Positions 1 to 61,891 of a stretch of 61,891 bases of DNA are shown piece by piece. Position numbers and translations under genes: made by a program. Source of the DNA: Alphaproteobacteria bacterium. Its GTDB lineage: Bacteria > Pseudomonadota > Alphaproteobacteria > Rickettsiales > SXRF01. The stretch spans positions 1 to 61,891 of the forward strand of contig JANYES010000006.1 in NCBI GenBank assembly GCA_025362975.1, read 5' to 3'. Each line of letters starts with the position of its first letter. The first letter of the stretch is position 1. The notes under the pieces were generated by a model. It saw only the letters and a list, made by a program, of their open reading frames with translations. It searched no databases and was not told the origin of the DNA.

Positions 1-495
1 GATGGGTATTTCGAGGCGCATATGGTGCGTGCCGAGCTTGGGTTGCGCAAGGAAAATGCGGTGCCGCGCTATTCGACCACGGGGCCGGATACGATGCGCA
101 GAGCGACGCCCGAGGCGTTGCAGGAATTCAAGGTAAAGCTGTGGATGCAGGGGAGTTTGCAGCTTTATTACCTGTCGCAGGCGAATCATTTCGCGTATTT
201 TCATTTCCTGCAACCTAACCAGTATGTAGCGGATTCGAAAATGTTGAACGAGGAAGAACATAAAATCGCTTATGTGCCGAACGGCGTGCACGGTTCGGCG
301 GTGATTGCCACGTATCCGCAGTTGCTTTCGCATATCGCTGAGCTTCGGGAGCATGGTGTCAACAGCCAGAGCCTGACGGGAATTTATAAGGATGTGACGG
401 AAACCATCTATGTCGATAATTGCTGTCATGTGAACGCGAAGGGTAACACGATGCTGGCTGATGCAATCGGTAATGCAATCGCGGGGGCACCATGA
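1..495 (+). CDS. C-terminal part of an SGNH-hydrolase-like protein (5' end outside window)
   Basis: The reading frame is open to the left edge, so only the last 164 residues are present. Near the C-terminus is [11 protein letters not shown], which resembles the block V Asp-x-x-His of SGNH/GDSL hydrolases, followed by a helix ([10 protein letters not shown]) as is usual there. That would make it an esterase or acyl-hydrolase-like protein, often found in polysaccharide clusters, but the nucleophile region is missing so this is an inference. It overlaps the next gene by ATGA, which suggests translational coupling in a surface-glycan operon. Confidence 0.6.
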
Positions 496-1313
496 ATCGG
501 GTTAGTTGTAAACAGGATAACTGGACGCAGGCGCTTGCCAAGTATTTGGCAGGTGAGGGGTATGCCATCGTGGAGGATATGGTGGATGAGGCGCAGCTTG
601 CGGTGCTGCGCGATAGGCTATATTCGGCACGTGGGAAGATTACTATTGAGATTGGGGCGGACAAGCTGAAGCGCGCGGGCGAGTATGGCGTGCTGCGGAT
701 TATGATGAAGTTTGAGCGGGAGTTTCTGGCGCTGCTGGAAAATCCGGCGATGCTGGCGATAGTGGATGCTACTGTGTCGAATACGGGGATTTTGCACTTG
801 CAGAATGGGTTTATTTTGCCGTCTTATCCGCCTGGGGAAACGCCTGCGAACTTCCAGAACCATTTCCACCGCGATTTTCCGCAAAATATGAACGGGTATC
901 TGGCGTCGGTGAACGTGCTGATGGCGATTGATGAATTTACGAGTGACAATGGCGGCACGACGCTGGTGCCGGGCACGCAACAGGAGGCGGATAAGCCTGA
1001 GCAAGCGTACATGGAAAAAAACGCCATTTCGGCGCAATGTAAAGCTGGCTCGGCTCTGGTGTTCGACTCCACATTGTGGCATGCCTCGGGGATAAATGTT
1101 TCAGGCAAGGACCGGCTGGCGATCAATCATCAGTTTACGCGCTCGTTTATCAAGCAGCAGATCGATTATTGCCGGGCGTTGCCAGCGAAGACGATTCTTG
1201 GGCTGCTGCCACGCAGCCAGCAATTGCTGGGTTGGTATACGCGTACGCCGACATCGCTTGAGGAATATTACCGTCCCGAGGACGAACGACTTTACCGAAA
1301 AAACCAGGGGTAA
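492..1313 (+). CDS. Phytanoyl-CoA dioxygenase (PhyH) family protein
   Basis: A 273-residue protein with the non-haem iron ligand set of the Fe(II)/2-oxoglutarate PhyH fold: an H-x-D pair in FHRDFP (about His126/Asp128) and a distal His in STLWHASG (about 197), followed by an Arg in [10 protein letters not shown] that could bind 2-oxoglutarate. Members hydroxylate diverse small molecules and sugars or lipids; the substrate here is unknown. It starts inside the stop of the upstream gene (ATGA) and ends 2 bases before the glycosyltransferase, so it belongs to the same operon and may modify a sugar or lipid intermediate. Confidence 0.85.
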
Positions 1314-1315
1314 GC

Positions 1316-2242
1316 ATGAAACTTTCTATCGTGACCACGCTTTATCAATCCGCACCATACCTGGAGGAATTTTACACGCAGATGTCGGCGGCGGCGGCTG
1401 AAATTACTCATGATTATGAGATCATCATGGTCAATGATGGTTCGCCGGATGCGTCGCTGGCGCTCGCGCTTAAGTTGCATGAGAAAGATCCGCGCGTGAG
1501 CGTGGTCGATCTGTCGCGTAATTTCGGCGAGCATAAGGCGCGCATGACTGGGCTTTCGCATGCGACGGGGGATTATGTGTTCATGATTCAGTGCGACCTT
1601 GAGGTTTCGCCGCATTGTCTGGTGAATTTCTGGGTTGATATGCAGTCTTTTCCGGAGGTGGATTATATTACGGGCGTGCAGGAAAAGAAGCGCGGCAGCG
1701 TTATCGAGCGCGTGTGCAGCACAGGGTTTTATAAACTGTTCAATATGCTTTCAGATGTAAAGCTCGGGCTGAATGAGGCGAGCGTGCGGCTGATGTCGCG
1801 GCGGTTTGCCGATGCACTGCTGGAGCATAAGGAACGCTCGGTGTTTTTTGCGGGGTTGTGCCAGATGACGGGGTTTGGGCAGAAGGAACATGCGGTGGTG
1901 AAGACACGCTCGAACAAGGGGTCGTATTCGTTGCGTAAGAAAATGGCGATGGTAGTCAATGCCGTTACGGCATATTCGACGATGCCGCTGGTGATTGTGT
2001 TTTATCTGGGGTTGGGGATTTCGGTGCTGACGGCAATGTATATTGCGATGATTCTGGTGAAGAAGATGTGTTTCGATATCGAGATTACCGGGTGGACATC
2101 ACTGATTGTTTCGGTGTGGTTCTTTGGCGGGGTGATCATGGCGTCGGTGGGGCTGGTGGGGCTGTATATTTCGCGAATATTTATTGAGGTGAAGCAGCGG
2201 CCTTATACGATTGTGAAACAGTTTTACAAGGGTAAGCCATGA
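1316..2242 (+). CDS. Glycosyltransferase family 2 with C-terminal membrane anchor
   Basis: A 308-residue protein. The N-terminal GT-A domain begins SIVTTLYQSAPYL, with IIMVNDGSPD for nucleotide binding and VDLSRNFGEHKA, which is typical of the dolichyl-phosphate-mannose synthase/GtrB/ArnC group. Two hydrophobic segments (about 220-245 and 260-290) form the membrane anchor. The usual DADLQ metal motif reads IQCDLEVS, so one aspartate is shifted. It probably transfers a sugar from a nucleotide donor to a polyprenyl phosphate at the inner face of the membrane. The next gene starts within its stop codon. Confidence 0.88.
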   Translation: MKLSIVTTLYQSAPYLEEFYTQMSAAAAEITHDYEIIMVNDGSPDASLALALKLHEKDPRVSVVDLSRNFGEHKARMTGLSHATGDYVFMIQCDLEVSPHCLVNFWVDMQSFPEVDYITGVQEKKRGSVIERVCSTGFYKLFNMLSDVKLGLNEASVRLMSRRFADALLEHKERSVFFAGLCQMTGFGQKEHAVVKTRSNKGSYSLRKKMAMVVNAVTAYSTMPLVIVFYLGLGISVLTAMYIAMILVKKMCFDIEITGWTSLIVSVWFFGGVIMASVGLVGLYISRIFIEVKQRPYTIVKQFYKGKP

Positions 2243-3075
2243 GCCTGATCGCGTGTATGAATACGCAGACGATTTATGCGGAAACACTGCCGAATAAGAT
2301 TCGCAATTCAGCGAAGGCGGGGTTTACGGCGATGGAGCTGTGGATTGACGAGGTTGAGGATTATTGTAAGCAGGGGCATACGCTGGCGGATGTGAATAGG
2401 ATGCTGGCGGATAACAATATCAAGTGCCTTTCGACGATTAAAATCGAGGGTTGGTTTGAAAATGACGGCGAACTGATGGGCGTTGCTGACGACCATCGGC
2501 AGATCATGGGCGAGTGCCGCCGCAGGATGGAAATCGCTAAGACTTTGGGGTCGCCGTATATCATCGCGTGTCCGAGCTACAGCCATCGCGGGCATTCGGC
2601 GGAGTTGCAGCAGGGAGTGGATTATTTTTATGAAATCCTTGAGCTGGGGCGCGAAGTCGGGATTGTGCCGACGATTGAATTTTTGGGGCAGAGCGGGCAG
2701 ATCAACACGATTGAAATCTGCATGGATTTTTTGAAACGTGTGAATCATCCCGATGGGAAGATGGTGGTGGATTCGTATCATCTATGGCGGGGCGGTGGGA
2801 AGATTGAGGATTTTGCGAAGGCGGATGTTAGCATCGTCAGCATGCTGCATATTAATGATATAACACCGGAGATTGACCGCGCGGTGTATCGCGACCGGAA
2901 TAGGATATTACCCGGTGATGGCGTGCTGGATTTGACGCGCTTTATCGCCATTGCGCGCGAGATGGGGTATTCGGGCGTGGTGTCGCTTGGGGTGTATAAC
3001 CGGGCGCTTTGGGAGCGCGATAGCCTTGAGGTATGTATCGATGGCTATCAGAAGACGATGAAGTTTTTAGAGTAG
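2239..3075 (+). CDS. Sugar phosphate isomerase/epimerase (xylose-isomerase-like TIM barrel)
   Basis: A 278-residue protein of the AP-endonuclease-2/xylose-isomerase-like barrel family. Visible marks are the opening strand ACMNTQTIY, GFTAMELWIDE, an E in the PTIEFLG strand, DSYHLWRGG with the D-x-x-H pair, and MLHINDI near the C-terminus. These are the metal ligands expected for a sugar epimerase/isomerase. The start overlaps the GT2 stop by ATGA. It is the last plus-strand gene of the operon and overlaps the minus-strand gene at its 3' end by 9 bases. It probably supplies or interconverts a sugar for the glycan made here. Confidence 0.82.
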   Translation: MSLIACMNTQTIYAETLPNKIRNSAKAGFTAMELWIDEVEDYCKQGHTLADVNRMLADNNIKCLSTIKIEGWFENDGELMGVADDHRQIMGECRRRMEIAKTLGSPYIIACPSYSHRGHSAELQQGVDYFYEILELGREVGIVPTIEFLGQSGQINTIEICMDFLKRVNHPDGKMVVDSYHLWRGGGKIEDFAKADVSIVSMLHINDITPEIDRAVYRDRNRILPGDGVLDLTRFIAIAREMGYSGVVSLGVYNRALWERDSLEVCIDGYQKTMKFLE

Positions 3076-3987
3076 TTCACTGATACTGGGTAGGCGTTCG
3101 GTACTGGCGATGCCAATGCCGGTTTTTCCGTAATCGTTGCCATTGTAGAGCATCCACCATTTGCCTTTGGCGGCGAAGACGTGTGCGTAGGCAATCATCT
3201 GTGAGTCCCAGCCGGTGGGACCTGTTGCGATGCCCGCTTTGTCATCGATGCGTTTCCAGCTAATGCCGTCGTGCGAGGCGGCGAAGCCGATTTTGTAGGC
3301 GATGCCGCGCACGGAATACCACATGAGATAGCCACCTTTGATCGCCACGACGCATGGGCGGGCGATGGCGTATTCGTCGTCGTTAGAAAAATCGATGCAG
3401 GGACGGGTGGTGCGTTTCCAGTGTATGCCGTCGGCGGATTCCGCGTAGCGGATGTGGTAGTAGTGTTTGGGGCCGGACGCACTTTCTTCCCAGCGCTGAC
3501 CGGAGACGTACCACATGCGCCAGAGATTGCCTTCTTTGAGGACGCAGGGGGAATTGTTGAGGTAGGGGTCGGTAATGGAACGGCCGAGGATTGGCGCGGT
3601 GGAAACGCGGGTGAATTCTCCGCCGGAGCTGGTGGCGAGGCCGATGAAATTGTAGAAAGGGACGGTTTTGCCTAAGGCCCAGCCGGTGTAGTAAAGGTAG
3701 CAGTCGTTGCCGCTGTTGATGGCCCAGCTGATCATGGCGCCGCTGTCGTCGAAAGCGCCGAGTGGGCCGGGGCTAAGTATTTCGGTGACGGGGCCTAGGG
3801 TGGGCATGGGGGTAGAAAAATCGAGGTCGGCGGCGAAGACGTGCGAGCGCGACTGCGCGTCGCGGGAGGCGAAAAACAGACGGTGGCTGTCGTTGGGCAG
3901 CGCGAGCGCAAAAGGCAGGGCGGCGTGCGAGGCGGAGAAGGCGCTAACGGCGTTACCGTCCAGCAATAAGCCTTGTTTCTGCCACAT
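3067..3987 (-). CDS. Glycosidase-like five-bladed beta-propeller protein (GH43/GH32-like fold)
   Basis: I chose the ATG at 3987 because GGAGA lies six bases upstream; an open extension to 4083 has no good ribosome site. The resulting 306-residue protein has recurrent propeller-blade motifs: YLYYTGW, LWRMWYVSGQRW, IRYAESADGIHWKR, YLMWYSVRG, FAASHDGISWKRID and WWMLYNGNDYG. These S-D-G-x-x-W blades are typical of GH43/GH32/GH130-like propellers. No signal peptide is evident. Its substrate is unknown. It is convergent with the sugar-isomerase gene, which it overlaps by a few bases. Confidence 0.72.
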   Translation of the reverse strand: MWQKQGLLLDGNAVSAFSASHAALPFALALPNDSHRLFFASRDAQSRSHVFAADLDFSTPMPTLGPVTEILSPGPLGAFDDSGAMISWAINSGNDCYLYYTGWALGKTVPFYNFIGLATSSGGEFTRVSTAPILGRSITDPYLNNSPCVLKEGNLWRMWYVSGQRWEESASGPKHYYHIRYAESADGIHWKRTTRPCIDFSNDDEYAIARPCVVAIKGGYLMWYSVRGIAYKIGFAASHDGISWKRIDDKAGIATGPTGWDSQMIAYAHVFAAKGKWWMLYNGNDYGKTGIGIASTERLPSISELL

Positions 3988-4121
3988 AATTTTTCTCCAT
4001 TTTGTTGGGGCAAGAGTAAGCGGTGGGCGCGTGGGGTCAACAACATTTTTGCGGCTGGAATGACTGCGCGGATGTGCTAACATGATATGAAGCCTGTATA
4101 ATTATAGGGATACGCCGTCGC

Positions 4122-5708
4122 ATGGGTCGCTTTTTGTCGCTTGCATTGTTTGCCGTCTCGGCTGCGACGTTCGCGCTTTCGTTTTTCGTGCCGTTTTACA
4201 TCGATGAGATTATTTATCCGATTACCTCGGCGCGCGCGGGGTTTGACGGGTGGCACACGATTGGCGCGTGGCCGCTGTGCAAGCATAATTTCGATTCGAA
4301 AATTCCGGTTACGCTGTGGCCGGGAAAGTTCTTGTCGTGGGTAACGGATATGCCGTTTTACACGCCAGGTGCGATTCGATCGTACGGTATGGGCGTTTTT
4401 GTGGCGTGGATAGGATTGCTGGTGTGGCTGACGCCGAAATGTTTCGATATCGGCATAACACGCGGTAAGCTGCTGCAATGGGTTCTGGCGGCGAGTTTCC
4501 TTGGGGTATTGCCTTTTTTATCGGTGCTGACGCGGCCGGAAATCCCGATGGCAATGGTGATTGTGCTGTACGCGTTTTTGCCGTTTTATGCACAGAAACA
4601 TGAGTTGACGCAGTTGCAGCGTATATTGCTGAGTGTGATGATACTGGTGTTTTCGTCGTGGTTCTTTTCGTGTCATCCTAAATCGATGTTGTTTGCGCCG
4701 CTGGCGTTTTATGCGACGTGGTCGTTGAAGCCGAAATCCTCATGGGGATGGGGATTTATCGCGGTGCTGCTGGCGATAGTGGTGCAGTCGTATTACTTCC
4801 ACGCGCTGCGCACGTATTGTCCTGAAGATCATGCGTTTGATGCGTTCTTCAAGAAAACGACATTGCAGCCGCAGCTTTTTAGTGCGCAGGCGGGTGTGTT
4901 TATCGAGATGTTCACCCGGGGTGTCGGCGCGGTGACGGTGTATATCGACCACATGATGTTCTCGCAGGATTATGCGTCGGTGTGGCTGCCGCGAGGAAAA
5001 ATTTCCTGGGCGCATGTGGCCGTGAACGGGTTGATGCGTGGCGGCATCGCGCTGGTGGGTGTGCTGTGGTTTTATTCGCTTGTGCGGATTGTGATGGTGA
5101 GTGCGCGGGAGCGCGCGCTGCTCAAACCCGATGTGGCGGTGCCGATGCTGATACTGGCGGCGGTGATTGTGTTGGCTGGATTCCAGCAGGCGAAGAATTT
5201 TTATGATGGGCTGTTTTTCTGGCTGGTGGGCATGGTACTGACGATGGTGTTCTTGGCGCGCTCACCGCTGATTAGGCGCGAGCATGCATATTTCGTAGTG
5301 GCGTTGCAGGTGTTGTCGTTGATGAGCCAGTCGTTGCTGCTTACGAGTTACGTGCGGTTGCAGGATGTAAATCAGGCGGCGCAGACTAATGGTTTTATGC
5401 CGGGGCAGGTGAAATCGGCTTCGATGCTGAATTATGCGGAGCGCTACGCGCGCATTTTGCAGGCGGCGGCAAAGTGCGGAATTCATCCTGAGGATGAGAA
5501 CCGCTACCTTATGGTGGATATGTTTACCTATCTCAGTTTCAAGCAAAGTTATCGCCCGGCGAATGTATCGCACATCAACGAGTATATTATGGCGTTCGGG
5601 CGGGTGTATCATTCGTCGGGGTTGATTGCGCTTTGCAGCGCGTTGCCGCCGGTCTTGGTGCGCCAGTCTGTCGAGGATAACGGCTTATGCTGCCTGCGGC
5701 ATTTTTAA
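4122..5708 (+). CDS. Multi-pass membrane protein, GT-C glycosyltransferase-like
   Basis: A 528-residue protein with about ten hydrophobic segments. The first segment is followed by an acidic pair in PFYIDEIIYP, the position where GT-C enzymes carry a catalytic D/E in the first periplasmic loop. The last ~100 residues are a soluble tail with several Cys. It likely transfers a sugar from a lipid-phosphate carrier on the periplasmic side, but I cannot assign a known family. The start has no strong ribosome site (AGGGA is about 12 bases upstream). It is divergent from the propeller gene, and its stop overlaps the next minus-strand gene by 4 bases. Confidence 0.62.
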   Translation: MGRFLSLALFAVSAATFALSFFVPFYIDEIIYPITSARAGFDGWHTIGAWPLCKHNFDSKIPVTLWPGKFLSWVTDMPFYTPGAIRSYGMGVFVAWIGLLVWLTPKCFDIGITRGKLLQWVLAASFLGVLPFLSVLTRPEIPMAMVIVLYAFLPFYAQKHELTQLQRILLSVMILVFSSWFFSCHPKSMLFAPLAFYATWSLKPKSSWGWGFIAVLLAIVVQSYYFHALRTYCPEDHAFDAFFKKTTLQPQLFSAQAGVFIEMFTRGVGAVTVYIDHMMFSQDYASVWLPRGKISWAHVAVNGLMRGGIALVGVLWFYSLVRIVMVSARERALLKPDVAVPMLILAAVIVLAGFQQAKNFYDGLFFWLVGMVLTMVFLARSPLIRREHAYFVVALQVLSLMSQSLLLTSYVRLQDVNQAAQTNGFMPGQVKSASMLNYAERYARILQAAAKCGIHPEDENRYLMVDMFTYLSFKQSYRPANVSHINEYIMAFGRVYHSSGLIALCSALPPVLVRQSVEDNGLCCLRHF

Positions 5709-5992
5709 AGCGCGTTCAGGTTGAATTTATTTTTTAAATATTGCTTGGTGTCGGCAGTGGGTTCTAAACCAAAACCGCTAATGAGGATCTGGCCGTATTT
5801 GCGCAGATCGGTGTTTTGTTTTTCGACTTCTTTTAGAAAAATATCACGCTTGAGGCGGTCGACCAGAACATAATAAAAAGCGTCGCGGCCGAGCTTATCC
5901 TGCCCCTGGACGAGGTAGAGCAACTCGTTGTCGTGAGTGACGGATTTGGCTTTGAGGCCGGGGAGGTGTGTTTTAGCTGTTGGCTCTGTCAT
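5705..5992 (-). CDS. Small conserved-looking protein, unknown function
   Basis: A 95-residue soluble protein with many charged residues (KLGRDAFYYVLVDRLKRDIF, QILISGFGLEPTADTKQYL). AGGATAC lies directly upstream of the ATG. The YYVLVDRLK and YGQILISGFG blocks look like a compact alpha/beta fold, but I do not recognise a family. It is tail-to-tail with the GT-C-like gene (4-base overlap) and divergent from the SAHH-like operon, with about 115 bases between them. Confidence 0.6.
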   Translation of the reverse strand: MTEPTAKTHLPGLKAKSVTHDNELLYLVQGQDKLGRDAFYYVLVDRLKRDIFLKEVEKQNTDLRKYGQILISGFGLEPTADTKQYLKNKFNLNAL

Positions 5993-6108
5993 GTATCCTA
6001 TTGAAATTGCTATATTTGAATAATTGCCGACATTAACAGGAATGTCACACTTATTAAGTATTCTTAAATTATACTACAAGCGTAGCAGAATAAAGGATTA
6101 TCAGGCTT

Positions 6109-7686
6109 ATGGCGCGCTTATCGCTCCCGGTGAATCAGGAATGCAATGGTACGCTGCCGGTTACCGGCGAGATCGCGCAGTATTTGCGCGATCAGGGTTT
6201 CGAAGGGTTCGACCCGGACACACATTTTGTGGCCATGCCGCACATCATGCCGGACGTGGTGGACTGGCTGTCGGCGATGATCGAGCTTGGCATCAAGCCG
6301 CAGAACATCCACCTCATCGGCAAACAATATTCGCAGGTCGATGAAACGCGCGACAAGCTCATCGGCATGGGCATTGACGTGATGGAATATACACCGACGC
6401 CGGTGGGGCAGTATTACGACACGCTACTGAATGTCGATTTACCAAAATTCTGGGAGCACGCGCAGGAGAAAATCAAAAGCACTGGCAACGGAAAGCCACG
6501 CACGGTGATCGTGATGGATGACGGCGGACGGTTGCTCCGCAGCACGCCGCCGCAAATGATCTCGGACCCGAATATCAAAATTGTCGGCGTTGAACAGACG
6601 ACGAATGGATTCGACGTGGTGAGTGAGCACGGGCATCCGATCGATATCGTGATTCCGGCGATGTCGGCGCTGAAACTGGAATTCGAACCGCCGTTCATCG
6701 CCGATGCGGCGCTGCGCAAATTGCGCGACAAGCTTGGCATGTTCCATAACCGCGACGTGGCGGTGGTGGGGGTTGGCAAGATCGGCGGGGCATTGTGCGA
6801 GACGCTGGCGGATAACCGCAACAGTGTGTTTGTGTACGATCCGGCGGTAAAAATTTCCGATGGCCAGCTTTCCGACCCGCAAGGGTTAATTCCGGCTGGT
6901 ATCAATGTGTATGCAGCGCCTGTGGGCAATGAGAAAAAAGCGAACGCCAGATTGCTGCGCGCCAGCAATCCGCCGTCACGCTCAAATTATTACATCTGCG
7001 ATTCGCTGGAGCATGCGGTGCAGAGCAGCAACTATGTGTTCGGTTGCACGGGCAAGGATATTTTTCGCGATATCGATCTCGATAAGATGCGTTTTCAGGG
7101 ACCGGGCAAGGCCATAGCCGAGACGCGTTTTATCAGCGTGTCGTCGGGCGATAAGGAATTCCAGAGTTTGCTTAAGTGGATTACGCAGCAGCCGGAAGGA
7201 TTCAAACATCACGGACCGGATGAAAAGCTGGGCAGCCGATGGGACGTGACGATCAATCACAAGGGCAGTAAGCTGCGCGTGGCGCAGCAGGGATTCCCAA
7301 TCAATTTCGATGGCAAAACCTGTAGCGGCACGCCGGAGGAAATGCAGCTGATTTCCTCGTTCCTGCTGGCGTCGATCGTGCAGGGCTACGATTATGTAAA
7401 TAAATACCCGGTGAAATCGCAAGATGACCAGAAAAACCTGATTATGCTGTCGCCGACGGTGCAGCGGCGCATCTTGATGTCTTGGCTTGATAAGGTGCCA
7501 AGCATTCAGGGTTTGTATAAGCCCGAGCGTATTGAAGAAATCCGTAACGACCCGCTGTGGTTCGCTACGCATTCGCGTCAGGGGGAATTCGTGCCGGTGT
7601 TTCGGGATGATTACCCGATACCGGAGGTGCTGGCCAACCGCGTGATTTCGGCGGTGCCGATGGCGAAGGAGAAGGCGCATGGCTAA
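6109..7686 (+). CDS. Diverged S-adenosyl-L-homocysteine hydrolase-like protein
   Basis: A 525-residue protein. The middle carries SAHH-family marks in order: IVMDDGGRLL (matching the DDGGD loop), GVEQTTNGFDVV (matching the EETTTG loop), a K-x-x-F-E segment (SAHH has K-x-x-F-D-N), a Rossmann motif VAVVGVGKIGGALCE at about 220-235, and GFPINFDG (like the xRPVNFxG loop). The catalytic Asp after K is Glu here and the family Cys is not evident, so true SAHH activity is doubtful. The C-terminal ~130 residues are unfamiliar. It heads an operon with three GT-B-like paralogues and overlaps the first by 8 bases. It may be an NAD-dependent enzyme acting on a nucleoside or sugar. Confidence 0.68.
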   Translation: MARLSLPVNQECNGTLPVTGEIAQYLRDQGFEGFDPDTHFVAMPHIMPDVVDWLSAMIELGIKPQNIHLIGKQYSQVDETRDKLIGMGIDVMEYTPTPVGQYYDTLLNVDLPKFWEHAQEKIKSTGNGKPRTVIVMDDGGRLLRSTPPQMISDPNIKIVGVEQTTNGFDVVSEHGHPIDIVIPAMSALKLEFEPPFIADAALRKLRDKLGMFHNRDVAVVGVGKIGGALCETLADNRNSVFVYDPAVKISDGQLSDPQGLIPAGINVYAAPVGNEKKANARLLRASNPPSRSNYYICDSLEHAVQSSNYVFGCTGKDIFRDIDLDKMRFQGPGKAIAETRFISVSSGDKEFQSLLKWITQQPEGFKHHGPDEKLGSRWDVTINHKGSKLRVAQQGFPINFDGKTCSGTPEEMQLISSFLLASIVQGYDYVNKYPVKSQDDQKNLIMLSPTVQRRILMSWLDKVPSIQGLYKPERIEEIRNDPLWFATHSRQGEFVPVFRDDYPIPEVLANRVISAVPMAKEKAHG

Positions 7687-9061
7687 TCTCGGTAAGCGTC
7701 CCAAGGCTGTGTTATGGCTGGAATCTTCGATTACGGCATTGCATGTGCAGCATATGGCGCTGCTGTCGAAGGGGCTGGAGAAAAAGGGGTTCGATGTCGC
7801 GATCCTGACAAGCGAGGACACGATCAAACAATTTGAGAAATCCGGTGGCAAACTCGACGGCGATGTGTGCGCGCGCGATAGTGAGATTGATTTCGGTGAA
7901 CGGGCGCGCTTCCTGCCGGCGCTGGCGTCGCAGACGAGCTATGAGCGACCGCAAGTTGCCAAGCTGCATGACCCGACACTGACGCCGTATGAATTTATCG
8001 GTAGCACTGCGATTTTAAATGAGCGGCATGAGACGATTAAATGCGCGATGGCGCAGGAACAGCCGGATGCGATTTTCACGTCGCTGTGGCCGGGTGGGTA
8101 TGGCCCGTTCACCAAGGAAATTCAGGAGATGGTGAACGAAGCGAAATATCATAATCCGGAATGTAAGACGTATGGGTTCTGTAACGATATTCCATATCTT
8201 GATTCCGCGTATAACCATCCGGCGGATAAGGGGCGGTTGTTCGACAGCATCGACCGTGCGTTTGTGCGCGGGGACGGGACGATGCCGATGCAATCCTTCG
8301 TGGCGCTCGACCGGGATACGCAGGACAAAATGTCGTATATGGGGCATTTTGTGAATGCGCTGCCGCCGAAAACGGCGATGCCGGATAGCCAACGCAAGGT
8401 GTTGGTGACGTATGGCACGCGAGAAAGCGGCTGGACGGGGCCGGCGTATTTCGAATATTTCAAGCGCATCATGCAGACGGTGCCGAAAACGAATTTGCGC
8501 GACAGGACATGGGATCTGGTTGTAGGTTCGGATTGCCCCAGCGTTACGCTGATGTCCCTCAAGTCGATAGCTGAATATACCTCGCAGGAATCGGGCATGG
8601 ATATTCGCGTGCGCAGAGCTGTGCCTGATAAAGCGTTCAGGCAAGATGTCGCGGATGCGGCGTTGCTGGTCAGCCAATACGATATTTTTGTGCTTGACGA
8701 TATCAGCACCGGGATCCCGGCGCTGGTGACGACGGGCAATATCTTACGCAATGCCTGCGGCGCACGCGAGGGCGCAGGGCGGTTGCATAATCTTGAAGAT
8801 ATCGGCGCGCCGGTAAAATATTACGACCAGTATCAATTGAAATATCCGGGCCGCACAGCGGCAGCGATTGACGAGGCTTATGAGAGTGCGAAGCGAAAGC
8901 CCTTCCAACTGCCGACGGACGCACCGGACAAAATAGCGCAGATTGCGATGCGCGATTACGAAATGCTCAAGCCCCGCGCGCGCGAAAGGCCGGACCCTGT
9001 TCTCGATAAGGGCCGTGCGACCCGGCAGGGTGATGAGCGCTCACAAAATAAAAGGTACTAA
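7679..9061 (+). CDS. GT-B-like protein, tandem paralogue 1
   Basis: A 460-residue protein. The N-terminus KAVLWLESSITALHVQHMA, then KGFDVAILTSEDT, looks like the first Rossmann half of MurG/UGT-type GT-B enzymes (strand, then a His in the acceptor site). A conserved TSLWPGGYGPFT block sits at about 138. The second half has VLVTYGTRES, like the V-x-F-G-S strand of UGTs, then DAALLVSQYDIFVLDDISTG-IPALVTTGN, placed where MurG-like enzymes contact the nucleotide. I infer a cytosolic sugar transferase or a binding relative; no donor can be named. It starts within the SAHH-like gene and is followed 8 bases later by paralogue 2. Confidence 0.62.
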   Translation: MANLGKRPKAVLWLESSITALHVQHMALLSKGLEKKGFDVAILTSEDTIKQFEKSGGKLDGDVCARDSEIDFGERARFLPALASQTSYERPQVAKLHDPTLTPYEFIGSTAILNERHETIKCAMAQEQPDAIFTSLWPGGYGPFTKEIQEMVNEAKYHNPECKTYGFCNDIPYLDSAYNHPADKGRLFDSIDRAFVRGDGTMPMQSFVALDRDTQDKMSYMGHFVNALPPKTAMPDSQRKVLVTYGTRESGWTGPAYFEYFKRIMQTVPKTNLRDRTWDLVVGSDCPSVTLMSLKSIAEYTSQESGMDIRVRRAVPDKAFRQDVADAALLVSQYDIFVLDDISTGIPALVTTGNILRNACGAREGAGRLHNLEDIGAPVKYYDQYQLKYPGRTAAAIDEAYESAKRKPFQLPTDAPDKIAQIAMRDYEMLKPRARERPDPVLDKGRATRQGDERSQNKRY

Positions 9062-9069
9062 GAGGAATA

Positions 9070-10446
9070 ATGACGACGCGAACAACACGACCCAAAGTGA
9101 TGCTATGGCTGGAGTCTTCCATGACGAAGATGCATGTGCAGCATATGGCGATGGTTTCCAAAGCGCTGGGGGAAAAAGGTTTCGACGTGACTGTGGTTAC
9201 CAGCGAAGATACGATTAAGAAATTTGAAATCACAGGCGGGAAACTTAACGATGACCGTACGCTGGTGGCAGGCGGCGACATCGATTTCGGGGGGCATGCG
9301 CGCTTTGCTAGAGCGCTGCCTTCACAGACGACGTATGCGGAACCGAAAATCAAAAAAATTGAGGATTCACGCTATCGCCCGTTCGATTTTATCGCCAGTC
9401 CCGCGATTGCGCGGATGCGCAACAAGCAGATCGACGCAGTGATCGCGCAGGAAAAACCGGATGCGATTGTGACATCGCTGTGGCCGAGCGGGTATGGGCC
9501 GTTTACTTCGGAGGTGGAACATATGTTCAGCTCGGCGCGCGCGGCGAATCCGAAAGTCAAAAGGTACAGCCTTTCCAACGATATTCCTTATCTGGATTAC
9601 GATTTTAATGCGCGTTCGGTGAAGGGGCCACAGTTTGATCTCGTGGACAGGACGTTTGTGCGCGGGGATGGCACGTTGCGCATGAGTAATTTCGTGCCGC
9701 TGACGTATGAGAGCGAAAATAAGATCGATTATGTCGGCCATTTCATCGACCCGTTGCCAGCGAGGCAGCAGATGCCCGATTGCGAGCGCAAAGTGCTGGT
9801 GACGTATGGCACGCGCGAAAGCAACTGGGATGGTTACGCACATGCGGGATATTTTAAATCGGTAATCGATTCTATCGGGTTTACGACGCTGACGGCGCAT
9901 CCGTGGGAGCTGGTGATCGGGCGGGGATGTCAGGATGTAGCGTATGAGTATATCAAGCGCTATGCGGATTCGGTCAATAAGCGGTTCAACGCGAATATTA
10001 CTGTGCGCAAGGGCGTGCCGGATAAGCAATACCGGCAGGATGTGGCCAATGCGGCGATGGTGATCAACCAGTTTGATATTTTCGTGCTGGACGATATCAG
10101 CACGGGTGTGCCGATGCTGGTGAGCACCGGGAATCTCGGGCAGTTGAATTGCGGGGCGAACGAGGGGGATGATCGTTTGGAGAGTCTTGAGCGCAGCGGT
10201 GCGCCGCTATCGACCATGCTGCAAAACAACATGGGTGAACCTGCCTATATGGGGCAATTAATCAACGCTGCGTTCAGCCACAAAAACGCCCATAAGTTCA
10301 GCATTCCGGCCAACGCGGCGGATAAGGTGGCGGCGACGATTGCGGCGGAATATAAGGCGGCACATTTGCCAGATCCGGTGCTGGGGCAGGCGCAGGATGT
10401 GACGAAGCAAAGCGAACCTATGGAAAAAAATCAGGGGCGGGGTTAA
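9070..10446 (+). CDS. GT-B-like protein, tandem paralogue 2
   Basis: A 458-residue protein, clearly homologous along its whole length to its two neighbours: VMLWLESSMTKMHVQHMA, TSLWPSGYGPFT, VDRTFVRGDGTL, VLVTYGTRES and FVLDDISTGVPMLV. The WPGG of the other copies is WPSG here. AGAGGAATA directly precedes the ATG. The N-terminal His and the DD-x-STG-x-P motif are kept in all three copies, so all may be functional rather than decaying. The C-terminal 30 residues diverge among copies and look disordered. Function is inferred as for copy 1. Confidence 0.62.
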   Translation: MTTRTTRPKVMLWLESSMTKMHVQHMAMVSKALGEKGFDVTVVTSEDTIKKFEITGGKLNDDRTLVAGGDIDFGGHARFARALPSQTTYAEPKIKKIEDSRYRPFDFIASPAIARMRNKQIDAVIAQEKPDAIVTSLWPSGYGPFTSEVEHMFSSARAANPKVKRYSLSNDIPYLDYDFNARSVKGPQFDLVDRTFVRGDGTLRMSNFVPLTYESENKIDYVGHFIDPLPARQQMPDCERKVLVTYGTRESNWDGYAHAGYFKSVIDSIGFTTLTAHPWELVIGRGCQDVAYEYIKRYADSVNKRFNANITVRKGVPDKQYRQDVANAAMVINQFDIFVLDDISTGVPMLVSTGNLGQLNCGANEGDDRLESLERSGAPLSTMLQNNMGEPAYMGQLINAAFSHKNAHKFSIPANAADKVAATIAAEYKAAHLPDPVLGQAQDVTKQSEPMEKNQGRG

Positions 10447-10447
10447 T

Positions 10448-11836
10448 ATGGAAAACTCGAAACAAGGTGCGGAGGACCAGCGGCCTAAGGCTGTGCTTTG
10501 GCTTGAGTCGTCGATTACTAAGCTGCATATCCAGCATATGGCAATGCTGTCAAAATCGCTGGGCGAAAAGGGGTTCGACGTATCGGTGCTGACCAGTGAA
10601 GATACGGTTCAGCAGTTTAAAAAAGCCGGGGGTAAGCTCGACGGCGATCGCTGCGCGGAAGGCAGCAAAATCGATTTCGGCGAACACGCGACGTTCTTGA
10701 CGCCGCTGGTGTCGCAAAAAACTTACAGTAAGCCCGATATCAGCAAGATTGCCAAATACCGTTACTTGCCGTTTGAGTTCATGGCCAGCCCGACGATCCG
10801 CAGCAATCGCGAAGCAGCTATTTCCAAGGTGATGGATGAGGTGAAACCGGATGCGATTGTGACTTCGCTATGGCCCGGTGGGTATGGGCCGTTTACACCT
10901 GAGGTGGATAACATGGTGGCGCGGGCGAAAAAATATAAGTTCGATGTAAAGGTTTACAGCCTCAGCAACGATATTCCGTATCTGGATTACAATTTGAACA
11001 ACCCAGGCCTGAAGGCAAAGCAGTTTGATAATGTGGACAGGACATTCGTGCGCGGTGACGGGACGATAAAGCTGGATGCGAATATTCCGCTGAGCCGTTA
11101 CGCGCATGACCGGTTGCATTATGTCGGGCATTTCGTCAATAAGCTGCCGCCGCGCACGGAAATGGCAGATAAGGAACGCAAGGTGCTGTTTACCTACGGT
11201 ACGCAGGAAAGCGATTTCAGCGGTGACAATTATTTAAAGTATTTCAAAGCGACGATGTCGGCGGCGTCGTATAGCTACAAGCTGAACAAGCATCCGTGGG
11301 AAGTGATCGTCGGGCCGAAATGCCCGGATAGGGATTATGCGATGATCAAGGAATATGCCGAGAATTTGAACGAGCATGAGGATATGCGCATTACGGTGCG
11401 GCGCGGCGTGTCTGATGCGCTGTATAAGCAGCAGGTAGCCGATGCGGCGCTTCGCATCTGCCAGTACGATACATTTATTCTGGACGATATGAGCACAGGC
11501 GTGCCCGCATTCGTGACCACGGGTAATATTTCCGAGGTGACGTGCGGGGCGCTGGAGGGGAGCACACGCGTGAATAATATACTCCATAACGGCGCTCCGG
11601 TTTCGATTCTCGATCAGTATTATCTGTACGATGTCAATGACATCACGACGCGGCTGAATAAGCTGTATGAAAAAGGCCAGTGCAAAAGCTTTAGCCTGCC
11701 GCTCGATGCGCCGAATAAAGCGGCGGCGATTATCGCGCATGATATCGCGGAGTTACATACCCGGGAGGCACCTGACCCTGTGCTTGATACGGCGCGCGCT
11801 TCGCAGCAGGTGCCGATTGGACGAAGCGTTTCCTAG
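10448..11836 (+). CDS. GT-B-like protein, tandem paralogue 3
   Basis: A 462-residue protein, third copy of the set, starting one base after the stop of copy 2. It keeps AVLWLESSITKLHIQHMA, TSLWPGGYGPFT, VDRTFVRGDGTI, FTYGTQES and ILDDMSTGVPAFVTTGN. The TRES of the other copies is TQES here. The C-terminal part of the first half and the linker differ most, the usual acceptor-specificity region in GT-B proteins, which would suit three enzymes adding different residues. It meets the minus-strand sulfatase-like gene with a 4-base overlap of the 3' ends. Confidence 0.62.
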   Translation: MENSKQGAEDQRPKAVLWLESSITKLHIQHMAMLSKSLGEKGFDVSVLTSEDTVQQFKKAGGKLDGDRCAEGSKIDFGEHATFLTPLVSQKTYSKPDISKIAKYRYLPFEFMASPTIRSNREAAISKVMDEVKPDAIVTSLWPGGYGPFTPEVDNMVARAKKYKFDVKVYSLSNDIPYLDYNLNNPGLKAKQFDNVDRTFVRGDGTIKLDANIPLSRYAHDRLHYVGHFVNKLPPRTEMADKERKVLFTYGTQESDFSGDNYLKYFKATMSAASYSYKLNKHPWEVIVGPKCPDRDYAMIKEYAENLNEHEDMRITVRRGVSDALYKQQVADAALRICQYDTFILDDMSTGVPAFVTTGNISEVTCGALEGSTRVNNILHNGAPVSILDQYYLYDVNDITTRLNKLYEKGQCKSFSLPLDAPNKAAAIIAHDIAELHTREAPDPVLDTARASQQVPIGRSVS

Positions 11837-13338
11837 TTAAAGGGTGAGTCGTTTTGCTGATTCAACTTATCCAGGTCGATTTTTTTGAAATGGTTTTCCA
11901 GCAGGTTGTTATACAGCGTGTCAAGCCGCACTGGTGTGTCGATCACCTGAGCTTGCATGCCGGGGATTTTTAGCGCGATGAACGAGTTGAACCACTCTTT
12001 TTTGGTCAGGTTTTCCATATAGGATTTTGGGTCTTGCGAGCAGTCTTCGCGCAGGCAAATGCGCGAGCCGTGGTCACTGTGGATTAAGACGACGGCATCG
12101 GACATTTTCGGGTTTTTATCCATCGCGTCGGTGATGTTGAACACGTCGCGCTGGGAGCACAGCACCTGATCGAAATGCCGCCTGAACAATTCGGAACCAG
12201 TGAGACCGGTCTGCGCACGGAATTTCCCCGGCCAGAATTTGAGCGGCCTTGAGATACAGTTTTCGTCCATGATGTAGGGGTAATGCGTCAGTAGATTATG
12301 GGAAAAATAATAGGTGCCGCGTTCACCGCCGGTGCCAACGCGCGTGGCGAAATCCTGCATCGCTGTATGCGAGCCTAGTGAGATCAGGGTAGATAAGTAC
12401 CGCTGATGGAGAAGCCTGTTGATAGCGCGCGCGACGGGCGATTTCACGCCGTTTAGAGTCCATTGCTCCGCGACTAGTGTCGCCACGATCATGCGGTCGT
12501 ATAGGCTCATGCCAAGAATATAAGGAATCTGATTATGGGAGTTGTAAGTGTAAATACGTTCCTTTGCCGGATTTTTGGCTAGTGCATAATTGAACGATAT
12601 GTATTTCGCCTGTGTAATATCGATAGCGCGCTCTTTGCCTATCTCGTCGAATGCACTGGAGCGCAGCATGTAGATATCGCCATTAAAGTGGTCTATACCG
12701 ACGAGTTTACTAAGCGAATCGGTCCTTTTGTTGAACATGTGCGGGATGGAGGTCATGGTTAATTTATCTGCCGTGTAGGCATGGGTGAAAACCATGAAGC
12801 CACGCTTGACATATTCCTGTTCAAAAGTGGTTATTTCCTCAGGGGAAATAATTTTCGGAGGGATGTCAGCAAGGCCCGTGTGCTCGTCTAGAAGAATATG
12901 GACTACAGGGAAAAGATCCGAATGTTTGACTTGCCAGTGAGACAGACCGAGATTCTGCCCGGGCGTTGAAATGGCGGCGGTAGCGATTTGCGAAAAAGCC
13001 GCGACGGCGCTTAAGATCAGTGCCTTGTCGGGCAGGCGGTGACATAGAATCAGGAAAGCCGCTGCCAGCAGCGATGACGGTACCATGCGCCACATGCTCT
13101 GGCTGAGCAGCGGTTCGTAATACAGTGTAACGCTGAAAATAGTGGCGCAAAATATTAAAGCACCGCAAAAATAAGGCAATTTCGTCAGAAGCGCACATGT
13201 ACCGCCGATGAGCAGGCAGGCCAGCGCGTAGAGGAGGTATTCGATCATCCACGGGAGGTAGCCGCTATTGGATAATGCAGGGAGGGGGATTACGGCGATG
13301 ACCAGCGTCCACAGCGCGATGTGCGCGAGCAGCTTCAC
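11833..13338 (-). CDS. Membrane-anchored sulfatase/phosphoglycerol-transferase-like protein
   Basis: A 501-residue protein with about four to five hydrophobic segments in the first ~150 residues and a soluble domain afterwards. The soluble part has VVHILLDEH near its start, where alkaline-phosphatase-fold enzymes bind metal; TMTSIPHMFN, in the position of the Thr/Ser nucleophile; and VVLIHSDHGSR, the typical D-H-G metal motif near the end. This is the plan of LPS phosphoethanolamine or phosphoglycerol transferases. The start overlaps the stop of the methyltransferase gene upstream, so the two are probably coupled. Substrate unknown. Confidence 0.72.
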   Translation of the reverse strand: MKLLAHIALWTLVIAVIPLPALSNSGYLPWMIEYLLYALACLLIGGTCALLTKLPYFCGALIFCATIFSVTLYYEPLLSQSMWRMVPSSLLAAAFLILCHRLPDKALILSAVAAFSQIATAAISTPGQNLGLSHWQVKHSDLFPVVHILLDEHTGLADIPPKIISPEEITTFEQEYVKRGFMVFTHAYTADKLTMTSIPHMFNKRTDSLSKLVGIDHFNGDIYMLRSSAFDEIGKERAIDITQAKYISFNYALAKNPAKERIYTYNSHNQIPYILGMSLYDRMIVATLVAEQWTLNGVKSPVARAINRLLHQRYLSTLISLGSHTAMQDFATRVGTGGERGTYYFSHNLLTHYPYIMDENCISRPLKFWPGKFRAQTGLTGSELFRRHFDQVLCSQRDVFNITDAMDKNPKMSDAVVLIHSDHGSRICLREDCSQDPKSYMENLTKKEWFNSFIALKIPGMQAQVIDTPVRLDTLYNNLLENHFKKIDLDKLNQQNDSPFN

Positions 13339-14726
13339 GCGGTGCGCTCGAATTGCAGCAGAATCCTGCCGCTATCGCCGATGGGGTGTTCGCTGATGTT
13401 AGCGTGTTGGCTGAGATGGGTCTTGAAGGCGTCGAGCGTATAGTCGGGGAAGATATCGGGGCGCAGTTGCAGCATGCCCGTGACCTGCGGGTCGGATTTG
13501 GGGACAAATTCCAGCAAGCCGCGCGGGGCGAGGGAGGTGAGGTAGTGCGCGATGTGCGGCAGCGGGATGTTGTTGCCGATGGCGAGGTGATGGATGAGGG
13601 CGAGGGCCATGATGGCGTCGGGCTTGATGCGCTTGGTGAAGCCGGGGCGTTCAATGCCGCGCCAGCCTTGCGAAGGCGAGGGGTTGGCTATGTCCATCAC
13701 CAGCGGGGTGAAATGGGTGCTGCCGTGCTGGAAGGCGGCGTTGACGGCGGCGCGGTCGGAGTCGATACCGATGGCGCGAGTGGCGCCGCTGGCGAGGGCA
13801 TGGCGGGCGAAGTCGCCGCTGTTGCAGCCGATATCGAGCAGTAGCGCGGGGCGTGTGGATTCGATGAAGCGGGCGACGATGGCTTGTTTGGCGGTGGCGT
13901 TGGCGGTGTTGTAGCTGGTGGTGGCGTTGTAGCCGTGCCAACCGCCTTCGCGGCGGGGGCGCAAGGGTTCGATAATGCTGCGCAGGTGTTTTAACAGTCC
14001 GATGTAGCGGGATTTGAGTAGGGGTGTGAGGATGGCCATCTTGCCTTGTTCGAGCGGCTGCGAGCGGCGTTCGCCGTAGGCCGGTGCGGCGACGTGGAGG
14101 GCGATGGCGGGGCGCAGCCAGTGGTGTTTGGGCAGCAGGGATAGCAGCGTTGCGCTGTCGATGCCTTCGAGGCTAGCGCGAAGGTATGGCGTGAAGGAAA
14201 CGCCAGTGATGGCTTCGAGGATCAGCGGGTTGAAAAACTGGTGCAGGAACTGGCGGTAGCCAGCCCAGCGCATACCGTTTTCGTATGGGATTATGGAAAG
14301 CGGGTCGATATGCAGCGGGCGTGTGCCGATGAACTGTATGTTGTAAGCGGAGGCATCGGATAAGGTAAAGCCTTGGCTAAGTAGCGCCAGATGCAGGTCG
14401 AGATGGGCGAGTGCGGCAGATTTCAGGGCGGCGAACGGCCATTCGTAGGGGTAGGTGATAAGGTCGAGTTTGGGATGCGTAAGGATGTGGCGGGCTTGCA
14501 GGGTTTGATGTAATGGGTCGCCGACGGGAAGCAGGTCGCTGGCGATCATGCGGCCGCTTGCGCTCATGCGTTGCAGGATGCCGCTTTGCCAGACGGAGGT
14601 GAAGGCGTGCTCGCCGTGGGCGAGAATGGTGCGCAGGATTTTCCTGTCTATGTGATGCACATGCCCGGAAGGGTCGCGGAACGAGGCGGGATCGGCGCCG
14701 TTATTTTCCAGCGTCATCGCGGTCAC
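13335..14726 (-). CDS. Class I SAM-dependent methyltransferase with N-terminal extension
   Basis: A 463-residue protein. The second half has the SAM-binding motif I LLLDIGCNSGDFARHA at about 295, followed by AIGIDSDRAAV (motif II acidic residue), LVMDIAN and IMALALIHHLAIGNN. The first ~280 residues contain LSDASAYNIQFIG and PLHIDPLSIIPYE, a pattern I associate with a family of large methyltransferases in glycan clusters, with Asp residues like a kinase-like loop. The GTG at 14726 gives the longest form; an ATG at 14717 is equally possible. It overlaps both neighbours, so the three minus-strand genes form one unit. Confidence 0.8.
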   Translation of the reverse strand: MTAMTLENNGADPASFRDPSGHVHHIDRKILRTILAHGEHAFTSVWQSGILQRMSASGRMIASDLLPVGDPLHQTLQARHILTHPKLDLITYPYEWPFAALKSAALAHLDLHLALLSQGFTLSDASAYNIQFIGTRPLHIDPLSIIPYENGMRWAGYRQFLHQFFNPLILEAITGVSFTPYLRASLEGIDSATLLSLLPKHHWLRPAIALHVAAPAYGERRSQPLEQGKMAILTPLLKSRYIGLLKHLRSIIEPLRPRREGGWHGYNATTSYNTANATAKQAIVARFIESTRPALLLDIGCNSGDFARHALASGATRAIGIDSDRAAVNAAFQHGSTHFTPLVMDIANPSPSQGWRGIERPGFTKRIKPDAIMALALIHHLAIGNNIPLPHIAHYLTSLAPRGLLEFVPKSDPQVTGMLQLRPDIFPDYTLDAFKTHLSQHANISEHPIGDSGRILLQFERTA

Positions 14727-14907
14727 GCTTTAGTATGCGGCGCAGGCCATTTTTAATATAGCGCCAGCCCATGCCGATGGACACGCTGATCGTGGCGAAT
14801 AATGCGATAACGCCTTGCAGGACGAGGCTGCCGGTGCCGGGATCGAGATACGCCCATGCGGGCGCGCAGGCCACGAGGTAGATCAGAGCCGCTATGAGGT
14901 ATTTCAT
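14701..14907 (-). CDS. Small membrane protein with YLDPGTGS motif
   Basis: The ATG at 14907 is chosen because GGGGA lies 7 bases upstream; a TTG at 14925 is weaker. The 68-residue product has a signal-like hydrophobic start ending in ACAPAWA, then YLDPGTGSLVLQ, a second hydrophobic helix (VIALFATISVSIGMGW) and a strongly basic tail (RRILKRDRDD). Tiny proteins with Y-x-DPGTGS are widespread next to glycan genes, but their role is unknown to me. Its 3' end lies inside the start region of the methyltransferase gene, which suggests coupled expression. Confidence 0.7.
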   Translation of the reverse strand: MKYLIAALIYLVACAPAWAYLDPGTGSLVLQGVIALFATISVSIGMGWRYIKNGLRRILKRDRDDAGK

Positions 14908-15066
14908 TGCATCATCCCCGTTCAAATCGAATGGTCAAATGCTTAGTGTTTTTGGTTGAAACAGCAAGGAGAAACTTTTGGTTCTTGGGCTAAATTATTG
15001 CAATATTACATTAATTCAAACCCGCAATGGTTAACGATATCTCAAAATATTAACCAATAACCCTAT

Positions 15067-15072
15067 TATAAT
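15067..15072 (+). promoter_or_regulatory. Possible -10 element in an AT-rich leader
   Basis: A perfect TATAAT lies 40 bases before the ATG at 15107, in about 180 bases of AT-rich DNA between two divergent genes. No good -35 hexamer is found at 16-18 bases, so the call is weak. Confidence 0.25.
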
Positions 15073-15106
15073 TGAATTACTACACGGCTTTTAAGGGAGA
15101 TTATAC

Positions 15107-15352
15107 ATGGCTCACTCCTACGCACTTAAGGGCAGGTCAGAATTCATCGAAGCGGAAAATGCGGTCGATGCGCTGCAAACCCTGCTCACACCCATCACCT
15201 ACGGTCCGATGACGATTGAGGAATGGATGGAAAAATCCCGCCAGTCCCATCCGCACATCTCCACCGACAGCTCCGAGGCGTTCCTCGAAGGCATGATAAA
15301 AAACGGTTACGCAGATCGGTTTCGGAAATGGATTTATTGCCGGTGGCGATGA
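15107..15352 (+). CDS. Small protein of unknown function, possibly 3'-truncated
   Basis: An 81-residue frame with an excellent ribosome site (AAGGGAGATTATAC before the ATG). The first ~65 residues look like a real acidic helical protein (FIEAENAVDALQTLL, MTIEEWMEKS, SSEAFLEGMI). The last ~15 residues (RKWIYCRWR) fall on DNA that on the other strand looks like a fragment of an NAD-binding domain. The original 3' end may therefore have been lost by a rearrangement at about 15300-15320. No family recognised. Confidence 0.4.
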   Translation: MAHSYALKGRSEFIEAENAVDALQTLLTPITYGPMTIEEWMEKSRQSHPHISTDSSEAFLEGMIKNGYADRFRKWIYCRWR

Positions 15353-15431
15353 AGAGGATGTCGGAATTATGAAGCACCACATCGCGGTCTTTGGTGATTT
15401 TGCAGCCGTTCATGAAGGCGCGGGTGTGCAG
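15300..15431 (-). pseudogene. Fragment of an SAHH-like NAD-binding domain
   Basis: On the minus strand about 44 codons read FMNGCKITKDRDVVLHNSD then ILFIATGNKSIS and ETDLRNRF. The pattern (xNGC+h, a charged turn, SDILFIATGN) is that of the Rossmann half of SAHH-type proteins, where ATGN binds NAD. The 6109 protein has the comparable VQSSNYVFGCTGKDIF then DIDLDKMRF. No start, ribosome site or further conserved sequence lies on either side, so this is probably a relic. The identification rests on a short stretch. Confidence 0.35.
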
Positions 15432-15621
15432 TAATCACGAAGGTGATGCAGGAACTCATAACGCAGCTTGGTATAGCTCAGAGAACACTGTCGCTATAAA
15501 TCGTTCAAATCTGATTGTGATTGTTCGCTGCAATCCAGCTTCCACTTGTGGGTACAGTTGTGGGTATGGCTAAATGCTTATTGGGTAAGCTGTTGAAATT
15601 GCTGGGCAATATAGCCTTAAA

Positions 15622-15697
15622 TGGTGGAGGCGACAGGAATCGAACCCGCGACATCCTGCTTGCAAAGCAGGCGCTCCACCAACTGAGCTACGCCCCC
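15622..15697 (-). tRNA. tRNA-Ala (anticodon UGC)
   Basis: A complete 76-base cloverleaf on the minus strand, with CCA encoded. The acceptor stem is GGGGGCG with CGCCTCC, the D-arm reads TAGCTCAGTTGGTGGAGC, the anticodon arm is CTGCT-TTGCAAA-GCAGG giving anticodon TGC, and the T-arm is GCGGGTTCGATTCCTGT. No rRNA genes flank it, although in many alphaproteobacteria this tRNA lies inside the rrn operon. Confidence 0.97.
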
Positions 15698-15833
15698 ATC
15701 TACGGTATTGGTGCTTACCGTTAAATCAGGATGGAGAAATTAGCCGCAAGGGTGATTTAGTCAAGCGTTATTTAGGGCGCACGGCACAGGCTGCGAAGGG
15801 CAGGGACAACGCATTGGAAATGCGCCAGAATAA

Positions 15834-17579
15834 TTAGCCGACGGCGGACAGGTTCTGGGCTTTGGAGCGGGCGAGGGTTTGCAGCTCGTCGAAAGCGGTA
15901 TGCATGGCGGTTATATGGCTTTCTTCGGTATGCAGGGTTTCTTTGAGGTATTTGGTAAGCCTTGAGCGCATGACGGGAGTGAGTACGCGGTACGGGTTTT
16001 CAGGGTTGGCGCCCATTGCCAGGTCGATGGTGGTGGTGTAGGTGCTGGTGCCGTGGGCGATTTGATTGAGGGGGACGGGCTGGTCGTATTCCGATTCGCG
16101 GAAGCAATTACGCAGCGTTTGCTTGTAGGAGAGGAATAATTCGGGGTCTTCGTGGGTGGCGGGGAGTTTCAGCGCGCTGAGGCGCTCGACATGCGTGGCC
16201 AGCTTGGCGGCCGGGGCCGCTTCAGCGGGGGCGGGCGGGGCCGATGGGATGGAACGTTTTGCGGGGGTGGAATAGAAGGCGAGATGGAGCTGCTTTCTTT
16301 CGAGGTCGCTGACGGCGTTGGCGCTGCGGAGTGTCGCAATCAGTTCGCGCATCAGATGGTCGCTGGGAGGGGCCGTGTTGTCCTCGATATCCTTGATGAA
16401 TTGCTCGCCGTTACTGCGTAGGCGGTCACGCTCATTGCCGAAGAAGGTGAGTTGTTTTAACACAGCATCGGCATAGGCGGCTTCGCTGAAGCCAGCGCGT
16501 GCGCGCAAGGTTTTGATGCCATCGCCGAAAGAGTCGAAGCCGGGTTCTACCGGTTCGGGCGCGCGCGGGGCGATGACCGGTGTTTGAACAGGGAATTTTG
16601 CATGGCCGTTGGTGCTGGGGGTTGGAACCGCAGGTTTGGCATGGCCGTTGGCGCTTGGGGCGATACGTTTCGCATGACCGTTTGTGGAGGGCGTGGCGTG
16701 GCCGTTCGTGCTTGGCGCGGGGGTTGCGGGCTTTGCGCCGCTGGGGGTGATGGGCGCATAATGGCTGAAGTTGAAGCGGCTGCGTGGCGTGGCGGTGAGG
16801 ACGGTCATCACGCGGGCTTTGAGGGGGTAATTATCGTTGAGCAGGACGCGATCGACAATTTTGTCGAGGGTTTTGTCGCCGTAGGGCTCGAATACTTTGG
16901 CATCGAAATCGCCGCCGTGGCGAATATCTTCTACCAGTTTCGTCACGGCTTCCAGCGTGGTGTTGCGATTGTCGTCGTCGTTTTTGGAGTTAATTGGTTT
17001 CAGGCTGATGGATTGGTGGGCGAGGAGGTCGCCGATCTGGTGGTTGGTGCGGTAAAAGCCTTCCTTGCCGGAGATGGTGATGTTGAGGGTGATAAGCTCG
17101 TTGAAGAGATCGGTGGCGATGGTGTGCGCGTCACCCGGGGTGGCTTCGAGCTTGGTTTCGGCGAATTGCAGCGCTTTGAGCTGGCCGCTGCGGATGAGTT
17201 GGAATTCAGGCGAGAGTTTGCGCTTGGGCAAGCTGTAGTTTGCTTTTGCCTTTTTCTTCGGGGCGGGTTCGGCTGCGTTAGCGGCCAGAAGAGCTGGGGG
17301 CGTGCTTTTGCAGATGAACTCGAAAAACGGCTGGCGGGCTTTGCCGTTGGCGCCGTCGAGCAGAGTTTTCATTAGTTTGATCAGCGGCGGCTTTGCTAGC
17401 GTCGCCCAGCCGGAGGCGGGGAGGATATTTTCGCCGTCGACGGTGCCGTTATTGAGCAGGTGCATCAGGGCGGTGTGGTCGAGCTGCGCTGCACCTTGTT
17501 TAGGTTCGCCCATTGCGCCTGTGAGTTGGTCGGCGACGGTGGTTGTGTCCAGCTCATGGCATTTGCCATAGCTTTCCAT
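15834..17579 (-). CDS. Large protein of unknown function with NGHAK-type linker repeats and an HTH-like region
   Basis: About 581 residues from the ATG at 17579; a TTG at 17594 would add five. Parts: an N-terminal helical region; a basic AEPAPKKKAKA stretch at about 105; a helical middle; a low-complexity linker at about 280-340 made of repeated (S/P)TNGHA(K) units with Pro/Ala/Thr; then GIKTLRARAGFSEAAYADAV, which resembles the first helices of a Cro/CI-type HTH; and a helical C-terminus. No signal or membrane segments. It overlaps the upstream gene by 26 bases in another frame, which may be coupling or an old frameshift. Function unknown. Confidence 0.55.
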   Translation of the reverse strand: MESYGKCHELDTTTVADQLTGAMGEPKQGAAQLDHTALMHLLNNGTVDGENILPASGWATLAKPPLIKLMKTLLDGANGKARQPFFEFICKSTPPALLAANAAEPAPKKKAKANYSLPKRKLSPEFQLIRSGQLKALQFAETKLEATPGDAHTIATDLFNELITLNITISGKEGFYRTNHQIGDLLAHQSISLKPINSKNDDDNRNTTLEAVTKLVEDIRHGGDFDAKVFEPYGDKTLDKIVDRVLLNDNYPLKARVMTVLTATPRSRFNFSHYAPITPSGAKPATPAPSTNGHATPSTNGHAKRIAPSANGHAKPAVPTPSTNGHAKFPVQTPVIAPRAPEPVEPGFDSFGDGIKTLRARAGFSEAAYADAVLKQLTFFGNERDRLRSNGEQFIKDIEDNTAPPSDHLMRELIATLRSANAVSDLERKQLHLAFYSTPAKRSIPSAPPAPAEAAPAAKLATHVERLSALKLPATHEDPELFLSYKQTLRNCFRESEYDQPVPLNQIAHGTSTYTTTIDLAMGANPENPYRVLTPVMRSRLTKYLKETLHTEESHITAMHTAFDELQTLARSKAQNLSAVG

Positions 17580-18381
17580 GAGCCTGCTGACCAAATTGGC
17601 AGATGGCGTTGCCGAAATAGCGGTCTTCGTCTTTGGGTTCTTTGAAGGTGAAGGTGCATTTCGAGACGCGTTCCTTCACCGCGCTCAGCGCGTTGCGGCC
17701 GTTGCGCAACAGCGAGGCTTCGTCGTCGAGGTCATTTTCCTCATGGGACTGGCCGATGATGCGGAAATTGGAGGGGATTTTTTTCTCGCTGCCGTAGGGC
17801 AATTTTTCGATGTTGAATTTCGGCTGGTTGAGCATCCCCTTTTTGAGTGGGTGCAACTCGGCGACCATGTCGCACCACAGGGCTTTGGCTTTTTCGGCGG
17901 TGAAGGGCAGGGGTTCGCCGGAGGCGTCGGCGATGTCTTGCAGCATTTTGGTGCTGAAGCCGAGTAGGGTACCAAGCGCAATGGTCTGCGCGGCACTCAG
18001 CTTGCCGTTATCGAGCAGGGCGGATTCAATTTCTTCGAAATAGTATTGCAGGTTGAAATAATGCTTGTCGTCGTTGCCTGCTGATGTCGGAAGCAAATCG
18101 GACTGGTCGAGGCGTTCGCACAGCCTTGCGCTGAGGCTTAGGAATTCAGCGTCGTCTTCATACAATACCGTGCTGTTAATCTTTGAAATCTGTACGATAT
18201 CGTGGATGCGGTTCTGGCGTTTTTCCAAAAGGGTTTTTGGTTTGTAGTCGGGTGCGATGTTGTAATGTTTTTTAGGGTTGACGGTCAGCTTGGCCAAGGC
18301 GACGCGGTTGGTGGCGATCATGTCGGCGGCGCGCATTTCAAGATCGAGGATGTTCGTCGGAAGGGTTGCCGTGATCGCCAT
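17554..18381 (-). CDS. Protein of unknown function, partner of the 15834 gene
   Basis: A 275-residue, mostly helical cytosolic protein. AGGCAGACCT precedes the ATG. It has a phosphorylation-like or binding segment DDKHYFNLQYYFEEIESALL and AQTIALGTLLGFS, but no family I know. Its last 8 codons overlap the start of the next gene in another reading frame. Both proteins have similar composition, so they could be two halves of one ancestral protein of about 850 residues or two subunits made in fixed ratio. Confidence 0.5.
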   Translation of the reverse strand: MAITATLPTNILDLEMRAADMIATNRVALAKLTVNPKKHYNIAPDYKPKTLLEKRQNRIHDIVQISKINSTVLYEDDAEFLSLSARLCERLDQSDLLPTSAGNDDKHYFNLQYYFEEIESALLDNGKLSAAQTIALGTLLGFSTKMLQDIADASGEPLPFTAEKAKALWCDMVAELHPLKKGMLNQPKFNIEKLPYGSEKKIPSNFRIIGQSHEENDLDDEASLLRNGRNALSAVKERVSKCTFTFKEPKDEDRYFGNAICQFGQQAHGKLWQMP

Positions 18382-18507
18382 AGGTCTGCCTGTTATAAGA
18401 GTTTATAAACGACGACAAACGTAAAGGAGTTGTTAATAAAGTAAAGACGAATCTTAGCGTTTAGGAAGAGACGTTTCTTTGGTAAAAAATATAGGAATAC
18501 AGCGGGC

Positions 18508-20457
18508 TTACGCTGAACGGACAGCGCTTAAGAACTCAACCACTTCACGGTTAAGCTCTTCAGACTGGCGGGAAAGTTCCTGCGCGGCGCTTAAAACCTG
18601 ATTGGCGGCGGCGGAGGCCTGGGCGGAGGAGCCGCTGACCTGTTCGAGGCTGTTGGAAATGTTCTGCGTGCCTACGGCTGCGGAGTGCATGCTGCGGGTG
18701 ATTTCGTTGGTGGTGGCGGATTGTTCTTCGACGGCGGCGGCGATGTTGGCCGAGGCGTTGGACACGTTGCCGACGGATTCCTTAATACCCTGCAACGACT
18801 CAATAATAGCGCGCGAAGCGGAATTCACCTCTCCGATCACATGGCTGACATCTTCGACAGATTTATTGGTCTGGCTGGCGAGGTTTTTGACTTCGGATGC
18901 GACCACCGCGAAGCCTTTACCGGCTTCCCCGGCACGCGCCGCCTCGATTGTAGCGTTGAGCGCCAGCAGGTTGATCTGCCCGGCGATATTGGCGATGAGG
19001 GTGACCGCTTCGCTGACTTTATGGGCGGCGGTGCTGAGCGTGGTGGCCTTTTCGTCGGCGGCGTCGCTTTTGCTGCGTGAATCGTTGGCGAGTTCGTTGG
19101 TGCGCTGCACCTGCACGGAGATTTCCTTCACCGAGGCGGAAAGCTCTTCAGCGGCAGACGCCACGGACTGCACGTTCGAGGTGGTTTCCACCGAGCTTTT
19201 AGCAGCGGATTGGGCGTTTTCGGTGGCTTTGCTCATGATCTGCGTCACTTCCTGCGCGGTTTGCGACAGCTGCGTGGAGGCGGAGGCAACGGTGGCGACG
19301 ATGCCTTTGACCTTGGATTCGAAGGCGGCGGTGATTTTCTGGATGGATTCACCGCGTTTCTTTTCGCTTTCAAGGCGCTCAATTTCCTTCTTGCCCGCTT
19401 TTTCGCGCTCGATGGCAGATTCGTGGAAGCTGAGCAGCGAGTGGTTAAGCACGCCGATTTCGTCCTTGCGGTCAAGGCGGTGGATATCCATGTCGAGTTC
19501 GCCGGCAGTAAGGCGGGACATATGTTCGGTGATGGTTTTGATCGGTTTGGTAATGGAGCTGACGATCAGCCAGAAAATCAGTAGGCCGATCGCTGTCGAA
19601 CCACCGGACATCATCAGGCGCTGCGTGAGGGTTTTATAGAAATCGTTGACGCGGTTGGTCAGCAGGCGTTCCAGCTCGTCGTTATCTTTGATGGCGAGTT
19701 TATGCAGCTCTGCAATGAGGTTTTCGTCGTTGTTTATGAGCGCGGCGTGGTCGTTGTTTTTAGAGGCGGCGTCGATACCAGCGATGATGGTGGTGATGGT
19801 TTTGCCTTGCGCGTCGAGCGAGGCTTTGAGCGAGCCGTCGACGTTGTTTTTGAAGGCTTTGCTAAGATCGGCTGTCAGGTTGCCGCCGCTGGTGACGATG
19901 CCATCATGGGCTTCGGCATAGGCGATTTTGTGCTCGTCGCTGGCGTCGGCGTCCAGGTCCTTGATGTCGGTAATAATGGCGCTGGCGCGGGCTAGCAGGG
20001 CGGGGATCTGGTTGACCGTAATGTCGCCGATGAAGTAGGCGTCGCCGTCGGGATCGAGGGTGATGTTAGAGTTATCGGAGATGGCGGTGATTAAATCCGT
20101 CGCTTTACCGATGATGTCGCCGGTGGGTGTGCCATCGGCAGCGCTTTGCAGCATCTGGGACAGTTCTTTGGACTGCGAAGTGACGGCCAGCACGCCGTTA
20201 TCTTCGAGTTCGGCGCGGTTAAGCGCGGTGGAGGCATTGTGGTACAGCTCGGCTGTGGGGTGGGCGGTAGTGCCTGCGGCGAGGGCTTCATGGGCGGCGC
20301 GCAGGTAATGCGCCCCGGCGATTTCCGTTTTGGCGAAGCTGATTAATTCTTCCTTTTCCTTGTAGAGGAAGTAGCATAGCAAGGTGATGGGCACGAGTAG
20401 CAGTACAACGGCGAAGCCGATTTTGGTGCCGATGGAAAGATTGTTAAACATTGTCAT
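18508..20457 (-). CDS. Methyl-accepting chemotaxis protein
   Basis: A 649-residue transducer. There is a transmembrane helix at about 11-30, a periplasmic helical sensor to about 285, a second membrane helix ([15 protein letters not shown]), then a HAMP domain starting [19 protein letters not shown]. The C-terminal coiled signalling domain contains the hairpin tip [20 protein letters not shown], which contacts CheA/CheW. GGGATGTC lies before the start codon. No CheR-binding pentapeptide is seen at the C-terminus. The ligand is unknown. No che genes are adjacent. Confidence 0.95.
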
Positions 20458-20574
20458 GACATCCCTGCTTGATATTATTTTTGTTGATCATGCAGGTGAA
20501 AATTTAAAGAAGGTTTAAAATGAGGCGCTTTGGCTTAGTAAATTCAAAAAATTATCCATTAGCCGGACAGTAGG

Positions 20575-21015
20575 ATGCAGGTCTTTGTCGATAGCGATGC
20601 GTGCCCCGTGAAGGACGAGGTCATCAAGGTGGCCACTCGCTATCAGCGCATGGTGACGTTCGTCAGCAATCAGGGGATGCGGCCCTATCATTTGCCAAAT
20701 GTGAAGCAGGTGGTGGTGAGCGCGTCGTTCGATGCGGCGGATGACTGGATTGTCGAGCAGGTACAGGCGGGCGATGTGGTGGTCACCAACGATATTCCGC
20801 TGGCTTCGCGCAGCATTAAAAAAGGTTGCCGGGCCTTAAGCCCTTCGGGGCATATGTTCAACGAGCAGAATATCGGCGCGGCGATGGCGATGCGTGAACT
20901 CAACGCGCATTTGCGCGAAACAGGCGAAAGCAAAGGTTATAACGCCAGTTTTTCCAAGAAAGACCGCTCGCAGTTTCTGCAATCGTTCGACCGGCTATTG
21001 TCTACGGCTGGATAA
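20575..21015 (+). CDS. yaiI: YaiI/YqxD family protein (UPF0178, DUF188)
   Basis: A 146-residue protein matching the YaiI/YqxD family through its entire length: VFVDSDACPVKDEV at the N-terminus, VSASFDAADDWI, GDVVVTNDIPLA and ALSPSGHMF. The fold is a PIN/NYN-like nuclease domain with conserved aspartates (D7, D9 and the Asp of TNDIP), so nuclease activity has been suspected, but none is established to my knowledge. Its 3' end overlaps the convergent HlyD-like gene by 14 bases. Confidence 0.93.
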   Translation: MQVFVDSDACPVKDEVIKVATRYQRMVTFVSNQGMRPYHLPNVKQVVVSASFDAADDWIVEQVQAGDVVVTNDIPLASRSIKKGCRALSPSGHMFNEQNIGAAMAMRELNAHLRETGESKGYNASFSKKDRSQFLQSFDRLLSTAG

Positions 21016-21805
21016 CGGAAATCACGAACACCGTGTCGTTGGCGCCGACGAGTGCGCCGACATCGGCGCGGCGTTCGGAGATGGTGCCGTCGGCAGGCGA
21101 CAGCAGCTTGGTGTCGGCGAGTTCGGATTCGGCGAGCGTCAGGCTGCCGCGGGCAATCTGCATGGCGGCTTTATAACCGCTGACGCCTTGTTGTTCGCGG
21201 CCGATGGCTTCTTGCTGGGCCAGCTCGCGCTTGCGGCGCTCCACCATCACTTCCGCGTCATGCGCGTTCTGGACGTCGTCGAGATAGATGTTATCAACAC
21301 GGCCAGATACTTGCTGGGCTTTACGTTTTTCCAGATCGTCGCGGGCGAGGTCGAGCGTGCGCTGGTCCGCGTCGAGATTGGCGCGGGCAGTTTCGATGGC
21401 GGTGAAATTAGGATTCGGAGCGGTGCTGGACTGCATGTCCTGCGCTGTTGCGGCTTGCAAGCGGGCGCGGGCGCTGGTGATGGATTTCTCGAACGGCGCA
21501 GTGTCGAGCTTGGCGAGGATATCGCCTTTGCGAACCTGAGCATGTTCGGCGAAAAACAGCTGGCTGATGCGGCCGCCGACGTGGAAGGCGGCGGGTATGT
21601 CCTGCGTGTTGACCGTGGGCGCTGCCGGTTGGGCGGTAACGGCGGTCACTTGTCCGCCGGAGGTGGGCTTGCTCATTTCTGTATGGGTGGGCTGCACGTA
21701 GATGGAGGAGGGGCGCAGCATGATGTACAGCTGCAGCGCGATGACGACGAGCACGCCGCCGAGGATGATTTTCGTCAGGTTGGACTTTTTATTATTCTCA
21801 GCCAT
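21002..21805 (-). CDS. HlyD-family membrane fusion (periplasmic adaptor) protein
   Basis: The start at 21805 has AAGGAGTGATA just upstream; longer forms lack this. The 267-residue product has a single N-terminal membrane helix (IILGGVLVVIALQLYIML), a lipoyl-like half motif VRKGDILAKLDTAPFEKSI, a long coiled coil (about 110-210) and a second half VDNIY... GTISERRADVGALVGAND. This is the layout of adaptors that link an inner-membrane pump to an outer-membrane channel. No pump gene lies beside it, and the beta-barrel domain is short, so it may be an orphan adaptor. Confidence 0.85.
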   Translation of the reverse strand: MAENNKKSNLTKIILGGVLVVIALQLYIMLRPSSIYVQPTHTEMSKPTSGGQVTAVTAQPAAPTVNTQDIPAAFHVGGRISQLFFAEHAQVRKGDILAKLDTAPFEKSITSARARLQAATAQDMQSSTAPNPNFTAIETARANLDADQRTLDLARDDLEKRKAQQVSGRVDNIYLDDVQNAHDAEVMVERRKRELAQQEAIGREQQGVSGYKAAMQIARGSLTLAESELADTKLLSPADGTISERRADVGALVGANDTVFVISVIQP

Positions 21806-21908
21806 TATCACTCCTTGTTGCGGATATTGGAGCCGCAGGCTACATAAGTAATCCATATGATCTTGGTTCGCATGGTAAATTTATGTGGCATCATGTAAAG
21901 AAGTATCT

Positions 21909-22403
21909 ATGCGCCGTTTCACATTTGCCATTGCCATGCTTTGTGCTATTGCCGGCTGCGACAATGTTGTCCAGCGCGGCGGGGTGCCGGTACAGTTCGC
22001 CCAGCCTTTCGTGCTAGGCGATCGGAGCTGGAACACCGGTGAAGCGGTGGTGAAGGGCAAGCCGACCTGCGAAGTGCGCGCCGGCGAGTTGGGCGTCGCC
22101 CAGCAGCTTGACAATGGGCGGGTGGTTGAGCAGGTGGTTATCAGCGTAAAACTCAGCCCGGGGGATAGCTACAAGGTGCTGGTTGGGCCGCATTCGTATG
22201 AAACGAAGGATAGCTGGTTCAACGACCGCGATTCCAGAGCTATTATTCGCGACATGAAAACGGCCAGTATCGTCTATACTGAGCAGCGCGAGTTGACCCT
22301 CGGGGTAAATAATCGTTACCGTGAAATCCCTAACAAAATCCCGCTCGACGGGTTTGCCGCCCAGTTCGACGCCTGTACGCGCTCGATTAGCAAAGTAAAA
22401 TAA
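21909..22403 (+). CDS. Putative lipoprotein, unknown function
   Basis: The ATG at 21909 follows AAAGAAG by five bases. The 164-residue product begins MRRFTFAIAMLCAIAGC, a signal peptide ending in a lipobox (AIAGC) with lipidation Cys at 17. The mature part is rich in beta-strands (VVIS VKLSPGDSYKVLVGPHSYETK) and has two further Cys, one near the C-terminus (FDACTRS). I do not recognise the family. It is divergent from the HlyD-like gene (103 bases apart), so it may serve the same envelope process. Confidence 0.6.
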   Translation: MRRFTFAIAMLCAIAGCDNVVQRGGVPVQFAQPFVLGDRSWNTGEAVVKGKPTCEVRAGELGVAQQLDNGRVVEQVVISVKLSPGDSYKVLVGPHSYETKDSWFNDRDSRAIIRDMKTASIVYTEQRELTLGVNNRYREIPNKIPLDGFAAQFDACTRSISKVK

Positions 22404-22468
22404 GACATTATAATTTTATGTCGCGCCTTTTATGGTAAGCTGGAGCTTATCCGTTTATAATGGCACCC

Positions 22469-22948
22469 ATGAAATCAATTCACCTGTTACTCCTGCTCCT
22501 GCTTCCCGCCGCTAGCGCCTTTGCTGCTGGCCCCAAGGAATCCTTCACACGCATCAACCAATGCGTGACCACGCAGGACACCGCCACCTGCCGCGACTGG
22601 ATTACGGTCAGCTCAGTGGCCATCTACGACCGATTCATCGCCGACGATCTGGCCAAATGCCTGCCCAAGGACGCGATCTATATTTCGCAGAAACAAGCTG
22701 GTAGCGAAGTTATCGTCCGCGCCGGTGTAAACGCGGGAAGCCGCACCATGCGGCTGGTGTTCGTGGAGGAGGAGGGGAAGTGGAAACTCGACGTGCCGGA
22801 ATCGCTGCACCTTGGCATCGGCGATAACTGGGAGCAACAGTTGAACCTGACGGAAGAAGCGTATGCCATGATGAAACAATACATGGGCGACAAGCTCAAC
22901 TGCGCGATGTTGCAGAATCTTGCGAATACCAACATGCAGAAGAAATGA
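22469..22948 (+). CDS. Small exported protein, unknown function
   Basis: The product is about 159 residues with a classic signal peptide (MKSIHLLLLLLLPAASAFA) and four Cys in the mature part, which could form two disulfides in the periplasm. The start is uncertain: ATG at 22460 also fits but overlaps a perfect TATAAT, and neither has a ribosome site. MRLVFVEEEGKWKLDVPES resembles the strand pattern of small NTF2-like or DUF-type exported proteins, but this is only impression. Confidence 0.6.
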   Translation: MKSIHLLLLLLLPAASAFAAGPKESFTRINQCVTTQDTATCRDWITVSSVAIYDRFIADDLAKCLPKDAIYISQKQAGSEVIVRAGVNAGSRTMRLVFVEEEGKWKLDVPESLHLGIGDNWEQQLNLTEEAYAMMKQYMGDKLNCAMLQNLANTNMQKK

Positions 22949-22954
22949 TGATGC

Positions 22955-23223
22955 CTACCGGCCTCGCGAGGGTGATTTAAGATAAGGTATTACCCGCGCT
23001 GTCAGCAGCTCGCTCAGTTCAGGCTGCATAAAGGTATAATCACCTTATGCGCTTTTTCCATCACGAACACGATGTCGACGCCCTCGAGATGCTCTGACGT
23101 TAGCCTTTCTTCCGCATCAGGCGCCAACCCGGCGGACGATGTTTCAATGCCCGGCAACTGCGCGAATACGTTTTCCGCTGTGGGGGAGCGCAAGCGATTG
23201 CGTGAGCAGACGAAAAGAGGTGT
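22955..23223 (-). pseudogene. Decayed low-molecular-weight protein-tyrosine phosphatase (COG4551-like)
   Basis: On the minus strand, one frame reads VCSRNRLRSPTAENVFAQL, then SSAGLAPDAEERL and VDIVFVMEKAHK. The first has the C-x5-R-S phosphatase loop, and the whole is the N-terminal half of small tyrosine phosphatases of the COG4551 type. The frame then jumps: DYTFMQPELSELLTARV, the C-terminal end of the same family, follows directly in another frame and ends at 22955. About 20-25 residues (the KLxRRF...VICLDIPD part) are missing and there is no start codon between the upstream stop and the Cys. It lies about 20 bases downstream of the tRNA-Thr gene. Confidence 0.75.
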
Positions 23224-23244
23224 ATGGTAACGTCAATCTTGAAA

Positions 23245-23320
23245 TGGTGCCGCTTGTCGGATTCGAACCAACGACCTACGGTTTACAAAACCGTTGCTCT
23301 ACCAGCTGAGCTAAAGCGGC
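23245..23320 (-). tRNA. tRNA-Thr (anticodon UGU)
   Basis: A full 76-base cloverleaf on the minus strand with encoded CCA: acceptor GCCGCTT with AAGCGGC, D-arm TAGCTCAGCTGGTAGAGC, anticodon arm ACGGT-TTTGTAA-ACCGT (anticodon TGT), and T-arm GTTGGTTCGAATCCGAC. It lies between a hypothetical gene and a decayed phosphatase gene. Confidence 0.97.
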
Positions 23321-23376
23321 ACATGGGCTTAGGGATTAAGGGAAACTGGCGTAAGGTGCAATAGTTTTGTCGTGGT

Positions 23377-23901
23377 TTACTTATCGTGGGCGGGGCTGGG
23401 TTCCTTGACGGTGAGGCGGTCGAGCAGGCTCCTGCTGTTGACGATGGCCAGCGATGTGGTGATGACGATACCGGCGGCACCGGTGGCAAACACGATGGCG
23501 TTGGTTTTCTGGTTGGGATGCATGCCGCGCCAATAGTCGATGATGTTGTGGAAACCTGCTTTTTCAAAGGTTTCCTTCACGGCGACGCGATAGATGTTGT
23601 TTTGCGCCTCAGCAAGCGCCGGGCCTTTGACGGCGATGCCGCTTTCGGCTTCGTTGAAGATGTTCAGCATCTCGCCGCGGTGGTCCGACTGTAATTGCTT
23701 GAACGCGCCAGAGGTTACGAAGTTCTTGTAGATGGCTTTGCGGATTTCGGTGCGCCCGACCCACCAGGCGGTGGCAGCGGCGGCAGGATAGGTCAGGATT
23801 TTGACGGCTTTGACCAGCGGGTGCAGCTTTTCCTGCTCGGCACGATCGATCGTGTCTTCCGCTTTGCTGATTTTATCGATAAGCGTTGGTGAGTCAGCCA
23901 T
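23377..23901 (-). CDS. Membrane-associated protein of unknown function
   Basis: A 174-residue protein with an acidic helical N-terminus (LIDKISKAEDTIDRAEQE), a hydrophobic stretch (VKILTYPAAAATAWWVG at about 30-48) and a second one near the C-terminus (AIVFATGAAGIVITTSLAIV). Between them is a charged helical domain. It may be a small two-helix inner-membrane protein. I do not recognise a family. No operon partner is on the same strand nearby. Confidence 0.5.
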   Translation of the reverse strand: MADSPTLIDKISKAEDTIDRAEQEKLHPLVKAVKILTYPAAAATAWWVGRTEIRKAIYKNFVTSGAFKQLQSDHRGEMLNIFNEAESGIAVKGPALAEAQNNIYRVAVKETFEKAGFHNIIDYWRGMHPNQKTNAIVFATGAAGIVITTSLAIVNSRSLLDRLTVKEPSPAHDK

Positions 23902-24027
23902 CGTTCCCGGCAGTCTTTAGCAGTCACGCTATGTTTGTAAGATATGCTAACTTTACACAAGTTGATGCAAATTTACAACTTTGCTGGGATTAATAATGAA
24001 AACGGCGCTAATGCACTGAATTATATA

Positions 24028-25413
24028 TTATTCGCCGCTATATTCGCCTTCGTTGAGCCATGCGCGGTGGTTAGCGGGCTTGCCGAAGTAGTAGCCCTGC
24101 ATGAAATCGACGCCCATTTCCATGAGGATTTTGGTGATTTCGCCGTTTTCGACAAACTCGGCAACCGTAGTAAGGCCGAAGCCCTGCGCGAAGTCGAGAA
24201 GGGTTTTGACGAAAAAGCGGTTATCGGCGCTTTCTCCTAAGTCTTTAATGAACACGCCGTCGATTTTCACCATGTCGACCGAGAGCGCCTTAAGCTGGCG
24301 GAACGAGGTGTAGCCGGAGCCGAAATCGTCGAGCGCTACCTGGCATCCCATCGATTGCAAGGAGGCCACGAAGAAGGCGGTGCGGCGAAGATCGCGGTGA
24401 ATCGCGGTTTCGGTGATTTCCACGATCAGGCGCGGGGCGATGTAAGGCGTTTCCTTGATGAGCTGGCTTAAGCGTTCCAGCCAGCCGACGTTTTCGGTGG
24501 TCATGTTGGAGACGTTGAAAGCGAGCGTTACGTCGTTGGCGTTGCGCAGTTCCTGAATCACCATTTCCATCACCATCGTGTCGATGATATCGATCATGCC
24601 CATTTTTTCCGCTACCGGAATGAGTGCTCCCGCTGAGCTGATTTTTCCGGTCTGGTTCACCAAGCGCAAGAGAGCTTCATAATGCGACGTTTTGCCGGTT
24701 TTGCTTTCGATAATCGGCTGGTAGGAAAGGCGCAGGCGCTTTTCCTTGTAAGCTTTGAACAAATAATTGGCTAGGCCCATCTGCTGGCGGCACTGGTCCG
24801 CTTCGGGGCGGGTCATGTCATAGGTGCGGTGCGGACTGGATTGCTGAGAATTTACGGCGACGTAGGCTTTATCGAGCGCGTCATGCGCGCCAGCGGTTTC
24901 CTGGGGAAAGCTCACCGAGCCGATGGCGCCGATGATGTGGAGAGCTACGGTTGCAAAGCTGTCGCGGCCGAAATTCTGAATGATGGTGTGGATGCGCTGC
25001 GCGATAATCGCGGAATCTTCAGGATAAGTGTTGCGCAAGATAATGCCAAGCTGGTCGCGCTGTAAGCGCTGCACGGTGTCGCCGGAAGACAGGATGGCGA
25101 CGATCATTTTGATTAGATCATGCATCACGATTTCAGACGTGTCGTGGCCGTAAGCATTGATAATCATCGACAGGTTGGAAATCGACACCAGCATGAGCGA
25201 GCCGGAGGAATGCTCGGAAATGATATTCTGGATGGCTTTTTCAAGCGTATCGACGAAATCGCGGGGGTAAAAATCGCCGCCGGGGTAGCTTAAAGTTTCG
25301 GGCAGGTCGACATCCGGGAATTCTGGGTCGGAGGCAATCGAAGGCTCGCCTTTGCGCGGGGCGGAACCTGAAATGCGGGTGCTTGGGGGAAGGCCCTCGG
25401 GCTGCGATGCCAT
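24028..25413 (-). CDS. EAL-domain protein with degenerate GGDEF domain (c-di-GMP phosphodiesterase)
   Basis: A 461-residue cytosolic protein. The N-terminal GGDEF-like domain (about 45-190) lacks the GG(D/E)EF signature: the site reads RLQRDQLGIILRN, so it should not make c-di-GMP. The EAL domain (about 215-450) is intact: YEALLRL, NVSNMTTE, IVEITETA, ALDDFGSGYTSF, VKIDGVFIKD, AEFVEN and MQGYYFGKP, which contain the metal and catalytic residues of active phosphodiesterases. It likely lowers c-di-GMP. No membrane segments or sensor domain are visible. Confidence 0.9.
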   Translation of the reverse strand: MASQPEGLPPSTRISGSAPRKGEPSIASDPEFPDVDLPETLSYPGGDFYPRDFVDTLEKAIQNIISEHSSGSLMLVSISNLSMIINAYGHDTSEIVMHDLIKMIVAILSSGDTVQRLQRDQLGIILRNTYPEDSAIIAQRIHTIIQNFGRDSFATVALHIIGAIGSVSFPQETAGAHDALDKAYVAVNSQQSSPHRTYDMTRPEADQCRQQMGLANYLFKAYKEKRLRLSYQPIIESKTGKTSHYEALLRLVNQTGKISSAGALIPVAEKMGMIDIIDTMVMEMVIQELRNANDVTLAFNVSNMTTENVGWLERLSQLIKETPYIAPRLIVEITETAIHRDLRRTAFFVASLQSMGCQVALDDFGSGYTSFRQLKALSVDMVKIDGVFIKDLGESADNRFFVKTLLDFAQGFGLTTVAEFVENGEITKILMEMGVDFMQGYYFGKPANHRAWLNEGEYSGE

Positions 25414-25639
25414 TATAGGTCTTTCCCCGCACTCGGCATCAATAGCTGGCTTATGTCGTTTTTCTTCATAAATTCAGATATTAATCCAATGGTTACTAAC
25501 GTATCATTCACTTCTGCAACTTATCTATCATCCCATACATTGGTAAATTTTTATTAAATTCGTCTGGGACAACGTAATGAATTTAAAATGTCCTTGATAA
25601 GGCAAAAACCTAGCACCGAAAGGTAAAGATAGTGTTTAT

Positions 25640-26491
25640 TTACATGCCGCTTAGTAAGGTTCCGGCGAAGATGAACCAGCCAATTTTTGTGTTTGAAATG
25701 AAAGTCTTGCGGCAAGATAGCGGGTCATCGGGCTGCACTTTACATAATTGATGGCCGAAATGTAGCTGGGCGAGTGCCATGCAGGTAAAATAAAGCATGC
25801 CGCTACCGGCCGCCCAACCGGCAGCACACCAGAAGGCAATCGCCAGCAGATAAAACACACCGACAACGGTGCGTGTGCGCTCGCCGAGGCGTAGGGCGGT
25901 GGATTTAATGCTCACCTTGGCGTCATCGAGCTTGTCCTGATGGGCGTAAATCGTGTCGTAGCCCAGCGTCCAGAAAATGCCCCCGGCGTAAAGCAGCACG
26001 GCGGGCAGCTCCACGGTGCCGCGCACGGCAGCCCAACCCATCAGCGCACCCCAGTTGAAGGTAAATCCAAGGAAAAGCTGCGGCCACCATGTAATGCGCT
26101 TCATGAACGGGTAGGTAATGACCAATGGCAGGGACGCCAAAGCCCATAAAACCACGGTTTTACCGAGATACAGCGCATCTAGCCCGGCGATGCTAACCAG
26201 CACGAACAATATCAAAAGCGACTGATGCAGCGTCATTTCGCCGCTGGCGAGCGGGCGATTGCGAGTGCGCTCGACATGCTTGTCGAGATCGCGGTCGGCG
26301 ATGTCGTTAACGATGCAACCGCTGCTGCGCATCAGCACCGCGCCGAGGGCAAAAAGCGCCAGCAAAAGCAAGGAAGGCTTGCCGTTTGATGCCAGCGCGA
26401 CGGACCACCAGCACGGCCACAATAATAGCCATATCCCCACCGGTTGGTGCAGGCGCATAAGGCGGGCAGGCGCGGTGTTGAGCAGATTCAT
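25640..26491 (-). CDS. ubiA: 4-hydroxybenzoate polyprenyltransferase
   Basis: A 283-residue multi-pass membrane enzyme of ubiquinone synthesis, attaching the polyprenyl tail to 4-hydroxybenzoate. The first Asp-rich motif is NDIADRDLDKHVERTRNRPLA and the second is YDTIYAHQDKLDDAKVSIKST, both as in UbiA, with about nine helices and normal family length. It is divergent from rsmE with only 44 bases between start codons, and the stretch upstream of it (25414-25639 side) is plain AT-rich spacer with no gene. Confidence 0.95.
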   Translation of the reverse strand: MNLLNTAPARLMRLHQPVGIWLLLWPCWWSVALASNGKPSLLLLALFALGAVLMRSSGCIVNDIADRDLDKHVERTRNRPLASGEMTLHQSLLILFVLVSIAGLDALYLGKTVVLWALASLPLVITYPFMKRITWWPQLFLGFTFNWGALMGWAAVRGTVELPAVLLYAGGIFWTLGYDTIYAHQDKLDDAKVSIKSTALRLGERTRTVVGVFYLLAIAFWCAAGWAAGSGMLYFTCMALAQLHFGHQLCKVQPDDPLSCRKTFISNTKIGWFIFAGTLLSGM

Positions 26492-26535
26492 GGCTATTTA
26501 CTTTAGTTAGATAAAGCATTAGCTTCTTAAGGCAT

Positions 26536-27330
26536 ATGAATCAAGCTCCACCCCAATCCTATTCAAAAATGTTGGCCCGCCCGAAAATCCGTTTGTTTGT
26601 CCCTGAGCCTTTTGGCCCGGGCCTGTCATTGCATATTGCGGCGGGGCAATCGCATTATCTGGCGCATGTCATGCGCGCTAAGGAAGGCGACAGCATAGCG
26701 GTGTTTAATGGGCAGGACGGCGAATGGCTGGCGGAAGTGTCGATGGTGGGTAAAAAAGCAGTGACGCTCTCGCTGGTAAGCCAGTTGGCGGCGCAGAAAA
26801 CCACGCCGGATGTCTGGCTCGCCTTCGCACCGATTCGCAATAAGACGGAATTGGTGGTGGAAAAGGCGACCGAGCTGGGCGTCTCGAAATTGCTGCCGGT
26901 GTTCACCCACCACGCCGTGGTCAAAAGCGTTAATATGGAAAAGTTAAAGGCACATGCTATTGAAGCGGCAGAACAATGCCAGCGCCATGATGTGCCGCAG
27001 ATCACCGAGCATAAGGATCTTTCAGTGCTGCTCGGCGCGTGGCCGAAGGACCGCATCTTGCTGTTTGCCGATGAAAGTGGACACGGCGAAAACCTGCACA
27101 CACTCCTGCACACACTCCTGCCAACACTGCTGCCCGGAAAATTCGGACTTTTAATTGGCCCTGAGGGTGGTTTTTCGGCAGACGAGCACCATATGTTACG
27201 CATTGTTGCACAGGTGAAGGCGTTTGGCATGGGCCCCCGCATCCTGCGCGCCGACACGGCGGCGACCGCCGCGCTTGCATGTATCCTCTCGCAGGTAGGC
27301 GACTGGGACGCGAGGCCGAATTTTACTTAA
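26536..27330 (+). CDS. rsmE: 16S rRNA (uracil-1498-N3)-methyltransferase
   Basis: A 264-residue SPOUT methyltransferase that modifies U1498 of 16S rRNA. Family marks are HYLAHVMRAKEGD (N-terminal PUA-like region), KTELVVEKATELGVSKLLPV, EAAEQC, and the C-terminal SAM knot LLIGPEGGFSADE and GPRILRADTAATAAL. AAGGCAT precedes the start codon. An in-frame triple repeat of a 12-base unit (LHTLLHTLLPTLL) lengthens the protein slightly compared with usual 240-250 residues. The gene is followed 12 bases later by gshA. Confidence 0.95.
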   Translation: MNQAPPQSYSKMLARPKIRLFVPEPFGPGLSLHIAAGQSHYLAHVMRAKEGDSIAVFNGQDGEWLAEVSMVGKKAVTLSLVSQLAAQKTTPDVWLAFAPIRNKTELVVEKATELGVSKLLPVFTHHAVVKSVNMEKLKAHAIEAAEQCQRHDVPQITEHKDLSVLLGAWPKDRILLFADESGHGENLHTLLHTLLPTLLPGKFGLLIGPEGGFSADEHHMLRIVAQVKAFGMGPRILRADTAATAALACILSQVGDWDARPNFT

Positions 27331-27342
27331 GAAAGAAAAGAT

Positions 27343-28605
27343 ATGACCGATATTCTCCAGCTGCTGAAAAAATTAGAAGAAGAACAGAGCAGCGAGATCG
27401 AGCAATGGTTCAGCCAGCAACGGGGCGCCGGGCATCCGTTTATTTATTCCTCCGTCGATTTACGCCATTCCGGCTACAAGTTGGCGCCTGTCGATACCAA
27501 CTTATATCCGGCTGGGTTCAACAATTTGTCGCCTGCCGCGCGCGTTCGCGCTTCGCGTTTTTTGCAGCAATTTCTTGAAGAGCGCCACGGGTCGGCGAAG
27601 AAGGTGTTGATCATTCCGGAAAACCATACGCGCAACCTTTCCTATCTTGAAAATCTCGCCACGCTGATGACACTCTTTGAAAACGCAGGCGCGGAAGTCC
27701 AGCTCGGTAGCCTTGCGGCACTGACAGGCGAGCCGATTGTGCTGGTGTCGCCGTCCGGGCGCGAATTGATCGAACATCCGCTGAAGCGCGACGGTGCTAC
27801 GCTGAAACTGGAAAATGGATTCACCCCCGATGTGGTCGTGCTCAACAACGACATGACGGCGGGCAGCCCCGAGATTCTCGCAGGCATCACCCAACCACTG
27901 TTGCCGCCACCGGGCATGGGCTGGCATCGCCGCCGCAAGAGCGTACATTTTGCTGAATACCGCGCGCTGGTGGATGATTTCTGTGCGTGCTTTAAGCTTG
28001 ATCCGTGGTTGCTGAGCGCGGAATTTTACCAGTGCGGGTTTATCGAGTTTAAAGAACGTACCGGGCTGGACGCGCTGGCCAAGGGCATTGAAAAAGTGCT
28101 CACGAAAGTCAAAGAAAAATACGCCGAATACGGCATCAAGGACGAACCTTACGTCTTTGTCAAAGCAGATAGCGGCACGTATGGGATGGGTATCATGACC
28201 ATCCGTTCGCCGGAGGAAGTCTTCGAGATGAACAAGAAAGAACGCAACAAAATGCAGGTCATCAAAGAGGGCACGCAGGTGAGCGAAGTGATTATTCAAG
28301 AAGGCGTGCCAACGCTCGACCTCGTACAGGGGAAACCCGCCGAGCCAATGATTTACCTGATCGATGGCATCCCCGTCGGCGGCATGTTCCGCTTTAACGG
28401 CGAGCGCGACGCGTATGGCAATTTGAACGCGTCGGGCATGGAATTCACTGGCATGTGCGACGAGATGGAATCGCTGGCCGACCCGTGGAAAAAGATAGAT
28501 GCGTGCAACTTCCGCAGCTTCGGTATTTTAGCGGCTATTGCAGCGCTGGCGTGCGCGCGCGAGGATTACGACAGCGTCAATCCCGCCAAAATCGCCAATG
28601 GCTGA
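27343..28605 (+). CDS. gshA: Glutamate-cysteine ligase (proteobacterial GshA type)
   Basis: A 420-residue enzyme making gamma-glutamylcysteine, the first step of glutathione synthesis. It matches the Acidithiobacillus-type GshA family: FIYSSVDLRHSGYKLAPVDTN, FPxGFNNL-like YPAGFNNLSP, VLIIPENHTRN, and YVFVKADSGTYGMGIMTIRS near the ATP site. AAGAAAAGATATG gives a modest ribosome site. The next gene starts inside its last codons, so they are co-translated, although that product is a membrane glycosyltransferase with no obvious link to glutathione. Confidence 0.88.
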   Translation: MTDILQLLKKLEEEQSSEIEQWFSQQRGAGHPFIYSSVDLRHSGYKLAPVDTNLYPAGFNNLSPAARVRASRFLQQFLEERHGSAKKVLIIPENHTRNLSYLENLATLMTLFENAGAEVQLGSLAALTGEPIVLVSPSGRELIEHPLKRDGATLKLENGFTPDVVVLNNDMTAGSPEILAGITQPLLPPPGMGWHRRRKSVHFAEYRALVDDFCACFKLDPWLLSAEFYQCGFIEFKERTGLDALAKGIEKVLTKVKEKYAEYGIKDEPYVFVKADSGTYGMGIMTIRSPEEVFEMNKKERNKMQVIKEGTQVSEVIIQEGVPTLDLVQGKPAEPMIYLIDGIPVGGMFRFNGERDAYGNLNASGMEFTGMCDEMESLADPWKKIDACNFRSFGILAAIAALACAREDYDSVNPAKIANG

Positions 28606-30244
28606 GCTGGAGAAAAAAAATTGGTGGCCGCCGGGGTATATCATCGCGCAGGCGGTGGTGTTTGCGGTGGTGGCGCTGTATTGCAACCGGAATTTCTTTG
28701 AAGACGATTCTTTCATTTCGCTGCGCTTTGCCAAAAATTTGATCGAGGGCAAGGGGCTGGTGTGGAACGCGGGCGTGCGGTTGGAAGGTTATACGAATTT
28801 CCTACTGATTATGCTGGTAAGCGCCCTTGGCAAGCTGGGCATTGATTTGGTGACTGCGAACCGCTTGGTGGGATTCGCGGCGTTCGGCGGCACGGTGTGG
28901 GTGATGCATCATTACATGCGGGCGCATACGGCGCTGCGCTCTTACGGTGAGTCGGTGGCGAGTGCGCTGGCGCTGAGTCTGGTGGTCTCGTCAATTCCGC
29001 TTCTGGCTTGGTGCTTCGGCGGTCTGGAAGGCGATCTGATGGCGTTTTTTGTGACGCTTTCGCTGTGCAATGCGCTGCGGTTGATTGAGGGCAGGGGCAA
29101 AGATCGCGAGGCGGGATGGCTGGGTTTTGGCTTTGCGCTGGCGGCATGCACGCGGCCTGAAGGCGCGTTGCTTTTTGCGTTTACGGGCGCATTTTTAGCA
29201 TTGTTGTGGGTGACGCGCTGGGCGCCGATTCGGTTTCGCCAGCTGGTGATTGCGGCGAATTGTTTTGCGATTATGTACCTGCCGTATACGGGCTGGCGCA
29301 TTTGGTATTTCGGGGAGTTTCTGCCCAATACGTATTACGCGAAGGAATATCATGTCGCACATGAGATCATCGCGCGGTTCGGCAAGCTGTATGTAGGCAG
29401 CTACCTGCTCGCGCCGCCGGCGCTTCCGGTGCTGGCGGGGGTGATGCTGGTGCTGGCGGGGGTCAGTGGCAGGCTGACGGCGGCTGCGGTGTTTCTTGCG
29501 TCATTCATTGTGTTTTTCTTCGGCTTTATTTATTCGGTCGGCGGGGATTTTATGCCGTATTTCCGCTTCATGCTGCCGATCGTGCCGGTGCAGGCGTTGC
29601 TGGTGTATCACTGCGGGGTGTTGTTGATGCGTAACGGCAAGCCGCTATGGCTGCGCAACATGTCGACGATTATTCTGGTGATGATGGTGATGCAGTTTGC
29701 GCTGGTGGAGGAGGAAAAGCCGATCTCGCGCGGGGCGCTGTCGGGGGCGGCGGTTGCCAAATATATCGATGAGAACTGGCCGCATGGGTCGGTGATTGCG
29801 ATCAATCCGGCGGGGGCGCTGCCTTACATGGATAATGATTATCATTATATCGACATGCTGGGGTTGAACGACAGGCATATCGCGCATACCAGCGTCGACA
29901 GGCTCGAAGTGCAAAGCCAGACGGTGATCGGACATCTGAAGGGCGACGGGGCGTATGTGCTCGCGCGCAAGCCGAACTATATTATTTTCAGCGATGTATG
30001 GGGAGCGCCGGGGCCGTGGTTTATCAGCGACGTGCAGATGAGCCGGAGGCCGGAGTTTATGAGCGATTACGAGCGTGTGGAAGTCTACGTCACGCCACCG
30101 GCGGAGCTGCTCGATGAGCTGAAACGCACGCGCGACCGCACGCTGAAAGCCGCTGCCGAAGGCTGGGCGAACCCTAACGCCATCGGGCCGATTATGGACG
30201 AGCAGGACCGGGTGCGGTTTATCTATTTTAAGCGGAAGCATTAA
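28598..30244 (+). CDS. GT-C membrane glycosyltransferase-like protein
   Basis: The ATG at 28598 lies within the gshA stop region (8-base overlap); longer forms would run deep into gshA. The 548-residue product begins with a membrane helix followed by FFEDDSFISLRFAKNLIEGK and GLVWNAGVRLEGYTNF, the typical first loop of arabinofuranosyl/mannosyl-transferase-like GT-C proteins, where the DD is catalytic. About ten membrane helices follow, then a soluble periplasmic tail. It likely uses a polyprenyl-phosphate sugar; acceptor unknown. Confidence 0.78.
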   Translation: MAELEKKNWWPPGYIIAQAVVFAVVALYCNRNFFEDDSFISLRFAKNLIEGKGLVWNAGVRLEGYTNFLLIMLVSALGKLGIDLVTANRLVGFAAFGGTVWVMHHYMRAHTALRSYGESVASALALSLVVSSIPLLAWCFGGLEGDLMAFFVTLSLCNALRLIEGRGKDREAGWLGFGFALAACTRPEGALLFAFTGAFLALLWVTRWAPIRFRQLVIAANCFAIMYLPYTGWRIWYFGEFLPNTYYAKEYHVAHEIIARFGKLYVGSYLLAPPALPVLAGVMLVLAGVSGRLTAAAVFLASFIVFFFGFIYSVGGDFMPYFRFMLPIVPVQALLVYHCGVLLMRNGKPLWLRNMSTIILVMMVMQFALVEEEKPISRGALSGAAVAKYIDENWPHGSVIAINPAGALPYMDNDYHYIDMLGLNDRHIAHTSVDRLEVQSQTVIGHLKGDGAYVLARKPNYIIFSDVWGAPGPWFISDVQMSRRPEFMSDYERVEVYVTPPAELLDELKRTRDRTLKAAAEGWANPNAIGPIMDEQDRVRFIYFKRKH

Positions 30245-30265
30245 CGGTCGTTATACCCCGCCTTT

Positions 30266-30378
30266 TCATCATACCCGCAAAGGCGGGTATCCAATCCACC
30301 TCGCGGTAGCGAGGGTAAAAGTATTTTCCCGCGCAGACGCGCTCCGCATTGGATCCCCGCCTTTACGGGGATGACGGG
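30266..30378. repeat. Dispersed palindromic repeat, copy 1
   Basis: A ~110 base intergenic unit between two convergent genes: outer arms ATACCCGCAAAGGCGGGTAT and ATCCCCGCCTTTACGGGGAT (each itself a hairpin), inner CCAATCCACCTCGC... and GCATTGGATCC. The same unit occurs in reverse orientation at 59184-59291 with most bases kept, so it is a mobile-type REP/BIME-like element. It may also act as a bidirectional transcription terminator here. Confidence 0.8.
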
Positions 30379-31635
30379 TTAAACAGCGAGTTTTGCCTGC
30401 AATTCATCATACGGCATGAGTTTCGACACGTCGCCGAGTGCGGCGATGGTGAGCTTGCCGGAGGCGATGGATTTGCTCAGGCGGATGAGATCGGCCTTGG
30501 TGATGGCGTCGATGCGGGTGGTGATGTCGCTGGCCTGACGGTATTCGTCGAACATCAGCAAATGGCGGCCGATCCATGTGGCGACGGTCTGGGGGGCTTC
30601 GCGGGCCATGAGGAGTTCGGCGCGGTGCTGGTTTTTGGCGCGTTGGATTTCTTCATCGGAGATGGATGCGCCCATGCTGGCTATCTGTTCGCAGAGCACG
30701 GCGGAAAGCTCACCGGCGCGTTCGGGCGCGGCCGCCGCGTGGACGCTTAGGATGCCGCAATCTTCATAGGCGGAGCCCATTGAATAGACGGAGTAGGCAA
30801 GGCCGCGCTTTTCGCGGACTTCCTGAAACAGGCGCGATGACATGCCGCCGCCGAGGATGCTGGCGTAGATTTGCAGCGTGTAATAATCGGGCGTGTGCAT
30901 GGTGACGGTGGGCAGGCCGAAAATGAGATGGAGCTGCTCAAGGTCGCGCTCGATGCGCGCATCGCCTCCGCCATAATTGGCGATGTCGAAATCGGGGCCG
31001 AGCGGATGTGAGGGGAGGTTAAAATACTGATCGGCAAGCGAAACGAACTCATCGTGGTCAATATTGCCGGCGGCGGTGAGCACCATGCGGCCCGGACGGT
31101 AGTGGGTATGCATGTAGCTGATTAAATCGTCGCGGGTGTAGGAGGCTACGCGTTCTTCGGAGCTTAAAATCGAACGGCCCAGCGGCTGGTTGGGGAAGGC
31201 GGTTTCGTCGAAATAATCCATGATGAGATCGTCAGGCGTGTCGAAATGCATGGCGATTTCCTGAATGATGACGTCCTTCTCGCGGGCGAGCTCTGCTTCG
31301 TCGAACACGGAATTCTGCATGATGTCGCCGAGGATATCGACGGCGAGGCCCACATCCTGCTTCAGCACCTTGGCGTAATAGACGGTCAGCTCCATCGAAG
31401 TGTAGGCGTTGATCTGGCCGCCGACATTGTCGAAGGCTTCGGCGATGTCGCGGGCGGAACGGGTTTTGGTGCCTTTGAAGGCCATATGTTCGAGCAAATG
31501 CGAGATGCCGTTTTCTTCCTTGCCTTCGTAGCGCGCGCCGACGCCGCAATTGACGGCGACCGCGACGCTTTCAACGCCGGGTAAGAATTCGGTCGCGATG
31601 CGGAAACCGTTAGGCAGGGTGGTAAGTTTGTACAT
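30379..31635 (-). CDS. M16-family zinc metallopeptidase (processing-peptidase-like)
   Basis: The ATG at 31635 is chosen since a longer form would overlap the upstream gene by 40 bases. The 418-residue protein starts KLTTLPNGFRI and has the inverted zinc motif HLLEHMAFKGT (HxxEH) at about 48 and the downstream Glu (ELTVYYAKVLKQD) seen in bacterial PqqL/YmxG-like and mitochondrial processing-peptidase beta proteins. RGLAYSVYSMGSAYEDCG is the typical second-half substrate loop. It probably degrades peptides in the cytosol or periplasm; no signal peptide is evident. It follows the acetyltransferase gene by 2 bases. Confidence 0.92.
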   Translation of the reverse strand: MYKLTTLPNGFRIATEFLPGVESVAVAVNCGVGARYEGKEENGISHLLEHMAFKGTKTRSARDIAEAFDNVGGQINAYTSMELTVYYAKVLKQDVGLAVDILGDIMQNSVFDEAELAREKDVIIQEIAMHFDTPDDLIMDYFDETAFPNQPLGRSILSSEERVASYTRDDLISYMHTHYRPGRMVLTAAGNIDHDEFVSLADQYFNLPSHPLGPDFDIANYGGGDARIERDLEQLHLIFGLPTVTMHTPDYYTLQIYASILGGGMSSRLFQEVREKRGLAYSVYSMGSAYEDCGILSVHAAAAPERAGELSAVLCEQIASMGASISDEEIQRAKNQHRAELLMAREAPQTVATWIGRHLLMFDEYRQASDITTRIDAITKADLIRLSKSIASGKLTIAALGDVSKLMPYDELQAKLAV

Positions 31636-31637
31636 TT

Positions 31638-32165
31638 TTAATTGTCCGTCAGGGGCATGGAAAAGAGGCAGTCGCAAAAATCCCAGTCGCCCATTTTGAC
31701 GGGGACTTCGTCGATTTTAGAAAAGCCCATATGTTCGTAGAACTGGTGCGCGGGTGTGTTCTTTGCGTTGGCGAGCACGCGGATTTCAGAGGCAGGAAGG
31801 AGTGAGGCCACCGCCGCATGCATCATGCGCACGCCGATGCGCTTGCCGGTTTGCGCAGCGTCGACATAGAGTTTTTTCAGCCAGATGATATCGTCTTCGA
31901 GATATGCGGAGGAATAGGCGACCGGCATGATGTCGAGATAGCCGACATAGAACTGGTGGCCGGCTTTCATTTCGGCTTCGAGGTTCTCGTAGTTGTAGAT
32001 TTTATCGAGCATATTGCGGATCTGCTCTGGCGTCAGGATGTCCTTGTAGGCATCCGGCCAGATGCGGTGGGCGAGCATGATGACATGCGCCAGCGTGTCG
32101 CGTTTTTCCACTTGGGTGATGGTGAGGACCGGATCGGCCACGGCGGCGGTATCAGCTTCGTGCAT
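31638..32165 (-). CDS. GNAT-family N-acetyltransferase
   Basis: A 175-residue protein with the GNAT plan: FYVGYLDIMPVAYSSAYL strand pair, LKKLYVDAAQTGKRIGVRMM (acetyl-CoA pyrophosphate loop Q-T-G-K-R-I-G), and ANAKNTPAHQFYEHMGFSK. The substrate may be a small molecule or a protein N-terminus. The gene overlaps the end of thrC by 14 bases and precedes the M16 gene by 2, so the three form one transcript. Confidence 0.85.
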   Translation of the reverse strand: MHEADTAAVADPVLTITQVEKRDTLAHVIMLAHRIWPDAYKDILTPEQIRNMLDKIYNYENLEAEMKAGHQFYVGYLDIMPVAYSSAYLEDDIIWLKKLYVDAAQTGKRIGVRMMHAAVASLLPASEIRVLANAKNTPAHQFYEHMGFSKIDEVPVKMGDWDFCDCLFSMPLTDN

Positions 32166-33540
32166 TGATAAACTCTTTGACCTTTTCGAGATCGGCGGGC
32201 AGCTCGTCGCAGCGTTCCTTGCGGGTAAAAAGGTCTTTCATGTGTGGTGGGAGTTCCGGCATGATGCCCGCAGCCGCGCGCACGGCTGCGGGGAATTTCG
32301 CCGGATGGGCGGTGCCCAGCACGATGAGCGGCGCGGAGGTTTTGCGGCGGCAGCGCTGGCCGGCGGCGAGGCCCACGGCGGTGTGCGGGTCGAGTAATTC
32401 GCCGGTGGTGTTGAAGGTGGTGGCGATGGTGCGCTTGGTGTCTTCGTCGCTGATGGAGCAGCCAGAGAATTCGGCTTTGAAACGGTTCCATGCGAGTGGC
32501 GACAGGGTGAGTTTTTTCTCGGCGCGGAACTTAGTCATCATGTTGGTGATGGCAACACCGTCGCAGTCGTACAAATCGAACAGGAGGCGTTCGAAGTTGC
32601 TGGATATCTGGATGTCCATGCTGGGGCTGAGCGTGGGCACGACTTCTTCCATCGTGTAGGTGCCGGTGAGGAGGCAGCGTGGCAGGATGTCGTTGCTGTT
32701 GCTGGCGATAATGAGCTGGTCGATGCCAAGGCCTAAACGGCGCGCGATGTGGCCCGCATAGATGTCGCCGAAATTGCCGGTGGGGACGGAGAAGCTGACG
32801 TTTTTGGCGGGTGCGCCCAGCGCGAGGGCGGAGTAAAAATAGTACACCGTTTGCGCCACGATGCGCGCCCAGTTGATGGAGTTGACGGCGGTCAGGTGAT
32901 GCTTGCTGCGGAATTCCTGATCGGAGAACAGGCCTTTGACGATGTCCTGGCAATCGTCGAACGTGCCGTCGATGGCGATGTTATGAACGTTTTGTTCGGC
33001 AGCGCTGGTCATCTGGCGGCGCTGTACGTCGGACACGCGGCCCTTGGGGTGCAGGATGTAGATGTCGGCGTTTTTGCGTCCCTGGAACGCGGCAATGGCA
33101 GCAGAACCTGTGTCGCCGGAGGTGGCACCGACGATGACGACTTTGCGCGAGCGCTTGTCGAGGATGTGGTCCATCAGGCGGCCAAGGAACTGCATGGCGA
33201 AATCTTTGAAGGCGAGTGTCGGGCCGTGGAAAAGTTCGAGGATGAAGCTGTGGGCTTCGACCTGTTTCAGCGGGGCGATTGCGGTGTGGCGGAAGGGTTT
33301 GTAGGCTTCGATGATGATGTCCTTCAGCACATCGGGCTTGATCGAGGTGTCGATGAAGCGGGAGATGACGGTGAAAGCGAGTTCGGGGTACGACATCGAC
33401 TGCATGGCGTCGATTTCGGCCATTGAGAATTCCTGAAAATGTTCAGGAACGTATAAACCACCGTCGCTGGCAAGGCCCGCGAGTACGACTTCTTCGAAGG
33501 AGAGGTTGGGAGCAGTGCCGCGCGTTGAAATGTAATTCAT
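32152..33540 (-). CDS. thrC: Threonine synthase
   Basis: A 462-residue PLP enzyme converting O-phosphohomoserine to threonine. The start MNYISTRG is family typical, and the PLP lysine lies in HGPTLAFKDFAMQFLGRL. VGATSGDTGSAAIAAF, SINWARIVAQTVYYF and VPTGNFGDIYAGHIA are the phosphate- and substrate-contacting loops. It is the first gene of a three-gene minus-strand unit (thrC, GNAT, M16 peptidase), a partner set often found in alphaproteobacteria. Confidence 0.97.
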   Translation of the reverse strand: MNYISTRGTAPNLSFEEVVLAGLASDGGLYVPEHFQEFSMAEIDAMQSMSYPELAFTVISRFIDTSIKPDVLKDIIIEAYKPFRHTAIAPLKQVEAHSFILELFHGPTLAFKDFAMQFLGRLMDHILDKRSRKVVIVGATSGDTGSAAIAAFQGRKNADIYILHPKGRVSDVQRRQMTSAAEQNVHNIAIDGTFDDCQDIVKGLFSDQEFRSKHHLTAVNSINWARIVAQTVYYFYSALALGAPAKNVSFSVPTGNFGDIYAGHIARRLGLGIDQLIIASNSNDILPRCLLTGTYTMEEVVPTLSPSMDIQISSNFERLLFDLYDCDGVAITNMMTKFRAEKKLTLSPLAWNRFKAEFSGCSISDEDTKRTIATTFNTTGELLDPHTAVGLAAGQRCRRKTSAPLIVLGTAHPAKFPAAVRAAAGIMPELPPHMKDLFTRKERCDELPADLEKVKEFINARS

Positions 33541-33564
33541 AAGGCCAATCGTTTCGTAAGGGTG

Positions 33565-34404
33565 TTAGCGACAGGAAAAGTTCCGGACTTTGGATTCGTT
33601 GAAGGCGGCCTCGACGGTGGCGCGTTCTTCGGGCGTTGCCTTGAGCGTGTTGAGGAGATGGAAAATGACATGGTCCCATACATGCTGGTCGATGGGTATC
33701 AGGCCGCGTTCGAAAAGGCTGACCGTGCCATGCGAAAGGCCGGATCGTTCTTCGAGCGTATCGATGCTGACGGTGCGGTGCTTTTTTTTGCGCGCTTCCA
33801 CGGAATCGCGCACGATGGGAAAGCCTACGGTTTGGTGCAGCAGACGGCTTTCGCGCAGGTCGATCATGGCGCGGCAGACGGCGGGGCGCGATGAGCGCAA
33901 ATGCTTTGAAGCCGTGGCGCGTGTGGTGATTTCCGTAGGCGTTTCGGACATGGGCAGCACATTGGTGCGGGTGTTGGCGTAGTCGATGCCTTGGGCTATG
34001 AATTCCTTTGTTTTGTCAGCTTCGGGTTCCATGCCGAAATTGGTGGCAATTTGGTGTAGCTGGGCTTCGGACGGAACGATAAGGCCTTTGAGGATTTTTT
34101 CGACGAAGATGAGCTTGACGCCGATCGTGCCGGTGATGCGCATCGCGAAAGCGATGTGCTCCGGCGGATGGCAATTGTCGTTCACTTCGATGTATTCCGA
34201 CAGGCGCGCGCGCTCAAGGGCGTTATGGGCTATCTTGCGGCGCCACAGGTCGATGAATTTCCAGGTCGATTTTTCTTCTTTGAAAAGCGTGTCGAGGCTT
34301 GCGATGAACGGATGGTCGGTGTCCACCTTGGCGCGGGAAACGCGGGTGGGGGCGGCGCCCATGTCGCGGAGGGCGGTATATCGGGGGTGTTGCTGCGCGC
34401 TCAT
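33565..34404 (-). CDS. Helix-turn-helix-like protein, unknown function
   Basis: A 279-residue soluble protein. A likely HTH lies at about 220-245: IDTLEERSGLSHGTVSLFER, with the spacing of Cro/CI-type DNA binding. A second, weaker one may lie near EITTRATASKHLRSSRPAV (about 165-185). The N-terminal half is helical. No effector domain is visible, so its target and signal are unknown. It lies between thrC and the M32 carboxypeptidase on the same strand; the gap to the latter is 1 base, so the two may be co-transcribed. Confidence 0.58.
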   Translation of the reverse strand: MSAQQHPRYTALRDMGAAPTRVSRAKVDTDHPFIASLDTLFKEEKSTWKFIDLWRRKIAHNALERARLSEYIEVNDNCHPPEHIAFAMRITGTIGVKLIFVEKILKGLIVPSEAQLHQIATNFGMEPEADKTKEFIAQGIDYANTRTNVLPMSETPTEITTRATASKHLRSSRPAVCRAMIDLRESRLLHQTVGFPIVRDSVEARKKKHRTVSIDTLEERSGLSHGTVSLFERGLIPIDQHVWDHVIFHLLNTLKATPEERATVEAAFNESKVRNFSCR

Positions 34405-34405
34405 G

Positions 34406-35896
34406 TTACTGCAAATATCTCGATTTCAGGTGCTCCTTGTATAGAGCGCTATTGAGCGTTTGGCCAGTGGCATGTTTGAGCAGATCGGGCGAACTGAAGC
34501 GCGAGGCTTGAGAGTGGATTTTCTTTCCAAGCCATTCAAACAACGGGTGGAATTCGCCCTTACGCAGGAAGCTGCCGAGGTTGGGGATGTCTTTGCGGAT
34601 GCTGGCTACGAGCTGGGCGGCGGTCATGGCGCCGAGGGTGTAGGTGGGGAAGTAACCGAAAGCACCGTCGGGCCAGTGGATGTCTTGCATACAGCCATTT
34701 GCGTCGGTGTCGGGTTTGATGCCAAGGAGTTGCTGCATTTGTTGCGACCATGCTTCGGGCAGGTCTTTGACTTCGAGCTTGCCGGCGATCATGAGTTTTT
34801 CTAGGCGGTAGCGCAGGATGATGTGGGCGGGGTAGGTCGCTTCGTCGGCGTCGACGCGGATGAAGGAGGGTTTTACTCGCGTTACGTGGGTGTAGATGTT
34901 TTCCGGCGACCATTCGGGGCCGTCGACATCAAAGGCGCTGCGCATAAGGGGTGCGGCGTAGGTGAGGAAATCGAGGTTCATGGTGATCTGCATTTCGACG
35001 AGAAGGGACTGGCTTTCGTGGATGCCCATGCCGCGGGCTTCGCCGACGGGCTGGTTCATCCATTTGGCGGGCAGGCCCATTTCGTAGAGCGCGTGGCCGG
35101 TTTCGTGCATGACGCCGAAGAAGCCAGAGAGGAAATCCTTTTCGTCATAACGCGTGGTCAAGCGGATATCGCCGGGAACGCCGCCGCAGAACGGGTGGGT
35201 GGATTCGTCGAGGCGGCCGCGGGTGAAGTCGAAACCGAGCTTTTCCATCATGGTTTTGCCGAGGGATTTTTGCGCGCCTGAGGGGAAGAAGCCGGTGATT
35301 TCCAGCGGTGCGGGTTCTTGCGCCTGTTTGCCCATGACGTCGGAGATGAAGCCCGGGAGGAAGTTGGCGAGGTCGTCGAAAATGCCGTCGATCATGGCGG
35401 AGGTGGCGCCGGGTTCGAACTGGTCGAGGAGTGCGTCATAGGGGGACAGTTTCATGGCTTCGCCCTTGGCGGTCGCAGATTCGCGGATAAGGGCGAGGAC
35501 TTTTTCCTGATAGGGAAGGAATTCTTTAAAGTTGTTTTCCGTGCGGGCCTTGCGCCAGAAAAGTTCAGATTCGTGGCAGGCGTGGCTGATGGCGCTGACC
35601 AGATCGGCGGGGACGGCGGTTTCATGCTGCCATGCGCGCTTCATTTCGCGTAAGTTAGCCTGTTGCCAGTCGTCGAGGACGCCGTGTTCGGATTCGGCTT
35701 TGGCGATAAGGTCGCCGAGCTTGGGCTGGGTGATGATGTCGTGGCATACTTCGGCCAGAGCCGCGAGCTGGGCACCGCGCGCTTCGCCTGAATTCTCGGG
35801 CAACATCGTGGCGTTATCCCAGCCTAGCATGGAGCTTGCTCCGCGAAGGGCGGCATGGGTGCGGAAAATGCTTTCTAACTCGGCGTATGCGGACAT
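34406..35896 (-). CDS. M32-family metallocarboxypeptidase (Taq type)
   Basis: A 496-residue cytosolic zinc carboxypeptidase. The zinc motif HETGH is in FGVMHETGHALYEMG at about 260, with the conserved third ligand Glu in GEARGMGIHESQSLL (about 293-305). SMLGWDNATMLPEN near the N-terminus and IRVDADEATYPAHIILRY are further family signatures, and length is as usual (about 500). It acts on C-terminal residues of peptides. It is last in the series on its side, followed by the HTH-like gene. Confidence 0.94.
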   Translation of the reverse strand: MSAYAELESIFRTHAALRGASSMLGWDNATMLPENSGEARGAQLAALAEVCHDIITQPKLGDLIAKAESEHGVLDDWQQANLREMKRAWQHETAVPADLVSAISHACHESELFWRKARTENNFKEFLPYQEKVLALIRESATAKGEAMKLSPYDALLDQFEPGATSAMIDGIFDDLANFLPGFISDVMGKQAQEPAPLEITGFFPSGAQKSLGKTMMEKLGFDFTRGRLDESTHPFCGGVPGDIRLTTRYDEKDFLSGFFGVMHETGHALYEMGLPAKWMNQPVGEARGMGIHESQSLLVEMQITMNLDFLTYAAPLMRSAFDVDGPEWSPENIYTHVTRVKPSFIRVDADEATYPAHIILRYRLEKLMIAGKLEVKDLPEAWSQQMQQLLGIKPDTDANGCMQDIHWPDGAFGYFPTYTLGAMTAAQLVASIRKDIPNLGSFLRKGEFHPLFEWLGKKIHSQASRFSSPDLLKHATGQTLNSALYKEHLKSRYLQ

Positions 35897-35980
35897 AAAT
35901 AATTTTTCTTAGGCAAAAATGCAAACTATACTAAAATGCAATTAGTTGGACAGGTAAGTCAAACTAATTAGGAGATCGCC

Positions 35981-36175
35981 ATGACGGCCACAAAAACGGA
36001 CAAACCCTTGACTTCCACGGGGTATGACCTCACCAAGAAACTCATTGAGCAAACGGGAAAATCCGGATTGCTGGGCCCCCTGATGAGCGTGCTGAGCACG
36101 CTGGTCGACGACCCGCTGCTGAAAAAAACCCTCGAAGAAAACCCCATACAACTGCACCAGAAAAAAACGAATTAA
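35981..36175 (+). CDS. Small protein of unknown function
   Basis: A 64-residue protein with an excellent ribosome site (AGGAGATCGCC before ATG). The centre is helical and amphipathic (TKKLIEQTGKSGLLGPLMSVLSTLV) and the ends are charged. It has no recognised domain and looks like a small cytosolic or membrane-surface protein. Its stop overlaps the end of the convergent SURF1 gene by 4 bases. Confidence 0.55.
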   Translation: MTATKTDKPLTSTGYDLTKKLIEQTGKSGLLGPLMSVLSTLVDDPLLKKTLEENPIQLHQKKTN

Positions 36176-36852
36176 GCGTTCGGCTTCTTTTCGTAGTGGT
36201 AGCAGGTGAACATAATCAGCGAAATCGCGGCTAGCGCGAACCACGTGATAGCGTAGTTCAGATGGTCGTTGCGCACGGAAATTTTGCCGTCGCTGGGCTG
36301 GGGGTAAACGTCTTTGGCGGGTTTGCCGGTTTGCTCGACAACGATGGGGGTGAGTTCGAGTGTGGTGGCCTGTGACATGGCTGGGATATCTTCATAGAAC
36401 CAGACGTTTTTATCCGCCGCGTTCTGCGGCGAGAAGGGGCGCTTGGCGCGGATAGGGCGGATGATGCCTTCGACGGTCTGCACCGTGTCGGGCTTGCTTT
36501 CCATGTTGGTAGGCGCGTAGCCGCGGTTGACGAGGATGATGCGACCGTCGTCGTCGAGGCGGAAGGGGGTAACGACGAAGAAGCCCGGGGGTGCGTTTTG
36601 CGGGCGGCCGACCATGTGCATGGAGTGTTCGTGCACGAAGGTGCCGGTGAGGATCACTTTACGGTAGTCGAGGCCTTCGATTTCCTGCGGCAGGGTGCCG
36701 AGCATGGGCTGGTTCTGGGCTTCCTGCACCTGCGCGATGACGGTGTTTTTCCATTGCAGACGCTGCACCTGCCACATGCCGAGCGAAAATAACATGGAAA
36801 AAGCGATGACGATGAAAAGCGTAGGGATGAGCTGGGGTTTTCTGAATGTCAT
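36172..36852 (-). CDS. SURF1-family cytochrome oxidase assembly protein
   Basis: A 226-residue protein with an N-terminal membrane helix (TLFIVIAFSMLFSLGMWQVQRLQWK, carrying the family W-Q-x-x-R), a periplasmic beta domain (YRKVILTGTF, GRPQNAPPGFFVVTPF, RIILVNRGYAP) and a C-terminal membrane helix (HLNYAITWFALAAISLIMF). SURF1 helps insert haem a into the aa3 oxidase subunit I. No cox genes lie beside it, which is unusual for an operon-linked factor. Convergent with the 64-residue gene. Confidence 0.88.
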   Translation of the reverse strand: MTFRKPQLIPTLFIVIAFSMLFSLGMWQVQRLQWKNTVIAQVQEAQNQPMLGTLPQEIEGLDYRKVILTGTFVHEHSMHMVGRPQNAPPGFFVVTPFRLDDDGRIILVNRGYAPTNMESKPDTVQTVEGIIRPIRAKRPFSPQNAADKNVWFYEDIPAMSQATTLELTPIVVEQTGKPAKDVYPQPSDGKISVRNDHLNYAITWFALAAISLIMFTCYHYEKKPNA

Positions 36853-36869
36853 AAGCGGCTATTATCCCA

Positions 36870-38495
36870 TTACTTACCGGTTAAGGTCAAACATCTTTTG
36901 ATCACGGGGTCGGATTTGAGGTCGATTTTTACGACCATCCATGTGTGGCCGGTGGAGCGGATGGTGGCGACGATGTCGGCGGGAGATACGTTGCAGGTGT
37001 CGGCGTCGCTTTCATCAAGGATGCCGTAGAATTGGGCGCGGGGGTCCTGAATGCGCATGTAATGCTCAAGGCCGCCGACATTGTTGGAGGTGTAAACCGG
37101 ATGGCGGGCGAGAGCGATGCGCTGCGGCGGGGTGGGGGTGATGGCGAAGTCGTGGCTGACGTAAATGTCCTCGTAGCGGGCATTTTTGCGCAGCCATTCG
37201 GCGACTTCCCGGAAGCGCACGTAGGGCGCCGGGAAATCGGCGCTCCAGAAAGGGAAATACTGGCGCGTGAGCAGATTGCAGGCGATCAGCAGGCTGAGCG
37301 TGGCAAGCGCGACCATGTAAGTGCGGTCTTTGGCGTAATGCGCGGTTTTTTCAACGATCCATGCGGGCAGCATTCCGTAGCCGATGAGCGCGAGCGGCAT
37401 CATCAGTTTGAGTGAGGAGAATGGGTGGTTGTAGGAGTGGCCGAAGAAGACATAGAGCTGCAATACGCAAGCCAGCATCAGCGTCATGCCGATGAGCGCG
37501 CCCGTATCGCGGCGGTTGCGGATGAGGCGAAACAGGCACATGGCGAAGGATGCGTAGAGCACGCAGATATCCTCGGTGCGCAGGTGAATATGGATGTAGG
37601 TGCCCGCCACGATGTGCCATAGGCGCAGTAAAGGATGCGCCCAGCCGCCAGCGCGATAACCGTATTTGAACATGACCAAGACCTGCTGGTGCATGGCCAT
37701 CACCTGCCACCACCAGAACCCGATGACGAGCGCCGGGCCGGTGGCGATGTAAAGCGCGTCACGCAGCAATTCGCGGAGGGAATGCTTGCCGGAAAGGGGA
37801 AACAGCAGGCGCATCACCCCAAGGATGGCAGCCAGCATCGCGCTGTACCAGTCGATGGAAGTGGCGATGGCCAGCACGCAGGATTGCGCGAACATCAGGC
37901 GCGGCTGGGAGTCGGGTTTCAGGCGGAGTTTTGCTTCCATCCACAGTGCCAGCGCCACCGGCAGCAGCACGCCCTGGTCGGAGAAAAACACCAGCCCCTG
38001 CCAGTAGAGTACCGCCGGGTGGAAGATATAGATAAGCGCAGCGCAGGGGGCGAAAATGTAGTTATACTGGCGGCAACATAAGCCCACGATGGCAGCCAGA
38101 AGCGCGGCTATAACGAACTGGTTGAGCATGTTGAAATTATGGATGAGTTCCAGCAGCGGCGTGCCGGGGAATAGCCGGGCGAATAAATAAACTTCGAGCG
38201 CGGAGCCTTGCGCATAGGACATGTACGGTTCGCGGTTATTGAGGCTGGAGCGGTCGATGGTGCCGGGGTATTGCAGCATCAGGCCTTTATCGTTCCAGAA
38301 GCCGTCCAGCTGCCAGTTTTCGACGAATATCAGGGTCGACGCGGTCAGCCACTGGTGGTGGGAGTCCGACAGGGTGCCAACAAAGCGGGCGCGCAAATTG
38401 TAGCTGTAGATCGAGGCGAAGAAGATGACGGCGATCGCCACCAGCCAGCCGGGGTGGGCCGGGCGTATGGCCAAGCGTGTAGAATTAAGGCGCAT
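36870..38495 (-). CDS. Multi-pass membrane protein, unknown (possibly glycan-related)
   Basis: A 541-residue protein with about eleven membrane helices spread through the first 430 residues and a soluble periplasmic tail of about 110. The first loop contains LSDSHHQWLTASTL and LMLQYPGTIDRSS; the acidic-His pair could be a GT-C-type active site but does not match a known family. The tail has two Cys. It resembles the 4122 and 28598 proteins in overall shape. It ends 17 bases before SURF1, but co-transcription does not imply a link. Confidence 0.58.
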   Translation of the reverse strand: MRLNSTRLAIRPAHPGWLVAIAVIFFASIYSYNLRARFVGTLSDSHHQWLTASTLIFVENWQLDGFWNDKGLMLQYPGTIDRSSLNNREPYMSYAQGSALEVYLFARLFPGTPLLELIHNFNMLNQFVIAALLAAIVGLCCRQYNYIFAPCAALIYIFHPAVLYWQGLVFFSDQGVLLPVALALWMEAKLRLKPDSQPRLMFAQSCVLAIATSIDWYSAMLAAILGVMRLLFPLSGKHSLRELLRDALYIATGPALVIGFWWWQVMAMHQQVLVMFKYGYRAGGWAHPLLRLWHIVAGTYIHIHLRTEDICVLYASFAMCLFRLIRNRRDTGALIGMTLMLACVLQLYVFFGHSYNHPFSSLKLMMPLALIGYGMLPAWIVEKTAHYAKDRTYMVALATLSLLIACNLLTRQYFPFWSADFPAPYVRFREVAEWLRKNARYEDIYVSHDFAITPTPPQRIALARHPVYTSNNVGGLEHYMRIQDPRAQFYGILDESDADTCNVSPADIVATIRSTGHTWMVVKIDLKSDPVIKRCLTLTGK

Positions 38496-38529
38496 GAACC
38501 TGATCTTTTAACGTTTTCGTGAACTTCGC

Positions 38530-38557
38530 TTGAACCTTATATTTTTGGGCCTATATT
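38530..38557 (+). promoter_or_regulatory. Predicted sigma-70-type promoter of the peroxiredoxin gene
   Basis: TTGAAC and TATATT are separated by 16 bases, 58 bases before the ATG of the peroxiredoxin gene, in the gap from the divergent membrane-protein gene. No OxyR-like palindrome was noticed. Confidence 0.45.
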
Positions 38558-38614
38558 AACAACGCATAAATCGCGCTATCCCATTTTAACGATAAATCCC
38601 CTAAGGAGAATCAC

Positions 38615-39253
38615 ATGAGTGTACTGGTTGGAAAATCTGCCCCTGACTTTACCGCAGCGGCTGTTATGCCGGACGACAGCATCGAAGAAAAATTCAACCT
38701 GCTTTCCTATCTCGGCATCAAAAAAGACGCCTCGGGCAAAGTGACCAAGAAGGGTAAGATCGGCATGCTGTTCTTCTACCCGCTGGATTTCACCTTCGTC
38801 TGCCCGTCGGAAATCCTTGCTTTCAACAACCGCCTGAAGGAATTCAAGCTGCGCAAAACCGAAGTTATCGCGGTGTCGGTGGATTCGCAGTTTACGCACC
38901 TTGCGTGGAAAAACACGCCAGTTGAAAAAGGCGGCATCGGCAATGTGCAGTTCCCGATCGTGTCCGATCTTACCAAATCCATCGCGCGCGATTACGATGT
39001 GCTGACTGGCGGCGCAGTTGCGTTCCGCGGCACATTCATGATCGACGGCGAAGGCGTGGTGCGCCATCAGGTGATCAACGATTTGCCGCTTGGCCGCAAC
39101 GTTGATGAAGCTTTGCGCATGGTCGACGCGTTGCAGTTCCATGAAGAACACGGCGAAGTCTGCCCGGCTGGCTGGGAACGCGGCGAAGAAGGCATGAAAG
39201 CCGACGCAGCTGGCGTTGCTAAATACCTCAAGAAAAATTCGTCGAAACTTTAA
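38615..39253 (+). CDS. Typical 2-Cys peroxiredoxin (AhpC/Tsa type)
   Basis: A 212-residue thiol peroxidase with the peroxidatic Cys in [14 protein letters not shown] (about Cys 63) and the resolving Cys in [15 protein letters not shown] (about 178). AAGGAGAATCAC precedes the ATG. It reduces hydrogen peroxide and organic peroxides in the cytosol; reductant is normally thioredoxin or AhpF. It is followed by an intrinsic terminator, so the downstream genes must have their own promoters. A thioredoxin reductase gene lies 900 bases further on. Confidence 0.93.
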
Positions 39254-39264
39254 TCGTTGCGCTA

Positions 39265-39303
39265 AAAAAGCCGGGCGCTGCAAAGGCGTCCGGCTTTCGT
39301 TTT
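39265..39303 (+). terminator. Intrinsic terminator after the peroxiredoxin gene
   Basis: A 12-bp stem (AAAGCCGGGCGC against GGCGTCCGGCTTT, one G-U) followed by CGTTTTA, on the plus strand. It separates the peroxiredoxin from the DUF305 gene. Confidence 0.8.
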
Positions 39304-39336
39304 AAAATTAAAATTACAAAAATTTAGGGAGTGTCT

Positions 39337-40143
39337 ATGAAATCGTGGTCTGTTACGCTTGCTGTTCTTGCTATCACCGCTGTGCCTGTGATGGGGTATG
39401 CGGATGCTACTTCGCCTGCGGCCGTTACTGCCGCACCGGTTGCCGAAGCACCGGCTAAAGTAGTGAAACACCATAAAAAGAAAGCCAAGCAGCACGCGCT
39501 GTGCTCGACCTGCGAGTATCACGACGCGATGGACAAAATGCATAAGGGCATGATGAAGGTGAGCTACACCGGCGACACCGATCTGGATTTCGTGACTTCA
39601 ATGATCCCGCACCATCAAGGCGCGGTCGAAATGGCCAATGTCGAACTGAAATACGGCAAAGACGAGGAAATGCTGAAGCTTGCGCATTGGATTGTGCAGG
39701 AACAGACGGAAGAAATCGGTTTCATGGATAGCTGGTCCACGGGCCGCATCAATCCGAACGCACCGGTGAAGGAGGCAGCTTCCACGGCGGAATATAAAAA
39801 CGTGATGGAAGTGATGCATCATGGCGTGATGATCGACTACACCGGCAACGCGGACGTCGATTTCGCGCGCGGCATGATTCCGCACCATCAGGGCGCGGTG
39901 GATATGGCCACGGTGGAGCTGCATAAAGGCAAGAATGCCGATATCCATAAGCTCGCGGACGGCATCTTCAATTCTCAGTCGAAAGAAATCACCGTCATGC
40001 AGAAATGGCTCGATGCGCACCCGGTGGCGGCCAAGCCTGCGGTTGTAAAGAAAAAGCATCACCACAAGGCAAAACCGGTGGAAGCTAAAGCTGTTGACGC
40101 TACCGCACCGGCAGAAGTAACTAAATCCGAAACCAAAAAGTAA
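39337..40143 (+). CDS. Exported protein with two DUF305 (ferritin-like, His-rich) domains
   Basis: The ATG at 39337 has GGGAG five bases upstream. The 268-residue product has a signal peptide (MKSWSVTLAVLAITAVPVMGYA), a basic-His region (VKHHKKKAKQHALCSTC), then two tandem DUF305 units, each with MIPHHQGAV(E/D)MA at about 90 and 180 and a similar helical second half. DUF305 proteins are four-helix, metal-binding and probably periplasmic. The C-terminus has another His/Lys stretch (KKKHHHKAK). Metal capture or stress protection is the likely role; two domains in one chain is notable. Confidence 0.87.
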   Translation: MKSWSVTLAVLAITAVPVMGYADATSPAAVTAAPVAEAPAKVVKHHKKKAKQHALCSTCEYHDAMDKMHKGMMKVSYTGDTDLDFVTSMIPHHQGAVEMANVELKYGKDEEMLKLAHWIVQEQTEEIGFMDSWSTGRINPNAPVKEAASTAEYKNVMEVMHHGVMIDYTGNADVDFARGMIPHHQGAVDMATVELHKGKNADIHKLADGIFNSQSKEITVMQKWLDAHPVAAKPAVVKKKHHHKAKPVEAKAVDATAPAEVTKSETKK

Positions 40144-40167
40144 TCACCTGTTTAGAAAAATTGTTTT

Positions 40168-41106
40168 ATGACCATGCACCACACTAAAGTTCTCGTTATT
40201 GGCTCTGGCGCTGCCGGTTGCACGGCTGCTATTTACGCCGCGCGCGCTTCGCTTAACCCCATCATGGTACACGGGTTGCAACCCGGCGGGCAGCTGACGA
40301 TCACGACGGATGTGGAAAACTTCCCTGGCTTCGAACACGCCGTGAAGGGGCCGTGGCTCATGGAACAGATGGAAAAGCAGGCCGCGCATGTAGGCACGCA
40401 GATTTTCCATGACACCATTATGTCGGTGGATTTTTCCAAACGCCCGTTTGTTGCCGAAGCCGAGTCGGGGGATACCTACACGGCGGATTCGCTCGTTATC
40501 GCCACCGGCGCCACCGCGCGCTGGCTTGGTATGCCGAGCGAAAAGAAATTTGCGGGCTTTGGTATTTCGGCGTGCGCGACGTGCGACGGTTTTTTCTTTA
40601 AGGGTAAGGAAGTGATCGTGGTGGGTGGGGGCAACAGCGCGGTGGAAGAGGCGCTGTACCTTACCAATCATGCCACCAAGGTGACGCTGATTCACCGCCG
40701 CGATTCGTTGCGTGCGGAGAAGATCGGGCAGGAACGGTTGTTCAAGCATCCGAAGGTGGAAGTGATCTGGGATAGCGTGGTCGATGAGTTTATCGGCAGT
40801 GAGAATCCGCCGTCGCTGACCGAGGTGCGCCTGAAAAATATCAAGACGGGTGCGACGAGTTTACTGAAAACCGACGGGGCGTTTATTGCCATCGGGCATA
40901 CGCCAAATACGGATTTGTTCCGTGGGCATATTACACTGGACCCGGAAGGCTATATCGTGACCGTGCCGGGCTCGACCAAGACCAATATCGAAGGCGTGTT
41001 TGCCGCCGGTGACGTGCAGGATAAAATCTTCCGCCAAGCTGTAACGGCAGCGGGCACGGGCTGCATGGCAGCACTAGAAGCAGAACGGTTTTTAGCCGGA
41101 CACTAA
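40168..41106 (+). CDS. trxB: Thioredoxin reductase
   Basis: A 312-residue flavoprotein, NADPH-dependent, that reduces thioredoxin. The FAD motif is VIGSGAAGCTAAIYAARA, the redox pair lies in ACATCDGFFF (C-A-T-C, about 136-139), and the NADPH motif is VVGGGNSAVEEALYL. GVFAAGDVQDKIFRQAVTAAGTG is the C-terminal FAD contact. The length is usual (about 315). It starts 24 bases after the DUF305 gene and may share its transcript. It may also serve the peroxiredoxin nearby. Confidence 0.95.
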   Translation: MTMHHTKVLVIGSGAAGCTAAIYAARASLNPIMVHGLQPGGQLTITTDVENFPGFEHAVKGPWLMEQMEKQAAHVGTQIFHDTIMSVDFSKRPFVAEAESGDTYTADSLVIATGATARWLGMPSEKKFAGFGISACATCDGFFFKGKEVIVVGGGNSAVEEALYLTNHATKVTLIHRRDSLRAEKIGQERLFKHPKVEVIWDSVVDEFIGSENPPSLTEVRLKNIKTGATSLLKTDGAFIAIGHTPNTDLFRGHITLDPEGYIVTVPGSTKTNIEGVFAAGDVQDKIFRQAVTAAGTGCMAALEAERFLAGH

Positions 41107-41145
41107 AGTTAATCTCAGGCTAAAAAAACGCCACCGCGCCACGGT

Positions 41146-41340
41146 TTAGCGTTTGCCTTTGCCGATGGAGCCTAGCTCATCGTCAGGGGTGGGGGCGCAG
41201 CTGCCGGGGGTGCTGCAAACGACCTGCGCGTAGTTCAGGCCGATCCATGTGGCTTGGTCGTAGCCGTCTGAGCTCTGGCACCCGGTGAGGGTGAGAGTCA
41301 GGAAAATCAAGGCTGGGATGAACTGGTTAATTCTACACAT
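41146..41340 (-). CDS. Small putative lipoprotein
   Basis: About 64 residues from the ATG at 41340 (MCRINQFIPALIFLTLTLTGC); an ATG at 41379 would add 13. The signal peptide ends in a lipobox LTGC. The mature part has CSTPGSC, a possible disulfide, and a polar C-terminus. Unknown function. It is divergent from the LysR gene, about 110 bases apart. Confidence 0.55.
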   Translation of the reverse strand: MCRINQFIPALIFLTLTLTGCQSSDGYDQATWIGLNYAQVVCSTPGSCAPTPDDELGSIGKGKR

Positions 41341-41450
41341 GACGGTTGTGTTAATACGGGTATTGGGATGTGTCAACATGGAAAGCCAGTTGTCCTTCCC
41401 CTTAAAATGCAGTACACCTGCGAAATATTACAAAAACACGGAGCCAGCCT

Positions 41451-42356
41451 ATGATGGATTGGGATAAACTTCGGATATTTCATACAGTTGCCACCGCGCA
41501 GAGCTTTACGCGCGCCGGTGAAGTTTTGAACCTCAGCCAATCCGCGATCAGCCGCCAGATCAGCGCCCTTGAAGAGGGGTTGCAGGTGGAGTTGTTTCAT
41601 CGCCATGCGCGGGGGCTTTTGCTGACCGAGCAGGGGGAGATTTTATTTAAAACGGTGAGCGATATTCTGACGCGACTTTCGGCGGCAGAAAATGCGCTGC
41701 TGGAAAGTAAGGAGCGCCCGCGGGGGCCATTGAAAATTACCGCACCGGTGGCGATCGGGACGACGTGGCTGACGCCGCATATGCAAGAGTTTTCGGAGAG
41801 TTTTCCGGAGATCGTGGTCACACTTCTGGTCGACGACCGCGAGCTGGATTTAACGATGCGCGAAGCGGATGTGGCGATTCGCCTGTCCCCGGCAAAACAT
41901 CCCGATTTGATTCAAAAGCATTTAACATCGTTGAACAACTCGCTCTATGCGTCGAACGAGTATTTGCGCGCGAGCGGGGTTCCGGGCAAGCCGCAGGATT
42001 TGAAGGGGCACCGGCTGGTGACGTTCGGCGAAGATGTGCGCCTGCCGTTTGCGGAAGTGAACTGGATTTTGAAGGCGGGCGCAGCCGCCAATGAGGCCCG
42101 CAAACCGGCGTTTAAGATTAACAGCCTGATCGGCATGCTCAAAGCCGTCGAAAGCGGCATCGGCATTGCGGGCCTTCCGGATTATATGACGCAGGGGGTT
42201 TCAAACCTCACACGCGTGCTGCCGGAATTAACCGGACCGAAGACGGATGTTTACTTTATTTACTCAATGGAACTGCGGAATTCCAAGAGGATTAAAGTAT
42301 TCAGAGACTTCCTAGTCCGAAAACTGGCAGAAGATGGGCTGAACAAAGCCGCCTAG
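41451..42356 (+). CDS. LysR-family transcriptional regulator
   Basis: A 301-residue regulator with the N-terminal winged HTH (FHTVATAQSFTRAGEVLNLSQSAISRQISALEE) and a periplasmic-binding-like effector domain (KITAPVAIGTTWLTPH, LDLTMREADVAIRLSPA, SLIGMLKAVESGIGIAGLPDYM). This is close to the common alphaproteobacterial LysR type with D-x-x-x-R-E-A-D-V. Its target is not apparent, since the divergent partner is a tiny lipoprotein; self-regulation in the shared intergenic DNA is likely. Confidence 0.92.
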   Translation: MMDWDKLRIFHTVATAQSFTRAGEVLNLSQSAISRQISALEEGLQVELFHRHARGLLLTEQGEILFKTVSDILTRLSAAENALLESKERPRGPLKITAPVAIGTTWLTPHMQEFSESFPEIVVTLLVDDRELDLTMREADVAIRLSPAKHPDLIQKHLTSLNNSLYASNEYLRASGVPGKPQDLKGHRLVTFGEDVRLPFAEVNWILKAGAAANEARKPAFKINSLIGMLKAVESGIGIAGLPDYMTQGVSNLTRVLPELTGPKTDVYFIYSMELRNSKRIKVFRDFLVRKLAEDGLNKAA

Positions 42357-42384
42357 CTATGCATTTTTTGCATAATAGATTTGA

Positions 42385-42546
42385 TATATTGCTAGTTCTA
42401 TCTCAAAAATGAATGCCTATACTCCAACACATGAAGATGTGCCCCCCCGCACTCTTCCCTTATCGGCCAAAGGCTTCAATGCTAGCGGTCTGGTAATCCT
42501 CCCTGTTATAGCTAAAGCCAGACTCCCCCGAGTCTGGCTTTTTTTT
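42385..42546 (+). ncRNA. Candidate small RNA ending in a strong terminator
   Basis: The gap after the LysR gene has about 130 bases without a gene, including a CCTCCC motif (possible anti-Shine-Dalgarno) before a strong terminator. These are features of alphaproteobacterial trans-acting sRNAs. The 5' end is only a guess and no firm promoter is seen, so a LysR 3'-UTR is the alternative. Confidence 0.3.
42514..42546 (+). terminator. Strong intrinsic terminator
   Basis: A perfect 11-bp stem (AAGCCAGACTC with GAGTCTGGCTT), a CCCC loop and eight T. It ends either the LysR transcript (stop 158 bases upstream) or a separate small RNA. Confidence 0.9.
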
Positions 42547-42639
42547 GTCTTCCTGGCGTTTCATGCCGTGTCGTCGTATTTGGTTTTAGTATGTAGAGTC
42601 ATAGTGTTAACAGCACGGTATGAAACATAGGAAAAATAT

Positions 42640-42716
42640 CCCCGGGTAGGGCTCAGGGGGTGACTTGCCCGGTAAAGCCTACGGTACGGCGCAAAAGCGT
42701 GGCCCGGAAGAGGGAT
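42640..42716. other. GC-rich block with no gene
   Basis: About 75 bases of GC-rich DNA in an otherwise AT-rich gap, containing CCGGGTA near CTTGCCCGG, which could pair. It does not match SRP RNA or 6S RNA as far as I can see, and no reading frame is plausible. Function unknown. Confidence 0.3.
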
Positions 42717-42781
42717 TTGTTTATTAATTTAACGATTCGGGCTATTCTGAACCCTTCAATCGTCAATAATGGGGATTATTC

Positions 42782-43243
42782 ATGACACTTACCGATAAAG
42801 AAAAAGACATCAGCGCGACCTATATCGGCTTACGCGATGAAGTAAAAGCCACCAATACGCACATGCTGGATACGATTCACAAAGCATCGAAACTCGCAAA
42901 CGTGGCGGCGGATTTATTGCAAAGCCTCGCGGCTAAAATCGCACGCGAAGCGACCGGCGACATCAGTTATGAAACGCACCGCGAATGGGCGAAACACCGG
43001 AACTCGCCTAGCGAGCTGAAAGCAGCGCTAGCTCGTGGCTCTTACGGCGAAGAGGCGGTGAGGATGGTCGAAGAAGTGGCGGCGACGCTGCCGAAATACT
43101 GGGAGCAGGAAAAAGCGGCGCAGGAGTTGGGCCGCGATATCCTTGGTTACACGCGCGTCACCTATGGCCCGAACGCGGACAAGGTGAAGTTCGACGAAAT
43201 GACCACCGTGCGCGAACGCGGCACCCGCGAGGCGGGACTTTAG
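42782..43243 (+). CDS. Hypothetical soluble protein
   Basis: A 153-residue, highly charged, helical protein with GGGGATTATTC before the ATG. Blocks such as DKEKDISATYIGLRDEVK and YGEEAVRMVEEVAATLPKYW look like long helices. No Cys, no membrane segment, no family I know. It stands alone between the LysR side and the convergent aminotransferase gene. Confidence 0.55.
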   Translation: MTLTDKEKDISATYIGLRDEVKATNTHMLDTIHKASKLANVAADLLQSLAAKIAREATGDISYETHREWAKHRNSPSELKAALARGSYGEEAVRMVEEVAATLPKYWEQEKAAQELGRDILGYTRVTYGPNADKVKFDEMTTVRERGTREAGL

Positions 43244-43254
43244 CAATCTTGAAT

Positions 43255-45449
<2,195 letters not shown>

Positions 45450-45454
45450 CGGCC

Positions 45455-46561
45455 TTAGTTGTTGAACCTGAAATGGAGGACGTCCCCGTCTTGTACCACA
45501 TATTCCTTGCCTTCTAAACGGAATTTTCCTGCTTCCTTGGCGCCTTGCTCGCCTTTGTTGGCGACGTAGTCTGCGAAAGAAATCGTTTCGGCACGGATGA
45601 AGCCTTTTTCGAAATCGGTGTGGATGACGCCAGCCGCGCCCGGGCCTTGGGTACCGCGGGTGATGGTCCATGCGCGGGCCTCTTTGGGGCCGACGGTGAA
45701 GTAGGTGACGAGGTCGAGCAGGCGGTATCCGGCTTTGATGATTTGCGAGAGGCCGGTTTCTTTTAAGCCCAGCGAGCCTAGGAATTCGTCTTTATCGGCT
45801 TGGGTATCCATCGTGGAGATTTCGGCTTCGATGCGGGCGGAAATGATAACGCACTGGGCGTTTTTGGATTTGGCCATATCGACGACTTTGGCGGAGAGCG
45901 CGTTGCCGGTGGCAGCCGACCCTTCATCGACGTTGCAGACATACATCACCGGTTTGGAGGTGAGGAGTTGCAGCAGTTTGAACTGGCGTATCTCGTCGGC
46001 GTCGGTGATTTTTGTCGTGCGGGCGGGGTGGCCTTCGGAGACGACTTTCAGGACTTTTTCCATGATGGAGACCTGGGCTGCGGAATCCTTGTCGCCCCCT
46101 TTGGCTTTTTTTTGCAGGTTGGGGAGGCGTTTTTCTAAGCTTTCGAGATCGGCGATGGTGAGTTCGGTTTCGACAATATCGGCGTCGCGCATGGGGTCGA
46201 TGGAGGTTTCGACATGGGTGATGTTGCCGTCTTCGAAGCAGCGAAGCACGTAGATGATGGCGTCGACTTCGCGGATGTGGGAGAGGAACTGGTTGCCGAG
46301 GCCTTCGCCTTTGGATGCGCCGCGCACGAGACCGGCGATATCGACGAATTCAAGCTGTGTGGGGATGATCTGCGCGCTGCCAGCGATTTTGGCAAGCTGG
46401 TCGATGCGATCGTCGGGCACACTCACCCGGCCTACGTTGGGTTCGATGGTGCAGAAGGGGTAGTTGGCGGCTTCGGCGGCTTGCGTCGATAGCAGCGCGT
46501 TAAACAGTGTCGATTTGCCAACGTTGGGAAGACCGACGATACCACATTTAAATCCACTCAC
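45455..46561 (-). CDS. ychF: Ribosome-associated P-loop NTPase YchF
   Basis: A 368-residue OBG-like ATPase. [17 protein letters not shown] is the P-loop, [15 protein letters not shown] switch [21 protein letters not shown] the G3 region and NVDEG the G4-like motif that fits ATP rather than GTP. The C-terminal TGS domain ends [20 protein letters not shown]. It starts GTG inside the stop of a small upstream gene (GTGA). It binds ribosomes and takes part in translation and stress control. Confidence 0.97.
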
Positions 46562-46731
46562 TTACTGTGCTCCTTGTTTGCTGTGCGTTCTTTTTCCGCC
46601 GGGACGGATGTTTCTTTCAGGGTTTGTATCGCATCGTCGACCTCACCGCCAGTTAGATCAATAGCGATGCGGCAGGTTTCGTTGGCCCATTGTGTGGCGT
46701 CGAGTGATGCCGGATCTTTATTTAGTCGCAC
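46558..46731 (-). CDS. Small protein between pth and ychF
   Basis: A 57-residue frame starting GTG within the end of pth, with AAGGAG 8 bases upstream, and ending in TGA overlapped by the GTG of ychF. The product is acidic and helical: TQWANETCRIAIDLTGGEVD and DAIQTLKETSVP. The tight overlap with both neighbours argues that it is translated. I know of no family for it. A start on a downstream codon is less likely. Confidence 0.45.
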   Translation of the reverse strand: MRLNKDPASLDATQWANETCRIAIDLTGGEVDDAIQTLKETSVPAEKERTANKEHSK

Positions 46732-47311
46732 TGGTCGGCTCCTTGGTGGCTAGCGCGATCTTGTTCATGAAGCCCGCTTCGTCGCCTTTTAGCAGCAGTG
46801 GCAGGTGCTTTGAGATTTCTTCGACGAGGGTTTCGACCAGTGGCATTTCGTCTTTGGCGAAGTCGGACAGCACGTAATCCGCGACGCGGTTTTTGTCGCC
46901 GGGGTGGCCGATGCCGAAGCGGATGCGGGCGTAGTCGGCGCCCATATGCGCGTCAAGGCTGCGCAGGCCGTTATGGCCACCGTTGCCGCCGCCGCGCTTG
47001 ACTTTGAGTCGGCCCAGATCGATGTCGAGTTCGTCGTGGATGACGATAATGTTTTCCAGCGGAATTTTATAAAAGTTTGCCATTTCGCTGGCGGGCACGC
47101 CGGAGGTGTTCATGTAGCCCAGCGGGCAGAAGGTGAAGCATTTGCGCTCGGCGATCATGCCTTCGGACAGGCTGCCGCCGAATTTACGCTGCGGTTTGGA
47201 AAACCCGTAATCGGCGATGATCTGCTCGATGGCCATGAAACCGGCGTTGTGACGGTTCGCGGCGTACGATGCGCCGGGATTGCCAAGGCCGATGATGAGG
47301 AAGTGTGCCAT
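46718..47311 (-). CDS. pth: Peptidyl-tRNA hydrolase
   Basis: A 197-residue enzyme that cleaves stalled peptidyl-tRNA. The ATG at 47311 gives MAHFLIIGLGNPGASYAANRHN with the family catalytic His of NRHNAG; the GTG at 47326 is possible but less family-like. FMNTSGVP (with Asn), HDELDIDLG and KRGGGNGGHNGLRSL follow as usual. It lies 70 bases after rplY, across a strong hairpin, with the standard rplY-pth-ychF order. Confidence 0.96.
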   Translation of the reverse strand: MAHFLIIGLGNPGASYAANRHNAGFMAIEQIIADYGFSKPQRKFGGSLSEGMIAERKCFTFCPLGYMNTSGVPASEMANFYKIPLENIIVIHDELDIDLGRLKVKRGGGNGGHNGLRSLDAHMGADYARIRFGIGHPGDKNRVADYVLSDFAKDEMPLVETLVEEISKHLPLLLKGDEAGFMNKIALATKEPTSATK

Positions 47312-47321
47312 ATACCAAAAT

Positions 47322-47347
47322 GCCACCCCCGGATGAGCGGGGGTGGC
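47322..47347 (-). terminator. Hairpin between rplY and pth
   Basis: A perfect 10-bp stem, GCCACCCCCG with CGGGGGTGGC and a 6-base loop, followed on the minus strand by ATTTTGG. It can be a weak terminator or attenuator that lowers pth relative to rplY. There is no long T run. Confidence 0.55.
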
Positions 47348-47380
47348 GATTCCTTATGCGGAAAACCGCATGGGCCAAAA

Positions 47381-48097
47381 TTATTTTTTGGCTGCTGGTT
47401 TGGCTGCTGGTTTGGCGTCTTCTTTCTTGGCGCCTGCGGCAGCTGCCGGAGCGGCTGCACCAGCCGCCGGGGTGGCTGCTGCGGTTGCTTCGACTGCTTT
47501 TTCTTCTTCTTCACGGCGGCCGGCGATGGTCGCGATGGTGAAGTTGCGTTTGATGACCGGGGTCACGCCTTTTGGCAGCTCGAGATCTTTAATGTGAACC
47601 GAAGAACCGATGTCGAGGGCCTGAACGTTGATGTCGAAATGCGTAGGGATTGCATCCGGGGCGCAGAGGAATTCGATTTCGTGACGCACGATGTTAAGAA
47701 CGCCACCGCGCTTCAAGCCGACCGATTTGTCCTGGCCGAAGAATTTCACCGGAACCATAACGCGTAAGGACATGCCCGCTTCAACTTTGATGAAGTCGAC
47801 GTGTTCGATCACGTCGGTGACCGGGTGGAACTGGAGGTCTTTCGGCAGGGCCTGAACTTTTTTACCGTCGAGCTTGATGTCGATCAGGCGCGAACGGAAA
47901 CGGCCGCGCTGGAATTCCATCGTTACTTCTTTGAGCGACAGGGCGATGCTGATCGGGGTCTGGCCTTTGCCGTAGAGGATGCCGGGGATTTTGCCTTCGC
48001 GGCGGAGCGCGCGGGCAACGCCTTTGCCCGCGCCTTCACGGGTGTTGGCTTCGAGAATACCGGTTTCTTTCGGTACTTTTTTTTCTGGTGCAGGCAT
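47381..48097 (-). CDS. rplY: Ribosomal protein bL25 (Ctc type, extended)
   Basis: A 238-residue protein: an N-terminal 5S-rRNA-binding domain (EGAGKGVARALRREGKIPGILYG) followed by the Ctc/TL5 C-terminal domain (VMVPVKFFGQDKSVGLKRGGVL) and a low-complexity AAA/KP tail of about 40 residues. TTGGAGAAACACT precedes the ATG. It binds 5S rRNA on the large subunit; the long form is seen in many alphaproteobacteria. It is downstream of prs by 30 bases. Confidence 0.96.
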   Translation of the reverse strand: MPAPEKKVPKETGILEANTREGAGKGVARALRREGKIPGILYGKGQTPISIALSLKEVTMEFQRGRFRSRLIDIKLDGKKVQALPKDLQFHPVTDVIEHVDFIKVEAGMSLRVMVPVKFFGQDKSVGLKRGGVLNIVRHEIEFLCAPDAIPTHFDINVQALDIGSSVHIKDLELPKGVTPVIKRNFTIATIAGRREEEEKAVEATAAATPAAGAAAPAAAAGAKKEDAKPAAKPAAKK

Positions 48098-48127
48098 AGT
48101 GTTTCTCCAATGTTAAATAGAAATTTG

Positions 48128-49063
48128 TTAATCGAATAAGCTTGATACGCTGGTTTCATCGCTGATGCGCTTGACGGCTTCCGCAAGCAGCGGCGCGATG
48201 GAAACCACGCGGATGTTAGAGGCGTTTTTCATTTCTTCCGTGGTCTGTAATGTGTCGGTAACGACGAGCGAGGTGAGCACGGATTTAGAGACACGCTCGA
48301 TGGCAGCGCCTGAGAGCACGCCGTGCGTTACATACGCGGCGACGGAGTTTGCGCCGGCATCCTTGAGCGCCTTGGCGGCATTGCATAGGGTGCCTGCGGA
48401 ATCGACGATGTCGTCGAACAAGATGCAATCGCGCCCTTCGACTTCACCGATGATATTCATGACTTCCGACACGCCCGCTTTTTCGCGGCGCTTATCGACG
48501 ATGGCGAGCTGGACGCCGAGGCGGTTAGCAAGCGCGCGTGCGCGCACCACGCCGCCGACGTCGGGCGAGACGATGGTGAGCTGGTCTAATTTCTTATAGT
48601 GTTCCTTGATGTCTTTGACGATGACCGGGAGTGCGAACAGATGGTCCAGCGGGATGTCGAAGAAGCCTTGAATCTGGCCTGCGTGCAGGTCGATGGTCAG
48701 GACGCGGTTGGCGCCGGATGCGGCGATGATGTTGGCGACGAGCTTGGCCGAGATCGGCGTGCGCGGGCCGACTTTGCGGTCCTGCCTTGCGTAACCGAAA
48801 TACGGGATGACGGCGGTCACGCGTTTGGCGGAGGCGCGGCGAAGCGCATCGAGGCAGACGAGGAGTTCCATGATATGGTCGTTCGCCGGGAAGCCGGTGG
48901 ACTGGATGACGAACACATCTTCGCCGCGGACGTTCTCGTGGATTTCAACGAAGACTTCCTGATCGGCGAAACGTTTGATACTCACTTCGGTGAGCTTCAC
49001 GCCTAGATAATCCGCCATCGATTGGGCGAGGGGGATATTGCTATTGCATGCCAGCAGTTTCAT
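48128..49063 (-). CDS. prs: Ribose-phosphate pyrophosphokinase
   Basis: A 311-residue enzyme making PRPP from ribose-5-phosphate and ATP. The ATG at 49063 has GGAG five bases upstream and gives [14 protein letters not shown]. Marks are [33 protein letters not shown] (ATP-site Arg), [15 protein letters not shown], and [18 protein letters not shown], the PRPP/ribose-phosphate loop. Class I length. Its product feeds nucleotide and histidine synthesis. Confidence 0.97.
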
Positions 49064-49337
49064 AAGTCTCCACATTCCCGTTCACATAGCGGAATCGCCC
49101 ACCTGCATTGCTCCAGATGAGATCGCCGGAAGTTGGTCCGGTCGCCGCCATAGTTGATTAGGGGGCGGAAACTAGCAGGATCTGGGGAAAAGTAAACTCT
49201 ATTCTTATCGGGGTATTCGCGAGGATTGCCAAGGGGTTCAGAAGTGGATGGATTATTTAAGATGCTGTCATATAACGTTAATACTCTTGTGGTGGCTTGA
49301 AGGGTTGGAATGGGCGCTGGGCAATTGCCGAAAAGAG

Positions 49338-51050
49338 TTAGGCCGCGCCGGTTTCTTTTTCCGAAGCGCGGGTGACGGCGTAGTCCTCGGCGCGGAAGAC
49401 TTCTATGATGCGGGAGATTTCGGCTTCTTTGATGCCTACGGATTTCAGCACCGCGCCCCCGAGCTGTAGGCTCATTTCATACATTTCGGCGACTGCAAGG
49501 TTGGCACCGGCGGCTTCGAGTTTTTGCACCTGTTCTAAGTTTTTGGCGCGCGCGATGATCGGTAAATCGCGGTTGAGTTCGCGTACGGTGATGATGGTTT
49601 GTAAGGCCACGCGGGTGTCGTTGTGGGTGACGATGACGGCGCGCGCGCGCGCGATGCCGAGTGCGTTGAGCACATGGACGCGGGCGGTGTCGCCATAGAA
49701 GACCGGGATGCCGCGCTTGCGTTCGCGGGCGGTGAGGAACGAGTCGATGTCGATGGCGACATAGTTGATGCCTTCCATTTCAAGTAAGCGGGCTACGGTG
49801 TGGCCAACGCGGCCATAGCCCGAGATGATGACGTGGTTGGAAAGGTCGAGGGTTTCTTCGATCAGGTTTTCAGGCTGGGAAATGGCATATTTTTCCAGCG
49901 CGAAGGCGATTTTCTTGCCGAGTTGTGCGACCAGCGGGGTCAGTGTCATGCTGACGGTGACGACGACGAGCAGGACCTGCGAGACGTGCAGCGGGATGAT
50001 GCCCTGACTAGCGGCGAGGGAGAACAGGATGAAGGCGAATTCGCTGCCTTGCGACAGCATCAGGCCAGAGTGGATGGCGGTAGACAGCGAGAAACCGAAC
50101 ACGCGGCACAGCGCCATGATGATGATGGATTTGCAGATCATCAGCATGAGGGTCAGGCCGATAATGCTGAAGAAATTGTTTTGCAACGTGTCAAGATTGA
50201 GCGTCATGCCGACGGTCATGAAGAACAGGCCGAGCAGCAGGCCTTTGAACGGCAGCACGTCGGCTTCGACCTGCGCTTTGAATTCGGTTTCGGCGACGAG
50301 CAGGCCCGCCATGAAGGCGCCAAGCGCGGGCGACAGCCCGGCCATGATCGAAAGTTGCGAAGCGCCGAGGACCACTAATAAGGTGGTTGCGGAAAACAAC
50401 TCGGTGTTTTCGAGCGAGGCTATGAAACGGAACAGCGGGCGCAACAGTAGATAGCCGGAGACGAAAATGACGATCAGACCTATAGTGCCTTTGAACAGTG
50501 CATCGGCGAGGGCGAACATCAGGGGCTTATCGTGCTCGCTGAGCGCGGAGACGAGTACTAATAAAGGAACGACGGCTAAATCTTGTAAGATCAGGATGGC
50601 CAGCGACAGGCGACCGACCTGCGAAGCGCGTTCGCCCTGTTCACTGATGACCTGCAATACGATGGCGGTGGACGACAGTGCAAGCCCGCCGCCGATGATC
50701 ATGGCGGCAGCCGCCTGACCGCCGATGCCGACGAAGAAGCATCCGAAGATGGCAGAAGTGATCAGCATCTGCGCGCTGCCGAAGCCGAACACCTGCTTGC
50801 GCATGCTGCGCAGGCGATCGATGGAAAGTTCGATGCCGATGATAAAAAGCAGGAAGATAACGCCGAACTCGGCGATGCTTGATGTCATTTCCACGTCGTT
50901 GACAAGGTTGAGGCCGAATTTGCCGACGGCAGCGCCCGCTGCGAGATAACCGATGACTGGGCTTAAGCGAATCATTCGGCTGATTGCTACGATCAATACT
51001 GCGGCACAAAGCAGTATGACGATCTGTGAAAGCGGGGCGGATTCATTCAT
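49338..51050 (-). CDS. Kef-type potassium/proton antiporter with TrkA-N/RCK domain
   Basis: The ATG at 51050 gives about 570 residues, though the ribosome site is weak. The first ~380 residues form the CPA2 exchanger with twelve membrane helices (VIGYLAAGAAVGKFGL, LLFIIGIELS, ALSSTAIVLQVI, LILQDLAVVPLLVL). A cytosolic RCK_N domain follows (VIISGYGRVGHTVARLLEMEG). The TrkA-C part is absent or short. In E. coli Kef is controlled by glutathione adducts; here gshA is present, so this control is plausible. It may protect against electrophiles and alkaline pH. Confidence 0.9.
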   Translation of the reverse strand: MNESAPLSQIVILLCAAVLIVAISRMIRLSPVIGYLAAGAAVGKFGLNLVNDVEMTSSIAEFGVIFLLFIIGIELSIDRLRSMRKQVFGFGSAQMLITSAIFGCFFVGIGGQAAAAMIIGGGLALSSTAIVLQVISEQGERASQVGRLSLAILILQDLAVVPLLVLVSALSEHDKPLMFALADALFKGTIGLIVIFVSGYLLLRPLFRFIASLENTELFSATTLLVVLGASQLSIMAGLSPALGAFMAGLLVAETEFKAQVEADVLPFKGLLLGLFFMTVGMTLNLDTLQNNFFSIIGLTLMLMICKSIIIMALCRVFGFSLSTAIHSGLMLSQGSEFAFILFSLAASQGIIPLHVSQVLLVVVTVSMTLTPLVAQLGKKIAFALEKYAISQPENLIEETLDLSNHVIISGYGRVGHTVARLLEMEGINYVAIDIDSFLTARERKRGIPVFYGDTARVHVLNALGIARARAVIVTHNDTRVALQTIITVRELNRDLPIIARAKNLEQVQKLEAAGANLAVAEMYEMSLQLGGAVLKSVGIKEAEISRIIEVFRAEDYAVTRASEKETGAA

Positions 51051-51519
51051 GCAGTAGTTAGTACCGTTCCTTGTATCAGGTTTCAAACGTTATATGTGTA
51101 GATCAGTATGCTTGTCTTTCATGCGCGGCGCGGTCATAAATAAATTCATACAAGCAGCTCGGAATACTTTTAACTGGCAAAGCAAATGCCAACGGCGTTA
51201 TACTTTTTGTGCTAGGAAGATTTTTCCTAGTATGCCGCTTTCTAGGTTGTTTGAGCAGGTTTTTGTTCACAGTAAGGTTGTAATTGTCTCGCAATGGTAA
51301 AAGAATGTTTAAACTCTTCTCGCGGCTCTTTACCTTTAAGTTATTTCAACGGCAAAACAGCAGCTTATATGACTGCCTATTTTTTAAGCAAACAGGTATA
51401 ATGCTAGGGATGCTGTGTCATTTATGAGAACTTTATCTACTTCTCCACAATGTTATCCACAGCTTTCGTGGATTACTTTTTTTAGCCAAAAATGATGTCG
51501 CGCCGCCTCGATTGAACCT
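51051..51519. other. AT-rich intergenic region with a cluster of DnaA-box-like sites
   Basis: About 470 bases with no convincing gene. It contains one exact TTATCCACA (51453), TTCTCCACA (51441), TTATCTACT (51433), TTGTTCACA (51263) and a partial box on the other strand (CGTGGATTA, 51468), plus a small hairpin CTAGGAA-ga-TTTCCTAG at 51212-51230. The genes diverge here. A minor DnaA-regulated site or a replication origin are both possible; the evidence is thin. Confidence 0.35.
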
Positions 51520-53385
51520 ATGGAAAATACGCCAGAAAACTATGTGAGCACTTTGGAAGACGGACGTAATGTCATCCGCCGATACGTCCGCGACATGACG
51601 GGAACGCCGGGTGTGTATCGCATGATCGATGTCGGTGGGAACGTGTTGTATGTCGGCAAGGCGAAGAATTTAAAAAATCGCGTGTCGAATTACGTGAACG
51701 TCGCGGCGCTGAATACGCGCTTGCAAAGAATGATAATGCAGACGGCGTCGATGGAAATTATTTCGACTCGCTCCGAAGCGGAAGCGTTGCTGCTGGAAGC
51801 GAACTTAATCAAAAAATTTTCGCCGCGCTACAACATTCTTCTAAAAGATGACAAATCTTTTCCGTACATCTTTTTATCCGGCGATCACGAGTTCTCGCGG
51901 ATAACAAAACATCGCGGCGCGAAGACGAAGAAGGGAAAATATTTCGGCCCGTTCGTGTCGGCGGGCGCGGTGAACGAAACGCTGGTGCTGTTGCAGAAAG
52001 CGTTTTTGTTGCGTACCTGCTCGGACACGTTTTTCAAGAACCGTTCCCGGCCTTGCATGCTATACCAGATCAAACGCTGCTCGGCACCGTGCGTGAGCAA
52101 GATCAAGAAGGGAGAATATGACGAGCTGATGGGGCAGGCGACGGCGTTTCTTTCGGGAAAAAGCAGGCAGATACAGGACGAGATGATTCGCCAGATGCAG
52201 GAGCTGAGCTTGAAAATGCATTACGAAAAAGCCAGCCTCGTGCGCGATCGCATCAAGGCGCTGACGGTGGTGCAGCAGCAAGGGGGCATGCATGCGGGGT
52301 CGCTTGGCGATGCTGACGTGATTGCGCTGGCACGGGATAATAAGGATTGCTGCATCCAGCTATTCAGCTTCCGCGGAGGGCGCAACTATGGAAATAAGAC
52401 GTGGTTTCCGATTCACACCGCGCAGGTGAGCGAAAGCGAAATCATCACCGCTTTCATCGGCCAGATTTACCAGTCGCAGCCGGTGCCGCCGCTGATTCTG
52501 ACCAGCCACATGCTGGAGGAGACGACGTTGCTTGAAGAAGCACTGCGGCTTAATACCGATTATAAAGTGGAGGTGCTGCACCCGATGCGCGGCGACAAGC
52601 GCGATGTGGTGGATGAGGCGCTGCGCAATGCCAAGGGCGCGCTGGTGCGCAACGTGTCGATGAACGCGACGCAGCGCGAGGTGCTGGAAGGGTTGCAGAA
52701 ATTGTTCGGGCTGGAAGAACCACCCAAGCGCATTGAGGTGTACGATAATAGTCATATCTCGGGCACCAACGCAGTGGGCGCGATGATCGTGGCGGGGCCG
52801 GACGGGTTTTTGAAGAATGAGTACCGGCAGTTCAATATTAAAAATAAAGAGACGGTGCCGGGCGATGATTACGGGATGTTGCGCGAGGTGCTGACGCGAA
52901 GGTTTATGCGCCTTGCCGAGGAAGGCAATGCCGATAAAGTGCCTGATCTCGTGCTGATTGACGGCGGGCAGGGGCAGCTATCGGTGACGACGCAGGTGAT
53001 GCAGGAGCTGGGTATTAATACGATTTGTTACGCGGGCATTGCCAAAGGGCCGGACAGGAATGCCGGGCGCGAGTGGTTCTTCATCCCGGACAAGGAGCCT
53101 TTCCAGCTGCCTGAGGGCGACAAGCTGCTGCATGCGCTGCAACGCATGCGCGACGAGGCGCACCGGTTTGCCATCGGCGCGCACCGGCAGAAGCGCAGTA
53201 AGTCGATGCAGACTTCTGCGCTGGATGAAATCCAGTTTATCGGGCCGGGGCGGAAGAAAGCGCTGCTGCTGCATTTCGGTTCTGCGCGCGCGGTGGCGGC
53301 GGCGAGTATCGAAGATATTGAAAAAGTGGCGGGGATCAGTAAATCTACAGCTAAGGTGATCTACGAACATTTCCACGGGGAATAG
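51520..53385 (+). CDS. uvrC: Excinuclease ABC subunit C
   Basis: A 621-residue nuclease of nucleotide excision repair that makes the 3' and 5' incisions. It starts with the GIY-YIG domain (GTPGVYRMIDVGGNVLYVGKAKNLKNR), a Cys-rich motif (RPCMLYQIKRCSAPCV), a UVR motif near 210 (EMIRQMQELSLKMHYEKAS), the RNase-H-like domain with DNSHISGTN and LIDGGQGQL, and two C-terminal helix-hairpin-helix motifs (FIGPGRKKALLLHFGSARAV). No ribosome site is visible just before the start. Confidence 0.98.
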   Translation: MENTPENYVSTLEDGRNVIRRYVRDMTGTPGVYRMIDVGGNVLYVGKAKNLKNRVSNYVNVAALNTRLQRMIMQTASMEIISTRSEAEALLLEANLIKKFSPRYNILLKDDKSFPYIFLSGDHEFSRITKHRGAKTKKGKYFGPFVSAGAVNETLVLLQKAFLLRTCSDTFFKNRSRPCMLYQIKRCSAPCVSKIKKGEYDELMGQATAFLSGKSRQIQDEMIRQMQELSLKMHYEKASLVRDRIKALTVVQQQGGMHAGSLGDADVIALARDNKDCCIQLFSFRGGRNYGNKTWFPIHTAQVSESEIITAFIGQIYQSQPVPPLILTSHMLEETTLLEEALRLNTDYKVEVLHPMRGDKRDVVDEALRNAKGALVRNVSMNATQREVLEGLQKLFGLEEPPKRIEVYDNSHISGTNAVGAMIVAGPDGFLKNEYRQFNIKNKETVPGDDYGMLREVLTRRFMRLAEEGNADKVPDLVLIDGGQGQLSVTTQVMQELGINTICYAGIAKGPDRNAGREWFFIPDKEPFQLPEGDKLLHALQRMRDEAHRFAIGAHRQKRSKSMQTSALDEIQFIGPGRKKALLLHFGSARAVAAASIEDIEKVAGISKSTAKVIYEHFHGE

Positions 53386-53391
53386 GGTTTC

Positions 53392-53952
53392 ATGAGTTTT
53401 CTTTCCAATACGGCGCTGGCGCTTAGCATGTCGGCGGATGCGTTCGCGGCGGCAATCAGCAAGGGTATCGAGCTGAAAAAACCGCGATGGACGGATGCGT
53501 TGCGCGTCGGGTTGATTTTCGGCGCGGTGGAAACGCTGACGCCGGTGATTGGCTGGCTGATTGGTTCGGCGGCGAGCGGGTTTGTTGAAAAATACGATCA
53601 TTGGGTGGCGTTTGTGATTATTGCGGCCATTGGCAGCAAGATGATTTATGAGGCGTGGCGCGGCGATCATAAGCCGAAGGCGGAGGCGCATACGCTGGGT
53701 GTGCTGGTGATTACGGCCATCGGTACAAGCATGGACGCGATGGCGGTGGGCGTGTCGCTGGCGCTGGTGAATGCGAATATCTGGGTGACGGCAGCGATGA
53801 TCGGGATGGCGACGTTTATCATGGCGACCATCGGTGTGATGACGGGGCATTACATCGGCAGCAAGGCGGGCAGGGCAGCGGAAGTTATCGGCGGGCTATG
53901 CCTGATTGCGATTGGCGCGATGATTGTTTATGATCATATTTCAGCAGTTTAA
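53392..53952 (+). CDS. mntP: Manganese efflux pump MntP
   Basis: A 186-residue membrane protein of the MntP family, with six helices in two repeats: LALSMSADAFAAAISKGIEL and TAIGTSMDAMAVGVSLAL, each carrying the conserved Asp used for Mn binding. It exports manganese from the cytosol. The gap to uvrC is only 6 bases, so a yybP-type Mn riboswitch cannot sit in front of it. It is followed by Zur-like operators. Confidence 0.9.
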   Translation: MSFLSNTALALSMSADAFAAAISKGIELKKPRWTDALRVGLIFGAVETLTPVIGWLIGSAASGFVEKYDHWVAFVIIAAIGSKMIYEAWRGDHKPKAEAHTLGVLVITAIGTSMDAMAVGVSLALVNANIWVTAAMIGMATFIMATIGVMTGHYIGSKAGRAAEVIGGLCLIAIGAMIVYDHISAV

Positions 53953-53961
53953 TATAGTATG

Positions 53962-53973
53962 ATGTTATAACAT
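53962..53973. promoter_or_regulatory. Zur-like palindrome 1
   Basis: The 12-bp perfect palindrome ATGTTATAACAT lies 9 bases after mntP. This core is what I recall as the centre of the Agrobacterium-group Zur operator. It is 42 bases upstream of a second copy. Confidence 0.5.
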
Positions 53974-54015
53974 AGCATTGTGCTTTACGGCGTGCGACGC
54001 TTTGGTTATAACTTG

Positions 54016-54031
54016 TTATGTTATAACATAA
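54016..54031. promoter_or_regulatory. Zur-like palindrome 2
   Basis: TTATGTTATAACATAA is a 16-bp perfect palindrome that contains the same 12-bp core as the site at 53962 and ends 9 bases before an ATG (54041). Its overlap with the likely promoter/ribosome region suits repression by Zur with zinc. Confidence 0.55.
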
Positions 54032-54040
54032 GAGGCGATC

Positions 54041-54103
54041 ATGGCCGATAGCAGCAGCGAAGAGAAACAGACTGAATCGCAGAGGGCGCAGGATATCGCG
54101 TAA
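54041..54103 (+). other. 20-codon leader frame ending in TAA, in frame with the His-rich gene
   Basis: An ATG with AGAGG five bases upstream reads MADSSSEEKQTESQRAQDIA and stops at TAA (54101-54103). The His-rich reading frame continues in the same frame straight after (TINHALACTATDF). It may be the true 5' end of that gene interrupted by a nonsense mutation, or a leader peptide. Confidence 0.55.
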
Positions 54104-54118
54104 ACGATCAACCATGCG

Positions 54119-54886
54119 TTGGCGTGCACGGCGACGGATTTCATCGACCCGTATGTGGGCAACTGGACGCAGAAATTCCTTGGCAAGCGCGTGCCTATCG
54201 GCTGCGGGCACGATCACAGCAAGGATGGCGGGCACGACCATCATCACGACCACGGACCGGGGCCGAAGAAAAAACCCTGCACGAATCCGGCGCATAAGCA
54301 TACACACGATCACGCGCCAAAAGTAAAACCTGCACTGCAAAGCAATTTGAAATACTGGTGGATGGGCGAGGTGATCGGCGATTTTGGCGCCGTGCCGGTG
54401 ACGATTGCAGCCCAGCGCATGTTTCCAGGCGCGATGAAGAGATTGCAGCATGTGATGGAGCCGCTGCTCGGTGGGTTTTTCAGGCGCGGGGCGGAGCGCT
54501 CGGCGACATCATGGGCGCTTGAGAATAAGGTGCGGCTGGATTCGCCGGATTTTCAGCAGCGTGCGAATGTGATTTATAAGCATGAGATGGAGCATTTGCC
54601 GCAGGCGCTGATGTGGACCTTGTCTTCGATTGCGTTGAATCTGACGTCGCAGCGGTTGCTTGGCAATTGCGCGCCGTTCTGGCAGTTGGCGGCGGGCAAG
54701 GCGACGGGGGCGTCGATCAGTGCGGCGCTGGTGGTAGGCGGGCGCGGGCTGATGCCGGGGGCGGCGGAGAAGTGGGACCAGTTTACAGGCGAGAAGGTTT
54801 TCTTACCCGCTACGCGCGCATTGAGCGGCGTGTTAGGTGTCCGAGGCGAGGATGTCGATGCGGCGGCAAAAGGTTGGGCGCGCTAG
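54119..54886 (+). CDS. His-rich metal-binding protein with hydrophobic C-terminal half
   Basis: From the TTG at 54119 the product has 255 residues; the frame is also open from the TAA at 54101. Residues 30-70 are a metal-binding stretch, with CGHDHSKDGGHDHHHDHGPG then CTNPAHKHTHDHAP. A hydrophobic helical second half follows (VIGDFGAVPVTIAAQ, MWTLSSIALNLTSQ, ATGASISAALVVG). No family is recognised. Gene position after Zur-like boxes and mntP suggests zinc or manganese handling. The start is uncertain because of the in-frame stop. It overlaps the convergent 54883 gene by 4 bases. Confidence 0.55.
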   Translation: MACTATDFIDPYVGNWTQKFLGKRVPIGCGHDHSKDGGHDHHHDHGPGPKKKPCTNPAHKHTHDHAPKVKPALQSNLKYWWMGEVIGDFGAVPVTIAAQRMFPGAMKRLQHVMEPLLGGFFRRGAERSATSWALENKVRLDSPDFQQRANVIYKHEMEHLPQALMWTLSSIALNLTSQRLLGNCAPFWQLAAGKATGASISAALVVGGRGLMPGAAEKWDQFTGEKVFLPATRALSGVLGVRGEDVDAAAKGWAR

Positions 54887-55353
54887 TGCATGCTCGTGGA
54901 CGTGGATTCCTGCTTGATGGCGTCGATAATGAAATCATGCGTTTTGTGCCGCTCGTCGCTAGACAAGCCTAACTCGATTTCGATCAGCGTCATCTGGTAG
55001 ATGCGGTTGATTTGCTGGTTATTGTTGCGAATATCGCCAAATGCGCTTTCCAGCGCGGCGCGGTCGGGATTTTTCTCCATGAGCAGTTCGGCAACGGTCT
55101 TGCGCTTCTGGCGAATGCGGTTCTGCAAGGTGAGGACTTCGCCGAACTGATCGCCGATTCGTTGGCGGTATTGTTCCCTTACATGCTGGGGCAGATATTG
55201 GGCGTAGCTTTGCAGGCGTTGCTCTGGCGTTTTAAGCATCTCGACGGGTTTAAGCCATTGGGTAATGAAGAACGCGCCGACAGCGCAGTTTACAATCACG
55301 GAAAGGCCAAGCAAAACAGCTAGTATTCGAGTGGTGCGAGTTTCAATTTTCAT
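54883..55353 (-). CDS. Periplasmic heavy-metal-sensor-like (CpxP/Spy-like) protein
   Basis: A 156-residue protein with an N-terminal membrane helix (ILAVLLGLSVIVNCAVGAFFI), then a helical periplasmic domain: YLPQHVREQYRQRIGDQFGEV, RQKRKTVAELLMEKNPDRAALESAF and QINRIYQMTLIEIELGLSSDE. This is the plan of the heavy-metal resistance/Spy-like family, where helical hairpins of 'LT'-type motifs act as chaperone or sensor. It is convergent with the His-rich gene and may belong to the same metal-related neighbourhood. Its own operator was not found. Confidence 0.6.
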   Translation of the reverse strand: MKIETRTTRILAVLLGLSVIVNCAVGAFFITQWLKPVEMLKTPEQRLQSYAQYLPQHVREQYRQRIGDQFGEVLTLQNRIRQKRKTVAELLMEKNPDRAALESAFGDIRNNNQQINRIYQMTLIEIELGLSSDERHKTHDFIIDAIKQESTSTSMH

Positions 55354-55430
55354 GATCCGGTCGGCTCAAAACAATACGTTAGAATGTCGGCACGCTATCG
55401 TAAAATCATTTTTCTTGCAATGGGCTCGGC

Positions 55431-55468
55431 AAAAAATAACCCCCGCCAGCTTAACTGGCAGGGGTTAT
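55431..55468 (-). terminator. Intrinsic terminator after phasin
   Basis: On the minus strand: AACCCCTGCCAG, loop TTAAG, CTGGCGGGGGTT, then TATTTTTTG, a strong stem-loop with U-run 23 bases after the phasin stop. Confidence 0.85.
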
Positions 55469-55490
55469 GCAGATCAGTATCCGCTTAGTA

Positions 55491-55916
55491 TTAAGCAGCA
55501 GAAGCTTTCTTTTTAGCAGGAGCAGCGGTAGCCGATGCTTTGGTGATTTCTTCCATCGTTTCAGCTGCGCGCTTATTGAGCACGTCGAAAGCTTCGAAAC
55601 CCGATTTGGTAGCCATTTCGGTGATTTCGCGAAGGTTCGAAAGAGTGCTTTCGAAGATACCTTTAGCGAATTCAGACTGTTTGGTGATGTTGGTTTCCGG
55701 GGTGCCGCTGGTGAGCAGGTCCTTGGAAGCTTTCAGCACGTCTTCAACGTTGGTGCGGATTACTTCGGCCTGGCGGCGCGAAATTGCCTGCGCGCCTTCA
55801 ACTACTGCCTGGTTGGCAGCCGAGAGGGCTTCGATGTTGCGGCGCTGGGTCGCGAACAGCTGGTTCATGTCGAAGGCATTTTTCATCAGGTCGGCAAAAG
55901 CGTTGTTGTAGGTCAT
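55491..55916 (-). CDS. Phasin family protein
   Basis: A 141-residue protein with long amphipathic helices and no Cys: NAFADLMKNAFDMNQLFATQ, RNIEALSAANQAVVEGAQAI and EFAKGIFESTLSNLREITEM. The C-terminus is a Lys/Ala tail (ASATAAPAKKKASAA). Phasins coat polyhydroxyalkanoate granules; here no pha genes are in view, so a general role is also possible. AGGAGATACAC precedes the ATG. A strong terminator follows. Confidence 0.87.
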   Translation of the reverse strand: MTYNNAFADLMKNAFDMNQLFATQRRNIEALSAANQAVVEGAQAISRRQAEVIRTNVEDVLKASKDLLTSGTPETNITKQSEFAKGIFESTLSNLREITEMATKSGFEAFDVLNKRAAETMEEITKASATAAPAKKKASAA

Positions 55917-56157
55917 GTGTATCTCCTAATATGTTATTCCGCAGTAGCAGCAGAATTGAAGGGCATTGTGCCAGTGACGATATCAAAGGTCAAGGCTTTT
56001 TTGTGCAGTGCACAAAAGTAATTATTTCTAATATTATTCAGGATGTTGTTTGAATTCGACCTATCGGTCAGGCTCGCGGCAGGAAAATATTTCCGAGCCG
56101 ATTTTGTCGCGACTTGGGTGCGTTTATAGGCGCGCGCGCATAAGTTTGCAATATGGA

Positions 56158-56973
56158 TTATTCGTCCGACGACAATTCCTGAGAGCGGTTTTCGGCCGCT
56201 TCGGCGGCGTCGCGGATGAGCGAAATCAGCCCGCCGTTTTTCATCAGTACGTCGAGCGCGGCTTGCGTCGCCCCGCCGGGGCTGGCGACGTCGATACGCA
56301 GTTGTTCGAGCGAGCGGGTGCTTTGCGCTGCCAGTTCAATGCTGCCGGAGATTGTTTGCAGCGCGAGGGTTTTGGCGAGCGGTTCGGCAAGGCCCATCGC
56401 CACACCGGCTTTGACGAGGCTGTCGATGAACAGGAATACATAGGCAGGGCCGCAACCGGAGATGGCGGTGACGGCGTCCATTTTCGCTTCGTCGTCGATC
56501 CATTCACACTTGCCGACGGACTTGAGAAGATCGGTAGCGATCTTGCGCGAGGAGGCGGGAAGCGTCGATGCAGCGCACAGGACGCTCATGCCTTGCGCGA
56601 CGAGCGCGGGCGTGTTGGGCATGGCGCGCACGACATGCGCATGCTCGCCGAGTTGTGCGGCGTAGAACGAAAGCGTTTTGCCAGCGGCGACGGAAATGTA
56701 CAGCGGCGGGTTTTTGGCGAAGCGGATTTTATAGGCGGGGAGAAGTTGCGCGAGCTGTTGCGGTTTGACGGCGAGCACGACGACACTCGGGCTGCAGGTC
56801 GCGGGAATCGCATCGAGGCTGGTGTGCCAGTGGACGTTGGATTCGTTCTTCTGCGCGTGCGTCGGGTCGATGATGTCGAATTGCGCGGCGATGGCGGATT
56901 GCTTCCAGCGCTCAAGAAGTGCGCCGCCCATTTTGCCGCAGCCGACGAGGAGGAGTGATGGAATCGAGGTCAT
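56158..56973 (-). CDS. proC: Pyrroline-5-carboxylate reductase
   Basis: The ATG at 56973 gives 271 residues, family length, with LLVGCGKMGGALLERW as NADP-binding motif; longer forms read into a repeat. VLAVKPQQLAQLLP, VRAMPNTPALVAQGM, AVTAISGCGPAYVFLFIDSLV and SPGGATQAALDVL are the proline-pathway family blocks. It makes proline from pyrroline-5-carboxylate with NADPH. The ribosome site is poor, but ybjN upstream is on the same strand. Confidence 0.92.
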   Translation of the reverse strand: MTSIPSLLLVGCGKMGGALLERWKQSAIAAQFDIIDPTHAQKNESNVHWHTSLDAIPATCSPSVVVLAVKPQQLAQLLPAYKIRFAKNPPLYISVAAGKTLSFYAAQLGEHAHVVRAMPNTPALVAQGMSVLCAASTLPASSRKIATDLLKSVGKCEWIDDEAKMDAVTAISGCGPAYVFLFIDSLVKAGVAMGLAEPLAKTLALQTISGSIELAAQSTRSLEQLRIDVASPGGATQAALDVLMKNGGLISLIRDAAEAAENRSQELSSDE

Positions 56974-56990
56974 ATAAAGCCCATATAAAG

Positions 56991-57031
56991 CCCATAAAAG
57001 AATGGGAGGATGATAATGCATCATCCCCCCA
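56991..57031 (-). terminator. Stem-loop between ybjN and proC
   Basis: Minus-strand hairpin, TGGGGGGATGA with TCATCCTCCCA (one mismatch) and a loop of seven bases, followed by a T-rich TTCTTTTAT. It probably ends the ybjN transcript. Confidence 0.55.
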
Positions 57032-57056
57032 TTTGTCTTCCTTTATCGGATCGGCT

Positions 57057-57554
57057 TTAGCACTCAGCGATGGTTTCGAACATCGCGATGGTGAGGGCTT
57101 CGCTCGCCGATTTGCCACCCCAGACGACAGACTGGAAGGCAGGATAGAATCGGTCGCATTCCGTAATCGCGATGTCGAGCAGCTGTTGAAGATGCTCGGC
57201 AGTGGTGCCCGCGCCGTCGCAAAGAAGCAACGAATGACGGAACACGACCGAATGGTCTTCCGAACTAAGATCGAAATGACCTAACCAAAGTTTTTCGTTT
57301 ACGAGCGCGAGCAGCGAATGAATCTTCGCGCCGTGCTTCGGCAGTTTGCTATCGAGCGCGCAGGAGAGGGTGAGGCCACCCGAGTCTTCCTGCCAGTTGA
57401 ACCAGATGCGATAGTTGCACCATGCGCCGCTCACTTCAGCGATGAGTTCACCGTCGGCGGGACGGTCGAAAACCCAGTCGCGATCCATCACTACGAGCTC
57501 GGCAAGATCGAGTGGGTTGTATGCGTTTTCGGATTTCACTAATACAGCAGTCAT
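57057..57554 (-). CDS. YbjN-domain protein
   Basis: A 165-residue protein of the YbjN/type III secretion-chaperone-like fold. Marks: RPADGELIAEVSGAWCNYRIWF (strand-turn-strand), ALVNEKLWLGHFDL (helix after strand), VVFRHSLLLCDG, LQQLLDIAITECDRFYPAF and GGKSASEAL at the end, typical of the alphaproteobacterial form. The cellular role is not settled; overproduction in E. coli has been reported to change stress responses. It lies upstream of proC. Confidence 0.82.
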   Translation of the reverse strand: MTAVLVKSENAYNPLDLAELVVMDRDWVFDRPADGELIAEVSGAWCNYRIWFNWQEDSGGLTLSCALDSKLPKHGAKIHSLLALVNEKLWLGHFDLSSEDHSVVFRHSLLLCDGAGTTAEHLQQLLDIAITECDRFYPAFQSVVWGGKSASEALTIAMFETIAEC

Positions 57555-58014
57555 TATTCATTCCTTCGGCGAAACGATTATATTTTCGTTCTTTCTAAAG
57601 CTGGCTTCCACTCTGGGTTAGAGCAGGTCGAGAGCTTCTGTGAGAGCTATGCTTGCATGGAAGTTTTCAAAAAGCCAACACTTTAAATTAGGTTTAACAG
57701 CATTTATTTTCAATAGATATATCAATGTCTTGCGTGTTAACATTTGTGGCGGTTTGTGGGTGGTTTTGTGTATAATTGTTGCAATGCATTGATTGTACAT
57801 CATAAAAGCGGGGATATACGGTGTTTTTACGGGGTCTGAAGGCAAAAATCCAGCCCCGGCGAGGGGTTACGAAAAAAGGTGAATAAGTTAACGCATTAAC
57901 CTATAATCCGTGGGGTCCGGAGCCCTCATTATATATAGGGCGTGCGGGGTGAGATTTAGGGAAAAGCAAGATTCCGGTGTTACGCTATTTGAAATAACGA
58001 GGAAGGTTTTGTTT
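57555..58014. other. Intergenic region without a recognisable gene
   Basis: About 460 bases between divergent genes. There are two perfect TATAAT hexamers (57772, 57902) with no convincing -35, and a short minus-strand frame at 57618-57845 of poor composition which I do not accept. The right part may contain the promoter of the next gene. Confidence 0.5.
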
Positions 58015-59034
58015 ATGGTAACTTCAAAGAATTACAGCGCGGTGATTGTCGACGCACTCAAAGACGCAGGCCAGAAAGCAACTTTGCATCAGATTCCGAT
58101 TCGTCGCGCAATCAAAGAAGGTCGAAAGCCCGGTGCCAGCGAAGGCGTGGAAGTGAAACCCGATACGTCGATGGTGACCATCGGCGATCGCGAAGCGCAG
58201 GATGCGATTATCAAAGTGGTGCGCGAACGATTGGGCGACGGTGTGTACATCCATGCGGAAGAAGACGGCGTGGTGAATAAGCGGACGCTGGAAGAAGCGA
58301 CGGTGCGCATTGTCGTCGATCCGATTGACGGTACGGGCAATTACGTGCGTGGGCTGAACAGCACGCTCGCAGAAGCGAATGTTAGCGACGATCATTATCC
58401 GCGCACCGGCTGGGGTTCGATGATGGCAATTCAGGAATGCGATGCTGCGGGCGAATGGAAAACGGTAGCGGCGGGGATTTACACGCCGACGAAGAACGAT
58501 ACGCCGGACGATCTGCGTGGGAAAATTTATGTGGCGGAAGACGGTGTTGCAGGTGTGACGATTGTGGATCTGGCTTCGAAGGCTAACGAGGTGGTGGAAA
58601 CGCCGCGCACGAAGGATAATCCACATGCGAATTACCTGCTCAGCGGTTACATCGATGTCAAACGTGCTGAGCGCGTGCAGCTCGACGCACTGACGGCGCA
58701 GCGCACGGATGCAAAACCCAAAGGCCCGAACGCGGTGGCGCAAGCGGCGACGGCGCTGATTTCCGGTGACGGCGCGGTGTATGTCAACGAACGCCCGAAC
58801 CTGCACGATCAGGTGGCGGCGGTGTATCTGCTGGAGAAGGCGGGATTCAGTGTGGCGGTGCCGCCGTCGTTCATGCGTCGTGATGAGGCGGGGGATGAGA
58901 AGCGCGTGTATCCGTTCCTTGCGAGTGATTCGGCGGAGTTGACGCAGGAGCTGGAAGCGGTTGTTGCAGGGAAGAAAGATTTCCGTGCGGCGGTGCGCGA
59001 GAGTCAGGTGGGTGTGGGGAGTGTGAGGCAGTAG
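58015..59034 (+). CDS. Inositol-monophosphatase-family protein
   Basis: The ATG at 58015 has GAGGAAGG 8 bases upstream; an ATG/GTG extension to 57910 lacks one. The 339-residue protein has the metal-binding motif VDPIDGTGNYVRGL (like WVIDPIDGTTNF) and HAEEDG (the EE of the first metal site). The C-terminal GAVYVNERPNLHDQVAAVYLLEKAGF corresponds to the (W/H)D-x-AA motif. The family includes inositol monophosphatases, fructose bisphosphatases and 3'-phosphatases; the substrate cannot be told. No neighbour is co-transcribed. Confidence 0.82.
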   Translation: MVTSKNYSAVIVDALKDAGQKATLHQIPIRRAIKEGRKPGASEGVEVKPDTSMVTIGDREAQDAIIKVVRERLGDGVYIHAEEDGVVNKRTLEEATVRIVVDPIDGTGNYVRGLNSTLAEANVSDDHYPRTGWGSMMAIQECDAAGEWKTVAAGIYTPTKNDTPDDLRGKIYVAEDGVAGVTIVDLASKANEVVETPRTKDNPHANYLLSGYIDVKRAERVQLDALTAQRTDAKPKGPNAVAQAATALISGDGAVYVNERPNLHDQVAAVYLLEKAGFSVAVPPSFMRRDEAGDEKRVYPFLASDSAELTQELEAVVAGKKDFRAAVRESQVGVGSVRQ

Positions 59035-59183
59035 TTTTTCGTTGTATGTACGCCGCAGACGCGGAGTGGATACTGCTAGGCAGCTGTATGACGGTGAAGG
59101 GATGTGGGAAGCATGCCACCCCATCGCGTGATTGGTCTGCGCCAAAGCAGGACGGCTGTGCAAATAGTAAGATAGTAGTTTTT

Positions 59184-59291
59184 CGTCATACCCGCGAAGG
59201 CGGGGATCCAATGCAGAGCGCGTCTGCGCTAGAGGGCTTTTACCCTCGCTAGCGCGAGGTGGATTGGATCCCCGCCTTCGCGAGGACGACG
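59184..59291. repeat. Dispersed palindromic repeat, copy 2 (inverted)
   Basis: The same ~110-base element as at 30266-30378, in opposite orientation. Outer arms are ATACCCGCGAAGGCGGGGAT and ATCCCCGCCTTCGCGAGGAC, with the inner GCGCGTCTGCGC and CCTCGCTAGCGCGAGG hairpins. It lies between the IMPase-like gene and the convergent ubiK gene. Confidence 0.8.
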
Positions 59292-59295
59292 GTTA

Positions 59296-59541
59296 TTATT
59301 TCGCCTTCTTCTCCAGCGCATCAAGCCTCTTCTTCAACTCATCCTGTTCTTGACGCGACTTGGCGAGCATCGCTTGCAGCGTGTCGAATTCTTCCTTGGT
59401 CACAAGGTTCATGCGTTGCAAAATTTTCTCCAACTGCGCGCTCACCATGCCTTCCAGCTCGCGCTTCATATCCATGAAACCGCCCGCCGCACCGGTGGCC
59501 ACCCTTGCGATATCTTCAAAAAACTTGTTATCTTTCTGCAT
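59296..59541 (-). CDS. ubiK: UbiK-type accessory factor (BMFP domain)
   Basis: An 81-residue protein of the YqiC/UbiK family: an N-terminal amphipathic helix (FFEDIARVATGAAGGFMDMK) that can bind membranes, and a C-terminal coiled coil (DTLQAMLAKSRQEQDELKKR, LDALEKKAK) that trimerises. UbiK supports the aerobic ubiquinone biosynthetic complex. The M-E-x-x and VTKEEFD pattern is family-typical. ubiA is 33 kb away in the window. Confidence 0.82.
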   Translation of the reverse strand: MQKDNKFFEDIARVATGAAGGFMDMKRELEGMVSAQLEKILQRMNLVTKEEFDTLQAMLAKSRQEQDELKKRLDALEKKAK

Positions 59542-59604
59542 GTTGCCCTTGCTTTAACGCTTTGGTAAGAGGCGTATTGTATCATAAGGTCAGGAGTTAA
59601 GCAC

Positions 59605-60597
59605 ATGAAAACGATTCTGGTGACTGGCGGCGGCGGATTTATTGGGTCTAACCTGGTGGCGGCATTGCTTGACCGTGGCACGCATAACATCGCGGTGAGC
59701 GATATTTTCGGTACGAGCGAGAAGTGGCGCAACTTAAGCAAGCACCATGTGTTCGAAGTCGTGGAACCGGTGCACATGTTCGAATGGCTGGAGGTCAACC
59801 GCCAGCAGATCGAGATGGTGTATCACTTAGGCGCCGTTTCTTCGACGCTGGAAAAAGACATCGACCTGATTCTCAAAAATAACTTTTCGCTGTCGTTGAA
59901 AGTCTGGCGCTGGTGCAACGCGCGGCAGGTGCGGCTGGTGTATGCGTCGTCGTCGGCGACATATGGCAATGGTGCGTCAGGATTTGAAGATAGCATGGAA
60001 CTGGATTACCTGCACACGCTGAAACCGATGAGCGGTTATGGCTGGAGCAAACAATTGTTTGACACGCACGTGGCCGAAGCGCTTGCCGACGGCGAATGCG
60101 TGCTGCCGCAATGGGTGGGGCTGAAATTTTTCAACAATTACGGGCCGAACGAATACCACAAGGAAGACCAGCGCAGCGTGATCTGTAAAATGGCGCCGCA
60201 GGCGATTCAGGGGGCGGCGGTGCGGTTGTTCCGCTCGTACAATGAAAAGTATGCCGAAGGCGAGCAGATGCGCGATATGGTGTATGTGCGCGATTCAGTG
60301 AACGTGATGCTGTGGTGCCTCGACAATCCGAAGATTTCGGGGTTGTTCAATGTGGGCACCGGCAAGGCGCGTTCGTTCAACGACATGGCGCATGCGATGT
60401 TCGCCGCCATCGGGCGCGAAGCGAAAATCATGTATACGGATATGCCGGAAGATCTGATTCCGAATTATCAGTATTTCACTGAAAGCAATATCACCAAGCT
60501 GCGCGCGGCGGGTTACGATAAGCCGTTCACGTCGCTGGAAGAGGGCATCAAGGATTTCGTGCAGAACTACCTGCAGAAGAGTGATCCTTACCTTTAG
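59605..60597 (+). CDS. hldD: ADP-glyceromanno-heptose 6-epimerase
   Basis: A 330-residue short-chain-dehydrogenase-like epimerase that makes ADP-L-glycero-beta-D-manno-heptose for the LPS inner core. TGGGGFIGSNL is the NAD site, YHLGAVSST and ASSSATYGNG the family loops, and SGYGWSKQLFD gives the Y-x3-K pair. KFFNNYGPNEYHKEDQRS matches the HldD-specific substrate loop. GTCAGGAGTTAAGCACATG gives a reasonable ribosome site. About 280 bases of AT-rich DNA without a gene follow, to the foreign GC-rich gene. Confidence 0.92.
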   Translation: MKTILVTGGGGFIGSNLVAALLDRGTHNIAVSDIFGTSEKWRNLSKHHVFEVVEPVHMFEWLEVNRQQIEMVYHLGAVSSTLEKDIDLILKNNFSLSLKVWRWCNARQVRLVYASSSATYGNGASGFEDSMELDYLHTLKPMSGYGWSKQLFDTHVAEALADGECVLPQWVGLKFFNNYGPNEYHKEDQRSVICKMAPQAIQGAAVRLFRSYNEKYAEGEQMRDMVYVRDSVNVMLWCLDNPKISGLFNVGTGKARSFNDMAHAMFAAIGREAKIMYTDMPEDLIPNYQYFTESNITKLRAAGYDKPFTSLEEGIKDFVQNYLQKSDPYL

Positions 60598-60875
60598 GCA
60601 TTTAAAAACCGTGCCGGGGGCAGAATCTTTCCAATTTCGTGTATATTCATAAAATACAGCTATTTGCAAAATATTACAGCCGTGTGAAACCCTATGTTAC
60701 GGCCATTTAGAGGCTTAAAATCCGCGTTTGCTTATGCTACACTTATCTCGTTCCACTTTGTTTTGACATGCCCTCGTTTTTGAGAAGGCGAAAACTTTGT
60801 GAGGACACGTTCCAAGCAACTCGCACATATCCTCGGCTCAGCCGATAGTCAGGTGTGTGAGTATTAGGAGATGCC

Positions 60876-61481
60876 ATGAGCATCACCAACAACGGCATGA
60901 AGGTCACGAGCAACGCCCGCAAGCTGATCGCCCGCGTCCCGGAGACCGACCGCAAGGTCGCGTTCCCCGTCGGCGTCACGATCAGCCAGTACGGCAAGGA
61001 GTCCGTCGCCCCGGCCATCGTCGTGCAGAACCGCACCGACGGCGGCAGCTACCAGGGCGCGAAGTCCGGGCAGTACATCATCGTCAACGAAGTGACGGGG
61101 GAAGCGGCCAACGCCTTCCTCGCCACCCTCGGGACGACGTACAGCATCGAGACCCTCGTCTCGGCGCTGGCCACCCTCGACGCCTCTGGCTTCGGGGACC
61201 AGTACACGACCGACATCGCCTTCGTCCAGTCCAAGCTCACCCCCGCGGGTGAGAGCATCGGGCTGACGACGGACGGCGACAAGATCGTGACGATCACGGC
61301 GGGCATCACCAAGCGGGACGACCGCGACGTGTGCCTGGTCTACCGCGACGCCTCCGGTGTCGCGCAGATCGTCGTCAAGGGCGAACCGCGCCGCATCGAG
61401 GACGACATCCTCGTGCGGACCTACCGGAACGCCGACGGCACCGAGATCGACCTGACGAAGGTTCTGACGCTCGTGGCCTAA
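60876..61481 (+). CDS. GC-rich orphan gene, probably horizontally acquired
   Basis: A 201-residue product with an excellent ribosome site (TAGGAGATGCC). The codons are strongly C/G-ending, unlike all other genes in the window, which points to a foreign source, likely from a high-GC host or phage. The protein is beta-rich with many Val/Ile/Thr and no Cys except one (RDVCLVYRD); YQGAKSGQYIIVN and ATLGTTYSIETLVSAL are examples. I know no family. It has its own strong terminator. Confidence 0.7.
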   Translation: MSITNNGMKVTSNARKLIARVPETDRKVAFPVGVTISQYGKESVAPAIVVQNRTDGGSYQGAKSGQYIIVNEVTGEAANAFLATLGTTYSIETLVSALATLDASGFGDQYTTDIAFVQSKLTPAGESIGLTTDGDKIVTITAGITKRDDRDVCLVYRDASGVAQIVVKGEPRRIEDDILVRTYRNADGTEIDLTKVLTLVA

Positions 61482-61489
61482 GGCCGTAA

Positions 61490-61552
61490 ACAGCTCTTCG
61501 GGAGCTGTACCCAACCCCACAACCCGCAAGGGTTCGTGGGGTTTGGTTTTTT
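61490..61552 (+). terminator. Double hairpin terminator after the orphan gene
   Basis: First hairpin ACAGCTC-TTCGG-GAGCTGT, then a long stem CCAACCCCACAACCC with a GCAA loop and GGGTTCGTGGGGTTTGG (two small bulges), followed by TTTTTT. The tight UUCG-like and GNRA-like loops make it very stable. Confidence 0.88.
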
Positions 61553-61632
61553 ATGCGCCATGTTTTCGCTGGGTTTTAGCGAAAAGTTAACGCCGTTACT
61601 CTATGATATAGTTATAAAATAGGGAGTTTCTT

Positions 61633-61755
61633 ATGGCAAAGACGATCACGCTTACGCCTAAATCGTTCGAAGGCAAACCGGCCTCGGTTGAAGTGCAGTA
61701 CAAGCACCGCCAGTCGCCGCCGCAGAAAATGTTCGTGGTATATGCCGAAGAATGA
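61633..61755 (+). CDS. Possible 40-residue microprotein adjoining an IS end
   Basis: An ATG with GGGAG 7 bases upstream encodes MAKTITLTPKSFEGKPASVE then VQYKHRQSPPQKMFVVYAEE. It is basic, without a known domain. The stop TGA is at the apparent edge of the IS element, so the protein may have been longer before insertion. Confidence 0.4.
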   Translation: MAKTITLTPKSFEGKPASVEVQYKHRQSPPQKMFVVYAEE

Positions 61756-61891
61756 TGTGGCTACAGTATTCCGGACAACTCACCTGAAGTAATAATGGGG
61801 TGAGGAAAGGTAAGGAATAGCTATTATGACTGAGAAAAGAAAATCCACCGTTTATTCATCGGAGTTTCGGGAATCATCGGTAACACTGGCG
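61756..61891 (+). mobile_element. Left end of an IS3-like insertion sequence (cut by the window)
   Basis: The stretch TACAGTATTCCGGACAACTC resembles the terminal repeat (TG...GTCCGGACAAC) of IS3-type elements, followed about 45 bases later by the start of a transposase. The right end is outside the window, so family and boundaries are tentative. Confidence 0.5.
61826..61891 (+). CDS. N-terminus of an IS3-family OrfA transposase (partial)
   Basis: The 22 residues MTEKRKSTVYSSEFRESSVT, then LA, match the start of OrfA proteins (RxYSxEFKxxAVKLA), i.e. a HTH_Tnp_1 domain. AAGGAATAGCTATT precedes the ATG. The rest lies beyond the window. Confidence 0.6.
   Translation, partial: MTEKRKSTVYSSEFRESSVTLA

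What the first reader, a model, noticed from the sequence alone, without database searches (positions are those of the whole stretch)
6109..11836. Operon of a diverged SAHH-like enzyme and three GT-B-like paralogues
The sequence shows one ~525-residue protein with SAHH-type motifs (DDGG, an E-x-TT loop, Rossmann GxGKxG, xPxNFDG) whose catalytic Asp after Lys is Glu, followed without gap by three homologous ~460-residue proteins with a GT-B plan. I know no described pathway that pairs an SAHH-like protein with several MurG/UGT-like proteins. It may be a nucleoside- or sugar-linked modification system for a surface glycan or a secondary metabolite.
Basis: partly seen in the sequence, partly recalled or inferred. 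Interest (0 to 1): 0.65.

Follow-up and report, generated by a model that had tools for sequence, protein, structure and literature searches.

The report
SAH-hydrolase offshoot with altered glycosyltransferase-like partners
In a Rickettsiales-order bacterium, four genes in a row encode an offshoot of the enzyme S-adenosylhomocysteine hydrolase whose active site has been rebuilt, plus three sister proteins that look like altered glycosyltransferases; the pairing recurs in a distant relative, so it is probably a small, undescribed biosynthetic pathway.

Summary
Window 6109-11836 (+) carries four intact, tightly packed genes: a 525-aa SAHH-like protein and three 458-462-aa paralogues (47-50% identical). 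SAHH homology is real: profile E 3e-10 against the genome's own AHCY; the predicted model matches SAHH structures at Z 27. It is not canonical SAHH: it falls outside AHCY in the tree, and all 15 aligned family sequences keep His55, Asp131, Lys186 and Asn346 (human numbering) but have Glu for Asp190, Pro/Ser for Asn191 and Ser for His301; Glu156 is Gln in 14. The genome also has a normal AHCY.

The pairing recurs: genome G327, another family of the order, has a 63%-identical SAHH-like gene followed, with the same 8-nt overlap, by one GT-B-like gene. All four SAHH-linked GT-B-like proteins have lost the G-H loop and remodelled the donor motif seen in unlinked relatives.

Elsewhere the SAHH-like family sits beside histidine kinases (also on phage-like contigs) or an unknown protein. 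Best reading: an NAD-dependent nucleoside/sugar-modifying enzyme in small-molecule cassettes, working like the angustmycin dehydratase AgmF. Substrate and product are unknown. New variant of a known kind.

The parts
6109..7686 (+). SAHH-like protein, 525 aa; NAD-type Rossmann motif; Glu193 at the Asp190 place of SAHH
7679..9061 (+). GT-B-like paralogue 1, 460 aa; overlaps the SAHH-like gene by 8 nt
9070..10446 (+). GT-B-like paralogue 2, 458 aa
10448..11836 (+). GT-B-like paralogue 3, 462 aa; its end overlaps by 4 nt the end of a convergent gene (11833-13338, -)
5705..5992 (-). divergent 95-aa small protein; the copy at the same divergent place in G327 is 65% identical over 78 residues; a dispersed family with 7 matches in this genome. 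Possible flank of the shared unit, function unknown

Best explanation
The operon encodes a small biosynthetic cassette. The SAHH-like protein is an NAD+-dependent enzyme of the SAHH fold that no longer hydrolyses SAH. Like AgmF of the angustmycin pathway it would oxidise a hydroxyl of a furanose (nucleoside, nucleotide or nucleotide-sugar) with its conserved Lys189 and bound NAD+, use Asp137/His45 for proton abstraction and elimination or addition next to the ketone, and reduce the ketone again. The three GT-B-like proteins, whose donor-binding motif is remodelled in a shared way, would then use that altered compound as donor or acceptor. Shown: operon, homology, predicted fold of the SAHH-like protein, conserved and changed catalytic residues, pairing in two genomes, motif change in the GT-B-like proteins. 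Inferred: NAD binding, catalysis, the order of steps, the substrate class. Unknown: substrate and product.
For: Fold: model with pTM 0.80 and mean pLDDT 75.3; the 50 rows listed by Foldseek and the 50 listed by VIA-align are SAHH or SAHH-like entries, best Z 27.4, rmsd 3.0 A over 366 residues at 14% identity. Residues: His45, Asp137, Lys189, GxGxxG and Asn399 are kept in 15 of 15 family rows and in 13 of 13 rows of a wider alignment with two canonical AHCYs, while Glu156>Gln/Phe, Asp190>Glu, Asn191>Pro/Ser and His301>Ser separate the family from AHCY. A normal AHCY is in the same genome and in G327, so a second SAH hydrolase is not needed. Pairing: in G327 the SAHH-like gene (63% identity) is followed with the same 8-nt overlap by a GT-B-like gene 48-50% identical to each window paralogue. 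Precedent: AgmF, an SAHH homologue that did not accept SAH, is an NAD+-dependent nucleoside dehydratase in a cluster with a phosphoribosyltransferase and a phosphatase (PMC8599513, passages). A remote relative on a Streptomyces plasmid lies in a run with a methyltransferase, a phosphoribosyltransferase and a HAD hydrolase.
Against: AgmF keeps its Asp188 and His299 and both are essential there; here the matching places are Glu and Ser, so the elimination half of the mechanism may be lost. The adenine-binding His353 equivalent could not be placed, and the C-terminal Lys-Tyr tail that closes NAD in SAHH (recalled) is not recognisable in the alignments. Only 2 loci carry the GT-B pairing; of 23 loci counted, 13 have F1 and 6 have a kinase instead, and a 24th, L113, has none of the three in its 21 kb. 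The two other genomes of the genus, G001 and G002, lack both families. GT-B assignment rests on remote profiles (E 0.0015 to PDB).
Confidence: 0.45

Rival explanations
1. Regulatory or retired enzyme: the SAHH-like protein binds NAD or a nucleoside as a ligand-sensing partner (as IRBIT-type SAHH homologues do, recalled) and controls the GT-B-like proteins or, in relatives, the kinases, without catalysis.
For: Four active-site places differ from AHCY in all or nearly all family rows; the best PDB hits of the family profile are the chains named adenosylhomocysteinase 2 and 3 (3mtg, 3gvp); in two IMG/VR contigs and four genomes it sits beside histidine kinases.
Against: The Lys186, Asp131, His55 and Asn346 equivalents never vary (15 of 15), which a pure binding role would not demand; no kinase or GT was seen fused to it.
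Confidence: 0.2
2. Surface-glycan tailoring: the operon belongs to the glycan-type genes around it and the three GT-B-like proteins add sugars to a polysaccharide, the SAHH-like enzyme making the nucleotide-sugar.
For: Neighbours in the window look glycan-related, all by matches below the curated cut-offs: GT2/PgfS-like 1316-2242, mannobiose-phosphorylase (GH130)-like 3067-4083 (-), sulfatase-like 11833-13338 (-, E 0.018).
Against: In G327 one flank holds ribosomal protein L28, hisZ- and purA-like genes, the other the small gene and a long ORF (gene names from reading the translations), so the glycan context is not conserved; the donor motif is remodelled in all four linked proteins.
Confidence: 0.15
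3. Signal synthase: the SAHH-like family makes a diffusible nucleoside-like signal, detected by the membrane histidine kinases next to it in relatives; the window operon makes a glycosylated version.
For: SAHH-like next to same-strand histidine kinases in 6 of 23 loci counted; for the L022 and L023 kinases the best NCBIfam match is LuxN, E 2e-31 and 1e-37, over the kinase domain only; the pair is also on two IMG/VR contigs.
Against: For the other kinases scanned (L116, L021, L112, L115) the best matches are TorS, WalK or BarA models, not quorum-sensing ones; the sensor resemblance to CqsS is from recall; no kinase beside the window or G327 genes; no signal known.
Confidence: 0.12
4. A second true SAH hydrolase that clears SAH for a methyltransferase.
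For: In F1-type loci a SAM methyltransferase is often close.
Against: Active-site changes; normal AHCY in G000 and G327; no methyltransferase inside the window operon.
Confidence: 0.05

Closest known systems
S-adenosylhomocysteine hydrolase (AHCY/SAHH, PF05221/PF00670)
   Same: Predicted overall fold (Z 27), GxGxxG, His55/Asp131/Lys186/Asn346 equivalents
   Different: Glu for Asp190, Pro/Ser for Asn191, Ser for His301, Gln/Phe for Glu156; outside AHCY in the tree; not listed by either Pfam model; the window and G327 proteins have an insertion after the second Rossmann strand
AgmF, angustmycin dehydratase (PMC8599513)
   Same: SAHH homologue in a small biosynthetic cluster, acting with tightly bound NAD on a nucleoside sugar (shown for AgmF, inferred here)
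   Different: AgmF keeps Asp188 and His299; no GT-B gene was mentioned in the passages read; AgmF's sequence was not compared here
Adenosylhomocysteinase 2 and 3 (AHCYL-type; 3mtg, 3gvp)
   Same: SAHH fold; best PDB profile hits
   Different: They keep Lys..Asp-Asn in the printed alignment; eukaryotic (recalled)
GT-B predicted glycosyltransferases of Alphaproteobacteria (COG4671-like by recall; PF13528 above cut-off in L025)
   Same: Shared profile over much of the length; an acidic residue kept at the donor-motif position
   Different: The four SAHH-linked proteins lack the G-H loop and have [YF]D.F.LDD in place of [GS]YN..E

Membership tests
AHCY (SAHH) proper | Score above Pfam AdoHcyase / AdoHcyase_NAD cut-off | tested here: not met
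   neither family listed for the window protein up to E 10
AHCY (SAHH) proper | Phylogenetic place among AHCYs | tested here: not met
   3 AHCYs plus L102 form a 100/99 group without it; only 3 AHCYs were in the tree and long branches are flagged
AHCY (SAHH) proper | Catalytic set His55, Asp131, Glu156, Lys186, Asp190, Asn191, His301 | tested here: not met
   3 of these 7 kept, 4 changed
AHCY (SAHH) proper | SAHH fold | tested here: met
   predicted model
AHCY (SAHH) proper | SAH hydrolysis | not testable with these tools
   no assay
AgmF-type nucleoside dehydratase | Essential H56, D129, K184, D188, H299 of AgmF | tested here: not met
   residues from PMC8599513 mapped through AHCY: His, Asp, Lys kept; Asp188>Glu, His299>Ser; no direct alignment to AgmF
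AgmF-type nucleoside dehydratase | Cluster with phosphoribosyltransferase and phosphatase | tested here: not met
   no such gene among the four of the window operon; seen only for the remote Streptomyces relative
GT-B glycosyltransferase | Profile match to GT-B enzymes | tested here: met
   7vlb E 0.0015 with a 7-row profile; relative L025 over the PF13528 cut-off; the window proteins alone match no Pfam model above cut-off
GT-B glycosyltransferase | Predicted GT-B fold | tested here: inconclusive
   pLDDT 47.9; best Foldseek rows are mostly GT-B but TM at most 0.28 (query-normalised)
GT-B glycosyltransferase | N-terminal G-H loop and [GS]YN part of the donor motif | tested here: not met
   0 of 4 SAHH-linked proteins; 8 of 8 (loop) and 10 of 10 (YN) unlinked relatives that cover the region
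GT-B glycosyltransferase | Acidic residue after the YN motif | tested here: met
   Asp in 4 of 4 linked proteins; Glu in 9 and Asp in 1 of 10 relatives

The most novel reading that the evidence does not exclude
The SAHH-like family is a new class of synthase for nucleoside-derived diffusible signals or effectors in intracellular bacteria, Simkania and their phages, paired modularly with membrane receptor kinases, with F1-type tailoring genes, or, in the window and G327, with GT-B-like proteins that have a new donor specificity.
Probability: 0.13. Interest if true: 0.85.

Novelty: new variant of a known kind. Interest (0 to 1): 0.52.

Why it matters
An SAHH-fold enzyme family with a remodelled active site, conserved in bacteria of which 15 of 17 searched carriers lack a complete AHCY, and repeatedly joined to sensor kinases, small-molecule-type genes or altered GT-B proteins, would reveal unrecorded nucleoside- or sugar-type metabolites in Rickettsiales, a group with few known specialised metabolites (recalled).

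Tried and rejected
Chance motif match: rejected by profile and fold comparison. Canonical or duplicated AHCY: rejected. Link of F1 (the ~450-aa partner in Rickettsia-type loci) to the GT-B-like or SAHH-like families: hhalign probabilities about 0.1%. Defence system: no PADLOC match to the SAHH-like protein and paralogue 1; paralogues 2 and 3 were not scanned there. Phage origin of the window genes: no PHROGs match to any of the four; no GT-B relative in viral contigs; no match of L116's SAHH-like protein in the phages collection. No plasmid holds a match to GT-B paralogue 1. The first genome-contig scan with the window protein found nothing; the second, with the family alignment, gave 10 loci. 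One of these, L113 (a planctomycete MAG), was missed by my longest-first ORF picker; a later check found it is a full family member (434-aa open frame, E 2e-90) with none of the kinase, F1 or GT-B partners in its 20,960 bases and no Pfam match in seven frames scanned, its own and six nearby. It is not in the 23 loci counted, nor in the alignments. L106, L108, L109, L111 and L112 lie in contigs of the same length as those of L093, L094, L089, L018 and L020 and are counted once; near copies in different records (L018/L095, L091/L092, L115/L116, and L105/L107/L110/L114) are counted apart. Not in alignment A4: L096 (cut by a contig end) and L095 (near copy of L018). Weak hits (45 of 62 genomes) were not counted as family members; of those I looked at four: L103 and L104 are AHCY (L103 partial), L097 and L098 are other SAHH-like branches. 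Promoter and terminator scans gave no more sites than shuffles. Literature: the listings showed no paper on an SAHH-like/GT-B pair or on this family; only held open papers are covered.
Full report
What is there. The four ORFs are present as described. The start of the first paralogue overlaps the end of the SAHH-like gene by 8 nt; the next gaps are 8 and 1 nt; all four have gene-like GC by codon position. The window is contig C6 of a 3.26-Mb genome, G000. The order is Rickettsiales by inference: loci that the search marks as same order lie in contigs of the same length as records titled as Rickettsia endosymbionts (for example L111 and G084:C106, 32,084 bases). The organism itself is unnamed.

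The SAHH-like protein. The window protein alone matches no Pfam or NCBIfam model above cut-off and no PDB chain convincingly (best E 0.63). A family profile of 15 sequences (A4) matches PDB chains of the AHCY family, best 3mtg (adenosylhomocysteinase 2, E 7.5e-19) and, among plain AHCYs, 9pdh (E 3.2e-16), and the genome's own AHCY by hhalign at 96.7% and E 3.2e-10. An AlphaFold model from 12 sequences has pTM 0.80 and mean pLDDT 75.3; the 50 listed Foldseek rows and the 50 listed VIA-align rows are SAHH or SAHH-like entries, best Z 27.4 with 3.0 A over 366 residues at 14% identity.

Active site. The mapping goes through the printed alignments and the column counts. Human AHCY numbering is recalled; the rat numbers Asp130, Lys185, Asp189, Asn190, His54 and Glu155 appear in reference titles seen. 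Kept in 15 of 15 rows (window included): His45 (His55), Asp137/138 (Asp131), Lys189 (Lys186), the GxGxxG, Asp244 after the second strand, Asn399 (Asn346). Changed in 15 of 15: Asp190 to Glu193, Asn191 to Pro or Ser, His301 to Ser346. Glu156 is Gln in 14 of 15 and Phe in 1. The genome has a separate normal AHCY on C15.

Distribution. Of 343 genomes of the order, 17 (the own one included) have a strong family match, E below 1e-70. The other 45 of the 62 genomes with any match are weaker; of these I looked at four, two AHCYs and two other SAHH-like branches. In a phylum sample of 398 genomes the only such strong match is the own genome. Complete AHCY is found in 2 of the 17 carriers, G000 and G327; G052 has only a 77-aa open frame with stops in the match. 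Outside the order the family reaches a planctomycete MAG (L113, profile E 2e-90), the Simkania negevensis plasmid pSn (37% identity to L022), two IMG/VR contigs and, more remotely, Streptomyces and Agrobacterium plasmids. The other two genomes of the same genus, G001 (79% complete) and G002, have neither family.

The pairing recurs. G327, in another family of the order, has an SAHH-like gene of 528 aa, 63% identical over 501 residues, followed with the same 8-nt overlap by a 471-aa GT-B-like gene 48-50% identical to each window paralogue. Close GT-B-like relatives exist in only these two of 343 genomes, in both cases beside the SAHH-like gene; three more genomes have remote ones, best E 1.5e-14 to 2.1e-10. 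The three window paralogues are as far from each other as from the G327 protein and their branching is unresolved, so the triplication is old or the G327 locus has lost copies. A divergent small gene also lies upstream in both; the two copies are 65% identical, whereas the highest identity listed for any other match in 71 searched genomes is 44% (G327 was not among those 71). No other neighbour was recognised as shared; in G327 genes that read as ribosomal protein L28, hisZ and purA lie on one side, the small gene and an 1802-aa ORF on the other.

The GT-B-like proteins. A 7-sequence profile matches a UDP-glycosyltransferase in the PDB at E 0.0015, the relative L025 is over the cut-off of PF13528, and the profile of the four linked proteins finds matches in 39 of 337 genomes of the class, the own one included, the others at E 3e-13 or weaker. 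The fold prediction from the three paralogues failed (pLDDT 47.9), so its mostly GT-B Foldseek rows are only suggestive. Ten relatives were aligned with the four SAHH-linked proteins: three from G031 and G044, one from a second locus of G327, and six of the class hits. The linked proteins lack the Gly before the N-terminal His (0 of 4, against 8 of 8 relatives that cover it). Where the relatives have [GS]YN (10 of 10), the linked proteins lack the two residues before the aromatic one, have Asp for Asn and one extra residue after it, reading [YF]D.F.LDD; the acidic residue that follows is kept, as Asp. That motif is where GT-B enzymes of this type hold the nucleotide of the donor (recalled). 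These proteins have therefore probably changed donor, or job.

Partners elsewhere. In the 23 SAHH-like loci counted: 2 have the GT-B partner; 13 have F1, a ~450-aa protein with no Pfam or NCBIfam match, on the same strand; L090 has F1 pieces farther away; 6 have a histidine kinase within 600 bp on the same strand; L096 is cut by a contig end. A 24th, L113, has none of these partners. The tree separates the three groups (with the long-branch warnings printed there). For the kinases of L022 and L023 the best NCBIfam match is LuxN (E 2e-31, 1e-37), over the kinase domain only; for those of L116, L021, L112 and L115 it is TorS, TorS, WalK and BarA. The membrane part of the L022 and L023 kinases resembles CqsS by my recall only. 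F1 relatives on Legionella plasmids sit beside a methyltransferase and an MFS transporter, or beside genes annotated as glutathione synthetase, MoaD/ThiS, MoeB/ThiF, YcaO and TfuA, which look like small-molecule clusters.

Mechanism. The kept Lys, Asp, His and NAD motif fit SAHH-type oxidation and proton abstraction; the changed residues argue against SAH as substrate. The best precedent is AgmF, an SAHH homologue that did not accept SAH and dehydrates a nucleoside with tightly bound NAD+ (PMC8599513; passages read). AgmF keeps Asp188 and His299, which are essential there and are changed here, so this is 'works like', not 'is'. The Streptomyces plasmid relative, which shares the Lys and the Glu, lies in a run with a methyltransferase, a phosphoribosyltransferase and a HAD hydrolase, again pointing to nucleoside-type chemistry. 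From this I infer an NAD-dependent nucleoside- or sugar-modifying enzyme feeding three GT-B-like proteins. Confidence is moderate because no substrate is known and the pairing is in two genomes only.

Verdict. It is a conserved new variant of the SAHH and GT-B kinds; the searches made here found no description of it.

Noticed in passing
L115:7884-9923, L116:7884-10790 (IMG/VR contigs): SAHH-like gene followed within 7 bp by a histidine kinase with a hydrophobic N-terminal part (complete only in L116), on contigs called viral; a single-strand-DNA-binding-like gene is nearby in L116.
   Followed up: partly
L022:7073-10667, L023:6369-9919: Three-gene run SAHH-like, membrane histidine kinase (best NCBIfam match LuxN, kinase domain), response regulator, in two genomes of one family.
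   Followed up: partly
L113:9770-11071 (+): SAHH-like family member in a planctomycete MAG, with none of the three known partners in 21 kb.
   Followed up: partly
L130:6657-9610 (Simkania plasmid pSn): SAHH-like gene overlapping an SDR oxidoreductase gene, then an EamA transporter.
   Followed up: partly
L131:10738-17035 (Streptomyces plasmid): Remote SAHH-like gene in a run with GNAT, methyltransferase, phosphoribosyltransferase and HAD hydrolase.
   Followed up: partly
L145:6001-9549 and L146:5888-11818 (Legionella plasmids): Relatives of the unknown F1 protein beside methyltransferase/MFS genes, or beside genes annotated glutathione synthetase, MoaD/ThiS, MoeB/ThiF, YcaO and TfuA.
   Followed up: partly
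window 5705-5992 (-): Small protein family with 7 matches in this genome and matches in 48 of 71 genomes searched (own included); a copy also lies just upstream of a GT-B-like gene in G031 (G031:C2:11819-11992).
   Followed up: partly
L124:4238-6649 (-): Second, remote GT-B-like gene in G327, split by a stop; its downstream part runs on into what reads like an ATP-grasp domain (by eye).
   Followed up: no
L027:2306-6074 (-) and L104:9293-12430 (+): The normal AHCY gene is followed by a histidine kinase gene in both genomes; PAS domains were found in the L104 one, the L027 one is called a kinase by eye.
   Followed up: no
window 1-5708 and 11833-14726: Genes around the operon with mostly sub-cut-off matches to glycan-type families: GT2-like, sugar isomerase-like, GH130-like, sulfatase-like; plus a methyltransferase above cut-off.
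   Followed up: partly
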